Part shown: in pieces, positions 1 to 64,000 of the stretch
How positions within the stretch are numbered: position 1 is the stretch's first letter
How the letters are laid out: every line of letters begins with the position of its first letter
Origin: Flavobacterium notoginsengisoli
GTDB taxonomy: Bacteria > Bacteroidota > Bacteroidia > Flavobacteriales > Flavobacteriaceae
Direction of reading: 5' to 3'
NCBI RefSeq assembly: GCF_014207905.1
Contig: NZ_JACHLB010000002.1
Coordinates: 620,001 to 684,000 of the forward strand
Length of the DNA stretch: 64,000 nt
Made by a program: the position numbers and the translations under genes
The notes under the pieces: model-generated
Seen by the model: only the letters and a program-made list of their open reading frames with translations
What the model was told of the DNA's origin: nothing
Database searches by the model: none

Positions 1-1476
1 TCTTTTTTAAAATCAAAATCAAAACCAACCCCAAACAATAAGAAAAAAAGTAAAAAATCACTTTTTAAACGCGTTATGGCTTGGCTGCATTTGTGGCTTG
101 GTTTAGCGTCTGGAATCATTGTAGTTATTGTCAGCCTTACGGGCTGTATTTATGTTTTTGAAAACGAAATAAAAGATTTTATTGAAGACTGGCGTTTTGT
201 AAAGCCTCAAGAAAAAGCATTTTTGCTGCCTTCGCAATTGGTTTCAATTGCAGATAAAAAAATGAAAGATAAAAAAGCTACCAGTGTCACATTCGGAGAA
301 AAAGACGAAGCGGCTATTGTTGGTTATTTTGTTGAGAAAAAAGGCGATGGCGAAAAAGGTGGTCGAGGAGAAAAAGGTGAAAACAAAAGGGGAGAACATA
401 AAAAAGGAGAAAGAAAAAGAGATTTCGCTAAAAATGAAGGCGAAAAAGCTAAATCTGACTTAAAATCTCAAGGAAAACCTGGAGAAAAAGGAAAAGGAAA
501 GGGAAAAGACGAAAAACGTAAAGGAGGCAGAAGATCTGGAACTTTTATCAGTGTTTATATGAATCCTTATACAGGAGAAATATTAAATGTAAAAACGTTT
601 TCTAGAGGTGATTCACCAGATTTTTTCAGATGGATATTAAACGGACACCGCGCTTTGTGGCTTCCTTATGATATTGGAAGACCAATTGTGGGAGTTGCAG
701 TTTTGATTTTTGTGGTCTTATTAATTTCGGGAATAGTTTTATGGTGGCCAACAAAATGGATTAAATCTATTATTGATAAAAGTTTTAAAATTAAATGGGA
801 CGCGAGCTTTAAGCGTGTCAATTATGACATGCATAATGTATTTGGTTTTTACAGCTGTATTTTTCTTTTCTTTATTGCTGTTACTGGTTTAGTATGGAGT
901 TTCGGATGGTGGAGTAAATCATTATACTGGGTAACATCAGGAGGAAAACCTTTGTCTGATAACCGTGAAGCTCCAAAATCGGATACTACCCACGTTGCGA
1001 CGTTTAATATTACAACTGCCGATAAAGTTTTATTAAATTTAAGAAAAGAAAATCCACAGGCATCTGGTATTTTAATTAACATTCCGGGAAAACCTTCAGA
1101 TCCAATCGGTGCTTTTGTTTACAAGCAAAAAAACACTTATTACAATATGGATCGTTACAGTTACGATCAACAGACTTTGAAAGAAATTTCAATTAAGACA
1201 CCTTTCTCAGGAAAGTATGTTGAAGCAAATATTCCAGACAAAATCCGTCGTATGAATTATGATATTCACGTAGGAAGTGTTCTTGGACTAACAGGAAAGT
1301 TCATTGCATTTTTTGCCAGTTTAATTTCTGCAAGCTTACCTATAACTGGATTTATAATTTGGTGGGGTAAACAGAAATGGGGCAAAAAGAAGCCCGCTGC
1401 AAAACCAAAAGTAGCAAGCAAAGCAATTCCTGTTCCTAAATTGAAAAATACAGCAGAACAAGAAGTTACTGCTTAA
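1..1476 (+). CDS. PepSY-associated TM helix protein, 5' end outside window
   Basis: Inner-membrane protein of the PepSY_TM family, usually linked to iron-siderophore or heme uptake and often called iron-regulated membrane protein. The frame is open from base 1; the ATG at 76 lies inside the conserved N-terminal region (lysine-rich stretch, then WLHLWLGLASG), so the true start is probably just upstream of the window. Counting from the ATG at 76, four hydrophobic segments are visible: about residues 6-28, 200-226, 257-282 and 395-425. The periplasmic loop contains a roughly 65-residue insertion (bases about 331-531) made almost only of Lys, Gly, Glu and Arg, which is not part of the family core. 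The C-terminal tail is also basic. A hairpin with a T-run follows. Family assignment is firm; the substrate is not visible. Confidence 0.85.
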   Translation, partial: SFLKSKSKPTPNNKKKSKKSLFKRVMAWLHLWLGLASGIIVVIVSLTGCIYVFENEIKDFIEDWRFVKPQEKAFLLPSQLVSIADKKMKDKKATSVTFGEKDEAAIVGYFVEKKGDGEKGGRGEKGENKRGEHKKGERKRDFAKNEGEKAKSDLKSQGKPGEKGKGKGKDEKRKGGRRSGTFISVYMNPYTGEILNVKTFSRGDSPDFFRWILNGHRALWLPYDIGRPIVGVAVLIFVVLLISGIVLWWPTKWIKSIIDKSFKIKWDASFKRVNYDMHNVFGFYSCIFLFFIAVTGLVWSFGWWSKSLYWVTSGGKPLSDNREAPKSDTTHVATFNITTADKVLLNLRKENPQASGILINIPGKPSDPIGAFVYKQKNTYYNMDRYSYDQQTLKEISIKTPFSGKYVEANIPDKIRRMNYDIHVGSVLGLTGKFIAFFASLISASLPITGFIIWWGKQKWGKKKPAAKPKVASKAIPVPKLKNTAEQEVTA

Positions 1477-1531
1477 GAAATATTAAAAACTGGTTTTTTA
1501 ATTCTTTTTTGTTTTTTTTTTTTTTTTGATC

Positions 1532-1560
1532 AAAGGCAAAGTCGAGCAAGCTTTGCCTTT
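1532..1560 (+). terminator. Intrinsic terminator after PepSY gene
   Basis: AAAGGCAAAG and CTTTGCCTTT pair perfectly around a 9-base loop and are followed by a T-rich stretch. It ends the plus-strand PepSY gene. Confidence 0.75.
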
Positions 1561-1588
1561 TTGATTTTAAGAATATGAATTAAAAAAG

Positions 1589-1629
1589 AAATTCCAAATC
1601 CCAATCTTAAAAATTGGAATTTGGAATTT
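1589..1629. repeat. Intergenic palindrome, ATTCCAAAT family
   Basis: A 17-base arm pairs with its partner except at one position around a short AT loop. The same word (TTGGAATTTGG) forms a perfect palindrome at 6784-6827, so this is a dispersed repeat family. It lies just past the stop of the minus-strand TonB receptor gene and may act as its terminator. Confidence 0.6.
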
Positions 1630-1651
1630 TAATATTGAAATTTAACTGAGA

Positions 1652-4150
1652 TTATCCAGGAAATTCTCCTCCATCTCCGCCACCATCATTTTTAGGCATA
1701 TTTTTATCTCTTTCACCTTTTGGTTTGTTGAAACGATAAGTGAACGATAAGTTGAATTGACGTTTACGGAATTGGAATTCGCTATATGAATTTACATCAT
1801 CCAAATACGTGTAAGATCTCATTTTTCTAGAATTGAATACGTCGCTAATATTAAATGCAATAGTTGCTTTATCTTTCATTACATCTTTACTAAAAGCAGT
1901 ATTCATTCCGAATTGCCCTAAGTTTTTACCTTGAGCTGTTTTTTGCTCTCCGTTATACATAGCAGTCAATTGCCAGTCAATTTTGTATGGTAATGTAACT
2001 TTAGAGTTTACTCTTGCAAACCAAGAATTAGCCTGATTGTCTAAATCCTGAACAACCACATTTCCTTGTGTGTCTGTATAGCTATTTTCTCCAGTTGTTT
2101 TTACATTAAAGAAGTTAAAGTTACTGTTCAATTTCCACCATTTGTAAGGCGTGTAATTGAATGTAAATTCGAAACCAAATTTTTGCTCTCTTCCTAAGTT
2201 AATAGGAGAACTTTTAATCACAGGCGTACCATCAACTGTTTCACCTGGCTGAGGAGTTACTACTTCACCATCAGGAGTAACAACATCGCCCGTAGGAGAT
2301 CTTACAAAACTGAAAACGTCTTTTGTGTTTTCAAAATAAGCAGAGGTATTAAAAGTTACTTTATCCCATCTTTTGATGTATCCGATGTCATATTTGTCTG
2401 TTAAAGAAGGATCCAAATCTGGATTTCCTTGAAAGATGTTGATGTTACTAGCATAGTTTACTGCAGGGTTCATGAAACGTCCTCTAGGTCTTGATAAACG
2501 TTTGCTATAACTTGCAGAGAAATTGCTTTGATCTGAAATTTCGTAACTAACAAAAGCACTTGGGAAAAGATTGTTGTATTTTTTAGTGTTGAAATCGCTA
2601 TTATCTAATAAGTTAACTTCGATATTAGTGTCTTCCCATCTTAAACCAAATAAATAAGAGAATTTATTCACTTTGAAACCATATTGCGTATAAAGCGCAT
2701 TAATGTTTTCTTTATACTCTAAAGTATTAGATAAATTAGGATCGGTCACATTCTGACCATTCGAATCAAGAGTACTAACATTATAAATGTTATTCAAATC
2801 CCCAAAACTTCCTTTGTAACCAGCCTCAAACTGTCCGCCTTTTCCAAGAGGTAAAACATAATCAACTTGTGCTAAGACTTGTTTTTGCACTTGATTATTT
2901 AGAGTTGTATTAAAATTTGGAGAAGCTGTAATCGTACTATTACTATCATCTGTATTTCTAGAAATAGAAAGATCAGCAGTAAGTTTATGGCCTTTGTCGT
3001 TGAAATTTTTAATTAAATTAGATGTAAATTCAACATTTTCACTTCCTGTATCAGCGTTGTTTAAACGATAAGATGTTCCTGTAAAAGCGCGATTTGCATC
3101 ATAATTGTAGTAATTAATCAAATCACGATCGTCACCAGTGTTGTTTTGATAATTAATGGCATTAGTCCAGAATGTAGTTGGAGTAAGCGTCCATTCAACT
3201 CCAGCTCTTCCATTAAAACCATTTCTAACACGTTTGGTATCACGAGTTTCATCTAAGAAATTCTTTGTCGTGCCATCAGTATTTAGATATTCAGAATTTG
3301 TTTTACCAGCACCTTCTGTTGTTCTGTAATTGTATCCAGCAGTTGTAAAGTAGTTTAATTTTTCTGTTTTATAATTTACATTGGCACTTAAACCATAAGT
3401 TTCTGGTAATCCTGTTGAAGCAATCAAAGTTCCATTAAAACCTTGATTTTTTCCTTTTTTAAGTATAATATTGATAATTCCAGAACCTCCTTCTGCATCA
3501 TAACGTGCAGATGGATTGGTAATAACTTCTACTTTATCGATAGCATCTGCTGGAAGTTGTCTTAAAGCTTCAGCCATATTAATAGCTTGCGAAGGTCTTC
3601 CGTCAATTAAAATACGAATATTATCACTTCCGCGTAAGCTAACATTTCCTTCAGTATCAACAGAAACAGACGGAACGTTGTCTAAAACGTCGCTAACGCT
3701 TCCGCCTTTTACAATCATATCTTGACCAACGTTGTAAACTTTTTTGTCTAATTTTATTTCTACTGAAGATTTTTCAGCTCGAACTACAACTTCATTAAGC
3801 TGTGCCGCATCTTCAGATAAATTGACAACACCTAGATTGGTATCACCTTGAACGCTTTTTTGCTTAATTTCAGTCGATTTAAAAGAGATAAATTCAACCT
3901 TTATATCGTAAGTTCCTGGAGCAACAGCAACTTCGAACTCTCCTTTTGGATTGGTAATTCCTCCTGCAATAACCTTAGTATCATTTGGAGCAGTAATAGA
4001 AATAGTAGCATACTCTAAAGGCTGTTTGCTTACTTTTTCTAAAACTTTTCCACTGACTTTTACTTTGTTGCCGCCAGGACCTTGTTGTGAGTAATTGTAC
4101 ATGCTTGTAAACAAGAATACTAGCAGTACAGCAAATTTGATTTTTTTCAT
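1652..4150 (-). CDS. TonB-dependent outer-membrane receptor
   Basis: Outer-membrane transporter of 832 residues driven by TonB. A signal peptide (residues 1-21, ending near YSQQ) is followed by a carboxypeptidase-regulatory-like beta-sandwich (about 30-115). Next come a plug domain (about 135-235, with IRILIDGRPSQAINMAEALR and PSARYDAEGGSGIINIILKK) and a large barrel of the OMP_b-brl_3 type ending in a Gly/Asp-rich tail. Receptors with this layout import siderophores, oligosaccharides or peptides. No SusD partner is next to it, so the ligand cannot be read. It is convergent with the PepSY gene, which hints at, but does not prove, a role in iron uptake. Confidence 0.9.
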   Translation of the reverse strand: MKKIKFAVLLVFLFTSMYNYSQQGPGGNKVKVSGKVLEKVSKQPLEYATISITAPNDTKVIAGGITNPKGEFEVAVAPGTYDIKVEFISFKSTEIKQKSVQGDTNLGVVNLSEDAAQLNEVVVRAEKSSVEIKLDKKVYNVGQDMIVKGGSVSDVLDNVPSVSVDTEGNVSLRGSDNIRILIDGRPSQAINMAEALRQLPADAIDKVEVITNPSARYDAEGGSGIINIILKKGKNQGFNGTLIASTGLPETYGLSANVNYKTEKLNYFTTAGYNYRTTEGAGKTNSEYLNTDGTTKNFLDETRDTKRVRNGFNGRAGVEWTLTPTTFWTNAINYQNNTGDDRDLINYYNYDANRAFTGTSYRLNNADTGSENVEFTSNLIKNFNDKGHKLTADLSISRNTDDSNSTITASPNFNTTLNNQVQKQVLAQVDYVLPLGKGGQFEAGYKGSFGDLNNIYNVSTLDSNGQNVTDPNLSNTLEYKENINALYTQYGFKVNKFSYLFGLRWEDTNIEVNLLDNSDFNTKKYNNLFPSAFVSYEISDQSNFSASYSKRLSRPRGRFMNPAVNYASNINIFQGNPDLDPSLTDKYDIGYIKRWDKVTFNTSAYFENTKDVFSFVRSPTGDVVTPDGEVVTPQPGETVDGTPVIKSSPINLGREQKFGFEFTFNYTPYKWWKLNSNFNFFNVKTTGENSYTDTQGNVVVQDLDNQANSWFARVNSKVTLPYKIDWQLTAMYNGEQKTAQGKNLGQFGMNTAFSKDVMKDKATIAFNISDVFNSRKMRSYTYLDDVNSYSEFQFRKRQFNLSFTYRFNKPKGERDKNMPKNDGGGDGGEFPG

Positions 4151-4241
4151 TTTCTGGTTTTTCTTTTCTCTTTAGACGGCAAATGTAGTTTTTGGTTTAA
4201 AGAAAGAAATCACAAAAAAATGTTAATGAGGTATTTTAGAA

Positions 4242-4586
4242 TCAATCTAAAAAAGAAGCGACTAGATCTGGATCTCTGCCAATAATAGCTTTTCCATCTT
4301 TTACAACAATAGGTCTTTCTATTAAAATTGGATTTTCGACCATTGCATTAACAATTTGATCATCACTTAAAGTTTTTCCTTTAAAGTTTTCAATCCAAAT
4401 TTTTTCTTTGGTTCTAACCAACTGAATTGGCTCTAAATTAAGTTGTTTCAACAGCTTTTTTAGTTCTTCAACATTTGGGGTTTCTGTCAAATATGGAATT
4501 ATTTCAAATTCTTGATTAGACTGTTCGATAAAAGCAAGGCAGTTTCTTGATTTTCCGCATCTCGGATTATGATAAATTTGTATCAT
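4242..4586 (-). CDS. arsC: Arsenate reductase (ArsC family)
   Basis: A 114-residue thioredoxin-fold protein of the glutaredoxin-dependent ArsC family, which reduces arsenate to arsenite in the cytoplasm. The N-terminus reads IYHNPRCGKSRN, placing the catalytic cysteine at residue 10, and ERPIVV near residue 90 supplies the conserved arginine. The length is normal for the family. There is no arsenite pump or ArsR next to it, so it stands outside a classical ars operon; a general YffB/Spx-like redox role is possible. Confidence 0.85.
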   Translation of the reverse strand: MIQIYHNPRCGKSRNCLAFIEQSNQEFEIIPYLTETPNVEELKKLLKQLNLEPIQLVRTKEKIWIENFKGKTLSDDQIVNAMVENPILIERPIVVKDGKAIIGRDPDLVASFLD

Positions 4587-4703
4587 TTTGTTATATTTAA
4601 GGGTTCAAATATTTGTAAGGCAAAAAAGAGGTACTTTTGCAATGCCAAAAGTAAGATTTACTTATGAAATTTGAATTCTCATTTTTTTTAAAATTTTAGA
4701 TTT

Positions 4704-5633
4704 ATGTTTTTAGAACAAGGAATTAAGCCAGAAAATAAATTTTGGAAGTATCTCGTAGGCTCTCTTTTTATAATAGCAGCTTCTTTTGTAGGACAAATTC
4801 CACTTACCGCGGCGGTGTTTTATAAAGCTTTTAGCGAAGGAAAAGCATTTCCAACAACGAACGATGGCGTTATGAAAATGTTTGAATCAAATATAACTCT
4901 TTTTCTAGTAATGATTTCGTTTGTTTTCGCTTTAGCAGGAGTTTACTTTGTGGTTAAATTTATTCATCATCAGACATTATTATCTGTAACTACAGCAAGA
5001 CCCAAAACGGACTGGAAGCGAATTTGGTTCTCTTTCTTTTTATGGACGTTCATTTCACTTTTAAGTTTCTTTATTGTTTATATAAGTTCTCCAGAAAAAT
5101 TTGTTTTAAGTTTTAGATTAATTCCGTTTTTAATTTTAGTTGTAGTAGGATCTATATTAATTCCGATACAAACCAGTACAGAAGAATATGTTTTTAGAGG
5201 CTATCTTATGCAAGGATTTGCCAATTTAGCTCGCAATAGATGGTTTCCGCTCGTTATGACTTCGGTAATTTTTGGATCGATGCATTGGTTTAATCCAGAA
5301 GTAGGGAAAATGGGAAATATCGTAATGATATATTACATAGGAACAGGATTGTTTTTAGGTGTTATCACATTAATGGATGAAGGAATGGAACTGGCATTAG
5401 GTTTTCACGCAGCAAATAATCTTGTGGGAGCGCTTTTAGTTACATCAGATTGGACCGTCTTTCAAACACATTCTATATTTAGAGACCTTTCAGATCCATC
5501 GGCAGGAATAGACGTTATTTTGCCAGTTGTAATCATATATCCAATTTTGCTTTTTATTTTTTCTAAAAAATATGGCTGGACAAATTGGAAAGAAAAATTG
5601 ACAGGAAATATTAATGTTCAAGAAATACAGTAA
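4704..5633 (+). CDS. CPBP family intramembrane metalloprotease
   Basis: An integral membrane protein of 309 residues with about eight hydrophobic segments. The CPBP (CAAX protease and bacteriocin-processing, Abi) signature is complete: EEYVFRGYLMQGF near residue 165, FGSMHW near 190 and HAANNLVG near 237, giving the Glu-Glu, Arg and two His metal-binding residues. The target is unknown; in bacteria the family is linked to bacteriocin self-immunity and membrane protein processing. It is followed after four bases by menE and is probably co-transcribed with it. Confidence 0.88.
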   Translation: MFLEQGIKPENKFWKYLVGSLFIIAASFVGQIPLTAAVFYKAFSEGKAFPTTNDGVMKMFESNITLFLVMISFVFALAGVYFVVKFIHHQTLLSVTTARPKTDWKRIWFSFFLWTFISLLSFFIVYISSPEKFVLSFRLIPFLILVVVGSILIPIQTSTEEYVFRGYLMQGFANLARNRWFPLVMTSVIFGSMHWFNPEVGKMGNIVMIYYIGTGLFLGVITLMDEGMELALGFHAANNLVGALLVTSDWTVFQTHSIFRDLSDPSAGIDVILPVVIIYPILLFIFSKKYGWTNWKEKLTGNINVQEIQ

Positions 5634-5637
5634 AGTT

Positions 5638-6681
5638 ATGCCAAATTTGACTCATAGAAATGTACACAATTATTTTAAATTAAATGGTTATCATTTAAAT
5701 GCCAATGATTTATGTCGCGTTGCATATAGTTATGTTAAAGAAGGTGACGCATACGAACGATCAATTGGTGAATTCTTTTTAGATTGGTTTGATAAAAAGG
5801 ATTATATCGAAATGACAACATCTGGAACTACTGGTCTTCCAAAATTAGTAAGATTAGAAAAACAGGCAATGATTCATTCTGCGCTTGCAACAGGTGATTT
5901 TTTTGATTTGAAACCTGGCGACAAAGCTTTATTATGTCTTCCAACACAATTTATTGCCGGCAAAATGATGTTGGTGCGAAGTTTAATTTTAGGATTAGAA
6001 TTAGATGTTGTTTCGCCAAGTCTTCACCCGCTTGAGTTAAATACAACGACATATGATTTTGTTGCAATGGTGCCACTTCAGGTTCAAAATTCAATAAAGG
6101 GACTAAAAAATGTTCGCAAGCTGATTATTGGAGGTGCTAAAATGGATTCGTCTTTAGAAGAAAAACTTTTGCCACTAAAAACAGAGATTTATGAAACCTA
6201 CGGAATGACTGAAACAATAACGCATATTGCAGCTAAACGTTTGGGAGATTCTGTTTTTTCAATTCTTCCAAATGTGAAAATCTCGCAAGACGATCGTGGA
6301 TGTCTGGTTATCAATGTTGCCACAATTTCTGATGAAGCTATTGTAACGAATGATTTAGTAGAATTATTAAACGATCAGCAATTTATTTTTTTAGGAAGAA
6401 TAGATAATGTAATTAATAGTGGAGGAGTAAAGCTGATTCCTGAGCAGATTGAAGCAAAATTGACAGGGAAAATAAATAGCAGGTTTTTTGTAACCGGACT
6501 TCCTGATACTACTTTAGGAGAAAAGTTAGTTCTAGTTATTGAAGGAGAAAAACAAGAATTTCCAGCAGATTTCTTTGATGTTTTAGGGAAATATGAAAAA
6601 CCAAAAGAAATAGTTTTTGTTACTAAATTCAAAGAAAACGAAAATGGAAAGTTATTACGCAAACCTACTTTGCAGGATTAA
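5638..6681 (+). CDS. menE: o-Succinylbenzoate-CoA ligase-like AMP-binding protein
   Basis: An AMP-binding adenylate-forming enzyme of 347 residues, shorter than most acyl-CoA synthetases, as is usual for flavobacterial MenE, which activates o-succinylbenzoate in menaquinone synthesis. The phosphate-binding loop reads TSGTTGLPKLVRL, the A5 motif YETYGMTETITH, and the hinge region has GRIDNVINSGGVKL. The chosen ATG at 5638 lies four bases after the CPBP stop. An ATG at 5614 would overlap that gene by 20 bases and adds eight residues with no family support. Other men genes are not in the window, so the substrate is inferred from similarity. Confidence 0.82.
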   Translation: MPNLTHRNVHNYFKLNGYHLNANDLCRVAYSYVKEGDAYERSIGEFFLDWFDKKDYIEMTTSGTTGLPKLVRLEKQAMIHSALATGDFFDLKPGDKALLCLPTQFIAGKMMLVRSLILGLELDVVSPSLHPLELNTTTYDFVAMVPLQVQNSIKGLKNVRKLIIGGAKMDSSLEEKLLPLKTEIYETYGMTETITHIAAKRLGDSVFSILPNVKISQDDRGCLVINVATISDEAIVTNDLVELLNDQQFIFLGRIDNVINSGGVKLIPEQIEAKLTGKINSRFFVTGLPDTTLGEKLVLVIEGEKQEFPADFFDVLGKYEKPKEIVFVTKFKENENGKLLRKPTLQD

Positions 6682-6725
6682 AATTCCAAAATAAAAAAAT
6701 GCAAATTACAATGCTATGCGTTTAG

Positions 6726-6758
6726 AACTTTGTCAAAGTTTCAAACTTTGACAAAGTT
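6726..6758. repeat. Perfect 16-bp inverted repeat
   Basis: AACTTTGTCAAAGTTT and its exact complement are separated by one base. This type of palindrome is scattered between genes in Flavobacterium genomes (from memory). It lies between convergent menE and the rRNA methyltransferase gene. Confidence 0.8.
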
Positions 6759-6783
6759 GGACAAGTAGAAAAATATAAAATAA

Positions 6784-6827
6784 AAAAAATCCAAATTCCA
6801 AGTTTAAAATTGGAATTTGGATTTTTT
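6784..6827. terminator. Bidirectional terminator-like palindrome
   Basis: Two perfect 18-base arms (A-run, TCCAAATTCCAA / complement, T-run) flank an 8-base loop. A-rich and T-rich flanks make it work in both directions between two convergent genes. It belongs to the same repeat family as 1589-1629. Confidence 0.75.
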
Positions 6828-6878
6828 AGTATTAAGATTCCAAAATAAATTGAAATTTGGATTTTCAAAAATTGGAAT

Positions 6879-8093
6879 TTATTTCTTACGTTCCATAAGT
6901 GCCATATAGAATCCATCAAAACCAGATTCCGACGCTAGCATTTTACGATCTTCAATAAAAGTAAATTGCTGTCCGATTTCTGTTTTCAAGAACTTTTCAA
7001 CTTGTTCTTGATTTTCTGATGGCAATACAGAACAAGTTGCATAAACTAATTTACCGCCTGGTTTTACAATTTTAGAATAACTTTCTAAAACCTCGCTCTG
7101 AACTTTACGAATGTTATCAATAAATTCAGGTTGTAATTTCCATTTCGAATCAGGATTTCTTTTCAAAACTCCTAAACCGCTACAAGGTGCGTCAATTAAA
7201 ACACGATCTGCTTTTTCGTGTAATTTTTTGATCACTTTTGTGCTGTCAATAATACGGTATTCGATATTAAAAGCGCCATTTCTTTTTGCTCTTAATTTCA
7301 ATTGTTTCAATTTACTTTCGTACAAATCCATTGCAATAAGCTGCCCTTTATTTTCCATTAAAGAAGCCATATGCAATGTTTTTCCACCTGCTCCAGCACA
7401 AGTGTCAACCACACGCATTCCAGGTTTTACATCTAAGAATCCTGCAACTAATTGTGAGTTGGCGTCCTGCACTTCAAATAAGCCTTGTTTAAAAGCATCT
7501 GTTAAAAATACATTAGCTCTTTCTTTTAAAACAAGTGCTTCTGGCTGGTCTTTTAAATATTCTGTTTCAATATTTAAATCCATTAAAGTATTTCGAAGGC
7601 TTTCTTTAGTTCCTTTTAAAGTGTTAGTTCTAAGAATAACTTTTGCAGGCTGATTTTGAGCTGCAATTTCTTTCGCCCAAACTTTTTCGCCTAATTCTTT
7701 TACTCCTAATTCATCCATCCAATCTGGAATAGATTCTTTAACAGCTCTTGTTTTAGATAATTCGTCAAAACGACCTTTTATTTTTCTCTCTGGAGTTCCT
7801 TCCAATTGTCTCCAATCTGGAATTGGGTAACCGCGTAAAACCGCCCAAACAGCAAACATTCTCCAAAGATTATCTCTATCATATGGTTCTTTTACTTCGG
7901 CAATTTCGGCATATAATCGTTTCCAACGAACAATTTCATATATGGTTTCAGCAACAAACTTCCTGTCAGAACTTCCCCAACGTTTGTCTTTTTTTAATGC
8001 TCTAGCTACCACTTTATCAGCATATTCTCCTTCGTTGAAAATTGCATTCAAAGAGTCAATGGTAGTATAAACTAAATTTCTGTGTAATCTCAT
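6879..8093 (-). CDS. RsmB/NOP family RNA (cytosine-5) methyltransferase
   Basis: A SAM-dependent m5C methyltransferase of 404 residues from the NOL1/NOP2/Sun family. An N-terminal NusB-like helical part (about 1-140) precedes the Rossmann catalytic domain. Motif I is DTCAGAGGKTLHMASL, motif IV is DAPCSGLGVLKRNPDSKW and motif VI is ATCSVLPSENQEQ. The two cysteines in PCSG and TCS are the pair used for base attack and release. The likely target is 16S rRNA, but RsmB and RsmF orthology cannot be separated by eye. It stands alone, convergent with menE. Confidence 0.88.
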   Translation of the reverse strand: MRLHRNLVYTTIDSLNAIFNEGEYADKVVARALKKDKRWGSSDRKFVAETIYEIVRWKRLYAEIAEVKEPYDRDNLWRMFAVWAVLRGYPIPDWRQLEGTPERKIKGRFDELSKTRAVKESIPDWMDELGVKELGEKVWAKEIAAQNQPAKVILRTNTLKGTKESLRNTLMDLNIETEYLKDQPEALVLKERANVFLTDAFKQGLFEVQDANSQLVAGFLDVKPGMRVVDTCAGAGGKTLHMASLMENKGQLIAMDLYESKLKQLKLRAKRNGAFNIEYRIIDSTKVIKKLHEKADRVLIDAPCSGLGVLKRNPDSKWKLQPEFIDNIRKVQSEVLESYSKIVKPGGKLVYATCSVLPSENQEQVEKFLKTEIGQQFTFIEDRKMLASESGFDGFYMALMERKK

Positions 8094-8181
8094 TTCTATT
8101 ATTTGAGTTGCAAAGGTACTATTAATTGATTGAAAGTTAAATTTTTAATACCGAATCTTACTTAGATCGCTATTAAAGAAA

Positions 8182-8210
8182 AAAAAACACTCTAATTAAG
8201 AGTGTTTTTT
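8182..8210 (-). terminator. Intrinsic terminator of kup
   Basis: AAAAAACACTCT and AGAGTGTTTTTT pair perfectly over a 5-base loop just past the kup stop. The minus-strand reading ends in a T-run. Confidence 0.8.
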
Positions 8211-8227
8211 GAAATATTTTTAAGGCT

Positions 8228-10207
8228 TTATTCTTTAGAAACAATACGCGTTAATCCAATATTTTCGGGAGCATGAAGCACCATTGGGAATTTTTCAACT
8301 TTAACTGAACTACTGTCTAGACCAAAAGCTCTTTCTTCAGACAAACTCAATTTTTTGATGAAGAAGTAAGAATTCATGATAATATTTTCATGCCATCTCA
8401 AATCGTTGTCGTTTGATAAGAATTTTTCAGACAATACAAATTTGAAGTCTCCAATAATATTGTTTTTGTTTAAAGATTCGTAACGGCTGGTAATATCCAC
8501 TTCGCCACGTTTTACCATATCTTTGATTACTTCTCTAAACATTAAATTGATTTTGGTTGGTTCTCTAAATCCTAAATTGAAATCAATTCTATAAATATCG
8601 TCTTTTGCAATTTCAGTTACTTTATATTGCGTTTTATAAGGTTCTGTCAAAATATTAACGTGAACAAACCAATAGATATCTGCTCTTTTCGGACGTTTTT
8701 GAAGAATAGAATAAATTACTTTTTCTTCCAACTCATCAACACGATTTGCATTGGTCATGTAAACTAGGTGCGTTGCGTATTTTGGAATAGATAAATCTTG
8801 ACTCAATTCTACAAGAACTCGTTTGTAATCATCAAGTTTAACCACTTTAGTGTAGTTCTTGTTGATTTTTTTAGCTAAGTACCAAATAGTCATTACTGAA
8901 ATTAGCATACTTGCAATGATTAAAGTAACATAACCACCTTCGGCAAATTTTGTAATGTTGGCAAAAAGGAAACTAAATTCAATTAATAAATAAATTGTAA
9001 TTAACGGCACCATAAAGTACAGTTTTACACGCTTCATAATTAAATAATAGTTCAATAAAATAGTTGTCATGATCATGCATAAAATAATAGCAAGACCATA
9101 AGCATGTTCCATATTTCCAGATTTTTCGAAGTGCAGAACGATTCCCACACAACCAAAAAACAATAGCCAGTTGATTGACGGAATATATAGCTGACCTTTT
9201 ACTTCTGTTGGATATTTGATTTTTACTTTTGGCCAGAAATTCAAACGCATTGCTTCGTTTATCAATGTAAATGAACCACTGATTAATGCTTGTGATGCAA
9301 TAACGGCAGCTAAAGTAGCTACTACAATTCCGAATGGTAAAAACCAATGCGGCATGATTAAGTAAAACGGATTTCCATTTTCTCCGCCCAATTGCTGTAA
9401 AGTGCTTCCTTCATGATGAATTAAATAAGCTGCTTGTCCGAAATAGTTTAAAACTAAAGTTGTTTTTACAAACATCCAGCTGATTCTAATGTTTTTTCTA
9501 CCGCAGTGTCCCATGTCAGAATACAGCGCTTCTGCTCCGGTTGTACACAAGAATACAAAACCAAGAACAAAGAAACCATCTGGGTGAATAGATAATAAAT
9601 GGTAAGCATAATAAGGATTGATCGCTTTGATAACTTCTGGATAATTAAGTACTTGAATAGTACCTAAAGTTCCAAGCATGGCAAACCAAATTAACATCAT
9701 TGGAGCAAAGAATTTACCAACCAATTTAGTTCCGAACTGCTGAATTGTAAATAATACAAATAGAATAGTAATTACTATGTAAACAATAGTTTGCGTTTGC
9801 ATAGTTGGATAAAATGCTCTAATTCCTTCTACAGCAGATGAAATTGAAATGGGAGGTGTTATAATTCCGTCTGCGAGCAAGGCACTACCCCCAATTATGG
9901 CGGGAACAATAAGCCATTGTATTTTTGTTTTCTTGACTAATGCATAAAGTGCGAAAATTCCTCCTTCTCCATGATTGTCTGCACTTAAAGTAATAAGCAC
10001 ATATTTGATTGTAGTTTGTAATGTTAAAGTCCAAAAGACACAAGAAATACCTCCTAAAACAATATCAGCATTAATGGTGTGATCCCCCAAAATTGCCTTC
10101 ATTACGTACAATGGAGAGGTTCCAATATCTCCGTAAATAATCCCTAAAGTAATCAATAAACCCCCAATAGACAACTTACTATGTAAGTTTTTATGCGATG
10201 CGCTCAT
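8228..10207 (-). CDS. kup: KUP/HAK/KT potassium uptake transporter
   Basis: An inner-membrane K+/H+ symporter of 659 residues. The N-terminus carries the family signature GIIYGDIGTSPLYVMKAI, followed by about 12 hydrophobic segments to residue ~450 and a cytoplasmic C-terminal domain. The start was set at the ATG at 10207 (MSASHKN), which places the GDIGTSPLY motif at the usual distance. An upstream in-frame ATG at 10264 adds 19 residues with no family character. The gene is monocistronic with its own terminator. Confidence 0.9.
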   Translation of the reverse strand: MSASHKNLHSKLSIGGLLITLGIIYGDIGTSPLYVMKAILGDHTINADIVLGGISCVFWTLTLQTTIKYVLITLSADNHGEGGIFALYALVKKTKIQWLIVPAIIGGSALLADGIITPPISISSAVEGIRAFYPTMQTQTIVYIVITILFVLFTIQQFGTKLVGKFFAPMMLIWFAMLGTLGTIQVLNYPEVIKAINPYYAYHLLSIHPDGFFVLGFVFLCTTGAEALYSDMGHCGRKNIRISWMFVKTTLVLNYFGQAAYLIHHEGSTLQQLGGENGNPFYLIMPHWFLPFGIVVATLAAVIASQALISGSFTLINEAMRLNFWPKVKIKYPTEVKGQLYIPSINWLLFFGCVGIVLHFEKSGNMEHAYGLAIILCMIMTTILLNYYLIMKRVKLYFMVPLITIYLLIEFSFLFANITKFAEGGYVTLIIASMLISVMTIWYLAKKINKNYTKVVKLDDYKRVLVELSQDLSIPKYATHLVYMTNANRVDELEEKVIYSILQKRPKRADIYWFVHVNILTEPYKTQYKVTEIAKDDIYRIDFNLGFREPTKINLMFREVIKDMVKRGEVDITSRYESLNKNNIIGDFKFVLSEKFLSNDNDLRWHENIIMNSYFFIKKLSLSEERAFGLDSSSVKVEKFPMVLHAPENIGLTRIVSKE

Positions 10208-10284
10208 GTATATTTTTATAAAAGACGGTTGCAAATTTACTGTTTTAAAACAAATTAGCAGCAATTATAATTAAAAAGATAAAA

Positions 10285-10312
10285 AAAAGCACAATCCTAA
10301 AATTGTGCTTTT
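10285..10312 (-). terminator. Intrinsic terminator of the Asn/Arg-rich protein gene
   Basis: AAAAGCACAAT and ATTGTGCTTTT pair perfectly around a 6-base loop. It lies 23 bases past the stop of the upstream minus-strand gene. Confidence 0.78.
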
Positions 10313-10335
10313 CTTAATTATGATTTTTGATGAAA

Positions 10336-11688
10336 TTATCCTCTTCTTCCACCACCGCCTCTATTGCTAGAACCGCTTTCTCTTTGAGGTTGTCCTCCTC
10401 TTGATTCTTGGCTAACTCTAGAAGTCTCTTGACTTGCTCTCGGCGATTCTGAGCGTTGTTGGCTTTGAGCAGGTCTTGCAGAATATTCTCTATTAGAACT
10501 TGATCTGTTTTCCGAATTACTTCTTGGCATTTCTGCTCTTTGAGCGGGAGCAGATTGCGTTGTGCTAACTCTATTTTGAGAATAATTTCTATTCTCTGAT
10601 CTTTGAGAAGATGTCTCACGATTAAAACCTCTATTTTCTGAATTTCCTCTAGAAGTAACTCTAGTATTGTTGCTACTTGCAGATTCAGTTCTTGGAGTAT
10701 TTTCAACCCTTGCAGAATTGTTTCCTCTGTTTGAATAGTCTCTATTTACGTTTCCTTCTGTATTTCTGTTTACAGTTCTGTTACTAGAATTGTAGTCTCT
10801 ATCAGTGTTTCTGTCTGAAGAAGTTCTATAAGTAGAATTTCTGTTTTCAGCATAATTTCTGTTTGGAGTTCTGTTATCAGAAGAAACTGGTCTAGAGGTA
10901 TTGCTTCTGTTTGTGTTATAAGAGTTTCTGTTAGCTTCTCTGCTAGCTACACGTCTTTGATCTAATTCGTATCTATTAGTTGTGTTAGAATGTCTTTCTG
11001 CAAAGCTATAGTTTGGACGCATTCTTTCATAACCATAAGTACGTCTTGTTTCGTAAATAGCAGGGGCTCTGTAACTTCTTCTAACATTTACATAATTGTA
11101 ACTGTTATGAACATTGATGCACACATTTACATTGTTTCTGTATCTGTAAACAGGATAAGGTCTCCATGCTGTGTAATATGTTGGGTAGTATCCCCAATAC
11201 CAAGTTGAGTAATATGGTCTATAATTTGTTACCCAAAAAGAGCTATAAATTACAGGAACGACACTGTATACAGGCTCATAAATATAACTCGCTCCATATA
11301 AATACGTGTTTCCAACAACTTGAACACTTACTTTATTGTAATTATCTCTTTCAACATCAATCGTAGCAATATCTTGATAAACGTCACGATCTAAAACCGC
11401 TTGAATGATTACAACGTGAGTTCTGTTTTCTACAGATTCGATAACACGTAAATAATCTACTTCGTCATCACCATTTAAATCAAGGTTTGAAATTTGATAT
11501 TTAGGATCATTTAATCTTCTTTCAAAATCTTGAAGATTTGCAGATTCTCCAAACATCGAAGCAACTGCTCTTAAATCCAAGTTATCGCTTATATCTGAGT
11601 TTTTTGCATATACTGTAGTTTGACTTTGTGCTGCACAAGAACCAAAAACTAAGGCTATCATCGCTATTAAAAGTAATTTCGTTTTCAT
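10336..11688 (-). CDS. Exported Asn/Arg/Ser-rich hypothetical protein
   Basis: A protein of 450 residues with a lipobox-like N-terminus (ALVFGSCAAQ, Cys at 18). Residues 20-125 form a folded domain with an EF-hand-like DLNGDDEVDYL segment. Residues 130-190 are very rich in Tyr, Trp and Pro. From about 215 to the end the chain is low complexity, dominated by Asn, Arg, Ser and Thr with a final GGGGRRG. The tail looks disordered and strongly basic, as in surface or RNA-binding tails. I do not recognise a characterised family. It has its own terminator. Confidence 0.75.
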   Translation of the reverse strand: MKTKLLLIAMIALVFGSCAAQSQTTVYAKNSDISDNLDLRAVASMFGESANLQDFERRLNDPKYQISNLDLNGDDEVDYLRVIESVENRTHVVIIQAVLDRDVYQDIATIDVERDNYNKVSVQVVGNTYLYGASYIYEPVYSVVPVIYSSFWVTNYRPYYSTWYWGYYPTYYTAWRPYPVYRYRNNVNVCINVHNSYNYVNVRRSYRAPAIYETRRTYGYERMRPNYSFAERHSNTTNRYELDQRRVASREANRNSYNTNRSNTSRPVSSDNRTPNRNYAENRNSTYRTSSDRNTDRDYNSSNRTVNRNTEGNVNRDYSNRGNNSARVENTPRTESASSNNTRVTSRGNSENRGFNRETSSQRSENRNYSQNRVSTTQSAPAQRAEMPRSNSENRSSSNREYSARPAQSQQRSESPRASQETSRVSQESRGGQPQRESGSSNRGGGGRRG

Positions 11689-11928
11689 GACTAATTGTAT
11701 TAAATTATTTTTTCTGATAGTAAATATCCAATTACTGTGCCATAATTTTTTTTGAAGAATTATTGGTTTTTAAGTTTTTGTAAATCAGTTGTTTGTTGTT
11801 TTTGTTTAATGCCTTTGCTTTTTTGGAAGATATAGGGAAATGTGAATTTTATTTTATGAAAAGAAAATAAACTTATTTGAAATTTTATAAATAATCGTAT
11901 TTTAGCGTTAACCAAATTTTAATTTCCT

Positions 11929-12990
11929 ATGAAAAAACTAACTTTATTTTGTGGTATTTTTATTTTATTGATGTCTTTTAGTGCATTTAACCATAAAACA
12001 GAAGTACCTTACAGCAGTGGTTTTACATCGATGACGGTGGATACTTTGTTTAAAGATAGAATTAGTATAAGAGCCATTTTGATTGATAAAAATAAAGTTT
12101 GGTATGGCGCAGATAATTCTCGATTTGGCTATTATGATTTGACTAAGAAAGAAAAATTTGAAGAGCATATTTACCGTGATACTTTAAATTTAGAGTTTAG
12201 AAGCATTGCACAAACTTCAAAAGATGTTTTTCTGCTTAGTGTAGCAAATCCTGCTTTACTTTATGCTGTTTCTAAAAAAGACAATACATTTAAATTGGTT
12301 TACAAAGAAATCAATCCAAAAGTTTTCTACGATAGTATGCAATTCTGGAACGACAAAGAAGGAATAGCAATTGGTGATCCAACAGAAGATACCTTTTCTA
12401 TTATTGTAACCCGAGACGGTGGAGAAACTTGGACAAAATTACTATCAGATAAATTACCTACAAATACAACTGGCGAAGCGGCTTTTGCAGCAAGTAATAC
12501 TAATATTGTAATTAAAGGAAATGATACTTGGTTGGTTTCAGGTGGAAAAAAGGCACGTGTCTTTTATTCTCCAGACAAAGCAAAAACATGGAAAGTAGTA
12601 GAAACGCCAATTGTTCAAGGAAAACAGATGACCGGAATTTTTACAGCTGATTTTTACGATTCTAAACAAGGTTTTATCGCCGGTGGCGACTATGATTATC
12701 CGAACAAAAAAATAGACAATAAAGCTTTTACTAAAGATGGAGGAAAAACTTGGGAACTAATTGGGCAAAACATGGGTTTTGGATATGCGTCTTGTGTGCA
12801 ATATGTTCCTGGAGGTAATGGAAAAGAAATTGTGTGCGTTGGTTCTGAGGGGATTCAGTATTCTCAAAATGGTGGCGAAAACTGGATGCAGCTTTCTACA
12901 GATTCAACTCTTTTTACTATCCGTTTTGTAAATAGAAATACGGCAATTGCTGCTGGTCACAATAAAGTAGTTAAACTTAATTTTAAATAA
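11929..12990 (+). CDS. Exported Asp-box (BNR) beta-propeller protein
   Basis: A secreted or periplasmic protein of 353 residues. After a signal peptide (about 1-20), four Asp-box motifs are spaced along the chain: TRDGGETW (~162), SPDKAKTW (~213), TKDGGKTW (~270) and SQNGGENW (~315). This is the pattern of Ycf48-like or sialidase-like propellers. Such flavobacterial proteins are often labelled oxidoreductase or glycosyl hydrolase, but no catalytic residues can be assigned. It is monocistronic, ending at a strong hairpin. Confidence 0.75.
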   Translation: MKKLTLFCGIFILLMSFSAFNHKTEVPYSSGFTSMTVDTLFKDRISIRAILIDKNKVWYGADNSRFGYYDLTKKEKFEEHIYRDTLNLEFRSIAQTSKDVFLLSVANPALLYAVSKKDNTFKLVYKEINPKVFYDSMQFWNDKEGIAIGDPTEDTFSIIVTRDGGETWTKLLSDKLPTNTTGEAAFAASNTNIVIKGNDTWLVSGGKKARVFYSPDKAKTWKVVETPIVQGKQMTGIFTADFYDSKQGFIAGGDYDYPNKKIDNKAFTKDGGKTWELIGQNMGFGYASCVQYVPGGNGKEIVCVGSEGIQYSQNGGENWMQLSTDSTLFTIRFVNRNTAIAAGHNKVVKLNFK

Positions 12991-12993
12991 AAA

Positions 12994-13041
12994 ACAAGAA
13001 CCCTAAATAATAAAGTAAGTATTATTATATAGGGTTCTTGT
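12994..13041. terminator. Bidirectional terminator
   Basis: ACAAGAACCCTA and TAGGGTTCTTGT pair perfectly, and AT pairs inside extend the stem. It separates two convergent genes. Confidence 0.7.
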
Positions 13042-13061
13042 CGCTGTTGTTTCTTTGCTAT

Positions 13062-13520
13062 CTAGTCTTTGTTGCCTTTATCGCGATATTGCTGTAACAA
13101 TTTTCGGCTAAAATCATCTTCAGATTTTTTGAGTAATAATATTTTCTTCGGAGAAAGTACCTTTTTTACATTACTCATAAATTTTTCTCTAAGTTGATAT
13201 AATTCCTTATCAGTACTTTCTATCTGAGATAATAATGTCGCTGCTTCTTTTTCTGAAAGATTTTTTAGATTGTCATCGTTTAGCTTTTTCAGGTAAGTTT
13301 TCATTTTAAAATGCCTCAACTCAAATTGTTTGTCGTCATAAGCATTGTATATTGGCCAGAATTTTTCAGCTTCTGTAGAAGTTAATTCTAATTCTGTAGT
13401 TAAAAATGAAACTTTAAAAGCTTTGATTTTTTCACGTTTTTCATCAATTTTTCCATTTTGGGCAAAAAAGGAAATACTTGTCAGAAAGAGCAGTAGCGGT
13501 AAAATGTTTTTTATTTTCAT
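13062..13520 (-). CDS. Exported helical protein of an ECF sigma operon
   Basis: A 152-residue protein with a signal peptide (about 1-20) and a mature chain that is almost wholly helical and charged (EKREKIKAFKVSFLTTELEL, then EAEKFWPIYNAYD). This resembles the Spy/CpxP-like LTxxQ proteins, which bind stressed proteins or sensors in the periplasm. It is the last gene of a three-gene unit with the sigma factor and an inner-membrane protein, which suggests an envelope-stress circuit. Similarity to Spy is judged by composition only. Confidence 0.65.
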   Translation of the reverse strand: MKIKNILPLLLFLTSISFFAQNGKIDEKREKIKAFKVSFLTTELELTSTEAEKFWPIYNAYDDKQFELRHFKMKTYLKKLNDDNLKNLSEKEAATLLSQIESTDKELYQLREKFMSNVKKVLSPKKILLLKKSEDDFSRKLLQQYRDKGNKD

Positions 13521-13551
13521 TGCTAAGTTAAGTTGTTGAGTTAAGTTGAGT

Positions 13552-13971
13552 TTAATTTTGTTCTGAAATCAGATGTTCTATATTCGGACTTGTGGATAAA
13601 ATGTCTTCTAAAGTTTCGTCTTCCAGAGTTATGTCGTTGTTTAATTTTTCGATATCGCTATCGTCTAATTTTTGAATTAAATCGTATTGACTTATATTAG
13701 ATTGATAAGATAAATAAGTTTCCAATGTAGCCTCGTCAAGATCATTTGATGTTGCTCTATAATTATTCACGATCGGAATCATTAAAGCAAAACCAATTAA
13801 TGCGGCAGCAGCCAAAGAAATTGTTTTTTTGCGTTTGTAAAAAGGAATTACTTTAACCTCTTTTTGATCTAATTGCTGTAAAACCTTTTCTGAAAAATCA
13901 TCAAAATAATTGTCTGGAGTCTTAAATCCAGATTTTATTTTTGGTTCGTTTTCTAATTTAAATGTTTTCAT
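13552..13971 (-). CDS. Single-pass membrane protein, putative anti-sigma partner
   Basis: A 139-residue protein with a cytoplasmic N-terminal segment (1-47), one membrane helix (about 49-66, ISLAAAALIGFALMIPIV) and an acidic C-terminal part of about 70 residues. It sits 33 bases after an ECF sigma gene and before an exported helical protein, the position of an anti-sigma factor. No zinc-binding HxxxCxxC motif is present, so it is not a typical ZAS anti-sigma. Its function is inferred from position. Confidence 0.65.
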   Translation of the reverse strand: MKTFKLENEPKIKSGFKTPDNYFDDFSEKVLQQLDQKEVKVIPFYKRKKTISLAAAALIGFALMIPIVNNYRATSNDLDEATLETYLSYQSNISQYDLIQKLDDSDIEKLNNDITLEDETLEDILSTSPNIEHLISEQN

Positions 13972-14004
13972 AATATCTATAAGATAGTTTTAGTTACCAA
14001 AGGT

Positions 14005-14547
14005 TTAATTTGATGTAACATATAATTCAATTTTTTTTACTGCATGATGATAGGATGCTTTTAAAGCACCCACCGAAGTCCCTAAAATTTCAGCTATTTC
14101 TTCGTATTTTAATTCTTCAAAATATTTCATTTTGAAAACTAATTGCTGTTTTTCTGGAAGCGTTACAATTGCTTTTTGAAGTTTTATCTGTATTTCATCT
14201 CCATCAAAATAAAGATCAGCTTTTAAATTATCAATGGTTTTATTTTGAAGATCTTCAGATGAGATACCGCTCAATTTTGCTTTTTGAGACAGAAATGTCA
14301 AAGCTTCATTTGTTGCAATACGATACATCCAAGAAAAGAGTTTACTTTCTCCTTTAAAGTTTTTAAGATATTGAAAGACTTTTATAAAAGTGTTCTGCAA
14401 GACATCATCTGCATCATCATGATTCAAAACAATATTTCGAATATGAGAATACAGCGGACGCTGATAATCGGACAAGAGTTTTTGAAACGCTGTATTTTGC
14501 GTTTGAGGGTCTAATAATTGTTTTATAAATTCCTTCTCGTCTATCAA
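14005..14547 (-). CDS. ECF-type RNA polymerase sigma factor
   Basis: A 180-residue sigma-70 family protein with only regions 2 and 4. Region 2 includes DADDVLQNTFIKVFQYLKNF and SKLFSWMYRIATNEALTFL; region 4 includes LPEKQQLVFKMKYFEELKYE and EIAEILGTSVGALKASYHHA. It directs transcription of an envelope or stress regulon and probably heads the operon with the two following membrane and exported proteins. Confidence 0.88.
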   Translation of the reverse strand: MIDEKEFIKQLLDPQTQNTAFQKLLSDYQRPLYSHIRNIVLNHDDADDVLQNTFIKVFQYLKNFKGESKLFSWMYRIATNEALTFLSQKAKLSGISSEDLQNKTIDNLKADLYFDGDEIQIKLQKAIVTLPEKQQLVFKMKYFEELKYEEIAEILGTSVGALKASYHHAVKKIELYVTSN

Positions 14548-14623
14548 ACTTTTTTGTTATGTAAACCTTCTTAATATACATTAGACTGAATTGTAAACAA
14601 AAGGTTTAATAAGCCTTTGAAAT

Positions 14624-15808
14624 TTAAAATTCTGAGTCTTCTTCTGTCTCTGCAGGAGTTGGAGCAGGAGCAGGTTTCTTTTTAACTGGTTCTTTTCGTG
14701 GTTCTGGGCGAGGCTCGCTTGGAGTTTCTCCTTGAGTTTCGCTTGGTGTTTCTGGTGTGTAAACAGGCTCAGTTACGACAGGAACTACTTTTGGTTTTAT
14801 AGGGAAATAAATTTCTGTAACTAATTTAGATGAAGCTTTTACATCTAATTTGCTTAACGTCCAAATTTCAAGATGAGACCAACTCAAATCTGGAATTATT
14901 TTTTGATTATTGATGTAAGCCGTTGTTTTAGCAATAGCTTCATTTCTATGCGAGTAATCTCCATTAAGAGTTGTTTTTACGGCATCAAAACCATTTAGTT
15001 TTCCAGATGAAATATCGCTTCCAGAGCTAATTGATATTTCTTTATTAATTGGCAAACAAATTGAGATTTTTGCTAAACCAGTATTTGTATCATAAGTATG
15101 GTAAATGATAAACGGTTTTCCATTAGCAGATAAACCATTTGTCTCGCTAAAGTGTATTAGTTTCGGAATTACAATTCTTGCATTCTTATTAACTTTTGCG
15201 ATTTCACTTGTAAAGGTTTGACGAATATATGGAGTTTCCGTTTTCTTAACTACTCCATCAACTTTTACAGCGTAAGTTTTGGTTTCGTAATCTAGGTTTT
15301 TGTCAATATTTACTAAGCTTTTTTCATAAATAGTTCCAATAACTTTATCAGAACCACCATGCAAGGCAGTATAAATTTTAAACAAGAAACTCATTGTTCC
15401 AGTTCCTTTCCAGGTAACTTTTGTTTTTCCGTTTAAAGTATCTTTTAAAGTCCAGCTTACATCGGCTTCAGTGCCGTCATATTGCATTTTTTGAGCAATG
15501 CTTTCTCCTTCTTTTGTTTTAAGTGTAATAGCATTTCCTTTTCCATCGACACCATCCCAATAAAACGAAGCGCCATTTCCGCTTGTTTTATTTGCAAAAG
15601 TCATTTTTATAGTAGGATCTTCAACCGACCAAGATTCGAAGTCTTCGTAATTTCTAAAGTCATTAAGATAGTTGTAAACTGTCGAACGAGGCGAATTAAT
15701 AACTTTACTTCTTTCTACAGAGAAATTTCCTTTTTGAGTAGCAACAAAAACAGTAAGAGCAACAAAGCTTAGTAATGCAAAAAGAAATAAATACTTAAGA
15801 ATTTTCAT
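14624..15808 (-). CDS. SRPBCC / polyketide-cyclase-like protein, membrane-anchored
   Basis: A protein of 394 residues. One N-terminal membrane helix (about 5-22) is followed by an SRPBCC (START-like) ligand-binding domain (about 25-180, beginning VERSKVINSPRSTVYNYLND). A second domain, perhaps GyrI-like, spans about 190-335. The C-terminal 50 residues are rich in Pro, Glu and Thr and look disordered. Two linked ligand-binding folds suggest small-molecule or lipid binding; nothing indicates the ligand. Confidence 0.7.
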   Translation of the reverse strand: MKILKYLFLFALLSFVALTVFVATQKGNFSVERSKVINSPRSTVYNYLNDFRNYEDFESWSVEDPTIKMTFANKTSGNGASFYWDGVDGKGNAITLKTKEGESIAQKMQYDGTEADVSWTLKDTLNGKTKVTWKGTGTMSFLFKIYTALHGGSDKVIGTIYEKSLVNIDKNLDYETKTYAVKVDGVVKKTETPYIRQTFTSEIAKVNKNARIVIPKLIHFSETNGLSANGKPFIIYHTYDTNTGLAKISICLPINKEISISSGSDISSGKLNGFDAVKTTLNGDYSHRNEAIAKTTAYINNQKIIPDLSWSHLEIWTLSKLDVKASSKLVTEIYFPIKPKVVPVVTEPVYTPETPSETQGETPSEPRPEPRKEPVKKKPAPAPTPAETEEDSEF

Positions 15809-15940
15809 TGGTAGATTGTTTGGTTCGTAAAGTTATAAATTTTATCGTCAGTCTTACTAATAACCAATAATTATTAGGTTTTATTTTATAGCGATTAATC
15901 TTTTTTAATAAAAAAAACAGACTCTATTTAATTTTATAAA

Positions 15941-16129
15941 TTATCTTTTAAAGAATATTTTAATCAAAAATAAAATAGCAATAAAGAGTAAGAAGGCAAC
16001 AAGTACTTTATAATTTCCTTTGTAAAAGATTTTATGCAACGCTAAATCCTTTCGATAAGCAAAAATCATTATGATTACAAATGCAATAAAAAAGCATACT
16101 CCAAATAGTATTTGTCCTTGACTAAACAT
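15941..16129 (-). CDS. Small membrane protein, hypothetical
   Basis: A 62-residue protein with two hydrophobic helices (about 7-24 and 42-59) joined by a short basic loop (YRKDLALHKIFYKGNYK). The length and charge pattern suit a real inner-membrane miniprotein. No function can be assigned. Confidence 0.6.
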   Translation of the reverse strand: MFSQGQILFGVCFFIAFVIIMIFAYRKDLALHKIFYKGNYKVLVAFLLFIAILFLIKIFFKR

Positions 16130-16265
16130 AGTTTTAAAATTATTTTCGACAAATTTAGAAAATTGTATACGATTTGCTGCTAAATTGGCTTTTCATTTCA
16201 TCCAATAAATTTTCGAATTTATTAGAAAGTGACTTATATTAGCAAAAAAAAGGAAACCTACATAT

Positions 16266-16646
16266 ATGAAAAAACAACTCGACGCCGTAACAGAATTTCA
16301 CACTGCCTTTAAAATTGGTCATAGCACAACTCCAATTGCCGATGTGGGAGCAGAAAAGAAATTACTTCGCTATAATTTAATGAAGGAAGAAAATGAGGAA
16401 TATTACGAAGCGGTTCAGAATAATGATATAGTTGAAATTGCAGATGCTCTTGGCGATATGATGTATATTTTATGCGGAACAATTATTGAGCATGGTCTTC
16501 AAGATAAAATTGAAGCTGTTTTTGATGAAATTCAACGTAGCAATATGAGTAAATTAGGAGAAGACGGAAAACCAATTTACCGCGAAGACGGAAAGGTAAT
16601 GAAAGGCCCAAACTATTTTAAACCTGATTTTTCTAAATTATTATAG
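16266..16646 (+). CDS. MazG-like nucleotide pyrophosphohydrolase
   Basis: A 126-residue all-alpha NTP pyrophosphohydrolase. The metal-binding signature is visible as KEENEEYYEA followed by EIADALGDMMYI, that is, EExxE then ExxxD on a second helix. The family removes pyrophosphate from canonical or modified nucleotides, or acts as phosphoribosyl-ATP pyrophosphohydrolase. No his genes are nearby, so a house-cleaning role is more likely. It is a single gene. Confidence 0.78.
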   Translation: MKKQLDAVTEFHTAFKIGHSTTPIADVGAEKKLLRYNLMKEENEEYYEAVQNNDIVEIADALGDMMYILCGTIIEHGLQDKIEAVFDEIQRSNMSKLGEDGKPIYREDGKVMKGPNYFKPDFSKLL

Positions 16647-16659
16647 AAAAAGTATATTT

Positions 16660-16736
16660 AAACACATAGAAACATAGTTTTTTGCAGATTAAAAAAAAGA
16701 CTTTTCACTTGCATCAATACACATAGCTATGTGTTT
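16660..16736. repeat. Inverted-repeat intergenic element
   Basis: AAACACATAG at the left end is matched by CTATGTGTTT at the right, enclosing about 57 bases of AT-rich sequence. It looks like a short non-coding dispersed palindrome. Confidence 0.55.
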
Positions 16737-16768
16737 ACAATTTATTTTACGGAATAATGATATAAAAA

Positions 16769-16802
16769 AGAAACCCGATAAAACTAAATTTATCGGGTTT
16801 CT
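16769..16802 (-). terminator. Intrinsic terminator of ilvE
   Basis: AGAAACCCGATAAA pairs perfectly with TTTATCGGGTTTCT over a 6-base loop, just past the ilvE stop. Confidence 0.8.
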
Positions 16803-16822
16803 CATTTTATATGGTTTTGGAA

Positions 16823-17893
16823 TTATTGTACTTTAACTGTCCATCCAAAAGTATCTTCAGAAAGTTTGTTTTGAAGATTTGTTAATTTCTCTTTTAAGAA
16901 TGAAGCATAAGAATTCTCAATTGGAGCCATTTCATAATATTCATCTTTATATGAAAATCCTTTAATAACGCTAATAACAGCAGCAGTTCCTGCACCAAAG
17001 ATTTCTTTTAAAGATCCGTTTTTAGCCGCTTCAACCAATTCAGAAACAATTACTGGACGAACATCAACTTTTAAACCTTCTTTTTCAGCCATAGCAATCA
17101 AACTTTTTCTGGTAACACCATCTAAAATTCTTTCACTTGTTGGAGCTGTTAATAATGTATCATTAATTCTGAAGAAAACGTTCATTGTTCCTGCTTCTTC
17201 TAGTTTTGTATGTGTAGCATCATCAGTCCAGATAACTTGTTGGAAACCGTCTTTGTTCGCCAAGTTAGTTGGGTAAAATTGCGCAGCATAGTTACCAGCA
17301 GCTTTTGCAGCTCCGATTCCGCCATTTGCAGCTCTACTGAAATGCTCGGCAATAATTACTTTTACTTCTCCTCCATAATATGCTTTTGCTGGAGAAAGTA
17401 AAATCATGAATTTATATTCATCAGATGGATTTGCGATAACTCCAGGACCTGTAGCAATCATAAAAGGACGGATGTACATACTTGCGCCGTTACCTCTTTG
17501 AATCCAATCTTTGTCTAATTTTAATAATTCATTTAAACCATCCATAAAAATAGCTTCAGGAACTTCTGGCATCGCCATTCTTACAGCAGATTTATTAAAA
17601 CGGTTATAGTTTTCATCTGGTCTAAACAACCAAACATCATTATTGTCATCTTTATAAGCTTTCATTCCTTCAAAAATAGCTTGTCCGTAATGGAAGACTT
17701 TTGAAGATGGATCCATCAAAATAGGAGCATAAGGTTTAATGACAGGATTTTGCCATTGCCCGTTTTTAAAATCGCATTCGAATAAATGGTCTGTAAATAC
17801 AGCACCAAAACTTAAGTTTTCAAAATCTACTTCGTTTATTTTCGTAGAAGTAGCTTTTATGATTTCAATTTTGCTTGTTTGAGTTGTACTCAT
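16823..17893 (-). CDS. ilvE: Branched-chain amino acid aminotransferase
   Basis: A PLP-dependent class IV aminotransferase of 356 residues that moves the amino group between glutamate and the branched-chain 2-oxo acids. It has the type II BCAT features: FHYGQAIFEGMKAYK near residue 70, GGIGAAKAAGNYAAQ with the Schiff-base lysine, and EEAGTMNVFF. The start was taken at the ATG at 17893 (MSTTQTSK); an ATG at 17926 would add 11 residues not expected in the family. No ilv operon is nearby. Confidence 0.9.
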   Translation of the reverse strand: MSTTQTSKIEIIKATSTKINEVDFENLSFGAVFTDHLFECDFKNGQWQNPVIKPYAPILMDPSSKVFHYGQAIFEGMKAYKDDNNDVWLFRPDENYNRFNKSAVRMAMPEVPEAIFMDGLNELLKLDKDWIQRGNGASMYIRPFMIATGPGVIANPSDEYKFMILLSPAKAYYGGEVKVIIAEHFSRAANGGIGAAKAAGNYAAQFYPTNLANKDGFQQVIWTDDATHTKLEEAGTMNVFFRINDTLLTAPTSERILDGVTRKSLIAMAEKEGLKVDVRPVIVSELVEAAKNGSLKEIFGAGTAAVISVIKGFSYKDEYYEMAPIENSYASFLKEKLTNLQNKLSEDTFGWTVKVQ

Positions 17894-18199
17894 AGTTCTG
17901 TAAGTTTTTTGTGAGATATTTTTCACTGTAGTAAAACTAAAGTGATGATATCATGGAAAATAGAATTTATAGAATGCAAAATTAAGTAAAAATATGTAAA
18001 ATACTTAGTGAAAATTCATTATTTACTGGTTTTGACTGAGATTTATTTATCCTATAATAAACTCAAATATTTAGTTGATTTTTATAAATAATTTATGAAA
18101 AAACTATCGATTTTTAAGGCTTTACGCATTAGTTTTGACTAAATTTGAATATTAAAATACCTTGAAAATCAATAAAAATCGATTATAAATTTCGAAAAA
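17894..18199. other. Divergent intergenic region, possible promoters
   Basis: No gene is seen in these 306 bases between ilvE and mnmD. TAAATTTG at 18140-18147 on the plus strand and TAATTTTG at 17984-17977 on the minus strand fit the Bacteroidota TAnnTTTG -7 element. Neither has a clear TTTG at the -33 position, so both are weak candidates. Confidence 0.35.
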
Positions 18200-18862
18200 G
18201 TGAAAAGAGAAATAATTAAAACGCTAGATGGCTCAACTACAATTCGTTTGCCAGAATGGGATGAATGTTATCATTCTAAACACGGCGCGATTCAAGAAGC
18301 AAAACACGTATTTATAAAAAACGGACTTTCTTTGTTTGAAAAACCAATTAGTATATTGGAGATCGGTTTTGGTACAGGATTAAATGCTTTTATTACTTTT
18401 TTAGAAGCCATTAAAAAAAATCAAAAAATCGATTACGTTGGAGTAGAAGCTTATCCAGTTGACGCCGATGAAATTTTAGAAATGAATTATGCCGAAGAAT
18501 TAAATGCATTGGAATTTAGTAACATTTTTGAGAAAATGCATAAATCGAAATGGAACGAAAAAATAGAAATTTGCGACCAGTTCTCGTTAACCAAAAGGAA
18601 ACAATTTTTTGATGAAATAGACGATTTTGAAATTTTTGATTTGATTTACTTTGATGCCTTCGGATACAGAGTGCAGCCGGAGCTTTGGAGTACAGAAATT
18701 TTTCAGAAAATGTACAATAGTTTAAAACCTAATGGAGTTTTAGTTACCTATGCAGCCCGCGGAGTTGTTAAAAGAAGTATGATTTCTGTAGGATTTACCG
18801 TAGAAAAATTAGCTGGTCCTCCTGGTAAAAGAGAAATGTTTAGAGCCACTAAAAGCCTTTAA
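18200..18862 (+). CDS. mnmD: tRNA mnm5s2U34 methyltransferase MnmD
   Basis: A SAM-dependent methyltransferase of 220 residues that completes the mnm5s2U wobble base in tRNA. It contains the Rossmann loop EIGFGTGLNAF near residue 55, DYVGVEAYP near 82, and the DLIYFDAFGYRVQPELW segment with PNGVLVTYAARGVVKRSM. It lacks the FAD oxidase half of enterobacterial MnmC, as usual in Bacteroidota. The start codon is GTG. Confidence 0.87.
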   Translation: MKREIIKTLDGSTTIRLPEWDECYHSKHGAIQEAKHVFIKNGLSLFEKPISILEIGFGTGLNAFITFLEAIKKNQKIDYVGVEAYPVDADEILEMNYAEELNALEFSNIFEKMHKSKWNEKIEICDQFSLTKRKQFFDEIDDFEIFDLIYFDAFGYRVQPELWSTEIFQKMYNSLKPNGVLVTYAARGVVKRSMISVGFTVEKLAGPPGKREMFRATKSL

Positions 18863-19030
18863 AAATGAGTTGTTTAGAATGATTCTATATTGATTTATAT
18901 GTTTTAAGAAAACGTATTCGTTGCTAAACTTTTGAAAAAAAATAGTTAAAAATGAAATTTATGTTTGTTAATTGTTTAAATTTGGCTCGAGTTTAAAAAA
19001 TTAGATAACCCCCGAAAATCTTATTTTATT

Positions 19031-19228
19031 ATGTCAAAAATGATGTTTGATTACACGAAATCAATACTTGAAAGAGTTAGTTTCGATCCGATACTTTTCT
19101 GCAAAGAGTTAGAAAAAGCTATCAAGACACTGTTACCTTACGAAATGGAGCAATTACAAGAATGGTTATTAAGTTTTGTAATCGAAAAACCAGAATTAAA
19201 ACAAAGTCTACTACTAATTAAAGTATAA
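19031..19228 (+). CDS. Small conserved-looking hypothetical protein
   Basis: A 65-residue acidic helical protein (KELEKAIKTLLPYEMEQLQE, then WLLSFVIEKPEL). It has its own terminator and normal codon use. No motif is recognised. Confidence 0.6.
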   Translation: MSKMMFDYTKSILERVSFDPILFCKELEKAIKTLLPYEMEQLQEWLLSFVIEKPELKQSLLLIKV

Positions 19229-19256
19229 AAAAAGGAGCCAATTTGGCTCCTTTTTT
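19228..19256. terminator. Bidirectional terminator
   Basis: An A-run with GGAGCCA pairs with TGGCTCC and a T-run around a tight loop, between the 65-residue gene and oxyR, which converge. Confidence 0.8.
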
Positions 19257-19258
19257 AT

Positions 19259-20203
19259 TTACGCTTTCTTTTGTAGCGGACTTATGATTTGAACGTTCTG
19301 AAAAACAATTGCGCCCTTTACAACGCCAGCAATTGTAGATCGGATTGCGTCAATGATTTGCATTTTTAATTCGCTCTTTGGGTAAATCAAACTTACCTCT
19401 CGAGCAGGTTTTGGTTCCTTAAAGTTTCGAAGTTTCAGTTTATCGGATTCTTTTAAGTCTAAGGTGTGCAAGTACGGAAGTAATGTTGTGCCTAAACCTT
19501 CGTCGGCTAATTTAATTAAGGTTTCAAAACTACCGCTTTGAATCTGGAAATTACTCTGATCGGCATCAGAAACACTTTTGCAAAGATTTAAAATGCCATC
19601 TCTAAAACAATGCCCGTCTTGCAAGAGCAAAATTTCGTTTAGATTTAAATCAGAAACCTCCAATTCTTGTTTCCCAAAAACAGCATGTTGTTCTGGAATG
19701 TAAGCTACAAAAGGTTCGAAATACAAAACGATTTCTTTAATCTTTTCATCTTCTAGTGGAGTAGCAGCAATTGCAGCATCTAAATGACCGTTTTTAAGCT
19801 TTACAATAATTTCTTCTGTATTAAGCTCCTCAATTAAAAGTTTAACTTTTGGATATTTTTTAATGAAATTATTCAAAAACATAGGCAGAAGCGTTGGCAT
19901 AATTGTCGGAATAATTCCTAAGCGAAATTCTCCTCCAATAAAACCTTTCTGCTGTTCTACAATATCTTTAATACGATCAGCTTCATTAACAATGTTTTTT
20001 GCCTGATTTACTATTTTCTGACCAATATCAGTAAGTTGAATAGGTTTTTTGCTTCTGTCAAATATTAAGATATTGAGCTCTTCTTCAATCTTTTGTATTT
20101 GCATACTTAATGTTGGCTGTGTTACAAAGCATTTTTCGGCTGCAAGTGTGAAGTTTTTGTGTTCGGCAACTGCTAACACATATTGTAATTGAGTTATAGT
20201 CAT
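19259..20203 (-). CDS. oxyR: OxyR-type peroxide-sensing LysR regulator
   Basis: A LysR-family regulator of 314 residues with a winged helix-turn-helix at 1-60 (FTLAAEKCFVTQPTLSMQI) and a substrate-like domain behind it. The OxyR redox pair is present as LLQDGHCFRDGILNLCKS. The cysteines fall at residues 199 and 208, the same numbers as in the E. coli protein. It is transcribed divergently from dps, a classic OxyR target, with about 105 bases between the start codons. Confidence 0.92.
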   Translation of the reverse strand: MTITQLQYVLAVAEHKNFTLAAEKCFVTQPTLSMQIQKIEEELNILIFDRSKKPIQLTDIGQKIVNQAKNIVNEADRIKDIVEQQKGFIGGEFRLGIIPTIMPTLLPMFLNNFIKKYPKVKLLIEELNTEEIIVKLKNGHLDAAIAATPLEDEKIKEIVLYFEPFVAYIPEQHAVFGKQELEVSDLNLNEILLLQDGHCFRDGILNLCKSVSDADQSNFQIQSGSFETLIKLADEGLGTTLLPYLHTLDLKESDKLKLRNFKEPKPAREVSLIYPKSELKMQIIDAIRSTIAGVVKGAIVFQNVQIISPLQKKA

Positions 20204-20275
20204 GTTGATAGTAATTTGTGATGCAAAAATAAGAAAATATAATTTTTATTTATATTTATTTTATGAAAGTTACTT

Positions 20276-20283
20276 TAATTTTG
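20276..20283 (+). promoter_or_regulatory. Candidate dps promoter -7 element
   Basis: TAATTTTG matches TAnnTTTG and lies 26 bases before the dps start. No clear -33 TTTG is seen, which would fit a promoter that needs OxyR as activator. Confidence 0.45.
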
Positions 20284-20309
20284 TAGTAAATTAGTGTAAA
20301 AAAGAGATT

Positions 20310-20789
20310 ATGAAAACAAATATTTTAGGATTACCTGTAAAAGAATCAGAATTATTAGTAAAAGAACTGAATGTGCTTTTGTCAAATTTTCAAGTATATT
20401 ATCAAAATTTGAGAGGAATTCATTGGAACATTCGTGGTAAACGTTTTTTTGATTTACATGTAAAATTCGAAGAATTATATACTGATGCGCAATTAAAAAT
20501 AGATATGATAGCCGAAAGAGTTTTGACAATTGGAGGAACACCTTTGCATACTTTTGACGACTATATCAAAAACAATAAATTGACTGTTGGAAAAAACATT
20601 TCTAATGATGAAAAAGCTGTTCAGCTAATTGTTCATTCTTTGTCAGATCTATTGAAAATTGAAAGAGAAATATTAAACAAATCTGACGAAATCAATGATG
20701 AAGGAACCAATTCTATGATGAGTGACTTCATTTCAGAACAAGAAAAAACAATCTGGATGATGAATGCATGGCTTGAAGAGACTCTTTAA
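20310..20789 (+). CDS. dps: Dps family DNA-binding ferroxidase
   Basis: A 159-residue ferritin-like protein that stores iron and protects DNA by oxidising Fe(II) with peroxide. The ferroxidase region reads HWNIRGKRFFDLHVKFEELY then DAQLKIDMIAERVLTIGG, supplying the His, Asp and Glu ligands. It assembles as a dodecamer in the cytoplasm. It is divergent from oxyR, so peroxide induction is likely. Confidence 0.92.
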   Translation: MKTNILGLPVKESELLVKELNVLLSNFQVYYQNLRGIHWNIRGKRFFDLHVKFEELYTDAQLKIDMIAERVLTIGGTPLHTFDDYIKNNKLTVGKNISNDEKAVQLIVHSLSDLLKIEREILNKSDEINDEGTNSMMSDFISEQEKTIWMMNAWLEETL

Positions 20790-20812
20790 GTTATTGTTTT
20801 TTAGTAAATTAT

Positions 20813-20848
20813 AAGCAGAACGGCATAAAAATTGCGTTCTGCTTTTTT
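20813..20848 (+). terminator. Intrinsic terminator of dps
   Basis: AAGCAGAACG pairs with CGTTCTGCTT over a 12-base loop and a T-run follows. Confidence 0.78.
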
Positions 20849-20911
20849 GTTTATGTTAAATTTCTATAAAAATTTCTTTGATTTTATTTGTTTAACGCTA
20901 TTTTTGTTTTG

Positions 20912-21193
20912 ATGAAATTCGTAGCCCGCATATTATTATTCATATTCATTGCTTTCTTATCGACTCCAACAATTGTTCAGGCGTTAAAGAAAGGAAATGG
21001 CGCGGCTATATCTTTTAGTATTTCTGAAGAAGAAGTTCATAAAGAACTTAAAAACGTAGTTCATCCTACTATTTTAGAACATGAAGTTTTAATTCCGGTT
21101 TGCATCGAGAAGAAAACAATTATTTCTGAAAATATTGTAAAACTTGACAATATTTCTCCGAGCATATTTGCTCCACCTCCCAATTTAGTATAA
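20912..21193 (+). CDS. Small exported hypothetical protein
   Basis: A 93-residue protein with a signal peptide (about 1-24, RILLFIFIAFLSTPTIVQA) and a 69-residue mature part ending in a proline-rich tail (PSIFAPPPNLV). The ATG at 20912 was chosen over a TTG at 20888 because it places the signal peptide at the N-terminus. It has no recognised domain and lies before the SulP gene. Confidence 0.55.
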   Translation: MKFVARILLFIFIAFLSTPTIVQALKKGNGAAISFSISEEEVHKELKNVVHPTILEHEVLIPVCIEKKTIISENIVKLDNISPSIFAPPPNLV

Positions 21194-21277
21194 TACTTCC
21201 GATTATTTTGATCTTTAACCACATTTCATTTTTGAGATGCGGTAAATCTTTAATGAATAATTTTTTAGTATTGTATT

Positions 21278-22924
21278 ATGACAAAAAAAATCAATCTTTT
21301 TGCCAACCTTAAATCTGATTTTGCCTCAGGTTTAGTGGTTTTCTTGGTGGCTCTTCCGTTGTGTTTAGGTATTGCAATGGCTTCTGGAGCGCCATTATTT
21401 TCTGGAATTATTGCTGGTGTTGTGGGCGGTATCGTAGTTGGATATTTAAGCCAATCGCACATTAGTGTTTCAGGTCCAGCTGCTGGTTTAACAGCTATCG
21501 TTCTAACCGCTATAACCGATTTAGGAGCTTTTGATGTTTTTTTAATGTCAGTTTTTATTGCTGGATTGATTCAATTAGCTTTAGGATTCTTAAAAGCCGG
21601 AAGTATATCTAACTATTTTCCGACAAACGTAATTGAAGGAATGTTGGCAGGTATTGGAATTATCATTATTCTAAAACAAATACCGCATGCTTTTGGTTAC
21701 GATGCAGATTATGAAGGAGATCAAGCTTTTATACAAAATGATGGAAGTAATTCATTTTCATTTCTATTTGATGTTTTAAATCATATTCAATTAGGAGCGG
21801 TTGTGGTTACAGTTGTATCATTGATAATTTTGCTTTCTTGGGAAAGAGTTTCATTTCTAAAAAGAATAAAATTAGTTCCAGGCGCATTAGTTGCTGTAAT
21901 ACTTGGAGTGGTTTTAAACGAAATATTTATATCAACAGGAAGTAGTTTGGCAATCGCAAAAGAACATTTGGTTTCTTTGCCAGTTCCAAAATCTTTTGAT
22001 GATTTTAAATCGATTATTATCATGCCCAATTTTGCTTCAGTTACTAATCCTCAGGTTTGGGTTGTTGGTCTTACCATTGCAATTGTGGCTTCTATTGAAA
22101 CACTTTTATGTATCGAAGCTTCAGACAGAATGGATATTCAAAAACGATATACAGATACCAATGTTGAGCTGAGAGCACAAGGTATTGGAAATGTGGTTAG
22201 TTCGCTTTTAGGTGGACTTCCGATGACTTCTGTTGTGGTGCGTTCGTCGGCAAATAATAATGCAGGCGCAAAATCGAAAATGTCCACTATTATTCATGGT
22301 GTACTACTATTAATAAGTGTATTATCTATTCCGATGATTTTAAACAAAATTCCATTGGCAACTTTGGCTACGGTTTTGATCTTAGTTGGATATAAATTAG
22401 CTAAACCAGCAACCTTTATGCATTTCTGGAAAAAGGGGAAATACCAGTTTGTCCCTTTTATTGCAACTTTGGTCTTTGTCGTTGCGACAGATTTGCTAAA
22501 AGGTGTTGCGTTAGGAATTATCATTAGTATTATTTTTGTTTTAAGAGGAAATCTTAAGAGAGCCTACATATTCAAAAAAGAAGAATATGAGGATGGTGAT
22601 ATTATTCATATCGATTTAGCACAGGAGGTTTCATTTTTAAATAAAGCTGCTATCAAACAAACTTTAAGCGAGATTCCGGAAAATTCCAAATTAATTATCA
22701 ATGCGCATGATACGGAATATATTGCGCATGATGTATTAGATTTAATTCGTGAATTTAAAGAAACGAGAGCAATTGATGAAAATATCAAAGTGAAGCTAAA
22801 AGGCTTTAAAGAAGCTTACGAACTAGAAAATACGCCAGAAAATAATAATCATGTTACGATTGAACATTATTATGATGTGGCAAAAAGAGAAGTAGTTCAA
22901 AAAGAAGTTGTTAGAGGCGAATAA
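21278..22924 (+). CDS. SulP family inorganic anion transporter with STAS domain
   Basis: An inner-membrane anion transporter of 548 residues. About 11-14 hydrophobic segments cover residues 15-425, with the family signature QSHISVSGPAAGLTAIV near 65. A STAS regulatory domain follows (about 440-530). A beta-carbonic anhydrase gene starts 114 bases downstream. This pairing suggests bicarbonate uptake rather than sulphate, as in BicA-like and other SulP-carbonic anhydrase pairs, but the substrate is an inference from context. Confidence 0.88.
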   Translation: MTKKINLFANLKSDFASGLVVFLVALPLCLGIAMASGAPLFSGIIAGVVGGIVVGYLSQSHISVSGPAAGLTAIVLTAITDLGAFDVFLMSVFIAGLIQLALGFLKAGSISNYFPTNVIEGMLAGIGIIIILKQIPHAFGYDADYEGDQAFIQNDGSNSFSFLFDVLNHIQLGAVVVTVVSLIILLSWERVSFLKRIKLVPGALVAVILGVVLNEIFISTGSSLAIAKEHLVSLPVPKSFDDFKSIIIMPNFASVTNPQVWVVGLTIAIVASIETLLCIEASDRMDIQKRYTDTNVELRAQGIGNVVSSLLGGLPMTSVVVRSSANNNAGAKSKMSTIIHGVLLLISVLSIPMILNKIPLATLATVLILVGYKLAKPATFMHFWKKGKYQFVPFIATLVFVVATDLLKGVALGIIISIIFVLRGNLKRAYIFKKEEYEDGDIIHIDLAQEVSFLNKAAIKQTLSEIPENSKLIINAHDTEYIAHDVLDLIREFKETRAIDENIKVKLKGFKEAYELENTPENNNHVTIEHYYDVAKREVVQKEVVRGE

Positions 22925-23038
22925 TTAAAATAAGGCGCTTTTAAAGCGAAAGAAGTCTCAAAATTTAGGTAACTTTACATTCAAGTTCATTTTTTGAGAC
23001 TATTATAACTTAGAAATTACCACACAAAAAAGAAAAAA

Positions 23039-23674
23039 ATGAGAAAATTTTATGAGCAGTTATTAGAAAATAATAAAAAGTGGGTTGAAACTTCATTAGC
23101 AAAAGATCCTAATTATTTCGCTGATTTGGCAAAAGGGCAACAGCCTCCATTATTATGGATCGGGTGTTCTGACAGCCGTGTTCCTGCAAACGAAATTGTT
23201 GGTGCAAAACCAGGAGAAGTATTCGTTCACCGTAATATTGCCAACATGGTTGTACACTCTGATATGAATATGTTGAGTGTTTTAGATTATGCTGTAAATG
23301 TTTTGAAAATTAAACATATTATCGTGTGCGGACACTACGGATGCGGAGGTGTAAAAGCTGCAATGGGACATCAATCTGTTGGGATTATTGACAACTGGCT
23401 TCGTCACATTAAAGATGAATATCGTTTGCATGATAAATATTTGAATTCGATTGAGAACGAAGAAGAGCGTTTTAACGCTTTTGTTGAAATCAATACTAAA
23501 GAACAGGTTTACAACTTGGCAAAAACGTCAATTGTTCAGAATGCTTGGAAAAACGGACAAGATTTAATGCTTCACGGTTGGGTTTACGGATTAAATTCAG
23601 GTTTTGTAACCGATTTAGATGTAAATATCGCTTCGAACGATGAACTAGATGAAGTTTACCAATTGGATCTTTAA
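23039..23674 (+). CDS. Beta-class carbonic anhydrase
   Basis: A 211-residue zinc enzyme interconverting CO2 and bicarbonate. The ligands are visible: Cys43 in CSDSR with Asp45 and Arg47, and His99 and Cys102 in CGHYGCGG. Length and motif order are those of clade B beta-carbonic anhydrases. It follows the SulP transporter and probably works with it to hold or supply bicarbonate for carboxylases. Confidence 0.93.
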   Translation: MRKFYEQLLENNKKWVETSLAKDPNYFADLAKGQQPPLLWIGCSDSRVPANEIVGAKPGEVFVHRNIANMVVHSDMNMLSVLDYAVNVLKIKHIIVCGHYGCGGVKAAMGHQSVGIIDNWLRHIKDEYRLHDKYLNSIENEEERFNAFVEINTKEQVYNLAKTSIVQNAWKNGQDLMLHGWVYGLNSGFVTDLDVNIASNDELDEVYQLDL

Positions 23675-23681
23675 TAGATAG

Positions 23682-23718
23682 AAAAAAAATCGCCCTCTTA
23701 AAAAGGGCGATTTTTTTT
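23682..23718. terminator. Bidirectional terminator
   Basis: An A-run with TCGCCCT pairs with AGGGCGA and a T-run around a 7-base loop, between the convergent carbonic anhydrase and LETM1-related genes. Confidence 0.8.
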
Positions 23719-24919
23719 ATTCGTTTTCGTCTAAGTTTTCATTAAATGCTGATGGAAGCATTGTTGGAATAAACTTGATTAATATAGGCAGCAATAAACT
23801 TCCTCCTGGGAGTAAAAATATTGTCAGTGACGGAATGGTTTTACAAATATCTAAAAGCTGTTTTTTAACTTTTTTCTTCTCTTTTGCGTCTAAATCTCTA
23901 GTCGTAGAATATGCCAGTAAAACTACAAGTTCTTTACTTTGCATAATTTCTCTAATTAACCTGTTTTTGTTTCTAGTTATCAGTTTTACAACGCTATGCG
24001 TCATTTGATCATAGAAATGTTTAACAGGATTTGAGTAATTAAAATATGGAATCTTCTTTTTGTGAGTTGTAATAAAAGTATTAGTGGTATCCATACTTTT
24101 GGTTACAAAATCATCAGGAACTCCCATTGTGGTGCCTAAAGAATATAAAAAGTAAGCTTCTTCATTTTCTACAACACCATCGCTCCAAAGAGCCATTCCA
24201 GCCATATCAATTAGATAATATTGCTCCAATTTATTACTGAAATAATGTAATTGTAAGTTTTCTAAAGTATCAACGGTAACTTTTGAAAATTTAGAATATC
24301 GAATAGAAGCTTCAAAAAGCTTAATCAATAAATCGTCATGTTGTGATTTAACTGTTTTTGTTTTTAAAGCCAAACCAACTATTCCTAAAACTGTTTCTTC
24401 AATACGTTTTAAGTATTTTTCAGGAATTTCGCCATGTTCCAAATATTGTCTAAAAGCCAAAACATCAATAAACAATAAAGCATTGGTTACCAAATGCGAA
24501 AAGTTTTTGCTGATGATACTATCATTTGTTTGAACTCTTTGATCAATTATATTTTCAAGAGATAGGGAAGGAGTGTCTTTTGGTAACAAGATTTTAAACA
24601 AATTAAATCCTTCTGGATTCATTTGCTTATAAAACTTTAAAACTTCTGAAATGAAATTTTTAGGTTCCGAATTTCTTTTTTCTAGGCAGAAAACATGATA
24701 AAGCGTATTTAGTAACGCTGTCTTAGAAATTTCGGTTTTAAACCATCCTTTAATTGGAATTGGAATCTGCGAGTCTATAGCAATGATATGTCCATAAATA
24801 AATCCCGTTTCTCTTACTTTATAGTAAAAAGAATCTACAGTTTCAAAAGGAATCGCCTCTGAAAACTTTTGTTCACTAAAAAACTTATCTATCCAGCCTG
24901 GTGCTGATGGGTTAATCAT
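23717..24919 (-). CDS. LETM1-related biofilm-associated protein
   Basis: A protein of 400 residues matching the Bacteroidota family named LETM1-related biofilm-associated. The N-terminal 280 residues are helical and soluble. The C-terminal part (about 340-390) has the LETM1-like block KKKVKKQLLDICKTIPSLTI with a hydrophobic FLLPGGSLLLPILIKFIP segment that may touch the membrane. In mitochondria LETM1 handles K+/Ca2+ exchange; the bacterial role is unclear. Identification rests on remembered family sequence. Confidence 0.75.
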   Translation of the reverse strand: MINPSAPGWIDKFFSEQKFSEAIPFETVDSFYYKVRETGFIYGHIIAIDSQIPIPIKGWFKTEISKTALLNTLYHVFCLEKRNSEPKNFISEVLKFYKQMNPEGFNLFKILLPKDTPSLSLENIIDQRVQTNDSIISKNFSHLVTNALLFIDVLAFRQYLEHGEIPEKYLKRIEETVLGIVGLALKTKTVKSQHDDLLIKLFEASIRYSKFSKVTVDTLENLQLHYFSNKLEQYYLIDMAGMALWSDGVVENEEAYFLYSLGTTMGVPDDFVTKSMDTTNTFITTHKKKIPYFNYSNPVKHFYDQMTHSVVKLITRNKNRLIREIMQSKELVVLLAYSTTRDLDAKEKKKVKKQLLDICKTIPSLTIFLLPGGSLLLPILIKFIPTMLPSAFNENLDENE

Positions 24920-24981
24920 TGACTTAATTTTGCTGATGCAAAGCTATGTCTTTTTCTTGTTTTAGAATTAATTTTAAATGA

Positions 24982-25018
24982 AATAACCGCTATATTTTGT
25001 GAAAATATAACGGTTATT
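24982..25018 (-). terminator. Terminator-like hairpin after superoxide dismutase gene
   Basis: AATAACCG-C-TATATTTT pairs with AAAATATA-A-CGGTTATT with one internal mismatch and a 3-base loop, 11 bases past the stop of the minus-strand gene. Confidence 0.7.
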
Positions 25019-25028
25019 ATGATTTTTC

Positions 25029-25556
25029 TTATTTGATAATTCCTGCACAAGCAACTCTTCCTCCCGCATTTCCAGTTGGTTGAGTTGTAAAATCATCTGT
25101 TCCTGCGTGTACAATTAAACCTTTTCCAAGAATATCTTTGTTGCTGTCTCCGCATCCAATACACCATTCATCTGTAGTTAATGTGATAGAACCATTACCT
25201 TTTGCATCAGCAGTGAAGTTTCCGATATCTCCTTTATGGTATTCACCAACTCCCCATTTTCCATGTTTTTTAAATGTTGGGTTCCAGTGTCCGCCAGCAG
25301 AACTTCCATCTGCAGAGCTACAATCAGCTTTTTCATGAATGTGAATTGCATGTACTCCTGGCTCAAGTCCAGTCATTTTTGCAACAACGGTAACTTTGCC
25401 ATTTTTTTCTGTAAAAACAGCTGTTCCGCCAACCTTGCTATTGCTTTTTGGTTCTAAGGCAACAGTTAAAGTTTTTGCGTCATTTGATTTGTTATTTGTC
25501 TTACAGCCAACGATTAAAGCTGTAATTATAGCGAAAGAAACGATTAGTTTTTTCAT
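25029..25556 (-). CDS. Cu/Zn superoxide dismutase family lipoprotein
   Basis: A 175-residue protein converting superoxide to peroxide and oxygen. The N-terminus is a lipoprotein signal (IITALIVGCKTN, Cys at 18). Metal-site segments are HAIHIHEKADCSSADGSSAG, GGHWNPTFKKHGKWG and the C-terminal NAGGRVACAGII with the disulphide cysteine. The ATG at 25556 was preferred to one at 25568, since it starts the signal peptide. It probably sits in the periplasm, anchored to a membrane. Confidence 0.92.
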   Translation of the reverse strand: MKKLIVSFAIITALIVGCKTNNKSNDAKTLTVALEPKSNSKVGGTAVFTEKNGKVTVVAKMTGLEPGVHAIHIHEKADCSSADGSSAGGHWNPTFKKHGKWGVGEYHKGDIGNFTADAKGNGSITLTTDEWCIGCGDSNKDILGKGLIVHAGTDDFTTQPTGNAGGRVACAGIIK

Positions 25557-25773
25557 ATTTACGGGCATTTTTAATTAAAGATTAAGTAAATTTAACATAA
25601 AATAACGGAATACATTAGCTCTAAAAGTTAAAAAAAAGTCAAACTATACGTTATAATTTAATACCGATTGAGCACAAAACCCAAAAATATTGCTTAAATT
25701 CGTTATAGTTTCTATGTATTTTTTTAGAATCCATACTTCTTTAACTTGTTCATATTTAATGTTTAAGATTATG

Positions 25774-26211
25774 ATGAAAAAGATTTTTACCCTCGTTTTT
25801 TTTAGTTTAATATTGTTTTCCTGCAATAGTTCTAAAAACAAAAAAACTGATACTGCTTCGAAACTTGACGGCACTTGGGAACTAAATTATATTACTGGCC
25901 CTAGAATTACCTTTGACGGTCTCTATCCTAACAAAAAGCCTACTATAAATTTTGATACAAAAGAGAATAGGGTTTCAGGAAATAACAGTTGCAATTCTTA
26001 CACCGGTAAATTGGTTGTAACTGATAATAAAATTGATTTTACACAACCAATGGCAGTCACTAAGATGATGTGTATAGATAATCAAGGAGAGCAGGTTTAT
26101 ATGAATACTCTTCAAAAGATAACATCATTTGATATTACTGATGATGGTAAAACTTTAAATTTTATTTCTGGAGATATTGCCATGATGCGTTTTACCAAAA
26201 AAGAAAAATAA
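25774..26211 (+). CDS. META domain (HslJ-like) lipoprotein
   Basis: A protein of 145 residues starting with a lipoprotein signal (FFSLILFSCNSSKN, Cys at 15). The META domain follows: LDGTWELNYITGPRITF, then RVSGNNSCNSYTGKL and TKMMCIDNQGEQVYMNTL. These match the HslJ family, linked to heat shock and novobiocin resistance. The start at 25774 (or 25771) puts the signal first; an upstream ATG at 25690 does not. Confidence 0.82.
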   Translation: MKKIFTLVFFSLILFSCNSSKNKKTDTASKLDGTWELNYITGPRITFDGLYPNKKPTINFDTKENRVSGNNSCNSYTGKLVVTDNKIDFTQPMAVTKMMCIDNQGEQVYMNTLQKITSFDITDDGKTLNFISGDIAMMRFTKKEK

Positions 26212-26231
26212 TTCTATTTAATCTATATTTT

Positions 26232-26753
26232 ATGTCAGCTAAATTATCCGTTTTATTGTTAGTATGTTTTTTAAGTTTCCCCGCTTTGGCTCAACAGAAA
26301 ACTAAGAAAGAACTTAAGGCAGAAGAAGCTCAAAAAAAGCAAAAGGAAATTGAAGAATTGATTGATGCCAAGACTTTTGTTTTTGAAGCACAAAAAGTTA
26401 CTCCTCAAGGAGGAAGATTAATTATTTTAAATGATTATTCTTATTTCTTGAAATTTAATAGTGATACTGTTTCATGTGATTTACCCTTTTTTGGACGTGC
26501 TTTTAATGTGGGATACAATGGTGATGGCGGAATTAAATTTGAAGGTAAACCGGAAAATATTAAGGTCGGGAAAAAATCGAAAAACATTAATTTTCAGACA
26601 ACTGTAAAAGGACAGAACGATACTTATGATCTGATGTTTAGAATATTCTATAACGGAACGGCAACATTATCTGTAAATAGCAATAACAGAGCGCCAATTA
26701 GCTATGATGGAATTATCCGTGCTCCAGAAGAAAAGGAAAAAAAAGCGGAGTAA
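26232..26753 (+). CDS. DUF4251 domain exported protein
   Basis: A protein of 173 residues with a signal peptide (about 1-20, ending ALAQQ), a charged linker (KTKKELKAEEAQKKQKEIEE) and a beta-rich domain from about 48 matching DUF4251 (DAKTFVFEAQKVTPQGGR, then FGRAFNVGYNGDGGIKFEG). The function is unknown. It follows the META gene after 20 bases and is probably in the same operon. Confidence 0.78.
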   Translation: MSAKLSVLLLVCFLSFPALAQQKTKKELKAEEAQKKQKEIEELIDAKTFVFEAQKVTPQGGRLIILNDYSYFLKFNSDTVSCDLPFFGRAFNVGYNGDGGIKFEGKPENIKVGKKSKNINFQTTVKGQNDTYDLMFRIFYNGTATLSVNSNNRAPISYDGIIRAPEEKEKKAE

Positions 26754-26790
26754 TTTATTTAATAAACTTGTCGCAAATTTGTTGGAATGT

Positions 26791-27705
26791 ATGGTAAGAA
26801 AAATGTTTTGGTTCTTTAAAAAAAGACAGATTACTTTGTTTTTACTTTTTGGAATATATAGTTCCTATAGTCAAGATCTAGAACCAAGATCGTACGCTAA
26901 TGTTCCGAAAGATCTAAATGTTGTGGCGGCAGGTTATGTTTTTACGAATGGAAATGTATTGACAGACCCTTCGCTTCCCATAAAAGATTTCTCGCTTAAA
27001 AGTCACAATCTTGCAGTAAATTATATTAGAACATTTAGTTTTTTTGAAAAACTGGCTCGTATACAAGTTACTCTTCCTTATTCATTTATGGATGGAGCAG
27101 CAACGATTAATGATGAATTGATAACGGGTTCAAGAACAGGTTTTGCAGATACGAAGATTCGATTTGGAGTTAATCTTCTCGGATCTCCCGCTTTGGATAA
27201 ATCAGAATTTCGTGATTTTCAGCAAAAAACTATTTTGGGAGTTAGTTTTGTAACTTCAATTCCAACAGGAAAATATTATTCTGACAAACAAGTTAATATA
27301 GGAACAAACCGTTGGGGATTTAAACCTGAAATAGGTGTTTCTAAACGTTTTACTCATTTGTATGCTGAAGCTTATGCAGGAATTTGGTTTTATACTGATA
27401 ATAATGATTTTATGGGTAAAAAACTCGAGCAGAAATCTACTTATAGTCTTCAGGCACATGCGAGTTATTACTTTAAAAATCAAATGTGGGTTGGGTTTAA
27501 TACCAATTGGTTTTTTGGAGGAAAAACGATAACCGATGGAGTTTCAGATGACAGCCAAATCGATAATTGGAGAGTAGGAGGAACTTTTTCTACGCCTATT
27601 GCAAAAGGACAATCAATAAGATTACAATATCATGTAGGAGCATACACTAATAATGGACTTAATTATTATGCTTTGTCTCTGGCTTATCAATATTCATTTT
27701 TTTAA
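26791..27705 (+). CDS. Outer-membrane beta-barrel, phenol-MetA-like
   Basis: A protein of 304 residues with a signal peptide (about 1-28, ending YSSYSQ) and alternating strands typical of a 12-16 strand barrel, ending in a terminal Phe (YQYSFF). The pattern (RVQVTLPYSFMDG-like strand, GFADTKIRFGVNLLG, VSFVTSIPTGKYYSD) matches the family named after MetA of phenol degradation, used widely for outer-membrane channels. The ATG at 26791 gives a normal signal peptide. No transport partner is adjacent. Confidence 0.7.
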   Translation: MVRKMFWFFKKRQITLFLLFGIYSSYSQDLEPRSYANVPKDLNVVAAGYVFTNGNVLTDPSLPIKDFSLKSHNLAVNYIRTFSFFEKLARIQVTLPYSFMDGAATINDELITGSRTGFADTKIRFGVNLLGSPALDKSEFRDFQQKTILGVSFVTSIPTGKYYSDKQVNIGTNRWGFKPEIGVSKRFTHLYAEAYAGIWFYTDNNDFMGKKLEQKSTYSLQAHASYYFKNQMWVGFNTNWFFGGKTITDGVSDDSQIDNWRVGGTFSTPIAKGQSIRLQYHVGAYTNNGLNYYALSLAYQYSFF

Positions 27706-27786
27706 TTTATAAGTGTTAATGTGTTAAAAATCAGTATATTTGAGAAGAGCATATTATTTTTTAAAAACAAATTTAAAATTGAAACC

Positions 27787-28272
27787 ATGAAAAAATTAAG
27801 TCTTATCCTTATTTTGGCAATTGCCTCGTTTTCATCTTATGCGCAATCTTCTTTTACGGAAGATTTGGAAGTAGTGCAGAGTGTTTATGGAAAATCTAAA
27901 AGTGAATTAGTAAAACAATACATGAATTTGTCTGATGTTCAGGCGACTGCTTTTGCTAAAGTGTATGATGATTATGAAACACAGCGAAAAGTATTGGGAC
28001 AAACCAAGTTTAAATTGATTAATGATTATGCAGCCAATTATGAAACGTTGACTGATGCCAAAGCTGATGAATTGGCCAAAGGAACTTTGAAAAATCATAT
28101 CGCTTATGAGAAGCTTTATTGCAAGACATATTCAAAAGCTAAAAAAGCAATAGGGTCAATTAATGCTGCCAAATTTATTCAGTTGGAAGTTTATCTTCAG
28201 ACTATTATTCGCAGTGAAATATTGGAGGCTATTCCGTTTATTGGGGAATTAGATAAATCGAAAGTGCAATAA
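27787..28272 (+). CDS. Small exported helical protein
   Basis: A protein of 161 residues. After a signal peptide (about 1-19, FSSYAQSS) the mature part is nearly all helix and charged, with the segment SDVQATAFAKVYDDYETQRK resembling the helical exported protein at 13062-13520. A Spy-like periplasmic role is possible. The ATG at 27787 was chosen since it begins the signal peptide. Confidence 0.6.
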   Translation: MKKLSLILILAIASFSSYAQSSFTEDLEVVQSVYGKSKSELVKQYMNLSDVQATAFAKVYDDYETQRKVLGQTKFKLINDYAANYETLTDAKADELAKGTLKNHIAYEKLYCKTYSKAKKAIGSINAAKFIQLEVYLQTIIRSEILEAIPFIGELDKSKVQ

Positions 28273-28300
28273 AATTTTACTATTATAGAAAAAATAGAAA

Positions 28301-28326
28301 AGGCAGTTGATTATATTCAACTGCCT
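28301..28326. terminator. Bidirectional terminator
   Basis: AGGCAGTTGA pairs with TCAACTGCCT over a short AT loop, with A- and T-rich flanks, between two convergent genes. Confidence 0.75.
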
Positions 28327-28349
28327 CTTTTATATACAAAAAACGAAGA

Positions 28350-29444
28350 TTATTTTCCTGTTTTTACTTTGTAAATTTCGTTTACCATTCCGTCGCGGAA
28401 GCTGTCTAAAGTAAGTTCCCAAAACATAATTCCGCCTAATTTTTTAGCTTTTGCATATTCAGCTTTTGCTTTGATAGATCTTAAATCATCTGATGTCGCA
28501 AAAGTTTTTGTTGAAGCGTTATACCAATATGGAGCTTGAGCTTTTTCATCATAAAAATATTTCCAGCCGTTAGCCTCCGTGTATGTTGTAGCATAGTTTT
28601 TAAAGTCAACACCTTGAAAGTGCTCTCCAGCCTGATATAATCCGTTATTGATGTTTTCTACGTTCTTCCATTGTCTTGTATAAAACGCACCTCCAATTAC
28701 TAATTTTTCAGCAGGAACACCAGCTTTTAATAAAAATTCAACAGCTCTATCAGTAGACTCTTCTTTAGGATTTGTACTGTACAATGGAGTATGATGACCT
28801 GTAACTTTTGAATATCCGTTTACTAAATCATAACTCATAATATTAATACGGTTTACAAATGGAGCAACAGCTTTCCAATCTATAGATTCATCTAAACATT
28901 TCTGGAAACCTCCTGCTGCAAAGCTTAATTCATATTTTTTTCCTAAAGTAGAACGTAATATTTTAATCAATTCAGTAAAATTAGGTTTATCAGCTGGTTG
29001 GTATAAATGACCAGGAAGTCCTTCGATTGATGGATATTCCCAATCTAAATCTAAACCGTCAATCTTGTAAGAATCACTTAATTGCTTTACTGATTTTGCA
29101 AATTTTAAACGCCCTTCAGCAGTAGAAAAAGCAGCAGAGCAAGGTTCGCAACCGCCCCAGCCACCAAGTGATACGATAATCTTTAATTGTGGATTTTTAG
29201 CTTTTAGCGAAACTAAATGCTTAATGGTAATTGAATCCTTAGGAGAATCAACTGTAAGTTTACCATCTTTTAAATGACAGAAACTAAAAATGATTTGGTC
29301 TAATTTACCAACTTCGTATTCATCAATTAGTTTAGAATCGCCTGTGTAATAGGCAATAATGTCCATTTTTTTATTTTTTTGAGCAAAAGTATTGGAGATA
29401 CTAAAACACATTAAAAATAAAGCAATTAGAGTAGTTTGTTTCAT
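28350..29444 (-). CDS. Glycoside hydrolase family 18 protein
   Basis: A secreted protein of 364 residues with a signal peptide (1-21, FAQKN). The GH18 catalytic signature DGLDLDWEY is complete, with Asp129, Asp132, Asp134 and the acid Glu136. SLGGWGGCEPC near residue 92 and MFWELTLDSF near 343 complete the barrel. Chitinase or endo-beta-N-acetylglucosaminidase activity is expected. There is no carbohydrate-binding module or type IX sorting domain, so it may act in the periplasm or as a small free enzyme. Confidence 0.9.
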   Translation of the reverse strand: MKQTTLIALFLMCFSISNTFAQKNKKMDIIAYYTGDSKLIDEYEVGKLDQIIFSFCHLKDGKLTVDSPKDSITIKHLVSLKAKNPQLKIIVSLGGWGGCEPCSAAFSTAEGRLKFAKSVKQLSDSYKIDGLDLDWEYPSIEGLPGHLYQPADKPNFTELIKILRSTLGKKYELSFAAGGFQKCLDESIDWKAVAPFVNRINIMSYDLVNGYSKVTGHHTPLYSTNPKEESTDRAVEFLLKAGVPAEKLVIGGAFYTRQWKNVENINNGLYQAGEHFQGVDFKNYATTYTEANGWKYFYDEKAQAPYWYNASTKTFATSDDLRSIKAKAEYAKAKKLGGIMFWELTLDSFRDGMVNEIYKVKTGK

Positions 29445-29610
29445 TTTCTGGTTTTTTATAGTTTTTTAGAAAGCTAAAAGTACTGCAATAAATTTGATAT
29501 TTTACTATGTCTAATCAAGTTAAATAATAATTTTAACGAATATTTTGCAAATTGATGCAAAAAACTTGCGAATTGTAGTTAAAATCTCTCTATTTTAAAA
29601 ATAAAAAAAA

Positions 29611-29644
29611 TAAACCCGCACAGTTTCGGACTTGTGCGGGTTTA
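29611..29644 (-). terminator. Intrinsic terminator of beta-oxidation cluster
   Basis: TAAACCCGCACA pairs perfectly with TGTGCGGGTTTA over a 10-base loop, downstream of the last gene of the minus-strand cluster. Confidence 0.8.
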
Positions 29645-29676
29645 TAACAAATTAAAATCTAAAAACTATTTTGAAA

Positions 29677-31482
29677 TTAGAAACAGTAAGTGTTTTCTGC
29701 AACTAATTTTTCTGCAATTTTTTCTCTAAGTGCCACAACATTTGGCAGGTTAGTATATTTAGTGAAACGTTTAAGTCCCATTAACATCATACGTTGTTCG
29801 TCTCCTTCAGAGAAAGAAGCAATTCCTTCTTTTCCTCTTAAGTTTACAATATCTACTGCTTTATACAAGTATAATTTTGCCATAGCGATTTGCTCTTGTA
29901 CTTTATCTTCACCTTCTTTTTTAGCCAATTTCTCAGTTCTAAGAATTGTACTTTCAGCCATGTAGATTTCGATTAAGATATCAGCAGCAGCCATTAATAA
30001 TTGTTGGTGAGAATCTAATTCTGGACCGTATTTTTGAACAGCGCTTCCAGCAACCATTAAGAAAACTTTTTTCAAGTTAGCTACGATTACTTTTTCTTCA
30101 GAGAACAGCTCAGAGTAGTCTGGAGTATCAAAAGATGGAATTCCCATTAATTCTTCTTGAACTTTCATTGCTGGTCCAAGTAAATCAACGTGTCCTTTCA
30201 TTGCTTTTTTGATCAACATACCTACAGAAAGCATTCTGTTGATTTCGTTTGTACCTTCGTAGATACGAGCGATACGAGCGTCTCTCCAAGCGCTTTCCAT
30301 TGGAGTATCTTCAGAGAATCCCATTCCACCAAAAACCTGAATACCTTCATCAGAACAGTTTTGAACGTCTTCAGAAACAGCAACTTTCAAGATGGAACAC
30401 TCGATAGCATATTCTTCAACACCTTTTAATTCTGCTTCTTGGTGAGAAGTTCCTTCAGCTTCACGAGCAGCGATTCTATCTTCGATGTCTTTTGCAGCAC
30501 GGTAAGAAGCACTTTCTCCAGCATAAGCGTTAGTTGCCATTTCAGCTAGTTTAGAACGAATAGCTCCAAAAGTTGAAATAGAAGTGTTGAACTGAATTCT
30601 TTCGTTAGCATATTTAACAGCTCCAGAAGTAACTCTTCTTTGAGCATCTAAACAAGCTGCAGCCAATTTAATACGCCCAACGTTTAAAGCATTCATTGCG
30701 ATTTTGAAACCGTTTCCTCTTTCAGATAACATGTTTTCAACTGGAACTTTTGTTTCGTTGAAGAAAACCTGACGAGTAGAAGAAGCACGGATTCCTAATT
30801 TATGCTCTTCTTCATTCATAGAAATTCCGTTTGCTGGATCGTTTTCTACGATGAAACCTGTAATATTTTTATCATCTCCAATACGAGCAAAAACGATGAA
30901 AACGCTGCAGAAACCTGCATTCGAAATCCACATTTTTTGTCCAGTGATAGAGTAGTATTTTCCGTCTTCAGATAAAACCGCTTTCGTTTTTCCTGAGTTA
31001 GCGTCAGATCCTGCACCTGGCTCAGTTAAACAGTAAGCGCCAAACCATTCTCCAGAAGCCAGTAACGGAACGTATTTTTTCTTTTGCTGTTCAGATCCGT
31101 AAAGTGTAATTGGCATAGTTCCAATTCCAGTGTGCGCACCAAAAGCAGTTGAGAAAGAACCTGTTGCTCCAGAAATGTAGTCACAAACTAGCATTGTAGA
31201 AACAAATCCCATTCCTAATCCGCCGTATTCTTCTGGAACTGCAACTCCAAGAAGTCCAAGTTCACCAGCTTTACGCATAGAAGCTTCTGTATAAGCGTAA
31301 TCTTTTTTCTCAAAACGATCTTTATGCGCCCATAATTCTTTGTCTACGAACTCTTTTACAGAGTCACGCATCATTAACTGCTCTTCCGAGAAATCTTCTG
31401 GTGTGAAGACATCCTCGCATTTTGTTTCTTTAACTAAAAACTGACCACCACGAGTCACGTTTTTTTCGATTGTATCTGCCAT
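29677..31482 (-). CDS. Acyl-CoA dehydrogenase
   Basis: A flavoprotein of 601 residues that makes the trans-2-enoyl-CoA in beta-oxidation. The FAD/acyl-CoA fold occupies about 25-430, with CLTEPGAGSDANSGKT near residue 155 and the catalytic base Glu409 in RIYEGTNEINRM. An added helical domain of about 170 residues at the C-terminus is the VLCAD/ACAD9-like layout. It is the last gene of a cluster with thiolase and the bifunctional FadB-like enzyme. Confidence 0.92.
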   Translation of the reverse strand: MADTIEKNVTRGGQFLVKETKCEDVFTPEDFSEEQLMMRDSVKEFVDKELWAHKDRFEKKDYAYTEASMRKAGELGLLGVAVPEEYGGLGMGFVSTMLVCDYISGATGSFSTAFGAHTGIGTMPITLYGSEQQKKKYVPLLASGEWFGAYCLTEPGAGSDANSGKTKAVLSEDGKYYSITGQKMWISNAGFCSVFIVFARIGDDKNITGFIVENDPANGISMNEEEHKLGIRASSTRQVFFNETKVPVENMLSERGNGFKIAMNALNVGRIKLAAACLDAQRRVTSGAVKYANERIQFNTSISTFGAIRSKLAEMATNAYAGESASYRAAKDIEDRIAAREAEGTSHQEAELKGVEEYAIECSILKVAVSEDVQNCSDEGIQVFGGMGFSEDTPMESAWRDARIARIYEGTNEINRMLSVGMLIKKAMKGHVDLLGPAMKVQEELMGIPSFDTPDYSELFSEEKVIVANLKKVFLMVAGSAVQKYGPELDSHQQLLMAAADILIEIYMAESTILRTEKLAKKEGEDKVQEQIAMAKLYLYKAVDIVNLRGKEGIASFSEGDEQRMMLMGLKRFTKYTNLPNVVALREKIAEKLVAENTYCF

Positions 31483-31528
31483 TGCTTATGTTTTTAGGTA
31501 AAAGATGAAAGAAGGAAGAAGCAAGATT

Positions 31529-31879
31529 TTAATTCAACTTACTTATGAAACCTGTTGTCATCCTTTGAAATTCAATTATTTTGTTTTCTATTTCTTCTGT
31601 TTTTGTTTTGGATAGATAATCATTTTGACAAGCTATCAACAATTGTGTTTGTAATTCAAATGACGAACCTAAACTAATATTCAAATAATGCTGAAAGTGT
31701 TTATTTCCTCTGTTTGAACCTTCAGCAATATTAGAAGGCATTGAAACAGAACATCTATTCATTTGATTTGATAAACTATATGTTTCTGATTTTGGAAAAG
31801 TAGAAGTTAGTTTATAGATATCGTTTGTAATTTCCATAGCTAAAATCCAAATTTTCAAATTCTTGAAATTGTGTTTCAT
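31529..31879 (-). CDS. Four-helix bundle protein (23S rRNA IVS-encoded family)
   Basis: A 116-residue protein of the S23/IVP-like family: NLKIWILAMEITNDIYKLTS, then SLSNQMNRCSVSMPSNIAEG and GSSFELQTQLLIACQNDYL. The ATG at 31879 gives the family N-terminus; a longer reading from 31945 adds unsupported residues. Relatives are found in spirochaete 23S rRNA insertions and as free-standing genes in Bacteroidota. Here it sits between the thiolase and dehydrogenase genes, with which it has no known link. Its molecular role is unknown. Confidence 0.82.
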   Translation of the reverse strand: MKHNFKNLKIWILAMEITNDIYKLTSTFPKSETYSLSNQMNRCSVSMPSNIAEGSNRGNKHFQHYLNISLGSSFELQTQLLIACQNDYLSKTKTEEIENKIIEFQRMTTGFISKLN

Positions 31880-32007
31880 TTTTTTTGAGGCAAGATAAGA
31901 AGAAAAATTAAAAGTAAGTTTTTTACTACTTTTAAAAATATCCATCTCAGGCTAACTTTTATCCCAAAGAGAAAGTCTTTCCTCTTGCTTCTTTCCTCTA
32001 AAAAGTC

Positions 32008-33189
32008 TTATAGCACCTCGTAAATCCCAGCACTTCCTTGTCCAGTTCCCACGCACATCGAAACGATTCCGTACTTATTACCTCTGCGTTTCATTTCATC
32101 AAATAACTGAACAGAAAGTTTAGCACCAGTACATCCTAGAGGGTGACCTAAAGAAATTGCTCCACCGTTTACGTTTACGATTTCAGGGTTAATATTTAAT
32201 TCGCGAGTAACTGCTAAAGCTTGTGAAGCAAAAGCCTCGTTTAATTCGATTAACTCGATATCGTTTAATGTTAATCCTGCTTGTTTTAAGGCTTTCGGAA
32301 TTGCTTTTACAGGTCCGATACCCATGATTCTCGGCTCAACACCAGAAGACGCAAAGTTTACTAAACGTGCAATTGGTTCAAGGTTTAATTCTTTTACCAT
32401 TTCTTCGCTCATGATTAAAACGAATGCTGCACCGTCGCTCATTTGAGAAGAGTTACCCGCAGTTACACTTCCGCCAGCGGCGAAAACTGGTTTTAAACCT
32501 GCTAAAGCCTCTTTAGAAGTTCCTGCTCTTGGTCCTTCATCTTTATTTACAACATATGATTTTGTTTCTTTTTTACCATTTTCGTTGATGAAAGTCTGCT
32601 CAACAGTAATAGGAACGATTTGTTTGTCGAATTTTCCTTCTGCCTGAGCTTTTAATGCTTTCATGTGAGAGTTGTATGCAAACTCATCTTGGTCTTCTCT
32701 TGAGATTTTGTATTGGTTTGCCACCGCTTCAGCAGTTAAACCCATTCCCCAGTAGTAATCTTCGTGACCTGCAGCCGCAACTTTATAATCCGGAGTTGGT
32801 TTGTAACCTCCCATCGGAATATAACTCATGCTTTCTGCACCACCAGCGATGATACAATCTGCCATTCCAGCTTGGATTTTAGCAGTCGCCATTCCGATAG
32901 TTTCTAATCCAGATGCACAGTAACGGTTTACAGTTACACCAGGAACATCTTCTACTTTTAATCCCATTAAAGAGATCAAACGTCCAACGTTCAAACCTTG
33001 TTCTGCTTCCGGCATGGCATTTCCTACCATAACGTCATCAATACGTTTTTTATCAAAATTAGGCAGTTCGTCCATCATAAATTGAATGGTTTCTGCAGCT
33101 AATTCATCAGGTCTTTTAAATCTAAAAACACCTTTTGGAGCTTTTCCAACTGCTGTTCTATATGCTTTTACTATATATGCTGTTTTCAT
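32008..33189 (-). CDS. Acetyl-CoA C-acyltransferase (3-ketoacyl-CoA thiolase)
   Basis: A thiolase of 393 residues that cleaves 3-ketoacyl-CoA to acetyl-CoA. The nucleophile is Cys91 in VNRYCASGLETIG, with LNEAFASQA, GGAISLGHPLGCTGA and CVGTGQG as the remaining active-site loops. The ATG at 33189 (MKTAYIVKAYRTAVGK) is the conserved start. It is the FadA-like partner of the upstream FadB-like protein. Confidence 0.93.
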   Translation of the reverse strand: MKTAYIVKAYRTAVGKAPKGVFRFKRPDELAAETIQFMMDELPNFDKKRIDDVMVGNAMPEAEQGLNVGRLISLMGLKVEDVPGVTVNRYCASGLETIGMATAKIQAGMADCIIAGGAESMSYIPMGGYKPTPDYKVAAAGHEDYYWGMGLTAEAVANQYKISREDQDEFAYNSHMKALKAQAEGKFDKQIVPITVEQTFINENGKKETKSYVVNKDEGPRAGTSKEALAGLKPVFAAGGSVTAGNSSQMSDGAAFVLIMSEEMVKELNLEPIARLVNFASSGVEPRIMGIGPVKAIPKALKQAGLTLNDIELIELNEAFASQALAVTRELNINPEIVNVNGGAISLGHPLGCTGAKLSVQLFDEMKRRGNKYGIVSMCVGTGQGSAGIYEVL

Positions 33190-33286
33190 TTGTTTTTCTT
33201 TTTTTAAGATTGGTAGAAGCAAGAGGCAAGAGGAAAGACAAAACTTTGTTTTGAAGTCTTGCTTCTTGGCTCTTTCATCTTATTCT

Positions 33287-35677
33287 CTAGTTACGAAGTG
33301 GTTTTCCTTTAGTCAACATGTATTGAATTCTTTCTAAAGTCTTACGTTCTGTACATAAACTCAAGAAAGCTTCACGTTCGATATCTAATAAATATTGTTC
33401 AGATACTAAAGTTGCTTCAGATAAATCACCACCAGCCATTACGTAAGCCAATTTGTTAGCAATTTTCTTATCGTGCTCAGAAATGTATTTTCCAGCTTCC
33501 ATTTGGTCAGTTCCCACTAAGAACATACCTAAAGCCTGTTTTCCTAAAACTTTAATATCATTTCTTCTGATAGGCTGTGTATATCCAGCTTCAGCCATTA
33601 GCAACGCATGTTTTTTAGCTTCAGCAATCTGACGATCTTTGTTTACTACGATAATGTCTTTTCCGTGTTGTAAAAGTCCAGTATCAAAAGCTTCATAACC
33701 AGAAGTCGAAACTTTAGCCATAGCGATAGTTAAGAAATACTCTTGAAGAACGTTTAATTCCACATCATTTTTGCGGAATAAATCAGATGCTCTTAAAGTC
33801 ATTTCTTTAGAGCCACCACCACCAGGGATAACTCCAACACCAAACTCAACCAATCCCATGTAAGTTTCTGCAGCTGCAACCACTTTGTCAGCATGTAAGC
33901 TCATTTCGCATCCACCACCGAAAGTCATTCCGTGAGGTGCGACCACAACTGGAATAGAAGAATAATGGACACGCATCATTGTGTCTTGGAACAATTTAAT
34001 TGCCATGTTCAATTCGTCATATTCTTGTTCAACTGCCATCATGAAAATCATTCCGATATTAGCTCCAACAGAGAAATTCGCTGCTTGGTTACCAATAACA
34101 AGACCTTGGTGTTCTTTTTCTGCTAGTTCGATTGCTTTATTGATTGCCGAAAGGACATCACCACCAATAGTATTCATTTTAGATTGGAATTCTAAGTTTA
34201 AGATTCCGTCTCCTAAATCCTGAATGATTGCACCACTGTTGCTCCAAACTTTTTTGCTTTCGCGAATGTTGTTCAGAATAATGAATGAATCTTGTCCAGG
34301 AACTTTTACTTGCGATTTTGTTGGAATATCGTAGAAATAAGTAGCTCCTTCTTTTACAGTATAAAAACTTTTACTTCCAGAAGCTAGCATTTCGTTTACC
34401 CATGCAGCAGGCTCTAAACCTTCTGCTTTCATGATTTCGATTCCTTTTTCAACGCCAATAGCATCCCAGATTTCGAATGGACCATTTTCCCATCCAAAAC
34501 CAGCTTTCATAGCGTCGTCAATTTTGTAGAATTCATCTGTGATTTCAGGAACTCTGTTTGAAACATAAGCGAACATTCCAGCAAAACTTTTGCGGTAGAA
34601 TTCACCCGCTTTATCCGTTCCTTTTACTAAAACTTTAAAACGGTTGATTGGTTTGTCTATAGTTTTAGTTAATTCTAAAGTTGCAAAATTTGCTTTTTTT
34701 GCAGCTCTGTATTCTAGAGTATTTAAGTCTAAAGATAGAATATCTTTATCTACTTTTTTGTAAAAACCTTGCCCAGTCTTGCTTCCTAGCCAGTTATTCT
34801 CCATCATTTTGTTGATGAAATCAGGAAGTTTAAATAATTCGTGTTGTTCGTCGTTTGGGCAGTTTTCATAAATACCGTTGGCAACGTGTACCAAAGTATC
34901 TAAACCAACAACGTCAACCGTACGGAAAGTAGCCGATTTTGGACGACCAATTACTGGTCCTGTCAATTTATCAACTTCTTCGATCGTTAATCCCATTTCT
35001 TTTACAAGGTGGAATAAACTTTGGATTCCGTAAATACCAATTCTGTTTCCAATAAACGCCGGAGTATCTTTGGCAACAACCGAAGTTTTTCCTAAGAATT
35101 TAGATCCGTAATCGTTTAAGAAATCCAATACTTCTTTTGAAGTTTTTGGACCAGGAATAATTTCAAATAATTTTAAGTAACGCGCAGGGTTAAAAAAGTG
35201 AGTTCCGCAGAAATGCTGTTGGAAATCTTCGCTTCTTCCTTCACTCATAAAGTGAATTGGAATACCAGAAGTGTTTGAAGTAACCAAAGTTCCCGGTTTA
35301 CGGAATTTGTCGATTTGTTCAAAAACCAATTTCTTGATGTCTAAACGTTCTACAACAACTTCAATAATCCAGTCAACATTAGCAATTTTTGCCATATCAT
35401 CTGTTGTATTTCCAGTAGTGATTCGGCTAGCAAATTTCTGACTGTAAATAGGAGATGGTTTTGATTTTAATGAATTCGCCAAATGGTCGTTTACCACACG
35501 GTTACGAACGGCTTTACTTTCAAGTGTTAATCCTTTTTTAGCTTCAGCTTCGGTCAGTTCACGCGGTACGATGTCCAGAAGTAAAACTTCGACACCAATG
35601 TTAGCAAAATGACAAGCTATACCTGAACCCATAATTCCGGATCCAATTACAGCAACTTTTTTAATTGTGCGTTTCAT
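33287..35677 (-). CDS. 3-Hydroxyacyl-CoA dehydrogenase / enoyl-CoA hydratase
   Basis: A bifunctional beta-oxidation enzyme of 796 residues. The dehydrogenase comes first: NAD loop VIGSGIMGSGIACHFAN at residues 10-26, then FFNPARYLKLFEIIPG near 162 and the C-terminal helical parts to about 420. The crotonase-type hydratase follows (about 470-720, with GGGCEMSLHAD and EFGVGVIPGGGGSKEM). This order is opposite to E. coli FadB, and is the usual arrangement in Bacteroidota. It is encoded just after the MarR regulator. Confidence 0.92.
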   Translation of the reverse strand: MKRTIKKVAVIGSGIMGSGIACHFANIGVEVLLLDIVPRELTEAEAKKGLTLESKAVRNRVVNDHLANSLKSKPSPIYSQKFASRITTGNTTDDMAKIANVDWIIEVVVERLDIKKLVFEQIDKFRKPGTLVTSNTSGIPIHFMSEGRSEDFQQHFCGTHFFNPARYLKLFEIIPGPKTSKEVLDFLNDYGSKFLGKTSVVAKDTPAFIGNRIGIYGIQSLFHLVKEMGLTIEEVDKLTGPVIGRPKSATFRTVDVVGLDTLVHVANGIYENCPNDEQHELFKLPDFINKMMENNWLGSKTGQGFYKKVDKDILSLDLNTLEYRAAKKANFATLELTKTIDKPINRFKVLVKGTDKAGEFYRKSFAGMFAYVSNRVPEITDEFYKIDDAMKAGFGWENGPFEIWDAIGVEKGIEIMKAEGLEPAAWVNEMLASGSKSFYTVKEGATYFYDIPTKSQVKVPGQDSFIILNNIRESKKVWSNSGAIIQDLGDGILNLEFQSKMNTIGGDVLSAINKAIELAEKEHQGLVIGNQAANFSVGANIGMIFMMAVEQEYDELNMAIKLFQDTMMRVHYSSIPVVVAPHGMTFGGGCEMSLHADKVVAAAETYMGLVEFGVGVIPGGGGSKEMTLRASDLFRKNDVELNVLQEYFLTIAMAKVSTSGYEAFDTGLLQHGKDIIVVNKDRQIAEAKKHALLMAEAGYTQPIRRNDIKVLGKQALGMFLVGTDQMEAGKYISEHDKKIANKLAYVMAGGDLSEATLVSEQYLLDIEREAFLSLCTERKTLERIQYMLTKGKPLRN

Positions 35678-35722
35678 ATTGTTATTATTTGTTTGTATGG
35701 AAAAATAAATGCCTTTTAAAGA

Positions 35723-36181
35723 CTATTTATTTTCTGTGTTTTCTGTTTGATTAAATATGTTTTTATCGTGAATCAGTTCGTTGATGATTTCCGAAACTTC
35801 GATAAAATGATTCAGCTTTTCTTCTGAAACATGTTTTCTTACTGTTTCATTAAACTTTAGAACTGTATTTTTAGATAAATCTCTTTTTTCTTTTCCAAAT
35901 TCGGTCAAGTAGATCAAAACGCCTCTTCCGTCACTTGGATTCTTTTTGCGAACAATTAAACCTTTTTCTTCCATAGATTTTAATGTTCTGGTCAGGCTAG
36001 TAGCTTCCATTCCCATTCTTGGGCCAAGAGCCGTTGATGGAGTTCCTTCTTCCTTATCCATACTTAAAAGAGCAAATCCTGTTGCCATTGTTGCGTCATA
36101 CTTTGCAGCTTCCTCGTTATACATTCTAGAAACAGCTTGCCATGTCGCTCTCAAAATATAATCTATCGTTTTGTCTTTCAT
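35723..36181 (-). CDS. MarR family transcriptional regulator
   Basis: A winged helix regulator of 152 residues (helices LGPRMGMEATSLTRTLKSME, then GLIVRKKNPSDGRGVLIYLT). It heads the beta-oxidation cluster, 45 bases before the FadB-like gene, so it probably represses the cluster and responds to an acyl-CoA. That ligand is an inference. Confidence 0.85.
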   Translation of the reverse strand: MKDKTIDYILRATWQAVSRMYNEEAAKYDATMATGFALLSMDKEEGTPSTALGPRMGMEATSLTRTLKSMEEKGLIVRKKNPSDGRGVLIYLTEFGKEKRDLSKNTVLKFNETVRKHVSEEKLNHFIEVSEIINELIHDKNIFNQTENTENK

Positions 36182-36402
36182 AGGTAACTATATCGATTTC
36201 AAATATAATTAAAAAATACTATGCATGCATATAATTTTTTAATAATTTTTTGGTTAGTTATAAAATATCCCTGATTTAGAGGGTTTTGGTTGTTTGTTTT
36301 AAGTGTAATATACTATTCTTTTCTTAGATTTTAACATTTTAGATGCGGTAAAAATCCTTTTTTTGTTTTTAAAACGCATTTAATTCTGTATTCTGTAAAA
36401 AA

Positions 36403-37440
36403 TTATGAATTTAATTCAGTTTTGTTTTCAGAATCATAACGCAAAAGTGCCTCTTGAAGTACCTTTTTCATACGATTTCTCAGACCTTCAGGCCTTAAAA
36501 TTTCAAGACAGCTTCCAAAACCTAACAGAAGACGTTCCATTTCATAATTGGGTATTACATATATATGTATAACAACACTTCCGTCTTCATTTTGTTTAAT
36601 TAATCGCTGAGAAGTGTGCAAAGGTTTTGTGAGTACATAAGGCGCATTTGAAGCATCAACCCAAACTTCGATACGTCTAGGCTGTAAACCTGAATTTACG
36701 GTAACACCAATTACATTTTTATAATAATCATCAGCATCAAAATCTTCTTCTATATAAGTTAGATTAAAATCGTAATCAATAGAAATAATTCTGTCCAAGG
36801 CTAAATTGGTAATAGGTTGTAAAGCTTTTCTTTTTCCAATCAAAAACCAGCGATTATTGAATTCCTTTAATATAAAAGGATGAAAATGGAATTTCGTTTC
36901 CTCAGCAGATTTAAAAGATTTATAAGTAATAATGAGCACCATTTTTTTGATAATCGCCTGATATATTTCATCCAGATAATGCAGTCCTTTTAGTTTCTCA
37001 TTTTTATCGAGATAAATAACAGGTTTTGTATGCGATTTCTCGGCGTAGATTTTATCCTCCAACCGCTGTAAAATATCTGATACATCATTAAATAAAGAGA
37101 AATCCTTAAACTGTTTCAGCATCGAAACCGTTTCTGTCAAAACATTCATATCGGTTTCCGTCAGCGGAATATCGGTTATCGAAAAATCTTCGTCTTCATA
37201 TTTATAATACTTTTTATCGTAAACTACGATTGGCGCATTGTAACCCAATTTTTCACTGCGCATCAGCTGAATATCCATTTGAATGGTTCGCTTGCTGATT
37301 GGGTTTTGACGGCCTTCATATTCAGATAAAGCTTCAGAACATTCTTCGATTAAATCTTCGAGTGTCCATTGTCTGTATTTATTCTGAAGACATTTATCGA
37401 TTGTTTTGTAGCGTATTAAGGCGTTTTTGTTTTGTGACAT
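36403..37440 (-). CDS. HTH-WYL domain transcriptional regulator
   Basis: A protein of 345 residues with an N-terminal helix-turn-helix (about 5-75, PISKRTIQMDIQLMRSEKLG) and a WYL domain (about 160-260) with FHPFILKEFNNRWFLIGKRK. A C-terminal WCX-like extension follows to residue 335. WYL domains bind nucleic acids or nucleotides and regulate defence and DNA- or RNA-damage genes. The start at 37440 (MSQNKN) fits the family better than the one at 37464. It lies at the edge of the RNA-repair island and is the only regulator there, so it is the best candidate to bind the four shared operators; this is inference. Confidence 0.85.
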   Translation of the reverse strand: MSQNKNALIRYKTIDKCLQNKYRQWTLEDLIEECSEALSEYEGRQNPISKRTIQMDIQLMRSEKLGYNAPIVVYDKKYYKYEDEDFSITDIPLTETDMNVLTETVSMLKQFKDFSLFNDVSDILQRLEDKIYAEKSHTKPVIYLDKNEKLKGLHYLDEIYQAIIKKMVLIITYKSFKSAEETKFHFHPFILKEFNNRWFLIGKRKALQPITNLALDRIISIDYDFNLTYIEEDFDADDYYKNVIGVTVNSGLQPRRIEVWVDASNAPYVLTKPLHTSQRLIKQNEDGSVVIHIYVIPNYEMERLLLGFGSCLEILRPEGLRNRMKKVLQEALLRYDSENKTELNS

Positions 37441-37457
37441 GGCTGTGTGTGGTTTTG

Positions 37458-37642
37458 CTCGCAAAGTCGCGAAGGCGCAAAGTTTTTTAATTCAATGATT
37501 ATTAAGATTTGTTTCACGCAGATTAAAAATGATTTAGGCAGATTCAGCAGATTATTTAAAAAATAAAAATATTTTTAGATCTGCTCAAATCTGTAAAATC
37601 TGCGTGAAATAAAAAAACTTTACGCCTCTGCGTCTTTGCGAG
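37458..37642. repeat. Long imperfect palindromic element (CTCGCAAAG ends)
   Basis: The left end CTCGCAAAG and the right end CTTTGCGAG are complementary. Inner arms (TTTCACGCAGATT / AATCTGCGTGAAA) also pair, so the whole 185 bp can fold into one hairpin. Related elements lie at 41232-41426 and 43029-43201. It looks like a non-coding dispersed (MITE-like) element between the WYL and HD genes. Confidence 0.7.
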
Positions 37643-37652
37643 ATTCAATTTT

Positions 37653-38267
37653 TTAGCTTAATAACTTTATTTCATTCTCAATATTAGCACGAGCTTTTTC
37701 ATCATACAAACTCCTAAATTCATTTGTTTGAAAAATAAATTCATTCTCCAGAAAATGCTTCAAAGCTTTTGCTCGTCCGGGTTTATAGAGAAAATCAGGA
37801 TAAATGCGATATTCTTTTCTAATTTGTTGAAAATAGATTTTATAATCTTCCCAGTCTTTAGCGAGGATTTTCAAATCAAAATCGATTAACCAATTAATAT
37901 CTCCAATTTCATTTTGCTGATGCTGTTGTGTTGCGCAGATTGCATCAAAAACTAATTGCTTATTTAAGCTGACATTTTCAGGTAAAACAGCCAAAGCATA
38001 CTCAGCACTTTTGAGTTCGTTATCTTTTTTAGAAGCCGAATACACAAAATCATGATAGAAAATTGAAAATAATATTTCGTTTGGGTTTTCAAGTTTATCA
38101 CGATAGACTTCAAAACTGGCAATCATTTCTTTTAAATGCGTGAGATTATGGTAATGCCTTGATTTTTTGGAATATGCCTTTTCTAAATCCAGCCAGTTTT
38201 GCTGAATTTCATTTACTGAAAAGCCAATATTGGAGAGTAAATCAGAATAAATTTCTTTTAAATTCAT
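37653..38267 (-). CDS. HD-superfamily metal-dependent phosphohydrolase
   Basis: A protein of 204 residues with an HD-type metal site: SRHYHNLTHLKEM (His40, His44) and FYHDFVYSASKKDNELKSAE (His72-Asp73). It matches the family annotated as predicted metal-dependent HD phosphohydrolase, with unknown substrate. It is divergent from the RING gene, and its start lies 35 bases from the first shared operator, so it may be in the same regulon. A role in removing a phosphate from RNA ends or nucleotides is only a guess. Confidence 0.75.
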   Translation of the reverse strand: MNLKEIYSDLLSNIGFSVNEIQQNWLDLEKAYSKKSRHYHNLTHLKEMIASFEVYRDKLENPNEILFSIFYHDFVYSASKKDNELKSAEYALAVLPENVSLNKQLVFDAICATQQHQQNEIGDINWLIDFDLKILAKDWEDYKIYFQQIRKEYRIYPDFLYKPGRAKALKHFLENEFIFQTNEFRSLYDEKARANIENEIKLLS

Positions 38268-38301
38268 CTTGTTTTTTACTCAAATTTAAAATTCTTTTTT
38301 T

Positions 38302-38340
38302 ACTGCGCAAAATAATTGCGTAGTGGTTTTGAAATCTTTG
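38302..38340 (+). promoter_or_regulatory. Shared operator-promoter module, copy 1
   Basis: A 9-5-9 inverted repeat (ACTGCGCAA, AATAA, TTGCGTAGT; 38302-38324) ends 12 bases before TTTG at 38337-38340, part of an AATCTTTG -7-like element. TTCAGGAAATAAAAC follows. Copies 2-4 show the same operator with TTTG 11-12 bases downstream. It lies in the divergent region between the HD gene and the RING leader. Confidence 0.75.
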
Positions 38341-38389
38341 TTCAGGAAATAAAACAAATCGTATTTCTAAAAAATGAAACAAAAATTTT

Positions 38390-38428
38390 ACTACGCAAAA
38401 TAACTGCGTACTAGTTTTAAAATCTTTG
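38390..38428 (+). promoter_or_regulatory. Shared operator-promoter module, copy 2
   Basis: ACTACGCAA, AATAA, CTGCGTACT (38390-38412), then TTTG at 38425-38428 and TTCAAGAAATAAAAAC. The distance from operator to TTTG is identical to copy 1. It should drive the tRNA-like leader and RING gene. Confidence 0.78.
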
Positions 38429-38554
38429 TTCAAGAAATAAAAACAAACGTTCATAGAAATAGAAAAAAATAAAACAGGTCAAGTTTAAGTTACTTCGAAA
38501 ACACTTTCCAATGTACCACTTACACCATTACCTTTTTATTTTTCAATCATAATT

Positions 38555-38672
38555 GGGGCAGTAGCTCAGCGGTTAGAGCAGGTAGTTTTGAAATTATCAA
38601 TCAAAGGTCAATCAAAATTTACTTCTTACACTTTTAATGTCCGGGTCGTGGGTTCGAATCCCACCTGCTCCA
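38555..38672 (+). ncRNA. tRNA-like RNA with enlarged anticodon region
   Basis: The 5' arm GGGGCAG (38555-38561) pairs with CTGCTCC (38665-38671) with one G-U, giving a full 7-bp acceptor stem. The D arm is GCTC / loop AGCGGTTA / GAGC (38564-38579). The T arm is GTGGG / TTCGAAT / CCCAC (38648-38664), followed by an A in the discriminator position. Between D and T arms lie 68 bases instead of about 22, with no proper anticodon stem and one copy of the GGTCAA-N7-TTACTTC motif. It cannot be a standard tRNA. RNA-repair loci with SPFH proteins are known to carry a tRNA-like RNA (Burroughs and Aravind survey), which fits the setting. Confidence 0.8.
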
Positions 38673-38714
38673 CAATTAATGGTCAATTAAAACTTACTTC
38701 AGACAACGGCTACT

Positions 38715-38731
38715 TTCGGTTCGAATCCGAA
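38715..38731 (+). other. Isolated T-arm-like hairpin
   Basis: TTCGG / TTCGAAT / CCGAA is a perfect T arm with the invariant loop, lying between motif copies 3 and 4. No matching acceptor or D arm was found, so it is either a fragment or part of a larger tRNA-like fold. Confidence 0.6.
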
Positions 38732-38922
38732 CATAGTTTTAAAATCATCATTAATAAAAAAACGAGGGTCAAAATTAGCTTACTTCGGGGTAATCCCACC
38801 AAACTGTCACTTTGAATCAGCTAATTCATTACACTAAATTTCAGGTCAAGTGTTTCTTACTTCAAAACTCTTTTAGGTAGAAATCAGAAACGCAATTATC
38901 TAAATTTTAAAAATTAAAAAAA

Positions 38923-41163
38923 ATGAAAACAAAAGAATTATTAAAAATCAGTTTACGTCAAAATGCTATTTTCATTCCGTCAGAAATGATTACGAATGAC
39001 GCTAAAAATTTATCAGGAACAACATCAGTTTTGTTAGCCAATGTTTCTAAACTTGGATTTACATTTTCTGAATCATTGCTTCATGCTCTAAACAACGTAA
39101 ACCCAAAATATAAAATCGAGGTTTTAGAAGTTTTAAGAGAAGTTTTGGGAACTGATAAAAACTGGACACCATTGGTAAAAGAATGGAATGTTCCAACAAA
39201 CGAATCTGTTGTAGATCATATCATCACTTTTTTCGGAAATGTTTTCCAGACTAGAAATGGAACAACTTTACAATGCGGACATATTATCCCAGATAATACT
39301 TTCCCATTAGAAAGATACAATGGTTGTCCGTTCTGCGGAACTCCGTTTGAATTCGGTAAACTGGAAAATATCGGACAAGGAAGCAAATTGAAAATGTTGG
39401 AATTATGGTCAGAAAAAGATTTAAATGATTTCTATATATCGTTATTGCAATCAAAAACCGCTTTAGACGCTACTCAGGTAGATAGTTTAAAAATGGCGAT
39501 GCAATATTTACCTTTACCAAAAACCGAAGTAGCAATGAAGGAAACTTTAATGCTAGTGATCGATCTTTTGATTGAAAACGGTAAAGAAAATGAGGCTTCT
39601 CAGTTTTTGAAAACGCCAACCGATATCTTACGATACTTATGGTACAAAAATACAGGAATGCTTCAGATTATCGAGCCAAAAACGATTATCAAACGAACAT
39701 CAAAAAATGCACAGCATTTTCATAATGTTTTAGATACAAGTGTTCAGGCAAGAATTGCGTCTCAAAAAGATTTGAAACTAAAATATTCCCGAAAAGAATG
39801 TTTAATGGTGGCAAACTGGTTGAACGATATGGATATGGACGTTGAAGCCATGTGCGAAACGATGCATCCAAAAAGAGGAATGTGGGTTCGTTTTATCCGT
39901 GCGTTGCGTTTGGCAGAATACAGCAAAAGAAAAGGGTTTGAGAAATTGAACTTTTTAATGGATGTATTCTATAATCAAGTGTACGACGTTTGGCAAAGCA
40001 AAGTGAATTCGTCAAGATTGAAATTTGATGCCGATAAGACATTTGCGTTATTGAAACAGCGTCCAGGATTATTTGCTCGTTCGTTATTTTCGAATATGCT
40101 TTGGTTTGGAGCAGAAGAAACTATTGCTCATTTTGAAGAAATCATCGATAAAGTTCCAGCTCGTTTGGTGTTTACTTTGAACATGTATGCTCAAAATTAT
40201 TTTGATAAAAACATACAGAGAAGTGTGAAACCTTTGGGTGGAACAAACAAACGAATTGGTGCAAATCAATTGTTGGGATTATACGAAGATTTTCAGTTGG
40301 AAGAAATGAAAACTAAAATCGAAGAATTGTGCCTTTTGGCTATGAAAAAACGATTTGCTTCGGTTCCAAATACCAACAAAACGATTTATATCGATCCGCA
40401 ATTGTTTAATATTCCGGTTTCTATTGGAGATCGAAGCGAAACAGTTCAGGATTTGCCAGTTGCTTTAATGGGAACACGTTTCCCAGTTGAAGGTAACGAA
40501 GTACGATTGTTTATGCAGTGGGGTAAAGACCTTCCTGCACAACATTTGGATATGGATTTGAGCTGTCATATTGCCTACGAAGATCGTTCAGATATTTGCT
40601 CATACAGCCGATTGACGACTACAGGTTGTCAGCATAGCGGTGATATCCGAAGCATTCCGAATAAAATTGGAACAGCCGAATATATCAACATCAACATCGA
40701 CGAATTGGCGAAAGCCAAAGCAAAATTTGTAACTTTTACTTGCAATGCGTACAGCAACGGAAGTATTACGCCAAATCTAGTCGTAGGTTGGATGAACAGC
40801 AAACACCCGATGAAAATTTCGGAAAGAACAGGTGTAGCATACGATCCGTCGTGTGTAGATCATCAGGTTCGTGTGACGCAGAATGTTGCCAAAGGTTTGG
40901 TTTTTGGAGTGTTGGATGTAGCCAAAAGAGAAATCGTTTGGTTAGAGATGACTTTCGGAGGTCAGGTTGTAGGTGGTTTGGATTTCAAAGGAGTTCAGGC
41001 ACTATTGGCAAAATTGAACAGCAAATTGAATATTGGTAGTTTGTTACAGCTAAAAGCGGAAGCTCAAGGTTTAACAATCACCGAAAATGAAATCGCTGAT
41101 GAGGTGTATACAGCGCAATGGGCGATGAATCCAGCGGTTGTTACGCAGTTGTTAATAGATTAG
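38923..41163 (+). CDS. MXAN_6230/SCO0854-type RING domain protein
   Basis: A protein of 746 residues. Near the N-terminus a small treble-clef (RING-like) zinc site is visible: Cys118-x-His120 in QCGHIIP and Cys135-x2-Cys138 in NGCPFCG. The middle (about 150-470) is helical and repeat-like. The C-terminal part (about 490-700) is beta-rich, with GDRSETVQDLPVALMGTR and HLDMDLSCHIAYEDR resembling a TerD-like fold. The family name is assigned from memory. The protein is encoded behind a long leader with a tRNA-like RNA and before rtcB, so a scaffold or RNA-handling role in repair is likely. No enzymatic activity can be read. Confidence 0.75.
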   Translation: MKTKELLKISLRQNAIFIPSEMITNDAKNLSGTTSVLLANVSKLGFTFSESLLHALNNVNPKYKIEVLEVLREVLGTDKNWTPLVKEWNVPTNESVVDHIITFFGNVFQTRNGTTLQCGHIIPDNTFPLERYNGCPFCGTPFEFGKLENIGQGSKLKMLELWSEKDLNDFYISLLQSKTALDATQVDSLKMAMQYLPLPKTEVAMKETLMLVIDLLIENGKENEASQFLKTPTDILRYLWYKNTGMLQIIEPKTIIKRTSKNAQHFHNVLDTSVQARIASQKDLKLKYSRKECLMVANWLNDMDMDVEAMCETMHPKRGMWVRFIRALRLAEYSKRKGFEKLNFLMDVFYNQVYDVWQSKVNSSRLKFDADKTFALLKQRPGLFARSLFSNMLWFGAEETIAHFEEIIDKVPARLVFTLNMYAQNYFDKNIQRSVKPLGGTNKRIGANQLLGLYEDFQLEEMKTKIEELCLLAMKKRFASVPNTNKTIYIDPQLFNIPVSIGDRSETVQDLPVALMGTRFPVEGNEVRLFMQWGKDLPAQHLDMDLSCHIAYEDRSDICSYSRLTTTGCQHSGDIRSIPNKIGTAEYININIDELAKAKAKFVTFTCNAYSNGSITPNLVVGWMNSKHPMKISERTGVAYDPSCVDHQVRVTQNVAKGLVFGVLDVAKREIVWLEMTFGGQVVGGLDFKGVQALLAKLNSKLNIGSLLQLKAEAQGLTITENEIADEVYTAQWAMNPAVVTQLLID

Positions 41164-41187
41164 GTCCAAAGGTTCAAAGGTTTTGTG

Positions 41188-41209
41188 GAGACGCACTTCT
41201 GTGCGTTTC
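41188..41209. repeat. GAGACGCAC palindrome, copy 1
   Basis: GAGACGCAC and GTGCGTTTC form a short hairpin just past the RING stop. Related palindromes lie at 42988-43007 and 50172-50191, all inside the RNA-repair island. Confidence 0.6.
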
Positions 41210-41231
41210 TGCAGAGTTTGGTAAATTTAAT

Positions 41232-41426
41232 CTCGCAAAGGCGCGAAGTCGCAAAGTTTTTTACGCAATACTTGTCATTTCGACGAAGGAGAAATCTTCG
41301 CAAGTAACTCCGCAACGAAAAGCCAATCTTTGTAGAGCTTCTTGTGGAGATTTCTCCTTCGTCGAAATGACAAACTTTGTGTTTAATACTTAAAGAAAAA
41401 CCTTAGCGACTCTGCGACTTTGCGAG
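41232..41426. repeat. Long palindromic element with nested repeat
   Basis: Ends CTCGCAAAG / CTTTGCGAG match the element at 37458-37642. The inside is different: TGTCATTTCGACGAAGGAGA and its complement form a second, nested palindrome. Two repeat families are therefore stacked, which suggests insertion of one into the other. It fills most of the 364-base gap between the RING gene and rtcB. Confidence 0.7.
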
Positions 41427-41469
41427 AACCATCTCTTTCGCTGAGAAAAAAAAACTTAGGAATAAAAAA

Positions 41470-41507
41470 ACTACGCAAAATAACTGCGCAGTAGTAATTA
41501 ACCTTTG
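41470..41507 (+). promoter_or_regulatory. Shared operator-promoter module, copy 3 (rtcB)
   Basis: ACTACGCAA, AATAA, CTGCGCAGT (41470-41492), then TTTG at 41504-41507, one base closer than in copies 1, 2 and 4. The rtcB start is 20 bases downstream. The leader sequence seen after the other copies is absent, so this module drives the protein alone. Confidence 0.75.
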
Positions 41508-41527
41508 TACTATCAAAATAAAAAAAA

Positions 41528-42949
41528 ATGAAAACACAAATAAACGGTACAGATATATTAGAATTAGGATTCCCTGAAGGAAAAATAATTGGGATTGCCT
41601 TAAAAATAAACAGCAAAAGAAACGGATTCACAAGAGACGAAATGATTACTCATTACAAAAACGTCTTAGAAACTCCGGAGAATTATATAGACGATAAAAT
41701 CTTCAGCAAACTGGCTGTGGCTTTAATTGAAAAATCGAATGAAAAACCAGAAGATTTCATTGCTTTAAATCAGAATCCGAATGCGTATTCGGCTTACGGA
41801 TTGGATCATATCGAAGACGGAGCCAGAAAACAAATGGAAGTGGCCATGAAACTTCCTGTTACGGTTGCCGGAGCTTTAATGCCAGACGCGCACCAAGGTT
41901 ACGGATTACCGATTGGCGGAGTTCTTGCCACAAAAAATGCCATTATTCCGTATGGTGTTGGAGTTGATATTGGGTGTAGAATGGCGTTATCGGTTTACGA
42001 TATTCCAGAGGATTTTTACTTTGAAAACGAAGCCAAATTCAAAAGAGAATTAATCGCGAATTCTATTTTTGGAGCAGGTCACGGATTTCACGGTCAGTAC
42101 AAATCAGATCATGCGGTTTTGGAGAACGAAGCTTTCAATATGAACCCGTTTGTGAAGAATCTGAAAGATAAAGCCTGGTCGCAATTAGGATCTTCGGGCG
42201 GTGGAAATCATTTTGTGGAATTCGGAATCATGGAATTTGCTAAAGACGATGTGGTTTTAAATATCCCAAAAGGAAAATACGTCGCTTTGTTAACGCATTC
42301 AGGTTCACGCGGAATGGGCGCAACCATTGCCGGACATTATACTAAAATTGCCAAAGAAGAATGTAAACTTCCAGAAGTGGCAAGAAATTTAGCGTATTTG
42401 GATATGAATTCGCAATTGGGTCAGGAATACTGGATGGCGATGAATTTGGCGGGAGATTACGCTTCGGCTTGTCACGAGATTATCCATAACAAAATGGAAC
42501 GCGCTTTGGGTGCGACAATTTTAGCGAAAGTAGAAAACCATCATAATTTCGCCTGGAAAGAAACCTGGAACGGCGAAGAAGTGATCGTACATAGAAAAGG
42601 TGCAACTCCAGCCGGAAAAGGCGTTATGGGAATCATTCCGGGAAGTATGACCGCACCAGGATTTTTGGTGAGAGGAAAAGGTCAAGAAAATGCAATAAAC
42701 TCTGCTTCGCATGGAGCAGGAAGACAAATGAGCAGAACCCAAGCCATAAAAAACATCACACAAACCGAAATGAAATCGATCCTGAGAGATCATGGCGTTA
42801 CGCTTATCGGAGCAGGTCTTGACGAAGCCCCAATGGCGTATAAAGATATCAATCAGGTCATGGAAGCGCAGAAAGATTTAGTAGATGTTGTAGCGAAGTT
42901 TACACCGAAATTAGTTAGAATGGCGGATGATGGAAGTCGTGAGGATTGA
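41528..42949 (+). CDS. rtcB: RtcB family RNA ligase
   Basis: A 473-residue GTP- and Mn-dependent ligase that joins RNA 2',3'-cyclic phosphate or 3'-phosphate ends to 5'-OH ends. All hallmarks are present: PDAHQGYGLPIGGV (119-132), the metal ligand Cys150 in DIGCRMAL, His228 in GGGNHFVEFG, His257 in LTHSGSRGMG, and His395 in SASHGAGRQ, the residue guanylated during catalysis. The length resembles the archaeal enzyme more than E. coli RtcB (about 408). It has its own copy of the shared operator. No archease gene is nearby. Confidence 0.95.
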   Translation: MKTQINGTDILELGFPEGKIIGIALKINSKRNGFTRDEMITHYKNVLETPENYIDDKIFSKLAVALIEKSNEKPEDFIALNQNPNAYSAYGLDHIEDGARKQMEVAMKLPVTVAGALMPDAHQGYGLPIGGVLATKNAIIPYGVGVDIGCRMALSVYDIPEDFYFENEAKFKRELIANSIFGAGHGFHGQYKSDHAVLENEAFNMNPFVKNLKDKAWSQLGSSGGGNHFVEFGIMEFAKDDVVLNIPKGKYVALLTHSGSRGMGATIAGHYTKIAKEECKLPEVARNLAYLDMNSQLGQEYWMAMNLAGDYASACHEIIHNKMERALGATILAKVENHHNFAWKETWNGEEVIVHRKGATPAGKGVMGIIPGSMTAPGFLVRGKGQENAINSASHGAGRQMSRTQAIKNITQTEMKSILRDHGVTLIGAGLDEAPMAYKDINQVMEAQKDLVDVVAKFTPKLVRMADDGSRED

Positions 42950-42987
42950 TTTTTAGTGTTCAGTCGCGGTCACAGTATTCGGTGTAG

Positions 42988-43007
42988 AGACGCACTGTAG
43001 TGCGTCT
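42988..43007. repeat. AGACGCACT palindrome, copy 2
   Basis: AGACGCACT and AGTGCGTCT are exact complements around two bases, 38 bases past the rtcB stop. It may also help end transcription, but no T-run follows. Confidence 0.6.
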
Positions 43008-43028
43008 AACGCTTTGTGATAATTTTAA

Positions 43029-43201
43029 CCGCAAAGTTCGCTAAGATTTACGCAAGGTTCGCAAAGAATTTTTTCACACAGATTTTACAGATTCCAGCAG
43101 ATTTAAAATGATTTTTTTATAAATAATCTGCTAGCATCTGCTTAAATCTGTTTAAAATCTGCGTGGAACAAAAAAACTTAGCGACTCTGCGACTTTGCGA
43201 G
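43029..43201. repeat. Long palindromic element, third copy
   Basis: The left end (CCGCAAAGTTCGC) and the right end (CTTTGCGAG) are partly complementary, and the inner arms share the CAGATT / AATCTGC words of the 37458 element. It occupies the rtcB-tatD gap together with the short palindrome at 42988. Confidence 0.65.
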
Positions 43202-43274
43202 ATTAAAAAATAATAACCAACTCAAAGAATAAAAAAACTTTGTGTCTTAGTGCCTTCGTGGCAAAAACAAAAAA

Positions 43275-44075
43275 ATGAAAACATATATAGATATCGGAAT
43301 TAATTTAACGAATAAACAATTCCAAAACGACATAGACGATGTCGTACAAGACGCGCTCGATGCCGACGTATCGCAAATGATACTCACAGGCACCAGCGTG
43401 CGAAATAGTGAAGAATCTGCAAAGATGGCGAGGCAGTATCCGGGTGTGTTGTACGCTACGGCGGGCATACATCCGCATGATGCGAAGAGTTTTGATGCAC
43501 AGAGTATTTCGAAACTCAGGAAATTATTAGAACTGAAACATGTCGTTTCGGTTGGCGAATGCGGACTCGATTTTGATCGTGATTTTTCGCCCCGAAACAA
43601 ACAGGAAGAATGTTACAAAGCCCAGCTCGAATTGGCGATTGAAGTTCAGAAACCATTGTTTTTACACGAAAGAAGTGCTTTTAGTTCGTTTATGAATATC
43701 ACAAAAGACTATCTGCCGAAACTGCCAAAAGCCGTTGTGCATTGTTTTACGGGAACGTTGCAGGAAGCCAAAACCTATCTCGATAACGGATTTTATCTGG
43801 GTTTTACGGGAGCGATTTCAGATGCCAAACGTTTCAGCCATTTAAAAGAAGTCATTCAGTACGTACCGCTCGACCGAATGATGATTGAAACCGATGCCCC
43901 GTTTATGCTTCCTAAAAATGTCCCAAACAGTCTCTTGAAGAAATACCAAGAACGCCGTTGCGAACCTGCTTTTCTGCCGTATGTTGCCGGAACAATTGCA
44001 CAGTTTAAAGGAATTACTTTAGCTAAAGTGGCGGAGGAAACGACTAGGAATTCTAAAAGCTTTTTTGAGATTTAG
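43275..44075 (+). CDS. tatD: TatD family 3'-5' exonuclease
   Basis: A metal-dependent hydrolase of 266 residues with the TIM-barrel features of E. coli TatD: YIDIGINLTNKQFQND at the start, ATAGIHPHDAKSFD, SVGECGLDFDRDFSP, VVHCFTGTLQEA and IETDAPFMLP. TatD trims single-stranded DNA and RNA from the 3' end. Its place next to rtcB suggests it trims damaged RNA ends before ligation; that link is inference. In the N-terminal DxHxH of most relatives the second His is replaced, as in E. coli TatD itself. Confidence 0.88.
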   Translation: MKTYIDIGINLTNKQFQNDIDDVVQDALDADVSQMILTGTSVRNSEESAKMARQYPGVLYATAGIHPHDAKSFDAQSISKLRKLLELKHVVSVGECGLDFDRDFSPRNKQEECYKAQLELAIEVQKPLFLHERSAFSSFMNITKDYLPKLPKAVVHCFTGTLQEAKTYLDNGFYLGFTGAISDAKRFSHLKEVIQYVPLDRMMIETDAPFMLPKNVPNSLLKKYQERRCEPAFLPYVAGTIAQFKGITLAKVAEETTRNSKSFFEI

Positions 44076-44222
44076 GTTTTAATTATAAAGATTATTTGTT
44101 GGCTTTTAAATCAGGTGTTTGTACTTGGTTTGAGGGCTTTTTGTTTGTATATATTTGATTTCTTAAATAAGTAAAACTAATTGTTTTCAATTCTCTAATA
44201 CTAATAAACCATACAAAATAAA

Positions 44223-47200
44223 ATGAAAAAACCTTTAGAGATTCAAATTTTAGAGAAGAAACACAGAATTTTTCTTTCCAGTGAATTTTATGTTGTTAAC
44301 AACGAGAATAGTGTAGTTGAGCTAAAATTAGCTAAAAATGGAATAGATGATATTTCATTTTTAGACGTTTTTAATAGTTTGATTATTCTAGATCTAAGTA
44401 ATAACAGCATCTCGGATATTTCAATTTTAGAGAAATTTAAAAGTTTAGAAATTTTGGATCTAAGTTATAATCATGTTTCAGATCCGACAGTTTTAATAAG
44501 CTTAATATCATTAAAAGAACTTAATTTAAGTAACAATCAAATTTCTAGTCTTTCATTTTTGAAGAGTTTAAAAAATATTAATGAAGTCAACTTAAGTAAT
44601 AACCAGATTTTTAGTTTTTCTGATATTGATAATCTTCCAGTTTTAAATAATATTAATTTAAATGATAATAAAATTTCAGGAGTAATTTTTATAAGTAATT
44701 TACCAAAACTAAAAATATTAAAATTAGTTCGAAATGAAATTTCTGATTTTTTTATTCTTCATCCTTTAAGAAATTTAGTACATCTAGATTTGTATGGTAA
44801 TCAAATTTCAGATATTTCATTTATTTATGATTTCGCAGAACTTTCCTTTTTAGATTTATCAAGAAATAAAATCTCTAATATTTCACATTTAGCTAGTTTA
44901 AATAAGTTAAAAGAATTATATCTAAGTAACAATCAAATTTCTGAAATAGATATAATCGAAAATTTAAAAACTTTGGAGAGTTTAAATCTAAGCTTTAATG
45001 CAATTTCAGATATTTCAATTATTGCCAAATTGGAAAAACTACAAGATTTAAATGTAAGTGGAAATTACGAAATTACTGATATTAGTAATCTTAGGGAATT
45101 AGAAAATCTAATTCAGTTAGATGTTAGTTATAATCAACAGATTGGCGATTTTTCAATTATTAGTTTTTTAAAAAAAATAAAAGTACTTCTTCTAAATGGT
45201 GTAAAGATTTCTGATTTTTCATTCTTAAGTAATATGAAAGAAATTAGAACTTTGTTTTTAGGAAGTAATGATATTTCTAATATTTATTTTTTAGAGAAAT
45301 TAACCTCTTTGAAAACTTTATATCTAAGCTCTAATAATATTTCTGATATTCAGATTTTGAAGGATTTGAAAACAATTGAAAGTTTATATTTAAAAAATAA
45401 TAAAATTTCACATATTTCCATACTTAAGGAACTAAAATTTCTCAGAAATCTAGATTTAAGTGAAAATAAAATTTTTGAAGTAGAAGAATTTAACTTCATA
45501 GTTCAATTTTCTTCACTCCATATTAAGGCATATAACAATAATTGTTTTAATATAAATAAAATACATCTTGATGAGAAAGGTAATAATTACGATACTATTC
45601 TAAATGCCTTAAAAAAGTTGGATGAATCCAAAAAAACATATCGATTACCAGCTAAAGTGCTTTTTTTAGGTAATACTGAAAGTGGAAAGTCTACATTATT
45701 GGACTATATTTTACAAGAAAAAGAACCTAGAATTTTAAAAAAAAATCTTGGTAGCACACATGTTGTTCAAATAGAAACATTACCCGTTAAATTTAGAAAA
45801 AATGCAATACCTAAGGCAGTTTTTTATGATTTTGGCGGACAAGATTATTATCACGGACTTTATAAAGCTTTCTTAAGTAATGATTCAATTAATATCTTGT
45901 TATGGAATAAAAATTACGATAATAATCAAATTAGAAAAGATAGAAATAATCAATTAACAAGAGATTATGATCGTAATTATTGGTTAAACCAACTAAAATT
46001 TCAGTATGATAAAGGGAATAGAAAAAAAGATTTAGAATTTGATAGAAATAAAAGAGAACCAATTTTATTAGTTCAAACTCATGCAGATAAGGAAGCACAT
46101 GTAAGAGACACTTATAAAGGAGATTGTGAGATTTTTAACATTAAGAATGAATTTTTTATTTCTCTTAGTCAAGAATCTATTGAAGGTTCTGTAATACAAA
46201 AGATTGGTTTAAAGTATTTAGAGGAAACGTTACATGATTTAATTCAACAAAAACAAATAATAAAAAAAGAGCCTTTGTGGTATAAAGAATTTTTGAATTA
46301 TATACTAAGGACTAACACTGAAAATTATATATTATTATCTAAGGTAGTATCAGAATATAAAAGAGAGAGTGATCCTGATAATCTTTTGTTGCCAGAAGTT
46401 TTGCGAGAATTGAGTCAAACAGGACTTGTTTTATATTATAAGGATGATGAAGATTTAAAAGATGTGGTATGGTTAGATCCTTCTAAAACAGTGCAATATA
46501 TACATACTAATATATTATCTAAAGAAAACATTATCGCAAAGAGAGGAATTGTTGAACGAAACATTTTTGATGGTTTTGCTGATGAAAAAATAGTAAAATT
46601 ACTTATTAATCAAAAAGTCATTTTTTTAGATGAATACGATAATAATTATATTATTCCTGGTTATCTACCGCTAACAGAAGAAGAAGATAAATTATACGAG
46701 TTACTAACATTTGATTTTATTGAACCAACTTTTATATTGAAGTTTGAATATTTTATTCCATTTGGATTAATTAATCAACTAATATGTTTTTATGGTAAAA
46801 ATAAAAATAAAAAACATTATTGGAGAGACCAGTTATTGTTTACTAAAGATAATTGCAAAATTTTAATAAAATTAGATTTTACCAATTTAGAAATAGCGGT
46901 TTCTATAAAATCAAAAGATAGTATGAGTTTTGATAAATTGCAAAAAGAAATATTTAAAGACATACTTAATTTATATTGGGATAAAATACCTGTTGAAATT
47001 AAACAAAATAACATAGGAAAAGAAAATATAAATATTGAGGATATAAATATTGAAAATTTAATTTCAGGTACGCTACAAGCTAGTATTTCTCATAAAGATA
47101 TTAAAACTGAAAATATAGTTAAAGCTGAGTCAAAAGACGGTGTTCGATCTAATTATAATGAACTTGTTAGTCCTGATGATTTATATATTTCAGTAGATAA

Positions 47201-47858
47201 TAAGTATTTTACGAGCCATAAAGAATTACAAAATGAAGATAGGACCTTTAGTAAAATAATTTCTTTCGGCTTAGAAATAAAAAAAGAAATACAAAATGAT
47301 AAGGAAATTGAAATTAGACGACTTAATAAAAATTTAGTTATTGAAGAGAGCGCTATCTTATACAGAAATTTTACAAATAATAAAAATACTGAGAAAATGA
47401 AAAAAATATTTATTAGTTATTCAAAATTTGATGATGATTATAAAAAAGAATTTGTAAAGCATCTAATCACATTAAAAGATGATAATTTGATAGATCCATT
47501 TAATTGTGATGAAATAGATCTAGGTGAAGATTCACATGAGGTCATTCAACGTAAACTAGCAGAATGTGATTATATGGTTGCTTTGGTAAGTGTTGATTTA
47601 TTAAATACTAAGTATATTAGGGATTTTGAGGTTGATAAAGCAGAAGAATTAGGAAAAAAAATAATTCCAATTATTATAAAACCTTGTGATTGGGAAACAA
47701 GTAAATTAGGAAAGCATCATGCAAGCCTTAGAGGAACAAATATTTCTTTGGATAAACAATTGTATTTAGATGATAAGATTAAAGAAGTATCAAAAATTGA
47801 AAGAGCAGCATTTTGGACAGCTGTGATCAAAGAGTTCAGAGAAAAATTATTTAATTAA
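44223..47858 (+). CDS. LRR-Roc-COR-TIR protein (bacterial Roco)
   Basis: A 1211-residue multidomain protein. Residues about 25-440 are leucine-rich repeats of about 22 residues with the recurring core LDLSxNxISDIS. A Roc GTPase follows (about 475-650), with P-loop G483-NTESGKS and Lys489, then a Walker B-like YDFGGQDYYHG. A COR-like region spans about 680-890, a charged linker to 1055, and a C-terminal TIR domain from 1059 (KKIFISYSKFDDDYKK). The TIR keeps Glu1136 in KYIRDFEVDKA, aligned with the catalytic Glu of NAD-cleaving TIRs. The gene is richer in A+T and in Asn/Lys/Ile codons than rtcB and tatD, and it interrupts the island, so transfer is likely. A sensor-switch-NADase defence role is inferred. 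Confidence 0.9.
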   Translation: MKKPLEIQILEKKHRIFLSSEFYVVNNENSVVELKLAKNGIDDISFLDVFNSLIILDLSNNSISDISILEKFKSLEILDLSYNHVSDPTVLISLISLKELNLSNNQISSLSFLKSLKNINEVNLSNNQIFSFSDIDNLPVLNNINLNDNKISGVIFISNLPKLKILKLVRNEISDFFILHPLRNLVHLDLYGNQISDISFIYDFAELSFLDLSRNKISNISHLASLNKLKELYLSNNQISEIDIIENLKTLESLNLSFNAISDISIIAKLEKLQDLNVSGNYEITDISNLRELENLIQLDVSYNQQIGDFSIISFLKKIKVLLLNGVKISDFSFLSNMKEIRTLFLGSNDISNIYFLEKLTSLKTLYLSSNNISDIQILKDLKTIESLYLKNNKISHISILKELKFLRNLDLSENKIFEVEEFNFIVQFSSLHIKAYNNNCFNINKIHLDEKGNNYDTILNALKKLDESKKTYRLPAKVLFLGNTESGKSTLLDYILQEKEPRILKKNLGSTHVVQIETLPVKFRKNAIPKAVFYDFGGQDYYHGLYKAFLSNDSINILLWNKNYDNNQIRKDRNNQLTRDYDRNYWLNQLKFQYDKGNRKKDLEFDRNKREPILLVQTHADKEAHVRDTYKGDCEIFNIKNEFFISLSQESIEGSVIQKIGLKYLEETLHDLIQQKQIIKKEPLWYKEFLNYILRTNTENYILLSKVVSEYKRESDPDNLLLPEVLRELSQTGLVLYYKDDEDLKDVVWLDPSKTVQYIHTNILSKENIIAKRGIVERNIFDGFADEKIVKLLINQKVIFLDEYDNNYIIPGYLPLTEEEDKLYELLTFDFIEPTFILKFEYFIPFGLINQLICFYGKNKNKKHYWRDQLLFTKDNCKILIKLDFTNLEIAVSIKSKDSMSFDKLQKEIFKDILNLYWDKIPVEIKQNNIGKENINIEDINIENLISGTLQASISHKDIKTENIVKAESKDGVRSNYNELVSPDDLYISVDNKYFTSHKELQNEDRTFSKIISFGLEIKKEIQNDKEIEIRRLNKNLVIEESAILYRNFTNNKNTEKMKKIFISYSKFDDDYKKEFVKHLITLKDDNLIDPFNCDEIDLGEDSHEVIQRKLAECDYMVALVSVDLLNTKYIRDFEVDKAEELGKKIIPIIIKPCDWETSKLGKHHASLRGTNISLDKQLYLDDKIKEVSKIERAAFWTAVIKEFREKLFN

Positions 47859-47963
47859 TTGTTAGATTTTTAATTTTTTGCAAATTTATAAATAACTTTA
47901 TCAAGTGATGAAGACAGTAAAATTTTCTTTCGTTTTATTAATATTATTTTTAAAAGTAAGTTA

Positions 47964-47996
47964 TTTCTTTCTTTTTAAAATAAAAGTATATCTTTG
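47964..47996 (+). promoter_or_regulatory. Promoter, TTTC-N21-TATCTTTG
   Basis: A near-consensus -33 (TTTC) lies 21 bases before TATCTTTG, a perfect TAnnTTTG element. It precedes the folded leader at 48053-48136. Confidence 0.6.
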
Positions 47997-48052
47997 CGGT
48001 GCAAAACAATCAAAGGAGAAATCCTTAAAAACTTTTTTTAAGTTAACATAAA

Positions 48053-48136
48053 CGAATACCTCGTCATGGTGAAGGAACAGGAAACTGTCCTAAATCATTC
48101 CTTTGAATGTTTTGCACACCTAAAGCGAGGTATTCG
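48053..48136 (+). ncRNA. Strongly folded leader RNA
   Basis: CGAATACCTCG (48053-48063) pairs perfectly with CGAGGTATTCG (48126-48136). Inside are further nested stems: GGTG/CACC (48068-48071 / 48117-48120), AAGGAA/TTCCTT (48072-48077 / 48098-48103) and CAG-GAAA-CTG with a GNRA loop (48078-48087). It lies between a good promoter and the ATG at 48156, with an AAAGGAG sequence upstream at about 48013. It does not match a riboswitch I know. Confidence 0.6.
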
Positions 48137-48155
48137 CGCATCTAAATTTTCTATT

Positions 48156-48437
48156 ATGCAAAAAGAAAATCAAAAACCAACACATCATGATGTAGTGCCA
48201 TCCGTAATTAATTTCCTTTCAGACGAATTGTTTGAGGGGGATTACAAAGAACAGCCCCTGTATTTGCAGGAAATCTTCGAGCTCTTAATGCATACAGAGT
48301 TTGGCGACGATATCAATTTAAGGCACAAAATTCTGAGCTGTTTAAGAACCAGCCGAAATCTGGCAGAAGCCTTATCGCCATTTTCAGAGAAACAGATTTA
48401 TAAGGCTTGTAGTAGCAATCGTAAATTAACGCAATAA
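48156..48437 (+). CDS. Small hypothetical protein with folded leader
   Basis: A 93-residue acidic helical protein (VVPSVINFLSDELFEGDYKE, then FELLMHTEFGDDINLRHKIL). The start at 48156 (MQKENQ) was preferred: a reading from 48066 would begin inside the leader's perfect stem and add 30 residues of no clear character. Codon use is normal and a strong terminator follows. No family is recognised. Confidence 0.6.
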   Translation: MQKENQKPTHHDVVPSVINFLSDELFEGDYKEQPLYLQEIFELLMHTEFGDDINLRHKILSCLRTSRNLAEALSPFSEKQIYKACSSNRKLTQ

Positions 48438-48445
48438 AAACCCAA

Positions 48446-48471
48446 ACCCTGCAAATTGGTATTTGCAGGGT
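48446..48471 (+). terminator. Intrinsic terminator
   Basis: ACCCTGCAAAT and ATTTGCAGGGT pair perfectly over TGGT, followed by a T-rich stretch. Confidence 0.8.
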
Positions 48472-48501
48472 CTTATTATAAAAATTTAATTTTTACCAAT
48501 A

Positions 48502-48534
48502 TTTGTTAAATTAATATAAAATATACTACATTTG
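48502..48534 (+). promoter_or_regulatory. Consensus promoter of small gene A
   Basis: TTTG (48502-48505), 21 bases, then TACATTTG (48527-48534): a full match to the Bacteroidota housekeeping promoter, 30 bases before the ATG of a 32-codon frame. Confidence 0.7.
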
Positions 48535-48564
48535 TATCTGTAATTAAAAAATAGAAAAACACAA

Positions 48565-48663
48565 ATGATACTTTCAGCAAAACAAAATTTTGAAACTTTA
48601 GCCGGAGATTCTCCAGTTGAACGTTCAGGATGCTTTATGTATTTTTGTGAAATTGAAATCTAA
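48565..48663 (+). CDS. 32-residue peptide gene A
   Basis: A tiny frame from ATG 48565 to TAA 48661-48663, framed by a consensus promoter and a strong terminator, so it is a complete transcription unit. The peptide begins MILSAKQNF and its second half contains SPVERSGCFMYF. The peptide at 49132-49227 has a similar TPGRECFYM core at the same place, which supports real coding. It has no signal peptide or membrane helix. It could be a signal, toxin or modified-peptide precursor, or the unit could act mainly as a small RNA. Confidence 0.55.
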   Translation: MILSAKQNFETLAGDSPVERSGCFMYFCEIEI

Positions 48664-48692
48664 GATTTAGAGTTAAACTCATCATAAAATAG

Positions 48693-48720
48693 AAAAGCGT
48701 CCACATTGTAGGACGCTTTT
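48693..48720 (+). terminator. Terminator of small gene A
   Basis: AAAAGCGTCC and GGACGCTTTT pair perfectly over 8 bases, followed by a T-run. Confidence 0.85.
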
Positions 48721-48758
48721 TTTATTTTTTGGCAGTTCGATTTCTCCTAAAAAGCACT

Positions 48759-48813
48759 TCGATTTCGCTCAGTGTGACAAAAAAAGATGTTTCGACTTCG
48801 CTCAACAGGACAG
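48759..48813. repeat. TTCGAyTTCGCTCA tandem words
   Basis: TTCGATTTCGCTCAGTGTGACA and TTCGACTTCGCTCAACAGGACA are imperfect direct copies about 32 bases apart. Words of this kind are common between genes in Flavobacterium (from memory). Confidence 0.55.
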
Positions 48814-49035
48814 AAAATGATAGAAAAACAAACCATAACTAAAAAAAACTAAAAAAATAATTGACCAAATGTTTAATGAGTAATCAAAATAGCAAAATAT
48901 AGTCTTGGAAAGTAATCTAATGAGCGACAGCCAATTGCTAAAAAGATAGATCTGCACCAGTTTGCGGACAGGGTTTTCTTTGTCTTAATTTTGTGTGTAA
49001 CTATCTGATAGTCAGAAAAATAATCTTAAAAAATA
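48814..49035. other. Intergenic stretch, nothing recognised
   Basis: AT-rich sequence between the two small peptide units. No open frame of note, hairpin or promoter was found apart from a weak ACTATCTGATAGT palindrome near 49000. Confidence 0.4.
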
Positions 49036-49068
49036 TTTGGAAATATGATTTTTTCTATCATATCTTTG
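49036..49068 (+). promoter_or_regulatory. Consensus promoter of small gene B
   Basis: TTTG (49036-49039), 21 bases, then TATCTTTG (49061-49068). Spacing is identical to the promoter of gene A. The ATG follows after 63 bases. Confidence 0.7.
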
Positions 49069-49131
49069 CCCAACAAAATTGAAACATAGCGTTTCAGAAA
49101 ACAACAACAACAATTATAAAAAATAAATAAA

Positions 49132-49227
49132 ATGAGTTTTAAATTATACATACACAACGCAGGATTAGTAGCCTCGACTCCAGGTCGTGAATGCTTTTAC
49201 ATGTCGGTGCATCAATATAAGCAATAG
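49132..49227 (+). CDS. 31-residue peptide gene B
   Basis: A tiny frame from ATG 49132 to TAG 49225-49227 with its own promoter and terminator. The peptide begins MSFKLYIHNAGLVA and contains STPGRECFYMSVHQ. Aligned with gene A, both show Leu-x-Ala, then Ser/Thr-Pro, Arg and a Cys-Phe-(Tyr)-Met core at about residues 15-24. The conserved cysteine is the only one in peptide B. Function unknown. Confidence 0.55.
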   Translation: MSFKLYIHNAGLVASTPGRECFYMSVHQYKQ

Positions 49228-49251
49228 GATAGTTATATCGTATTTGTTATG

Positions 49252-49273
49252 AAGCACCTTTAATCGGGTGCTT
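49252..49273 (+). terminator. Terminator of small gene B
   Basis: AAGCACC and GGTGCTT pair around an 8-base loop and a T-run follows. Confidence 0.8.
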
Positions 49274-49395
49274 TTTTTATGCCATTATGGTAAGTGACAA
49301 AAGAACAAAGGAACAAAGTGACAAAGGTTCAGAGTGCTAAAAGAAAAACTTAGTATCTCAGCATCTTAGTCCCTTAGAAACTAAAAAAAATAAGG

Positions 49396-49554
49396 ATGAA
49401 TCAAAAAATAGGACTTAGGTCAGACGATAGTAGTCAAACAGATAAAGTGGAATTTAATGAGCCGCCATTTGCCTCGATTGGAAAAATGGATTTAGGACTT
49501 ATTAACCTATGGAATGGAAAGGTGAATTTTAGGAAAATTATATATATCATTTAG
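49396..49554 (+). CDS. Possible 52-residue protein
   Basis: An open frame from ATG 49396 to TAG 49552-49554 with the segments KVEFNEPPFASIGKMDLGL and INLWNGKVNF. It follows a repeat-like stretch (49300-49380) with no clear promoter and no terminator. It could be the remnant of a longer gene or chance. Confidence 0.3.
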   Translation: MNQKIGLRSDDSSQTDKVEFNEPPFASIGKMDLGLINLWNGKVNFRKIIYII

Positions 49555-49664
49555 AGATATTTCTCTGGTAAAGCAATGGTGCTTTTGAATTGATGTGATA
49601 TTGGATTTCTTAGAAAAGCCTTCGATTTCCTGAGATTCCCAAGAATTACAAAACCAAAAACACC

Positions 49665-50150
49665 ATGAAAAACAATACATTACAACAATATAAAAACGCA
49701 ATCAGAAAAAAATACGAAACCGAAAAAGAAGGGAAATACTTTGATTATTTGTACAAACCTTCTCGTGGAAAACTTCGTGATTTGTGCTGGTTGATTTTCG
49801 AAAATAACCCAACGAAAGAGGATTTGAACGTTTTCAGTAACCTTTTGGGCTTAGATTTCGATCATTCGAAAAAGAATAAGTTTAAGGAGAAGAAAGATAA
49901 GTTCAGACCTATCGAAACATTCTTCAAAGGCGAAACAGATCCGTCAAACATTGACGCTATTAACATGGCTGCAATTTTGGTTGATTTTGAATTGCGTCCT
50001 TTCAAAAAGTTTTACGAGAATTCTAAAACTGAGTGGACAAAACCAGTTAAACGATTGGAGAAATCTAAAGTCGTTTCTGAAAAAAAGAAATCTGAAAAAA
50101 AGTCTAAGAAAAGAAGTTTCTTTCTAGATTTTAAAAGCTTGTTTTTCTAG
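49665..50150 (+). CDS. Basic hypothetical protein
   Basis: A protein of 161 residues. The N-terminal 120 residues look folded and mostly helical (YKPSRGKLRDLCWLIFENNP, NVFSNLLGLDFDHS, DAINMAAILVDFELRPFKKF). The last 35 residues are a Lys/Ser tail (KKKSEKKSKKRS) suited to nucleic acid binding, ending in an aromatic FFLDFKSLFF. It lies just before the SPFH leader. No family is recognised. Confidence 0.65.
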   Translation: MKNNTLQQYKNAIRKKYETEKEGKYFDYLYKPSRGKLRDLCWLIFENNPTKEDLNVFSNLLGLDFDHSKKNKFKEKKDKFRPIETFFKGETDPSNIDAINMAAILVDFELRPFKKFYENSKTEWTKPVKRLEKSKVVSEKKKSEKKSKKRSFFLDFKSLFF

Positions 50151-50171
50151 AAACAGGAGGATATTCGGTAA

Positions 50172-50191
50172 AGACGCACAGTTGTGCGTCT
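50172..50191. repeat. AGACGCACA palindrome, copy 3
   Basis: AGACGCACA and TGTGCGTCT are exact complements around two bases, 22 bases past the stop of the preceding gene. Confidence 0.6.
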
Positions 50192-50235
50192 AACACCGAG
50201 TAATACGAATTTACCCGAATTTAATTTTTTTATTT

Positions 50236-50274
50236 TCTGCGCAGAATAATTGCGCAGTTCAATTTGAATATTTG
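50236..50274 (+). promoter_or_regulatory. Shared operator-promoter module, copy 4 (SPFH leader)
   Basis: TCTGCGCAG, AATAA, TTGCGCAGT (50236-50258), then TTTG at 50271-50274 at the same distance as copies 1 and 2, followed by TTCAAGAAATAAAAC as in those copies. It starts a leader of about 700 bases with tRNA-like parts before the SPFH gene. Confidence 0.77.
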
Positions 50275-50354
50275 TTCAAGAAATAAAACAAGTTCTTTTA
50301 TAAAATGAAATGCATTAAAGCTTCGGCTTTGATTAAAGATATCAAACAAGTCCA

Positions 50355-50501
50355 GTTGCGTGTTTCTGTATAGCACCATTGTAGGGAACTTTCCGCGAAA
50401 GCGTATTATGTTTTTCTATGCAGCTTGGTTTGAGGTTTCGGTTATTTTCCAAAAAATGATCACCAATCTATGTGTTGTGGGTTCGAATCCCATTCGCAGC
50501 A
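50355..50501 (+). ncRNA. Tentative tRNA-like RNA, enlarged middle
   Basis: The T arm is clear: GTGGG / TTCGAAT / CCCAT (50477-50493, one G-U), followed by CGCAGC and an A. GTTGCG at 50355-50360 can pair with CGCAGC over six positions. The D arm is not clear, and about 115 bases separate the arms, including a CGC-GAAA-GCG hairpin near 50395. The 3' half is well supported, the 5' end is a guess. Confidence 0.5.
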
Positions 50502-50564
50502 ATGCGGTAACTCAATCCGGTAGAGTAATAGAAGTCAACGCAGGTTCGAATCCTGCACCGATTA
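50501..50564 (+). ncRNA. tRNA-like RNA without anticodon arm
   Basis: AAT-(G)-CGGT (50501-50508) pairs with ACCGATT (50557-50563) as an acceptor stem with one bulged G. The D arm is ACTC / AATCCGGTA / GAGT (50510-50526). The T arm is GCAGG / TTCGAAT / CCTGC (50540-50556). Only 13 bases join the D and T arms, so the anticodon arm is missing. It starts at the base where the previous tRNA-like RNA ends. Confidence 0.65.
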
Positions 50565-50570
50565 ATTTCG

Positions 50571-50610
50571 GTTGGATGAGTGGCTAATCAACGACGGGCT
50601 CAAAACCTGT
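50571..50610 (+). other. tRNA-Leu(CAA)-like 5' fragment
   Basis: A D-like arm GAT / GAGTGGCTA / ATC (50575-50589) is followed by an anticodon-like arm ACGGG / CTCAAAA / CCTGT (50594-50610) whose loop would display CAA. No T arm or acceptor partner follows, so this is the reverse of the previous element: D and anticodon arms without a T arm. Confidence 0.5.
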
Positions 50611-50673
50611 TTTTAACAGAGACCATCACTCTTAAAAAGATGACCAGTAGGAAAAACTGATTTGTCTTTGTCT

Positions 50674-50730
50674 GTGAAATTAAGATTCTTGAATCTAAAA
50701 TTTCACACTCACGATAAAGCCAGTGTGAAA
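50674..50730 (+). promoter_or_regulatory. Two mutually exclusive hairpins in SPFH leader
   Basis: Hairpin 1 pairs GTGAAATT with AATTTCAC and AGATTC with GAATCT (50674-50706). Hairpin 2 pairs TTTCACACT with AGTGTGAAA (50701-50730). Both need bases 50701-50706, so only one can form. This is the layout of a switch or attenuator, although no strong T-run directly follows. Confidence 0.5.
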
Positions 50731-50945
50731 AGTAATGTTTTTTGAAATACTTGTTTTCTTTTCGATTTGATTGTTAAAATGATTTGGGGATCATTTACAC
50801 AAAATACAATCGTCAACAATTCGGGTATACAGATAATAAACTTTTCACCCGCTTTTTTCCGAGGATAAAGGCAAGGAGGTTTTTTTATGTAGAATAGAAT
50901 AGAAGCAAGAGAATAGAACAAAGATTTTCGACTGTTTTACAACTT

Positions 50946-50976
50946 GAAACGTGAAACAAAGGAAACGTGAAACAAA
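50946..50976 (+). repeat. 15-base direct repeat before SPFH start
   Basis: GAAACGTGAAACAAA occurs twice with one base between (50946-50960 and 50962-50976), ending six bases before the SPFH ATG. It could be a binding site or a slippage product. Confidence 0.6.
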
Positions 50977-50982
50977 AATATT

Positions 50983-52080
50983 ATGATAAAAAGAATTAAA
51001 ATCGAAGCGTACCAAGTGGGATTGCTTTTCGAAAACAGAAAATTAGTAAAAGTATTAGAAGAAGGTCAGCACTGGATTTTTCGAGACAAAAATGTAACGA
51101 TTTATGATTTAAACGCAGTTTTTAATGCGCCTTTTGAATTGAATATTTTATTGCAAAATGAAGTTTTGGCTTCAATGTTGGACGTTGTTGAGGTTGCCGA
51201 TAATGAGATTGTTTTACATTTTATAAACGGAAATTTTAAAGGAACGCTGACTTCTGGAAGACATACTTTCTGGAAAGGAATTGTAAAAAACGAATTTAGA
51301 ACAGCAGATCTTTCTAAAATTGAAATCACAGAAAATATTTCAGTAAACTTATTGGAACATAATCAATTAAAGTACTTTGTTCGAAAATTTATCGTGGCAA
51401 GTAATGACAAAGCATTGCTTTTTGTGAATGGAACTTTTATACGAGAATTAAAATCTGGAACGCATTATTTCTGGAATAACGCTATTACAATTGAAGTTAA
51501 AACTGTCGATGCAAGACAGCAGCAGCTAGAAATTTCTGGACAGGAATTATTAACTAAAGACAAAGCTGGATTGAGAATCAATTTCTTTGTGAGATACCAA
51601 GTTGTTGATATTATGAAAGCTTTGGTCGAAAATAAAGACTTTGAAAAACAGTTGTATGTTGCCATGCAGTTGGCTTTAAGAGCTTTTGTTGGCGGACTAA
51701 CTTTAGATGAATTATTGAGTAGAAAAGATGCTATTGCGGAGGCTATTTTAGAAGAAGCAAAAGCTAAAATCAAAGATTTGGGTTTGAATATTTCTGATGC
51801 TGGGATAAGAGATATAATTCTTCCTGGAGATATGAAAGAAATCATGAATCAAGTTTTGGTTGCCGAGAAAAAAGCGCAAGCCAATAGTATTATGAGAAGA
51901 GAAGAAACTGCCGCAACAAGAAGTTTGCTAAATACAGCAAAATTGATGGAAGAAAACGAAATGTTGTGGAAATTGAAAGAGATGGAATACGTTGAAAAAA
52001 TTGCCGATAAAATTGGAGAAATTACAATTTCAGGAGGCGGAAACGTAATTGGTCAATTGAAGGAAATCTTCGTGAAATAA
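50983..52080 (+). CDS. SPFH/band-7 (slipin-like) protein of RNA repair
   Basis: A protein of 365 residues lacking the N-terminal membrane hairpin of normal slipins, so it is probably cytosolic. The first 175 residues hold three related modules with the pattern LLFxNxxFxxxLxxGxHxFW (near 15-35, 75-95 and 145-165). The SPFH domain follows (TIEVKTVDARQQQLEISGQE, then AGLRINFFVRYQVVD), then a helical C-terminal region of about 110 residues rich in Glu, Ala and Lys. SPFH proteins next to RNA ligases are proposed scaffolds for a tRNA-like RNA (Burroughs and Aravind). This fits: its leader contains tRNA-like elements under the same operator as rtcB. Confidence 0.85.
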   Translation: MIKRIKIEAYQVGLLFENRKLVKVLEEGQHWIFRDKNVTIYDLNAVFNAPFELNILLQNEVLASMLDVVEVADNEIVLHFINGNFKGTLTSGRHTFWKGIVKNEFRTADLSKIEITENISVNLLEHNQLKYFVRKFIVASNDKALLFVNGTFIRELKSGTHYFWNNAITIEVKTVDARQQQLEISGQELLTKDKAGLRINFFVRYQVVDIMKALVENKDFEKQLYVAMQLALRAFVGGLTLDELLSRKDAIAEAILEEAKAKIKDLGLNISDAGIRDIILPGDMKEIMNQVLVAEKKAQANSIMRREETAATRSLLNTAKLMEENEMLWKLKEMEYVEKIADKIGEITISGGGNVIGQLKEIFVK

Positions 52081-52123
52081 AATCTCCTTATGTGAGAATA
52101 ATAAAATATTTAAAAAAAAAAAA

Positions 52124-52669
52124 ATGAAAACTACAGATAAAATTATCATTATCGATTTAGAAGCCACATGTTGGCAGGGTGCGGTCCCAAAAGGGCAGGA
52201 AAATGAAATTATTGAAATCGGTTTAGCGGTTTTAGATACCCAAACGGGAGAAATTAGCAAGAATCAAGGCATTTTGATAAAGCCTCAGCGTTCAAATGTA
52301 AGTCCGTTTTGTACAGAATTAACCACGATAACTCAGGATTTGCTTGATAAAAATGGAGTTCTTTTTGAGGACGCCATTAATCAGTTAGTTGATCAATACA
52401 ATCCCGATTTATATACTTGGGCAAGTTACGGCCAATATGATTTGAATATGCTTAAAAAACAATGTAAATCGTTTGGGGTTTCCTATCCAATGGCAGATGA
52501 ACACATTAATGTAAAAGAATATTTTGCAGGGAAATTTGGTCTAGTAAAACCAACTGGAATGAATGGTGCACTTGCATTGCTTAATATTCCGCTAGAAGGA
52601 ACTCATCACCGTGGAATTGATGATGCAAAAAACATTGCTAAGATTTTGAATTGGTGTTTGAAAAATTAG
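52124..52669 (+). CDS. ERI-1/RNase T-like 3'-5' exonuclease
   Basis: A 181-residue DEDDh exonuclease. The catalytic residues can be placed: Asp11 and Glu13 in IIIDLEATCW, Asp106 in YGQYDLNML, and His162 with Asp167 in HHRGIDDAKN. The ENEIIEIGLAVLD segment is typical of the ERI-1/KapD branch, which trims structured RNA 3' ends. It starts 43 bases after the SPFH gene and is probably in its operon; it may trim damaged or tRNA-like RNA. Confidence 0.88.
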   Translation: MKTTDKIIIIDLEATCWQGAVPKGQENEIIEIGLAVLDTQTGEISKNQGILIKPQRSNVSPFCTELTTITQDLLDKNGVLFEDAINQLVDQYNPDLYTWASYGQYDLNMLKKQCKSFGVSYPMADEHINVKEYFAGKFGLVKPTGMNGALALLNIPLEGTHHRGIDDAKNIAKILNWCLKN

Positions 52670-52718
52670 AATTTTATAAAGAAAAAACACTACAAGTTAA
52701 TTAAGGATAGCTGTAATA

Positions 52719-52751
52719 GGAAACTGCAAATTATTAGTATTTGTAGTTTCC
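52719..52751 (+). terminator. Terminator after exonuclease gene
   Basis: GGAAACTGCAAAT pairs with ATTTGTAGTTTCC with one G-U and a 7-base loop, followed by ATTTTATT. It separates the repair unit from the MoxR operon. A TATATTTG at 52816-52823 may be the next promoter. Confidence 0.65.
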
Positions 52752-52907
52752 ATTTTATTATAGAAATCAGTTGTTTTCGAGCATATAATTATTTAGCAAA
52801 TCTCAGATTTAATGATATATTTGTTACCAAGCATTTAGCAAGAATAGGCTTATAAACAGTTGGCTTTAAAAAAGTATTAGAAGTCAAAAAAAAGCGGTAT
52901 AATTTGC

Positions 52908-53540
52908 ATGATTATGAGTAAACCAAAAACACCTTTTTTAGAAACGATTTACCATCTTAGAACCATAGAGCAAATTATTTTGTATAATAAAGTAATAGCT
53001 ATTTCTGAAAAGGAAGAAACAGAAACGATTCAGTTTCTGGAAACTGAATATGAAAAAGAGATTTTAGAATATCCCGGAACAGCGCCAAAATTTAATCCAC
53101 AAGCGGCCTTATGGGGAGCTAAAACAATATATATATCGGCACAATTGCTATTAAATCGAGAACATAAAATAAGTGATCTTGAAGTGCTTTTATCAGATTA
53201 TAAAGGAAAGCAAAATGCCTCGGCAATTCTTTCTGCAGATTTGTGTCTTCGTTTTTTACCTCAAATTATAGCTGAAATGAAAAGAGTAGATCCTGAAGAT
53301 TTGGTTGTTCCAATTTTGGAGAAGCATATTTCAAGATTTCATTATTCAGCAATTGGATCTGATATCGAAATCGAAAATATAGATTATGAAAATATTGCCA
53401 AAAATGATTGTTTGCTGCAGCTTTACATTGATCGTATTGTACATAGGAAAGCAATAAAATTTGCTCAGTCAGATTTCATTAAAAAACAATTAGAAATAGG
53501 ATTTGGAGACTACCAAAAACTATTTTGGACACAACTTTAA
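52908..53540 (+). CDS. Helical protein heading MoxR-bpX operon
   Basis: A protein of 210 residues, mostly helical, with PGTAPKFNPQAALWGAKTIY near residue 55 and DRIVHRKAIKFAQSDFIKKQ near 175. It begins the five-gene unit that ends at 59685, 33 bases before the MoxR gene. It is likely one of the helical partners of MoxR-vWA-bpX ternary systems, but I cannot name its family. An ATG six bases later is an equally good start. Confidence 0.6.
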   Translation: MIMSKPKTPFLETIYHLRTIEQIILYNKVIAISEKEETETIQFLETEYEKEILEYPGTAPKFNPQAALWGAKTIYISAQLLLNREHKISDLEVLLSDYKGKQNASAILSADLCLRFLPQIIAEMKRVDPEDLVVPILEKHISRFHYSAIGSDIEIENIDYENIAKNDCLLQLYIDRIVHRKAIKFAQSDFIKKQLEIGFGDYQKLFWTQL

Positions 53541-53573
53541 AATAAACGAATTAATAAAAATAGAAGTAAAATA

Positions 53574-54704
53574 ATGAATGCTACAGCTAAATTAAATGCC
53601 GTTTTAAAACATATAAAAGAAACTTTTGTTGGAAAAAATGAAATTATAGACCTTTTAGGAATTGGATTATTGGCTAGAGAAAATGCTTTTTTGTTAGGAC
53701 CTCCAGGAACTGCAAAAAGTGCTATTGTCAGATCTTTATCGAAAGGTATTGAAGGCGATAAAAACTTCGAATATCTTTTAACTCGTTTTACAGAACCCAA
53801 TGAGATTTTTGGCCCTTTTGATATTCGAAAACTAAAAGAAGGTGAATTAGTAACAAATACAGATGGGATGATGCCAGAAGCTTCAATGGTTTTTCTAGAT
53901 GAGATTTTTAACGCCAATTCTGCTATTTTGAATAGTTTACTAATGGCGCTCAATGAGAAAATATTTCGTCGTGGTAAAGAAACTAAAAAATTACCCGCTC
54001 TTATGTTTGTTGGAGCAAGTAACGTTTTGCCTGAAGATGAAGCATTAAACGCTTTGCTAGATCGTTTCTTAATTCGTATTAATTGTGATTATGTAGAACC
54101 AGACTTATTGCACGAAGTTTTATTGGCTGGATGGAGATTAGAAGGCTCTGAAGTAAGAGAAAATCCAACAATTTCGGCTGATGAAGTCCGTGAATTACAG
54201 ATACTTTGCCGTAAAGTAGATTTAACAGCAATTCGAAAAGAATATGTTGATATTATCCACAGTCTTCGAAATACAGGAATTAAAGTGTCTGACAGACGTG
54301 CTGTAAAGCTTCAAAACCTTATAGCTGCAAGTGCCTTAATGTGTGGTCGAAATGAAGCAATTGTTTCTGATTTTTGGGTGCTGAAATATATTTGGGATAA
54401 CGAAGAACAAATCGAAATTTTAGAAGGAATTATTAATAAGATTATCGAAAAAGATAATTCTGCCTCAGCACATCCGCAGGCATTATACAATAAAACGCCA
54501 GATGCCGAAAGCGTAATGAAAGAAGTTAATTATCTAACAGAGAAATGGCAAGATGAAAACCTTTCTTTTGAAGAGCAAAACGTAATTAAAGATAAGCTGA
54601 GATATATTCAGACACGTTGTGATTGGATTAAAGATGTAGAGCAAAAAAAGTATATCCAGAATCATATAGAATCTTTGTGGCAGAAAATTCTACAAACTAT
54701 TTAA
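53574..54704 (+). CDS. MoxR/RavA-type AAA+ ATPase
   Basis: A AAA+ ATPase of 376 residues. Walker A is GPPGTAKS at 42-49 (Lys48), Walker B SMVFLDEIF with Asp109-Glu110. GASNVLPEDEALNALLDRFL supplies sensor 1 and the arginine finger region. The form is closest to RavA. These enzymes use ATP to remodel a vWA partner, here the protein at 55410-57950. The next gene starts one base after its stop, so translation is coupled. Confidence 0.92.
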   Translation: MNATAKLNAVLKHIKETFVGKNEIIDLLGIGLLARENAFLLGPPGTAKSAIVRSLSKGIEGDKNFEYLLTRFTEPNEIFGPFDIRKLKEGELVTNTDGMMPEASMVFLDEIFNANSAILNSLLMALNEKIFRRGKETKKLPALMFVGASNVLPEDEALNALLDRFLIRINCDYVEPDLLHEVLLAGWRLEGSEVRENPTISADEVRELQILCRKVDLTAIRKEYVDIIHSLRNTGIKVSDRRAVKLQNLIAASALMCGRNEAIVSDFWVLKYIWDNEEQIEILEGIINKIIEKDNSASAHPQALYNKTPDAESVMKEVNYLTEKWQDENLSFEEQNVIKDKLRYIQTRCDWIKDVEQKKYIQNHIESLWQKILQTI

Positions 54705-54705
54705 A

Positions 54706-55404
54706 ATGTATTTTTTAGAAATAAATAAAGAGCATAAGGAATTTTTAGGAGCAATAAGACATTGGGAGAATTTAAAAGTTGCTTTTGAGTCGGATGTGAT
54801 TTGGGTTAAAGATTTTTCTTTTGCACAGATTAGTTCACCGGAAATGCTACAAATTCCGTACACAAAATTATATGAGCTAAAAGAAAATTTACTTTTTGAA
54901 AAAGATAAACTTCTGCCTCTAAAAAAGCTTCCTTCGGGATTATTATGGACACCAATTTTAAGGGCTTTACCTATTTTGCTGCCAAAGTTTAATCATAACT
55001 TTTTTGGCATTAATCAAAAAGTTAAGATGACTTTGAAACCTTCAGAAAATACCAGAGAAGCATATGCCTTATTGGTGGATTGTGAAGAATTGAAAACATA
55101 TATCGAATCTGCTCCAAAATATAGATTGGAACCTTTACGCTGGATTGTTTTTGATAAAAAAGCATTGATTATCGGAACTCCTTTATTGCCATTAAAAGGC
55201 GATACATATTGGTTTGAAAATAATTTTCTAATGCCCTCTGGATATGATTTCGAATGGAATGCTTTAACTAAAATAATGCAGAAAAAATTAAACCCGACAG
55301 AAGAAAATATTGTGCTTTGGAACACAGACAATACTTATTTTAATATACCAATTATAAACTTTAAACCGCTTTCTATAAGCTCATTTCGCTTAACTTTTTC
55401 ATAA
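54706..55404 (+). CDS. Small bpX-like component of ternary system
   Basis: A protein of 232 residues with no recognisable catalytic motif. It is beta-rich in the second half (YRLEPLRWIVFDKKALIIGT, PLLPLKGDTYWFENNFLMPS). It sits between the MoxR ATPase and the vWA protein, the position taken by the small bpX-family proteins in MoxR-vWA-beta-propeller systems (Aravind group). The exact bpX class is not assigned. Confidence 0.6.
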   Translation: MYFLEINKEHKEFLGAIRHWENLKVAFESDVIWVKDFSFAQISSPEMLQIPYTKLYELKENLLFEKDKLLPLKKLPSGLLWTPILRALPILLPKFNHNFFGINQKVKMTLKPSENTREAYALLVDCEELKTYIESAPKYRLEPLRWIVFDKKALIIGTPLLPLKGDTYWFENNFLMPSGYDFEWNALTKIMQKKLNPTEENIVLWNTDNTYFNIPIINFKPLSISSFRLTFS

Positions 55405-55409
55405 ATAAA

Positions 55410-57950
55410 ATGGAACTAGAAAAATACGTTCAATCTTTTGAAGATTATTTTTGGGAATTTGATAGTCGGCTTTCTTCTGATAATGGAAGTGAGGTCATAT
55501 CAATTCCGAACACATTTACCATTGCTTACGAAGAATTTATTTTTGAAATTTTAGAGTTTTTATCTGATGATGGTTTTCCGCCATTTGGCTCGCTTTTACT
55601 TGCTATAATAGGAACAAATCAAGAAAATGAAGGTTCTATTTATGTGATAAGCCTTAAAGCGGAAGAGAAGATTAAATTAAACAAAGCTTCGTATGCTAAT
55701 CCTGAGGGTGAGTTCTTCAGAGTTGGTGCAGTGATAGACTTTTTAAAAATATTATCGTCTCTACCAGAAGAATATAAAAGAGGCGAAAAACGTTTAGAGC
55801 TTTTTCAGACAATTTTTCATGATTGCCATAAAAGAGTTTCGTCAGAAAAGGCAAAAAAAATACTTGATGAATATCGTGAGAAGAAAAAAAATGGAATAAA
55901 ATTTCAAGACAAACAGCCTTTTAATCTGGGTAATTTTATTAAAGATTTTAGAACAATCGCACTTTTAAAAGCAAAGTTTCCAACGGTTCAGTCGATTTTA
56001 GATGCTATGGCAAATTTACCGCAACAGGATTTAAATGATAAGTTGGAAGATGAAATTTTAGAAGAAAAAAAACTATCTGAGAATGTAACCGATTTTGTAG
56101 ATCAGCTAATTGAAGATGATAGGACATTTCAAGTTGGAAGTTTGATAAAACGTTTATGGTCTGGTTTAAATATTCCGTTACATCATAATCATCCTAGCCA
56201 ACAGCCTTTAGGAGGCATTTCAGACTTGACTAATAAAGGAGATTTTGATAAACTGGTCATCTCTGAATTTGCTCATGATGACGATGTTTTTATGTCCAGA
56301 ATTGCAAATAATGAAGCTTTATATATACAAAGAGAAGTTCCGCCAGAAGCAGATAAATTTCAGCGTATTTTGTTGATTGACGTTTCTCTTAAAAACTGGG
56401 GAAATCCTAAAATTTTGTCTTTTGCTTCAGCAATTGCGATTGCAAGACATCCTAAGACCGATATTGAGTGTAAAGTTTTTGCCGTTGGAGATTCATTCAA
56501 AGAAATTTCATTGGATAATATCAATGAAATAATTTATTCTTTAGGCGAACTTAATGGAAAACTAGAATGCTCAAAAGGACTTGATGCCTTTTTTAAAGAA
56601 AATAAAATTGAAAGCAAAAATCAGGAAGTGTTTCTTTTTTCTTCAGAAGAAAGTTTAAAACTCGCTCCTATGCAAAAAGCGCTAAGTGATTATTTTTCTG
56701 AGATTAAGTATGTTTTTGAAATGGAATTGGAAAGCATTAAAATCTTCAAAAACCATAATAAAGGCAGGAAAATGTTACAGCATATTATTATGCCGTTAGA
56801 TGAATTGTGGGTAAGAGACCACACAAAAAAGTATGCCGTAAAAGACCTTTCAGAAAATACAATTCCATTATTTTATCCTGTAGAAAGAACTTATCAAAAC
56901 ATATTTTCTTATGAGAATGAGAGTTTTGTTTACATGAATAATAGTCTGTTTAAGTTTGGTGATGAAAAATTTGAAAAAGGTTTTGTAAAAATAGCTTCGA
57001 ATCTTCCTTTTAAAAATGGAAATTTTGCGATGAAAGTAAATAGCGAAGGAGAAAGAATCTTGTTGTATAATTATTTTAATTTCAGGCAATATGTTAGCAC
57101 AATTAATCTGAATACTTATGAACTAAAAAACAGTGGAGATTTTGCTAGTGAAATAAATGCAGGAAATGTAAAAGTATTTGAACATGAAAACGAATTCTAT
57201 TTTACAGATAATATTAATTTTTGGCTTATTGATGATGATTTTAAGGCAAACAAACTTGATGGAGTTGATATAAAAAAAGTTTATGATAATTATTTTCAAA
57301 AAAGATCTGTGTTTGTAAATCTTTTTAAAAGTTCAAAAATAAAATACAATATCATTAAAAAATTAGATGCTGCAGTAATTGAAGAAGGAAATTTAAAAAT
57401 AAACGATTATTACATTTCAAACTTGTTATTTCAGAAATACAGAAACTTTATGAGAAAACCTTCTGAAGTTTTTTTTGAAGAAAGAGTGAATTTGATTCTC
57501 AAAAACAAAGGAACATCAGCTGTTAATTTATTTAAAACGCTAAAACAATTTACCGATAAAAGTCCGCTGGAAATTAAAGAAATTATAGACTACGATTTTA
57601 GTGTCATTCTTAGTAACGTAAATCGAGATGAAGCAGAAAAGTTAAAGAAAGAAATAGAAAAAAACGGTGATGTTTGTTACATAGAAACACAATATTTAAT
57701 CACTGCAGACGGAAGTAAAATAACGAATCAAAATGGAATTCTGATTTTTGAAAGCAGCAATAAGCAGATAGAAACGTTTTATATTCCTTTTGTAATTAAT
57801 ATTCCAACTGCCATGGCATCAAAGACAGAGTTTACAGGAAACAACTATTTTATTTCGAAAGAATACCAGCAAATGAGTATGGATACCGAGGTTTTTAGGG
57901 AAAAGTATCTTAATTCTTTTATTCAGAATATATTAAACCATGGAGCTTAA
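55410..57950 (+). CDS. vWA and bpX beta-propeller protein
   Basis: A protein of 846 residues. The first 280 are helical and charged. A von Willebrand A-like domain follows (about 300-470), starting FQRILLIDVSLKNW; the metal motif should read DxSxS, but here it is Asp324-Val-Ser326-Leu-Lys328, so one ligand is lost. A beta-propeller-like region with repeated strand blocks spans about 480-690 (FSYENESFVYMNNSLFKFGD, EHENEFYFTDNINFWLIDDD). A helical tail completes it (700-846). This is the ternary-system partner of MoxR. Its stop overlaps the next gene by 11 bases. Confidence 0.75.
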   Translation: MELEKYVQSFEDYFWEFDSRLSSDNGSEVISIPNTFTIAYEEFIFEILEFLSDDGFPPFGSLLLAIIGTNQENEGSIYVISLKAEEKIKLNKASYANPEGEFFRVGAVIDFLKILSSLPEEYKRGEKRLELFQTIFHDCHKRVSSEKAKKILDEYREKKKNGIKFQDKQPFNLGNFIKDFRTIALLKAKFPTVQSILDAMANLPQQDLNDKLEDEILEEKKLSENVTDFVDQLIEDDRTFQVGSLIKRLWSGLNIPLHHNHPSQQPLGGISDLTNKGDFDKLVISEFAHDDDVFMSRIANNEALYIQREVPPEADKFQRILLIDVSLKNWGNPKILSFASAIAIARHPKTDIECKVFAVGDSFKEISLDNINEIIYSLGELNGKLECSKGLDAFFKENKIESKNQEVFLFSSEESLKLAPMQKALSDYFSEIKYVFEMELESIKIFKNHNKGRKMLQHIIMPLDELWVRDHTKKYAVKDLSENTIPLFYPVERTYQNIFSYENESFVYMNNSLFKFGDEKFEKGFVKIASNLPFKNGNFAMKVNSEGERILLYNYFNFRQYVSTINLNTYELKNSGDFASEINAGNVKVFEHENEFYFTDNINFWLIDDDFKANKLDGVDIKKVYDNYFQKRSVFVNLFKSSKIKYNIIKKLDAAVIEEGNLKINDYYISNLLFQKYRNFMRKPSEVFFEERVNLILKNKGTSAVNLFKTLKQFTDKSPLEIKEIIDYDFSVILSNVNRDEAEKLKKEIEKNGDVCYIETQYLITADGSKITNQNGILIFESSNKQIETFYIPFVINIPTAMASKTEFTGNNYFISKEYQQMSMDTEVFREKYLNSFIQNILNHGA

Positions 57951-59685
57951 ATTAAAGATAAATTCGAAAAATATATTTCCAAAGGAAGGCATTTTTATTA
58001 AAAGTGCCTCTGTGGAAATATGGCTTAAAGAAATTCAAAAAATGGGCCTAGCACTTGATAGTATCAAGGTTTTTCCCATTCCTTCTTCAAAAGCGAATGA
58101 ATTATTTGGTTGCTTGGTTTTCAATAAAAATAAAATCAGTTTAACAGATATTGATAAAAATAACTGTTGCCAATTAGTAGAAAATAAACTTTTTATTCCT
58201 GAATATACGACAATCGAGCCTCAGTTAACAAAAGAAGAATGGACTAAATTGTTCTCTGAATGTTATCATTTTCTGCATCCTGACATTGGTTTGGTAGAAT
58301 TGGATGAAGAGGTTAATTGGAATGATCTCGTTGAGGTTTCGGAAGAAAGAAGCATTAATATTCTAGAGCCATCCAAAACAGTTTCAATTCCTCAATTTAT
58401 TTCTTCTTTCCGTTTAGAAGTTGATGCAGAAAAGATTTTGGAAAACATTGAAAATCCCTATTCAGAAGAGGAAATGATTGAAAATTTGCCATTCAATATC
58501 CAAAAATTATTGAATGGAAATCAGAAGGAAATGGACAAGTTTTTGGCCTTTTTAGAAAAAAAACCTGAAGTAGCTTTAAAAATGGCAATTCCGTTAGATA
58601 CACTTGGAACAGGAAGAGGAGGAGCTTATGGGAAATTTTATTTTGGTTCGAATGGTGGTTCTTTTGGACAAGGAATCGGAGGCATAATTGGAAATCTGAG
58701 TTCTTCGGCTTCAGGAGTATTAAGATGGATTTTTGTTTTGATTTTTGTATCTGTAATTAGAGGCTGTAGCTTTAACAGTAATAGTTTTGGTGATTATCCA
58801 TTTTTTACTGTTCTAATAATTCTATTTGTCGTTGTTTTTATTGTTGCACTTGCATTACAAGGATCTTCTTCACGCTCAATTTCACGCTCTGGAAGTTCTG
58901 CTTTGCTTGATTCGCAACGTTTTAATACATTGCAAGATCGATATGAAAAACTAGCAGAAAAATATATAGAGCAGAAAGAATACTCCAAAGCGGCTCATAT
59001 TTATATAAAGCTGCTTAAGAATTATAATAAAGCAGCAGGAGTTCTTGAAAATGGAGAAATGTATAATGAAGCTGCTGCAATTTATTTAAAGTACCTTAAT
59101 AATAAAGCAAAGGCTGCGGAATGTTATGAAAAAGGACATGCATACAGACAGGCAATTGAAATTTATAAAGAATTAAATCAAGATGAAAAAACTGGCGATT
59201 TGTATTTGATTCTAAAAGAAAAGAAAGAAGCAGATAAATATTTTCAGAAAGTGATTGACAGGTATAAAGCTAATTTTCAGTATGTAAAAGCTTCATTGAT
59301 CTACAAAAATAAGATTGGAAATATTTCTGAAGCACAAGTGCTACTAAGAGAAGGCTGGCGAACCAATAAAGATGCTTACAATTGTTTGAATAATTATTTT
59401 AGTAACATAAAAACAACAGATGAGTTGGCAGAAACTATTTCGGAGGTTTATGGCAAAGATGTTTCAGAAACAAATTCAGAATCTTTTTTACAAGCAATAA
59501 AGCAAGAGTTTAAAAGAGATCAAAAGATGGAAGAATTGACAAAAAATATTGCCTACGAAATAGTAGCCAATAAAATTGATAAGAAACCGGAAATAGCTTT
59601 AGAGTTACTGCATTTTAACGAAAAAAATAGATCAATGCTTAAAGATGTCATGAAGTATAAAATTAAAGCTGGAAAGAAGGCTTAA
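57940..59685 (+). CDS. Membrane TPR-like component of ternary system
   Basis: A protein of 581 residues. The N-terminal 215 residues are soluble and may hold a bpX-like fold. A Gly-rich stretch (222-258) leads to two membrane helices (about 261-275 and 289-306). The C-terminal half (about 325-470) shows TPR-like helical repeats (YEKLAEKYIEQKEYSKAAHI, MYNEAAAIYLKYLNNKAKA, GHAYRQAIEIYKEL). It anchors the system at the membrane and may be the effector or the sensor end. The gene overlaps its upstream neighbour, so it belongs to the operon. Confidence 0.7.
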   Translation: MELKLKINSKNIFPKEGIFIKSASVEIWLKEIQKMGLALDSIKVFPIPSSKANELFGCLVFNKNKISLTDIDKNNCCQLVENKLFIPEYTTIEPQLTKEEWTKLFSECYHFLHPDIGLVELDEEVNWNDLVEVSEERSINILEPSKTVSIPQFISSFRLEVDAEKILENIENPYSEEEMIENLPFNIQKLLNGNQKEMDKFLAFLEKKPEVALKMAIPLDTLGTGRGGAYGKFYFGSNGGSFGQGIGGIIGNLSSSASGVLRWIFVLIFVSVIRGCSFNSNSFGDYPFFTVLIILFVVVFIVALALQGSSSRSISRSGSSALLDSQRFNTLQDRYEKLAEKYIEQKEYSKAAHIYIKLLKNYNKAAGVLENGEMYNEAAAIYLKYLNNKAKAAECYEKGHAYRQAIEIYKELNQDEKTGDLYLILKEKKEADKYFQKVIDRYKANFQYVKASLIYKNKIGNISEAQVLLREGWRTNKDAYNCLNNYFSNIKTTDELAETISEVYGKDVSETNSESFLQAIKQEFKRDQKMEELTKNIAYEIVANKIDKKPEIALELLHFNEKNRSMLKDVMKYKIKAGKKA

Positions 59686-59688
59686 ATA

Positions 59689-59716
59689 AAAACGGCTGTC
59701 AATTGACAGCCGTTTT
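59689..59716. terminator. Perfect palindromic bidirectional terminator
   Basis: AAAACGGCTGTCAA and its exact complement make a 28-base perfect palindrome between the MoxR operon and the convergent acyl-CoA synthetase gene. Confidence 0.8.
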
Positions 59717-59741
59717 CGTTTGGTTATATTATTTTGATTTA

Positions 59742-61520
59742 TTAATTGTTCCCGTAGATTTTTGCGTAAAGATCTTTGTAAATTTCTTTAATGATTTTAC
59801 GCTTTAATTTTAAAGTAGGTGTTAGCTGTCCGCCGTCGATAGACCAAACATCTGGTGTAAGTTCAAAACGTTTTACTTGTTCCCAATGTCCAAACTTTTT
59901 GTTGATTCCTTCAACTTCTTCGTCGATACGTTTAATAACATCTGGATTTTCACTGATTTCTTTATCTGTACTTCCTAAAGTAATTTTATGGATTTTTGCC
60001 CATTCTTTTACAAATTCAAAGTTTGGCTGAATAAAAGCAGCTGGCATTTTTTCGCCTTCTCCAATAACCATAATCTGCTCAATAAAACGAGATTGTTTCA
60101 TAGCATTTTCGATCATTTGTGGTGCAATATATTTACCTCCAGAAGTCTTAAACATTTCTTTCTTACGGTCAGTAATTTTTAAGAAACCTTCACTATCAAT
60201 TTCTCCAATATCTCCTGTATGGAAATAACCATCTTGTAAAGCCTCAGACGTTTTTTCAGGATCATTGTAATAGCCTAGCATTACGTTTGGACCTTTTATT
60301 AAAATTTCACCGTCTTGAGCAATTTTAACTTCAAGATTACGAATTGGTTTTCCAACGGTTCCAATTTTAAAACCTTTATTTCTTTGATCGTTTACAGCAA
60401 TTACGGGAGAAGTTTCAGTTAAACCGTAACCTTCCATAACCGGAATTTCTGCTGCAGCAAAAACTCTTGTTAAACGTGGTTGTAAAGCTGCACTTCCAGA
60501 AACCATTAAATCTAAATTTCCGCCCAAACCTTCTTTCCATTTGCTGAAAATCAATTTGCGGGCAATTTTTAATTGGAATTCATACCAAGCTCCATTTGCG
60601 CCGTATGGTTCATATTTTAAACCTAAATCAATTGCCCAGAAAAACAGTTTTTTCTTAATTCCTGTTAGTTCTGCACCTTTGGCATAAATTTTATCGTAAA
60701 CTTTTTCTAAAAGCCTCGGAACAGCTGTAATTACAGTTGGACGAACTTCTTTTAAGTTATCACTGATTTTGTCAATAGATTCTCCAAAATAAACTGAAAC
60801 ACCGTAATATTGATAGATGTACAAAATCATTCTTTCAAAAATATGGCAAATAGGCAAGAAGCTTAAAGCCGTACTTTTTCCTGGATCAAACGGAATTCTT
60901 GGCGCACTGTCCAAAACGTTTGAAACAATATTTTTATGTGAAAGCATTACTCCTTTAGGTCTTCCGGTTGTTCCAGAAGTATAAATAATCGTTGCTAAAT
61001 CGTCTGTTTTTATACTGTCTTTTCTAGCTTCAACTTCATTTTGATTGCTTTCATCTTCTCCAGCTAACAGCAAATCTGTCCAATGTTTACAGCCTGCAAT
61101 TTCATTAAAAGAATATACTTCTTTTAATGTTGGAACATTAGCTTTAATTGCGTTTACTTTTTGTAAAACTTCTTCATCAGAAACGAAACAGTAAATACTG
61201 CCACTATGATTTAAAATATATTCATAATCTTCCTCAGCAATCGTTGGATAAATAGGAACATTTTGAGCACCAGTCTGTAAAATACCAATATCCATGATAT
61301 TCCATTCGGTTCTATTGTTTGAAGTAATTAAAGCAATTTTATCATCTTTCTGAACGCCCATGCGCAATAATGCTCTCGAAACAGCATTTGCTTTTGCAAT
61401 ATATTCCTGGCTAGATGTTTTTTCCCAAGCTCCATTTTTTTTGGTTGCAAGAGCGACTGGAAGGTTGTAAGTTTCTTGTTGATAGTAGGGAAAATCAAAA
61501 AGGCGTGTGATTGGAACCAT
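59742..61520 (-). CDS. Long-chain fatty acid-CoA ligase
   Basis: An AMP-forming acyl-CoA synthetase of 592 residues. The phosphate loop is IIYTSGTTGRPKGVMLSHKN, the A5 motif EGYGLTETSPVIAVN and the hinge DGYFHTGDIGEIDSEGFLKI followed by DRKKEMFKTSGGKYI. It activates fatty acids for the beta-oxidation enzymes encoded 25-30 kb away. It is convergent with the MoxR operon. Confidence 0.92.
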   Translation of the reverse strand: MVPITRLFDFPYYQQETYNLPVALATKKNGAWEKTSSQEYIAKANAVSRALLRMGVQKDDKIALITSNNRTEWNIMDIGILQTGAQNVPIYPTIAEEDYEYILNHSGSIYCFVSDEEVLQKVNAIKANVPTLKEVYSFNEIAGCKHWTDLLLAGEDESNQNEVEARKDSIKTDDLATIIYTSGTTGRPKGVMLSHKNIVSNVLDSAPRIPFDPGKSTALSFLPICHIFERMILYIYQYYGVSVYFGESIDKISDNLKEVRPTVITAVPRLLEKVYDKIYAKGAELTGIKKKLFFWAIDLGLKYEPYGANGAWYEFQLKIARKLIFSKWKEGLGGNLDLMVSGSAALQPRLTRVFAAAEIPVMEGYGLTETSPVIAVNDQRNKGFKIGTVGKPIRNLEVKIAQDGEILIKGPNVMLGYYNDPEKTSEALQDGYFHTGDIGEIDSEGFLKITDRKKEMFKTSGGKYIAPQMIENAMKQSRFIEQIMVIGEGEKMPAAFIQPNFEFVKEWAKIHKITLGSTDKEISENPDVIKRIDEEVEGINKKFGHWEQVKRFELTPDVWSIDGGQLTPTLKLKRKIIKEIYKDLYAKIYGNN

Positions 61521-61672
61521 GTTTAAAATATTGAATTTTACTGCAAATTAAATAAAATTTGGGTATGATTTTTAATTTTATAAAATAAAATGGCAAATTT
61601 TATGGGTACTATTAAAATTCAACGAAAACGTTTTCTTTTTAATAGTAAATTTTGCAAAAAAGAGAGAAAAAT

Positions 61673-62125
61673 TTATTTACTATATGGTTTTTTCATATCA
61701 TTATAATCTTCGTAATCTTTCATACGCTCGCCCATAATGAACATTTTCTTTTTGTTGAAGTGAATAGAAAATTGAGTGTAATTCCAATCTTCTTTATTTT
61801 TATCTCTATACCAAAAAGTGTAGGTGGCACTATTAAATCCTTCTTTAAAAGTAGGAACGCCTTCTTCTGTGCATTCGATACCCCAAACAATATTTTCTTT
61901 TGTTAAATCTTCAAATTGAAAAACACCGCTTCCGTCTTCATTTAATTGTACAATAGGTTCTTTTTTGCCTTCAGAAAAAAATGTTCCAACAACAGGATAT
62001 CCGATTGTAGTGGTAATATAATGATCATGAACTTTATACGTAATCTGATCGACTTTGATTTGAGAATAAGTTTGAAAAACAGTTAAAAAGAAACTGCTGA
62101 AGAGAAGTAATTTTAAAAATTTCAT
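61673..62125 (-). CDS. Exported hypothetical protein
   Basis: A 150-residue protein with a signal peptide (about 1-21, ending TYSQ) and a compact beta-rich domain (GTFFSEGKKEPIVQLNEDGS, ATYTFWYRDKNKEDWNYTQF). It resembles lipocalin-like or copper-resistance small domains only in general form. No motif is recognised. Confidence 0.6.
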   Translation of the reverse strand: MKFLKLLLFSSFFLTVFQTYSQIKVDQITYKVHDHYITTTIGYPVVGTFFSEGKKEPIVQLNEDGSGVFQFEDLTKENIVWGIECTEEGVPTFKEGFNSATYTFWYRDKNKEDWNYTQFSIHFNKKKMFIMGERMKDYEDYNDMKKPYSK

Positions 62126-62268
62126 TCTATGTAGGTTTAATGTTTTTGGGATTGAAAAATCTAATAGCCGATTTTTGGTTTGGCGAATATAAATTAAATT
62201 TTCAATAGAATCGAACGTTAAAAATACAAGAATGAAATTTTTAGTTTTTAATGATTTTTGGTAAGTTT

Positions 62269-64000
62269 TTACTCCGTAGAAAACTGATTTTCTAGTAATT
62301 TTTCTTTAAAATCAGATCTAAAAGTATAAGCAAAAGTCACCATCAAAGCGCGAGTATCAGATTTAGAAGTTCTGTAGTTTCTAAATAATAAAGTATTGTT
62401 TTTATAACCACTTTCTAAGGTGTTAAACATATCGGTAACGACTAATCCCAATCGGGCATTTCCTTTTCCTAATTTTTGCTGAAAACCCATATCTATATTA
62501 TAAATCGGAATTCGTTTTCCTTGCGGAGTGGCAACGGCAGAATTGTAATTTCCAATAATTTGAAGTTTTCCGCCTTTCCAAGGAAGAAAATTATTGATGA
62601 TTTTTCCGTACCAGCTAAAAGCATTGTTGGTAACATCTTCTACACCTTCTAAATTGCCCACATCAATATTTTGCTGAAAAGCAGTAAGGCTAATATTCGC
62701 ATCATAGAATGAAATTGGTTTTAATGTGAAAATAGTTTCAAGTCCGTAAGTTATCATGCTGCCAATGTTTTGTGGTTGCAATAAAACAGCTCCATTTTCC
62801 TGAAGTATAGAATATTGTCTAATCGTATTGTTGGCATTTCTATAAAATGCATTTCCAGAAAGAGAATATTTATCCCAATCTTTATTATAGCTTAATTCGG
62901 CAATATGAATAATTTCTGGTTTCAAATACGGATTTCCACCATGAGGATTCAAAGCGTCTGTAATATCCACAAACGGATTTAAATCATCTAAATCTGGACG
63001 GTTAATACGTTTGCTGTAACCTAATTTTACAGATTCGTCAGATTGCAGATTCAGTTGTATCGATGCAGACGGAAAAAGTTTTAAATAATTATTTGAAAAG
63101 TTATCGCTTCCATTTTCTGTTTTTCCATTATTTGAAACTTGTTCTGCGCGAAGTCCTATATTGTATTTCCATTTCTGGTTTTCTTTAGAACCCGAATAGG
63201 AATTCCAAAGTCCGTAAAGAGCATTTATTTGTTCGTTAAAGTCAAAAATATTGCTTGTTAGTGGATTTACAACATATTCATTATTGATAAAATCGGCACT
63301 TTGAAAATCAGAATTAAAGAATCTGAAAGTTCCTTTGTATCCCGTTTCAATCATCGATTTTTCTGAAATTGGAAAAGCATAATTTAAAATAGCGTTAGAA
63401 ATGTTTTCTTTAGAATAGTTATGCGTTCGCTGTAAAAACGGATCGCCAATTACAGTTTCATTTTCATCGTATTGATTGGTGTCAATATCGGTATTTTCTC
63501 TTCCAAAATTGAATGAAGTTGTAATGCTTGCATTTAAGCTTTTTCGATCATCTGCAAATTTTCTGTCATAATTGAAAGCCATTTCTGCCGCTTTAGCTTT
63601 CTGTATTTCCATAGAATGACGTTGATTTCCAGAAAAAAACTGATTTGAATTATTAAAAATATCTGTTTTTAATGTTTCATCATTGTCTTTATTTTCAAGG
63701 TTTCCAAGTGCTTCAAATGAAAATGTGTTTTTTTCATTTGGAGAAAAATCAACATTAAATTTTAAATTCTGCAAGCCTTCCGTTCTCTGATCATGCCTTT
63801 TTTGATTGATAAAATGTTCATCATCAATAAAATAATTTGTTCTTTCACCTTTTATGCTTTTAGTTCTTCCTGCAAAACGATTATCGTAAGCAATTCCTAA
63901 ATTCCATTTGTCAGTTTTATTGTTTAAAAGAACCGAACTGTTCATTCTTCCTTTTGCTCCAAAACCAGCGCCAAGAACCGCAGAACCATTCAATCCGTTT
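62269..64000 (-). CDS. TonB-type outer-membrane receptor, 5' end outside window
   Basis: At least 576 residues of an OMP_b-brl_3 family barrel; the frame stays open to the last base, and the apparent start near 63993 is an internal TTG codon. Strand blocks such as VKLGYSKRINRPDLDDLNPF and GLETIFTLKPISFYD match the barrel of the receptor at 1652-4150 (FSASYSKRLSRPRGRFMNPA). The plug and signal peptide must lie beyond the window. Ligand unknown. Confidence 0.85.
   Translation of the reverse strand, partial: NGLNGSAVLGAGFGAKGRMNSSVLLNNKTDKWNLGIAYDNRFAGRTKSIKGERTNYFIDDEHFINQKRHDQRTEGLQNLKFNVDFSPNEKNTFSFEALGNLENKDNDETLKTDIFNNSNQFFSGNQRHSMEIQKAKAAEMAFNYDRKFADDRKSLNASITTSFNFGRENTDIDTNQYDENETVIGDPFLQRTHNYSKENISNAILNYAFPISEKSMIETGYKGTFRFFNSDFQSADFINNEYVVNPLTSNIFDFNEQINALYGLWNSYSGSKENQKWKYNIGLRAEQVSNNGKTENGSDNFSNNYLKLFPSASIQLNLQSDESVKLGYSKRINRPDLDDLNPFVDITDALNPHGGNPYLKPEIIHIAELSYNKDWDKYSLSGNAFYRNANNTIRQYSILQENGAVLLQPQNIGSMITYGLETIFTLKPISFYDANISLTAFQQNIDVGNLEGVEDVTNNAFSWYGKIINNFLPWKGGKLQIIGNYNSAVATPQGKRIPIYNIDMGFQQKLGKGNARLGLVVTDMFNTLESGYKNNTLLFRNYRTSKSDTRALMVTFAYTFRSDFKEKLLENQFSTE

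Follow-up and report, generated by a model that had tools for sequence, protein, structure and literature searches.

The 5.5-Mb genome of Flavobacterium notoginsengisoli encodes an SPFH/Band 7 protein of 365 amino acids (50983-52080, plus strand; Pfam Band_7, E 7e-28), and the locus raises the question of what kind of element fills the leader between this gene and a 161-aa gene (49665-50150). All coordinates refer to the window, that is the whole stretch of 64,000 nucleotides that was analysed. A sequence-only reading of this DNA had claimed that several tRNA-like modules stand in a row in the SPFH leader under an operator shared with rtcB, and that they form three segments, each with a different, "dismembered" subset of tRNA arms. 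Bacterial Y RNAs are known as partners of Ro60, and in the circularly permuted tRNA genes of archaea and algae the 3' half precedes the 5' half. In 2016, Burroughs and Aravind reportedly named a new tRNA-like RNA that belongs with SPFH in RNA-repair systems.

A structured RNA in the SPFH leader

A structured noncoding RNA, at least about 300 nt long, makes up the leader of the SPFH gene and runs in the same direction as this gene. It spans roughly positions 50340-50645, and probably more, which exceeds the segment 50355-50640 first delimited, and is apparently transcribed from the operator shared with rtcB. In its 5' domain (50347-50427), CAAG (50347-50350) pairs with CTTG (50424-50427) and a further helix is formed by 50380-50388 and 50412-50420. 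Pseudoknot 1 (50429-50461) has a stem 1 of 50429-50433/50448-50453 and a stem 2 of 50440-50444/50457-50461, and pseudoknot 2 (50618-50642) is made up of AGAG/CTCT (50618-50621/50629-50632) and CATC/GATG (50624-50627/50639-50642), all on the plus strand, so that pseudoknot stems flank the two tRNA-like units on both sides. Pseudoknot 2 ends about 340 nt before the SPFH start codon, and a search for a terminator-like site or intrinsic terminator between the RNA and SPFH found none. ARAGORN called no tRNA gene in the window and Rfam 15 gave no family at or above its cut-off on the window's leader. A permissive Rfam scan of the leader returned YrlA with 38.6 bits at 50446-50554 (cut-off 69) and tRNA with 26.9 bits at 50501-50564 (cut-off 29); together, these matches below cut-off point to a putative tRNA mimic with the permuted arm order of YrlA.

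Predicted architecture of the leader core

Judged by comparison of sequences, the core of the leader almost certainly consists of two tandem, circularly permuted tRNA mimics. All of the arms named in the sequence-only reading are present, namely T arms at 50477-50493 and 50540-50556, D arms at 50510-50526 and 50575-50589, and an anticodon-type arm at 50594-50610 with the loop CUCAAAA (anticodon CAA), and the tRNA-like modules do stand in a row and are conserved. Their grouping into three segments with acceptor pairings of their own is refuted: the two strands that lie between T arm 1 and D arm 1 pair with each other to form a closed hairpin, such a hairpin also follows T arm 2, and the data describe two permuted units with swapped acceptor partners. 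Within unit 1 (50467-50532, plus strand), a 5-bp stem P1 (50467-50471/50528-50532) at the position of the anticodon stem is predicted, from covariation, to enclose the T arm, a closed acceptor hairpin (50494-50498/50503-50507) and the D arm (50510-50513/50523-50526) in this order. Unit 2 (50540-50610, plus strand) would possess all four arms in the order T arm, closed acceptor hairpin (50557-50561/50568-50572), D arm (50575-50577/50587-50589) and anticodon arm (50594-50598/50606-50610), the last with a 7-nt loop containing U33. Unit 1 would thus have its opening at the place of the anticodon loop, and unit 2 would keep an intact anticodon loop with U33 and be open at the variable region. Closure of the acceptor as a hairpin should prevent both units from being charged with an amino acid. 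A conventional tRNA acceptor formed by the strand before D arm 1 and the strand after T arm 2 was rejected, with 38.0% of its cells paired and 493 of 500 shuffles reaching or exceeding this value; with such pairing and no ARAGORN call in the window, an acceptor made from two ends and ready for CCA, as in a tRNA gene, was not found in the leader.

As in permuted tRNA genes, the 3' half comes before the 5' half in the leader units; in contrast to such genes, the acceptor is closed by a mostly short loop and unit 1 is devoid of an anticodon. In the 52 aligned loci of alignment A4 (see below), the acceptor loop of unit 1 measures 4-9 nt in 42 and 13-26 nt in the other 10, and a processable spacer between 3' and 5' ends, as permuted tRNA genes have, was not found in unit 1. 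The units might be permuted tRNA precursors which RtcB joins at the open anticodon to yield circular or mature tRNAs, as would be compatible with their topology and with the presence of RtcB in 41 of the 48 genomes that have the RNA and SPFH. However, acceptor loops of 4-9 nt are too short for processing sites and disfavour such precursors, as do the missing anticodon of unit 1 and the seven genomes that show no RtcB, and this origin of mature tRNAs appears very improbable.

Core nucleotides of tRNAs are retained in unit 1, with U8A9 in 51 of the 52 loci and GG in the D loop in all 52. The anticodon-type hairpin has a complete stem in 49 of the 52 rows and a 7-nt loop in 45 of these; U33 is found in each of the 45 loops and a purine at position 37 in 44. 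Their anticodons are CAA (11), UUU (9), UAA (5), GAA (3), CAU (3), UAG (2) and twelve that occur once each. Such loops would suit mimics that act as bait for anticodon nucleases or other tRNases, or inhibit them competitively, and shield tRNAs during RtcB repair, with unit 2 presenting its anticodon loop. The constant U33 beside varied anticodons, the presence of RtcB and of a 3'-5' exonuclease-type protein in the repair locus, and the competitive-inhibitor role proposed for YrlA in passages of PMC7790460 are consistent with such bait. However, several species (e.g., L018, L027, L028) have lost the anticodon arm yet keep the T-acceptor-D part, and passages of the same source (PMC7790460) state that fragments of Salmonella YrlA were undetected when tRNAs were cut. 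We regard a role as bait as doubtful.

Covariation supports the permuted fold

Three alignments were used. A1 comprised 29 of the 30 best genus loci, L035 being omitted on account of an extra anticodon arm. The core alignment A2 held 20 of these 29 and was made with MAFFT without structure as input; L026, L033 and L034 were omitted deliberately, and the boundaries of L011, L017, L020, L024, L025 and L027 were not located. A4 comprised 52 loci, 50 of the 80 named loci described below plus L106 and L110, and was fitted to the structure model; the 30 loci omitted include eight of the ten lowest scorers (L136, L137, L143, L147, L148, L155, L159 and L183), so that counts from A4 are flattering.

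The sequence-only reading had proposed an alignment as the check on conservation of the arms, and they turned out to be conserved beyond chance. Across 37 pairs in the 20 sequences of A2, 97.9% of the pair cells were paired, a value reached in none of 500 shuffles, compared with 86.6% after shuffling and 31-43% after sliding. Both sides had changed in 19 of the 37 pairs, and the covariation score amounted to 0.370 versus 0.139 for shuffled alignments (0 of 500). Acceptor hairpins 1 and 2 were paired in 99.0 and 98.0% of cells, respectively, and the weakest helix was D arm 2 with 80.7%. In A4, whose alignment leans to the structure, 98.3% of cells were paired, 34 of the 37 pairs had double changes and the covariation score was 0.768 versus 0.232 (0 of 500 shuffles).

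When all pairs of columns were scanned in the 29 sequences without aid of a structure, acceptor hairpins 1 and 2 ranked first and second, followed by stem 2 of pseudoknot 1, the long helix of the 5' domain and D arm 1, with T arm 1 in seventh place. RNAalifold recovered the T, acceptor, D1 and anticodon helices, missed P1 and D arm 2 and proposed an extra 3-bp stem. P1 reads TCTAT/ATAGA here and ACTAT/ATAGT in four sequences; four more contain CTAA or CTGA and a partner strand changed to fit, and one of the 29 (L036) has a terminal mismatch. Stem 1 of pseudoknot 1 is almost invariant. Stem 2 was scored in 37 of the 52 loci, the other 15 being without the core motif, and reached a mean of 6.0, compared with 3.86 ± 0.26 when partners were swapped. 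A permissive search found pseudoknot 2 at every one of 30 loci, where changes are compensated, for instance as CATTCT/AGAATG, and its 23 distinct cases scored 4.59 versus 4.01 ± 0.10 with partners swapped (maximum of 300 swaps, 4.32). Energy folding of the single sequence gave no unusual thermodynamic stability (z -1.23; 11 of 100 shuffles as stable). For the permuted structure predicted from the alignments, the covariation is decisive.

Related SPFH genes of many Bacteroidota have an RNA of this kind upstream

DNA comparison with 199 genus genomes gave matches to the leader in 66 at E ≤0.01, many of them short pieces, and the genus alignment displays strong conservation with variable hairpins. 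SPFH lies downstream of the leader in 30 of the 30 best genus loci (tblastn; best segment 69-100% identical), where several of the fetched stretches end inside the SPFH gene and the best segment of L026 begins at residue 112. A covariance model of the leader RNA, R1, was run on the 199 genus genomes and matched 180 of them at E 0.001, with scores that split: a strong group of 36 places in 35 genomes, our own included, scored at least 104 bits, and the next places scored 84, 73, 72 and 61 bits, two of these four being SPFH leaders (G022 and G103) and two real tandem tRNA-Phe arrays. Among the places inspected in the tail of low scores were more tRNA arrays as well as leaders of RtcB and divergent leaders of SPFH. 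In the F. notoginsengisoli genome R1 has four matches, one of which is the SPFH leader. Since real tandem tRNA arrays score up to 73 bits with R1, weak matches rest on their position. This cross-matching of real arrays lends support to a probable origin of the units from a tandem array of identical tRNA genes, from which spacers would have been lost while acceptor partners were swapped.

The 80 named loci are the best 80 of 510, picked by similarity of the SPFH protein. In all 80, by hand count, R1 matches at most 1 kb 5' of SPFH on the same strand, ten of the matches being below 60 bits and the weakest at 37.9; this tight linkage was measured on loci found via SPFH, so RNA copies elsewhere could be missed. 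According to the record names, the loci come from Flavobacterium, Chryseobacterium, Winogradskyella, Aquimarina, Tenacibaculum, Maribacter, Zobellia, Proteiniphilum, Chryseolinea and Chitinophagaceae, and one, perhaps misbinned, is labelled Limnohabitans. An RNA of this kind is thus widespread before related SPFH genes of Bacteroidota. The kilobase 5' of SPFH contains two or more perfect T arms in 78 of the 80 loci, the 5'-domain motif in 70 (55 by the strict pattern) and an inverted repeat resembling the operator, with no more than one mismatch, in 53. Viral contigs searched with the 5'-domain pattern gave 0 exact matches.

ARAGORN calls some tRNA in 15 of these 80 upstream kilobases and a tRNA in the leaders L114, L115, L117, L118 and L119, and the Rfam tRNA model passes its 29-bit cut-off in parts of the leaders L149, L166, L179 and L195 (31-39 bits). 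In some species the leaders adjoin tRNA genes or arrays, which, like the weak matches of R1 to real arrays, would be expected if the leader were a decayed tRNA array without function. In contrast, compensated changes occur in 19 of 37 pairs of the unfitted and 34 of 37 pairs of the fitted alignment, and conservation extends far beyond the genus. A pseudogene array is ruled out by the compensated changes in both alignments, and decay without function is hardly credible.

No RtcB was found in seven of the 48 genomes that contain RNA and SPFH, which may partly be due to incomplete assemblies, at least two of the seven being metagenome assemblies. At six of the corresponding loci (L171, L175, L182, L186, L188 and L189) the gene after SPFH is on the opposite strand, and at the seventh (L191) other genes are on the strand of SPFH. 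Since RNA and SPFH occur without RtcB in these genomes, the pair looks like the core, the smallest constant unit seen.

Operator copies connect the SPFH leader RNA with RING and rtcB

The operator claimed in the sequence-only reading proved real in a motif search of the genome. An inverted repeat, CTGCGCAGAATAATTGCGCA, lies at 50237-50256 (plus strand), and the pattern CTRCGCAAAATAAYTGCGYA occurs at 0-1 mismatch at four sites genome-wide, all of them in this locus (38303, 38391, 41471 and 50237); at three mismatches, three more sites are found elsewhere in the genome, with one site for the reversed-pattern control. Two copies lie before the rtcB-side RNA, one between RING and rtcB and one before the SPFH leader RNA, and the operator copies thus tie the SPFH leader RNA to RING and rtcB. 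A second shared promoter box, TTTGTTCAAGAAATAAAA, is located at 50271-50288 (plus strand). In an exact genome search, TTTGTTCARGAAATAAAA has three matches (38337, 38425 and 50271), all before the two RNAs, and two one-mismatch matches exist elsewhere in the genome. The operator is probably bound by the WYL-domain regulator encoded at 36403-37464 on the minus strand (Pfam WYL and WCX).

On the rtcB side, the RtcB RNA ligase gene (41528-42949, plus strand; Pfam E 1.4e-83) has the operator copy at 41471 in front. The rtcB-side leader RNA (38450-38925, plus strand) contains a tRNA-like part at 38555-38675 with an insert between the D and anticodon (UUU, Lys-type) arms, as well as five exact copies of GGTCAAN7TTACTTC in 390 nt. 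It has a full or near-full match in 24 of the 199 genus genomes, our own included, and as seven of these 24 strongly match the SPFH RNA, the two RNAs can occur apart.

With the RNA placed 5' of SPFH on the same strand at every locus examined, under the shared operator and with pseudoknots on both sides, the leader could also be a cis-acting switch, in which a tRNA-related protein or fragment would control expression of SPFH by binding to the mimics. The distance of about 340 nt between pseudoknot 2 and the start codon, the lack of a terminator-like site in the searched interval and the related modules upstream of RtcB argue against such a switch, which we judge improbable.

Several other features of the neighbourhood were recorded. 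The RING-type protein (38923-41163) scores 127.6 bits with the SCO0854 family model (cut-off 600). It was considered as a possible stand-in for Ro60; its structural model is poor (pLDDT 55.8), the best Foldseek hit is TerD (E 0.03, probability 0.97), Ro60 appears only at rank 29 with a probability of 0.16, and no useful PDB sequence match was obtained. Between rtcB and SPFH, 44223-47858 encodes a 1211-aa protein with leucine-rich repeats, a GTPase-like middle and, by eye, a TIR-type-looking end. A c4-2 RNA is found at 48057-48134 (Rfam, 53.6 bits, above cut-off). Two reading frames of about 32 aa (48565-48663 and 49132-49227) have similar ends (..ERSGCFMYFCEIEI and ..GRECFYMSVHQYKQ), each with what by eye is a terminator-like hairpin behind it, and perhaps encode small peptides of one family. 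The repair locus also encodes the 3'-5' exonuclease-type protein mentioned above and, after SPFH and the exonuclease gene, bpX4, bpMoxR and bpX2 of MoxR-vWA-beta-propeller ternary systems (52908-55404).

Relation to YrlA, Ro60 and other RNAs

Like the tRNA-like noncoding RNA reportedly described by Burroughs and Aravind, the leader RNA is linked to SPFH in an RtcB locus. That published RNA limits the novelty of our finding, and the addition made here is the permuted tandem architecture with its covariation; among the literature matches listed, titles and openings of abstracts do not describe this architecture, which is no proof of absence.

In the Rfam structure line of YrlA (RF02553), T arm, acceptor hairpin and D arm follow each other in a closing stem in the same order as in unit 1, and YrlA likewise sits in RNA-repair loci. 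Weak Rfam matches to YrlA also exist in nine of nine other SPFH leaders scanned (best 33-44 bits; cut-off 69). In contrast to YrlA, which the window's leader matches below the gathering cut-off (38.6 vs 69 bits), the leader has two tandem units, of which unit 2 includes an anticodon arm; pseudoknot stems flank the pair, and an SPFH gene adjoins it. In the basal stem, which binds Ro60 in YrlA, several pairs of the Rfam model are non-standard in the leader, where P1 has 5 bp. According to passages of PMC8394870, the stem of YrlA binds the Ro60-like protein Rsr, its tRNA-like part binds PNPase and YrlA is a substrate of tRNA modification enzymes; it is this tRNA-like part that the SPFH leader RNA has.

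No match to TROVE (Ro60) was found in the F. notoginsengisoli genome, nor in 30 of 36 other genomes that bear the RNA. The six with a TROVE gene are G183, G079, G121, G192 and G195, which contain L101-L105, and G068, and in the L101-L105 genomes the TROVE gene is close to an R1 match on the rtcB side. R1 there matches the leader upstream of RtcB, with its repeats of the TTACTTC element, at L101, L102, L104 and L105; at L103, RtcB was not found in the stretch. The gene order TROVE, RNA, RtcB in G079, G183, G192 and G195 resembles the rsr-yrlBA-rtcBA operon of Salmonella given in passages of PMC7790460. An SPFH gene is also carried by the rtc locus of Pseudomonas aeruginosa, as stated in parts of PMC13086221.

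GOLLD-like matches (RF02032) were obtained in six of 49 genomes, with 116-136 bits, all below the cut-off of 150 bits, and Rfam gave no RF02032 match in the F. notoginsengisoli genome. In all six the match lies directly 5' of an SPFH-type RNA (L171, L188, L189, L194, L179 and L206); for L179, the contig start overlaps the end of contig L204, which bears the GOLLD-like match, and L206, where a YrlA-like match is followed by an SPFH gene, is a second copy in Maribacter algarum. At L203, which is the place of L188, and at L207, which is that of L194, GOLLD comes after a tRNA array. According to passages of PMC12286853, GOLLD assembles into 14-mer RNA cages whose function is unknown, and its linker sometimes contains tRNAs; parts of PMC12286853 and PMC6582537 report tRNAs or pseudo-tRNAs within GOLLD. 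The SPFH leader RNA is a separate element.

Proposed function of the RNA and its SPFH protein

Given this architecture and conservation, the tight linkage to SPFH and the shared operator, the best explanation, to which we assign a probability of roughly 0.6, is a Y-RNA-like tRNA mimic that has the SPFH protein as its partner. By analogy, we infer that the leader RNA works like a bacterial Y RNA: its tRNA-shaped faces would bind tRNA-binding factors such as modification enzymes, PNPase or RtcB, and SPFH, as the linkage suggests, would take the scaffold role that Ro60 has in YrlA complexes. Such an RNA-protein assembly would be induced together with RtcB, perhaps on tRNA damage. More speculatively, and with little confidence, RNA and an SPFH ring could make up a ribonucleoprotein that is tethered to the membrane and independent of Ro60. 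Its inside-out tRNAs, one of which would mimic an anticodon-nicked tRNA, would gather enzymes of tRNA processing or repair, and in some lineages the cage-forming GOLLD RNA would join it.

The permuted tRNA mimicry of Y RNAs is seen here doubled, beside a membrane-scaffold gene and mostly without a Ro60-type gene. The finding suggests which RNA an rtc-type SPFH protein may bind and gives this RNA a covariation-based structure, and it links Y RNAs with RtcB repair loci and, in six genomes, with GOLLD RNA. If GOLLD does join the particle of RNA and SPFH, this would supply a cellular context for GOLLD.
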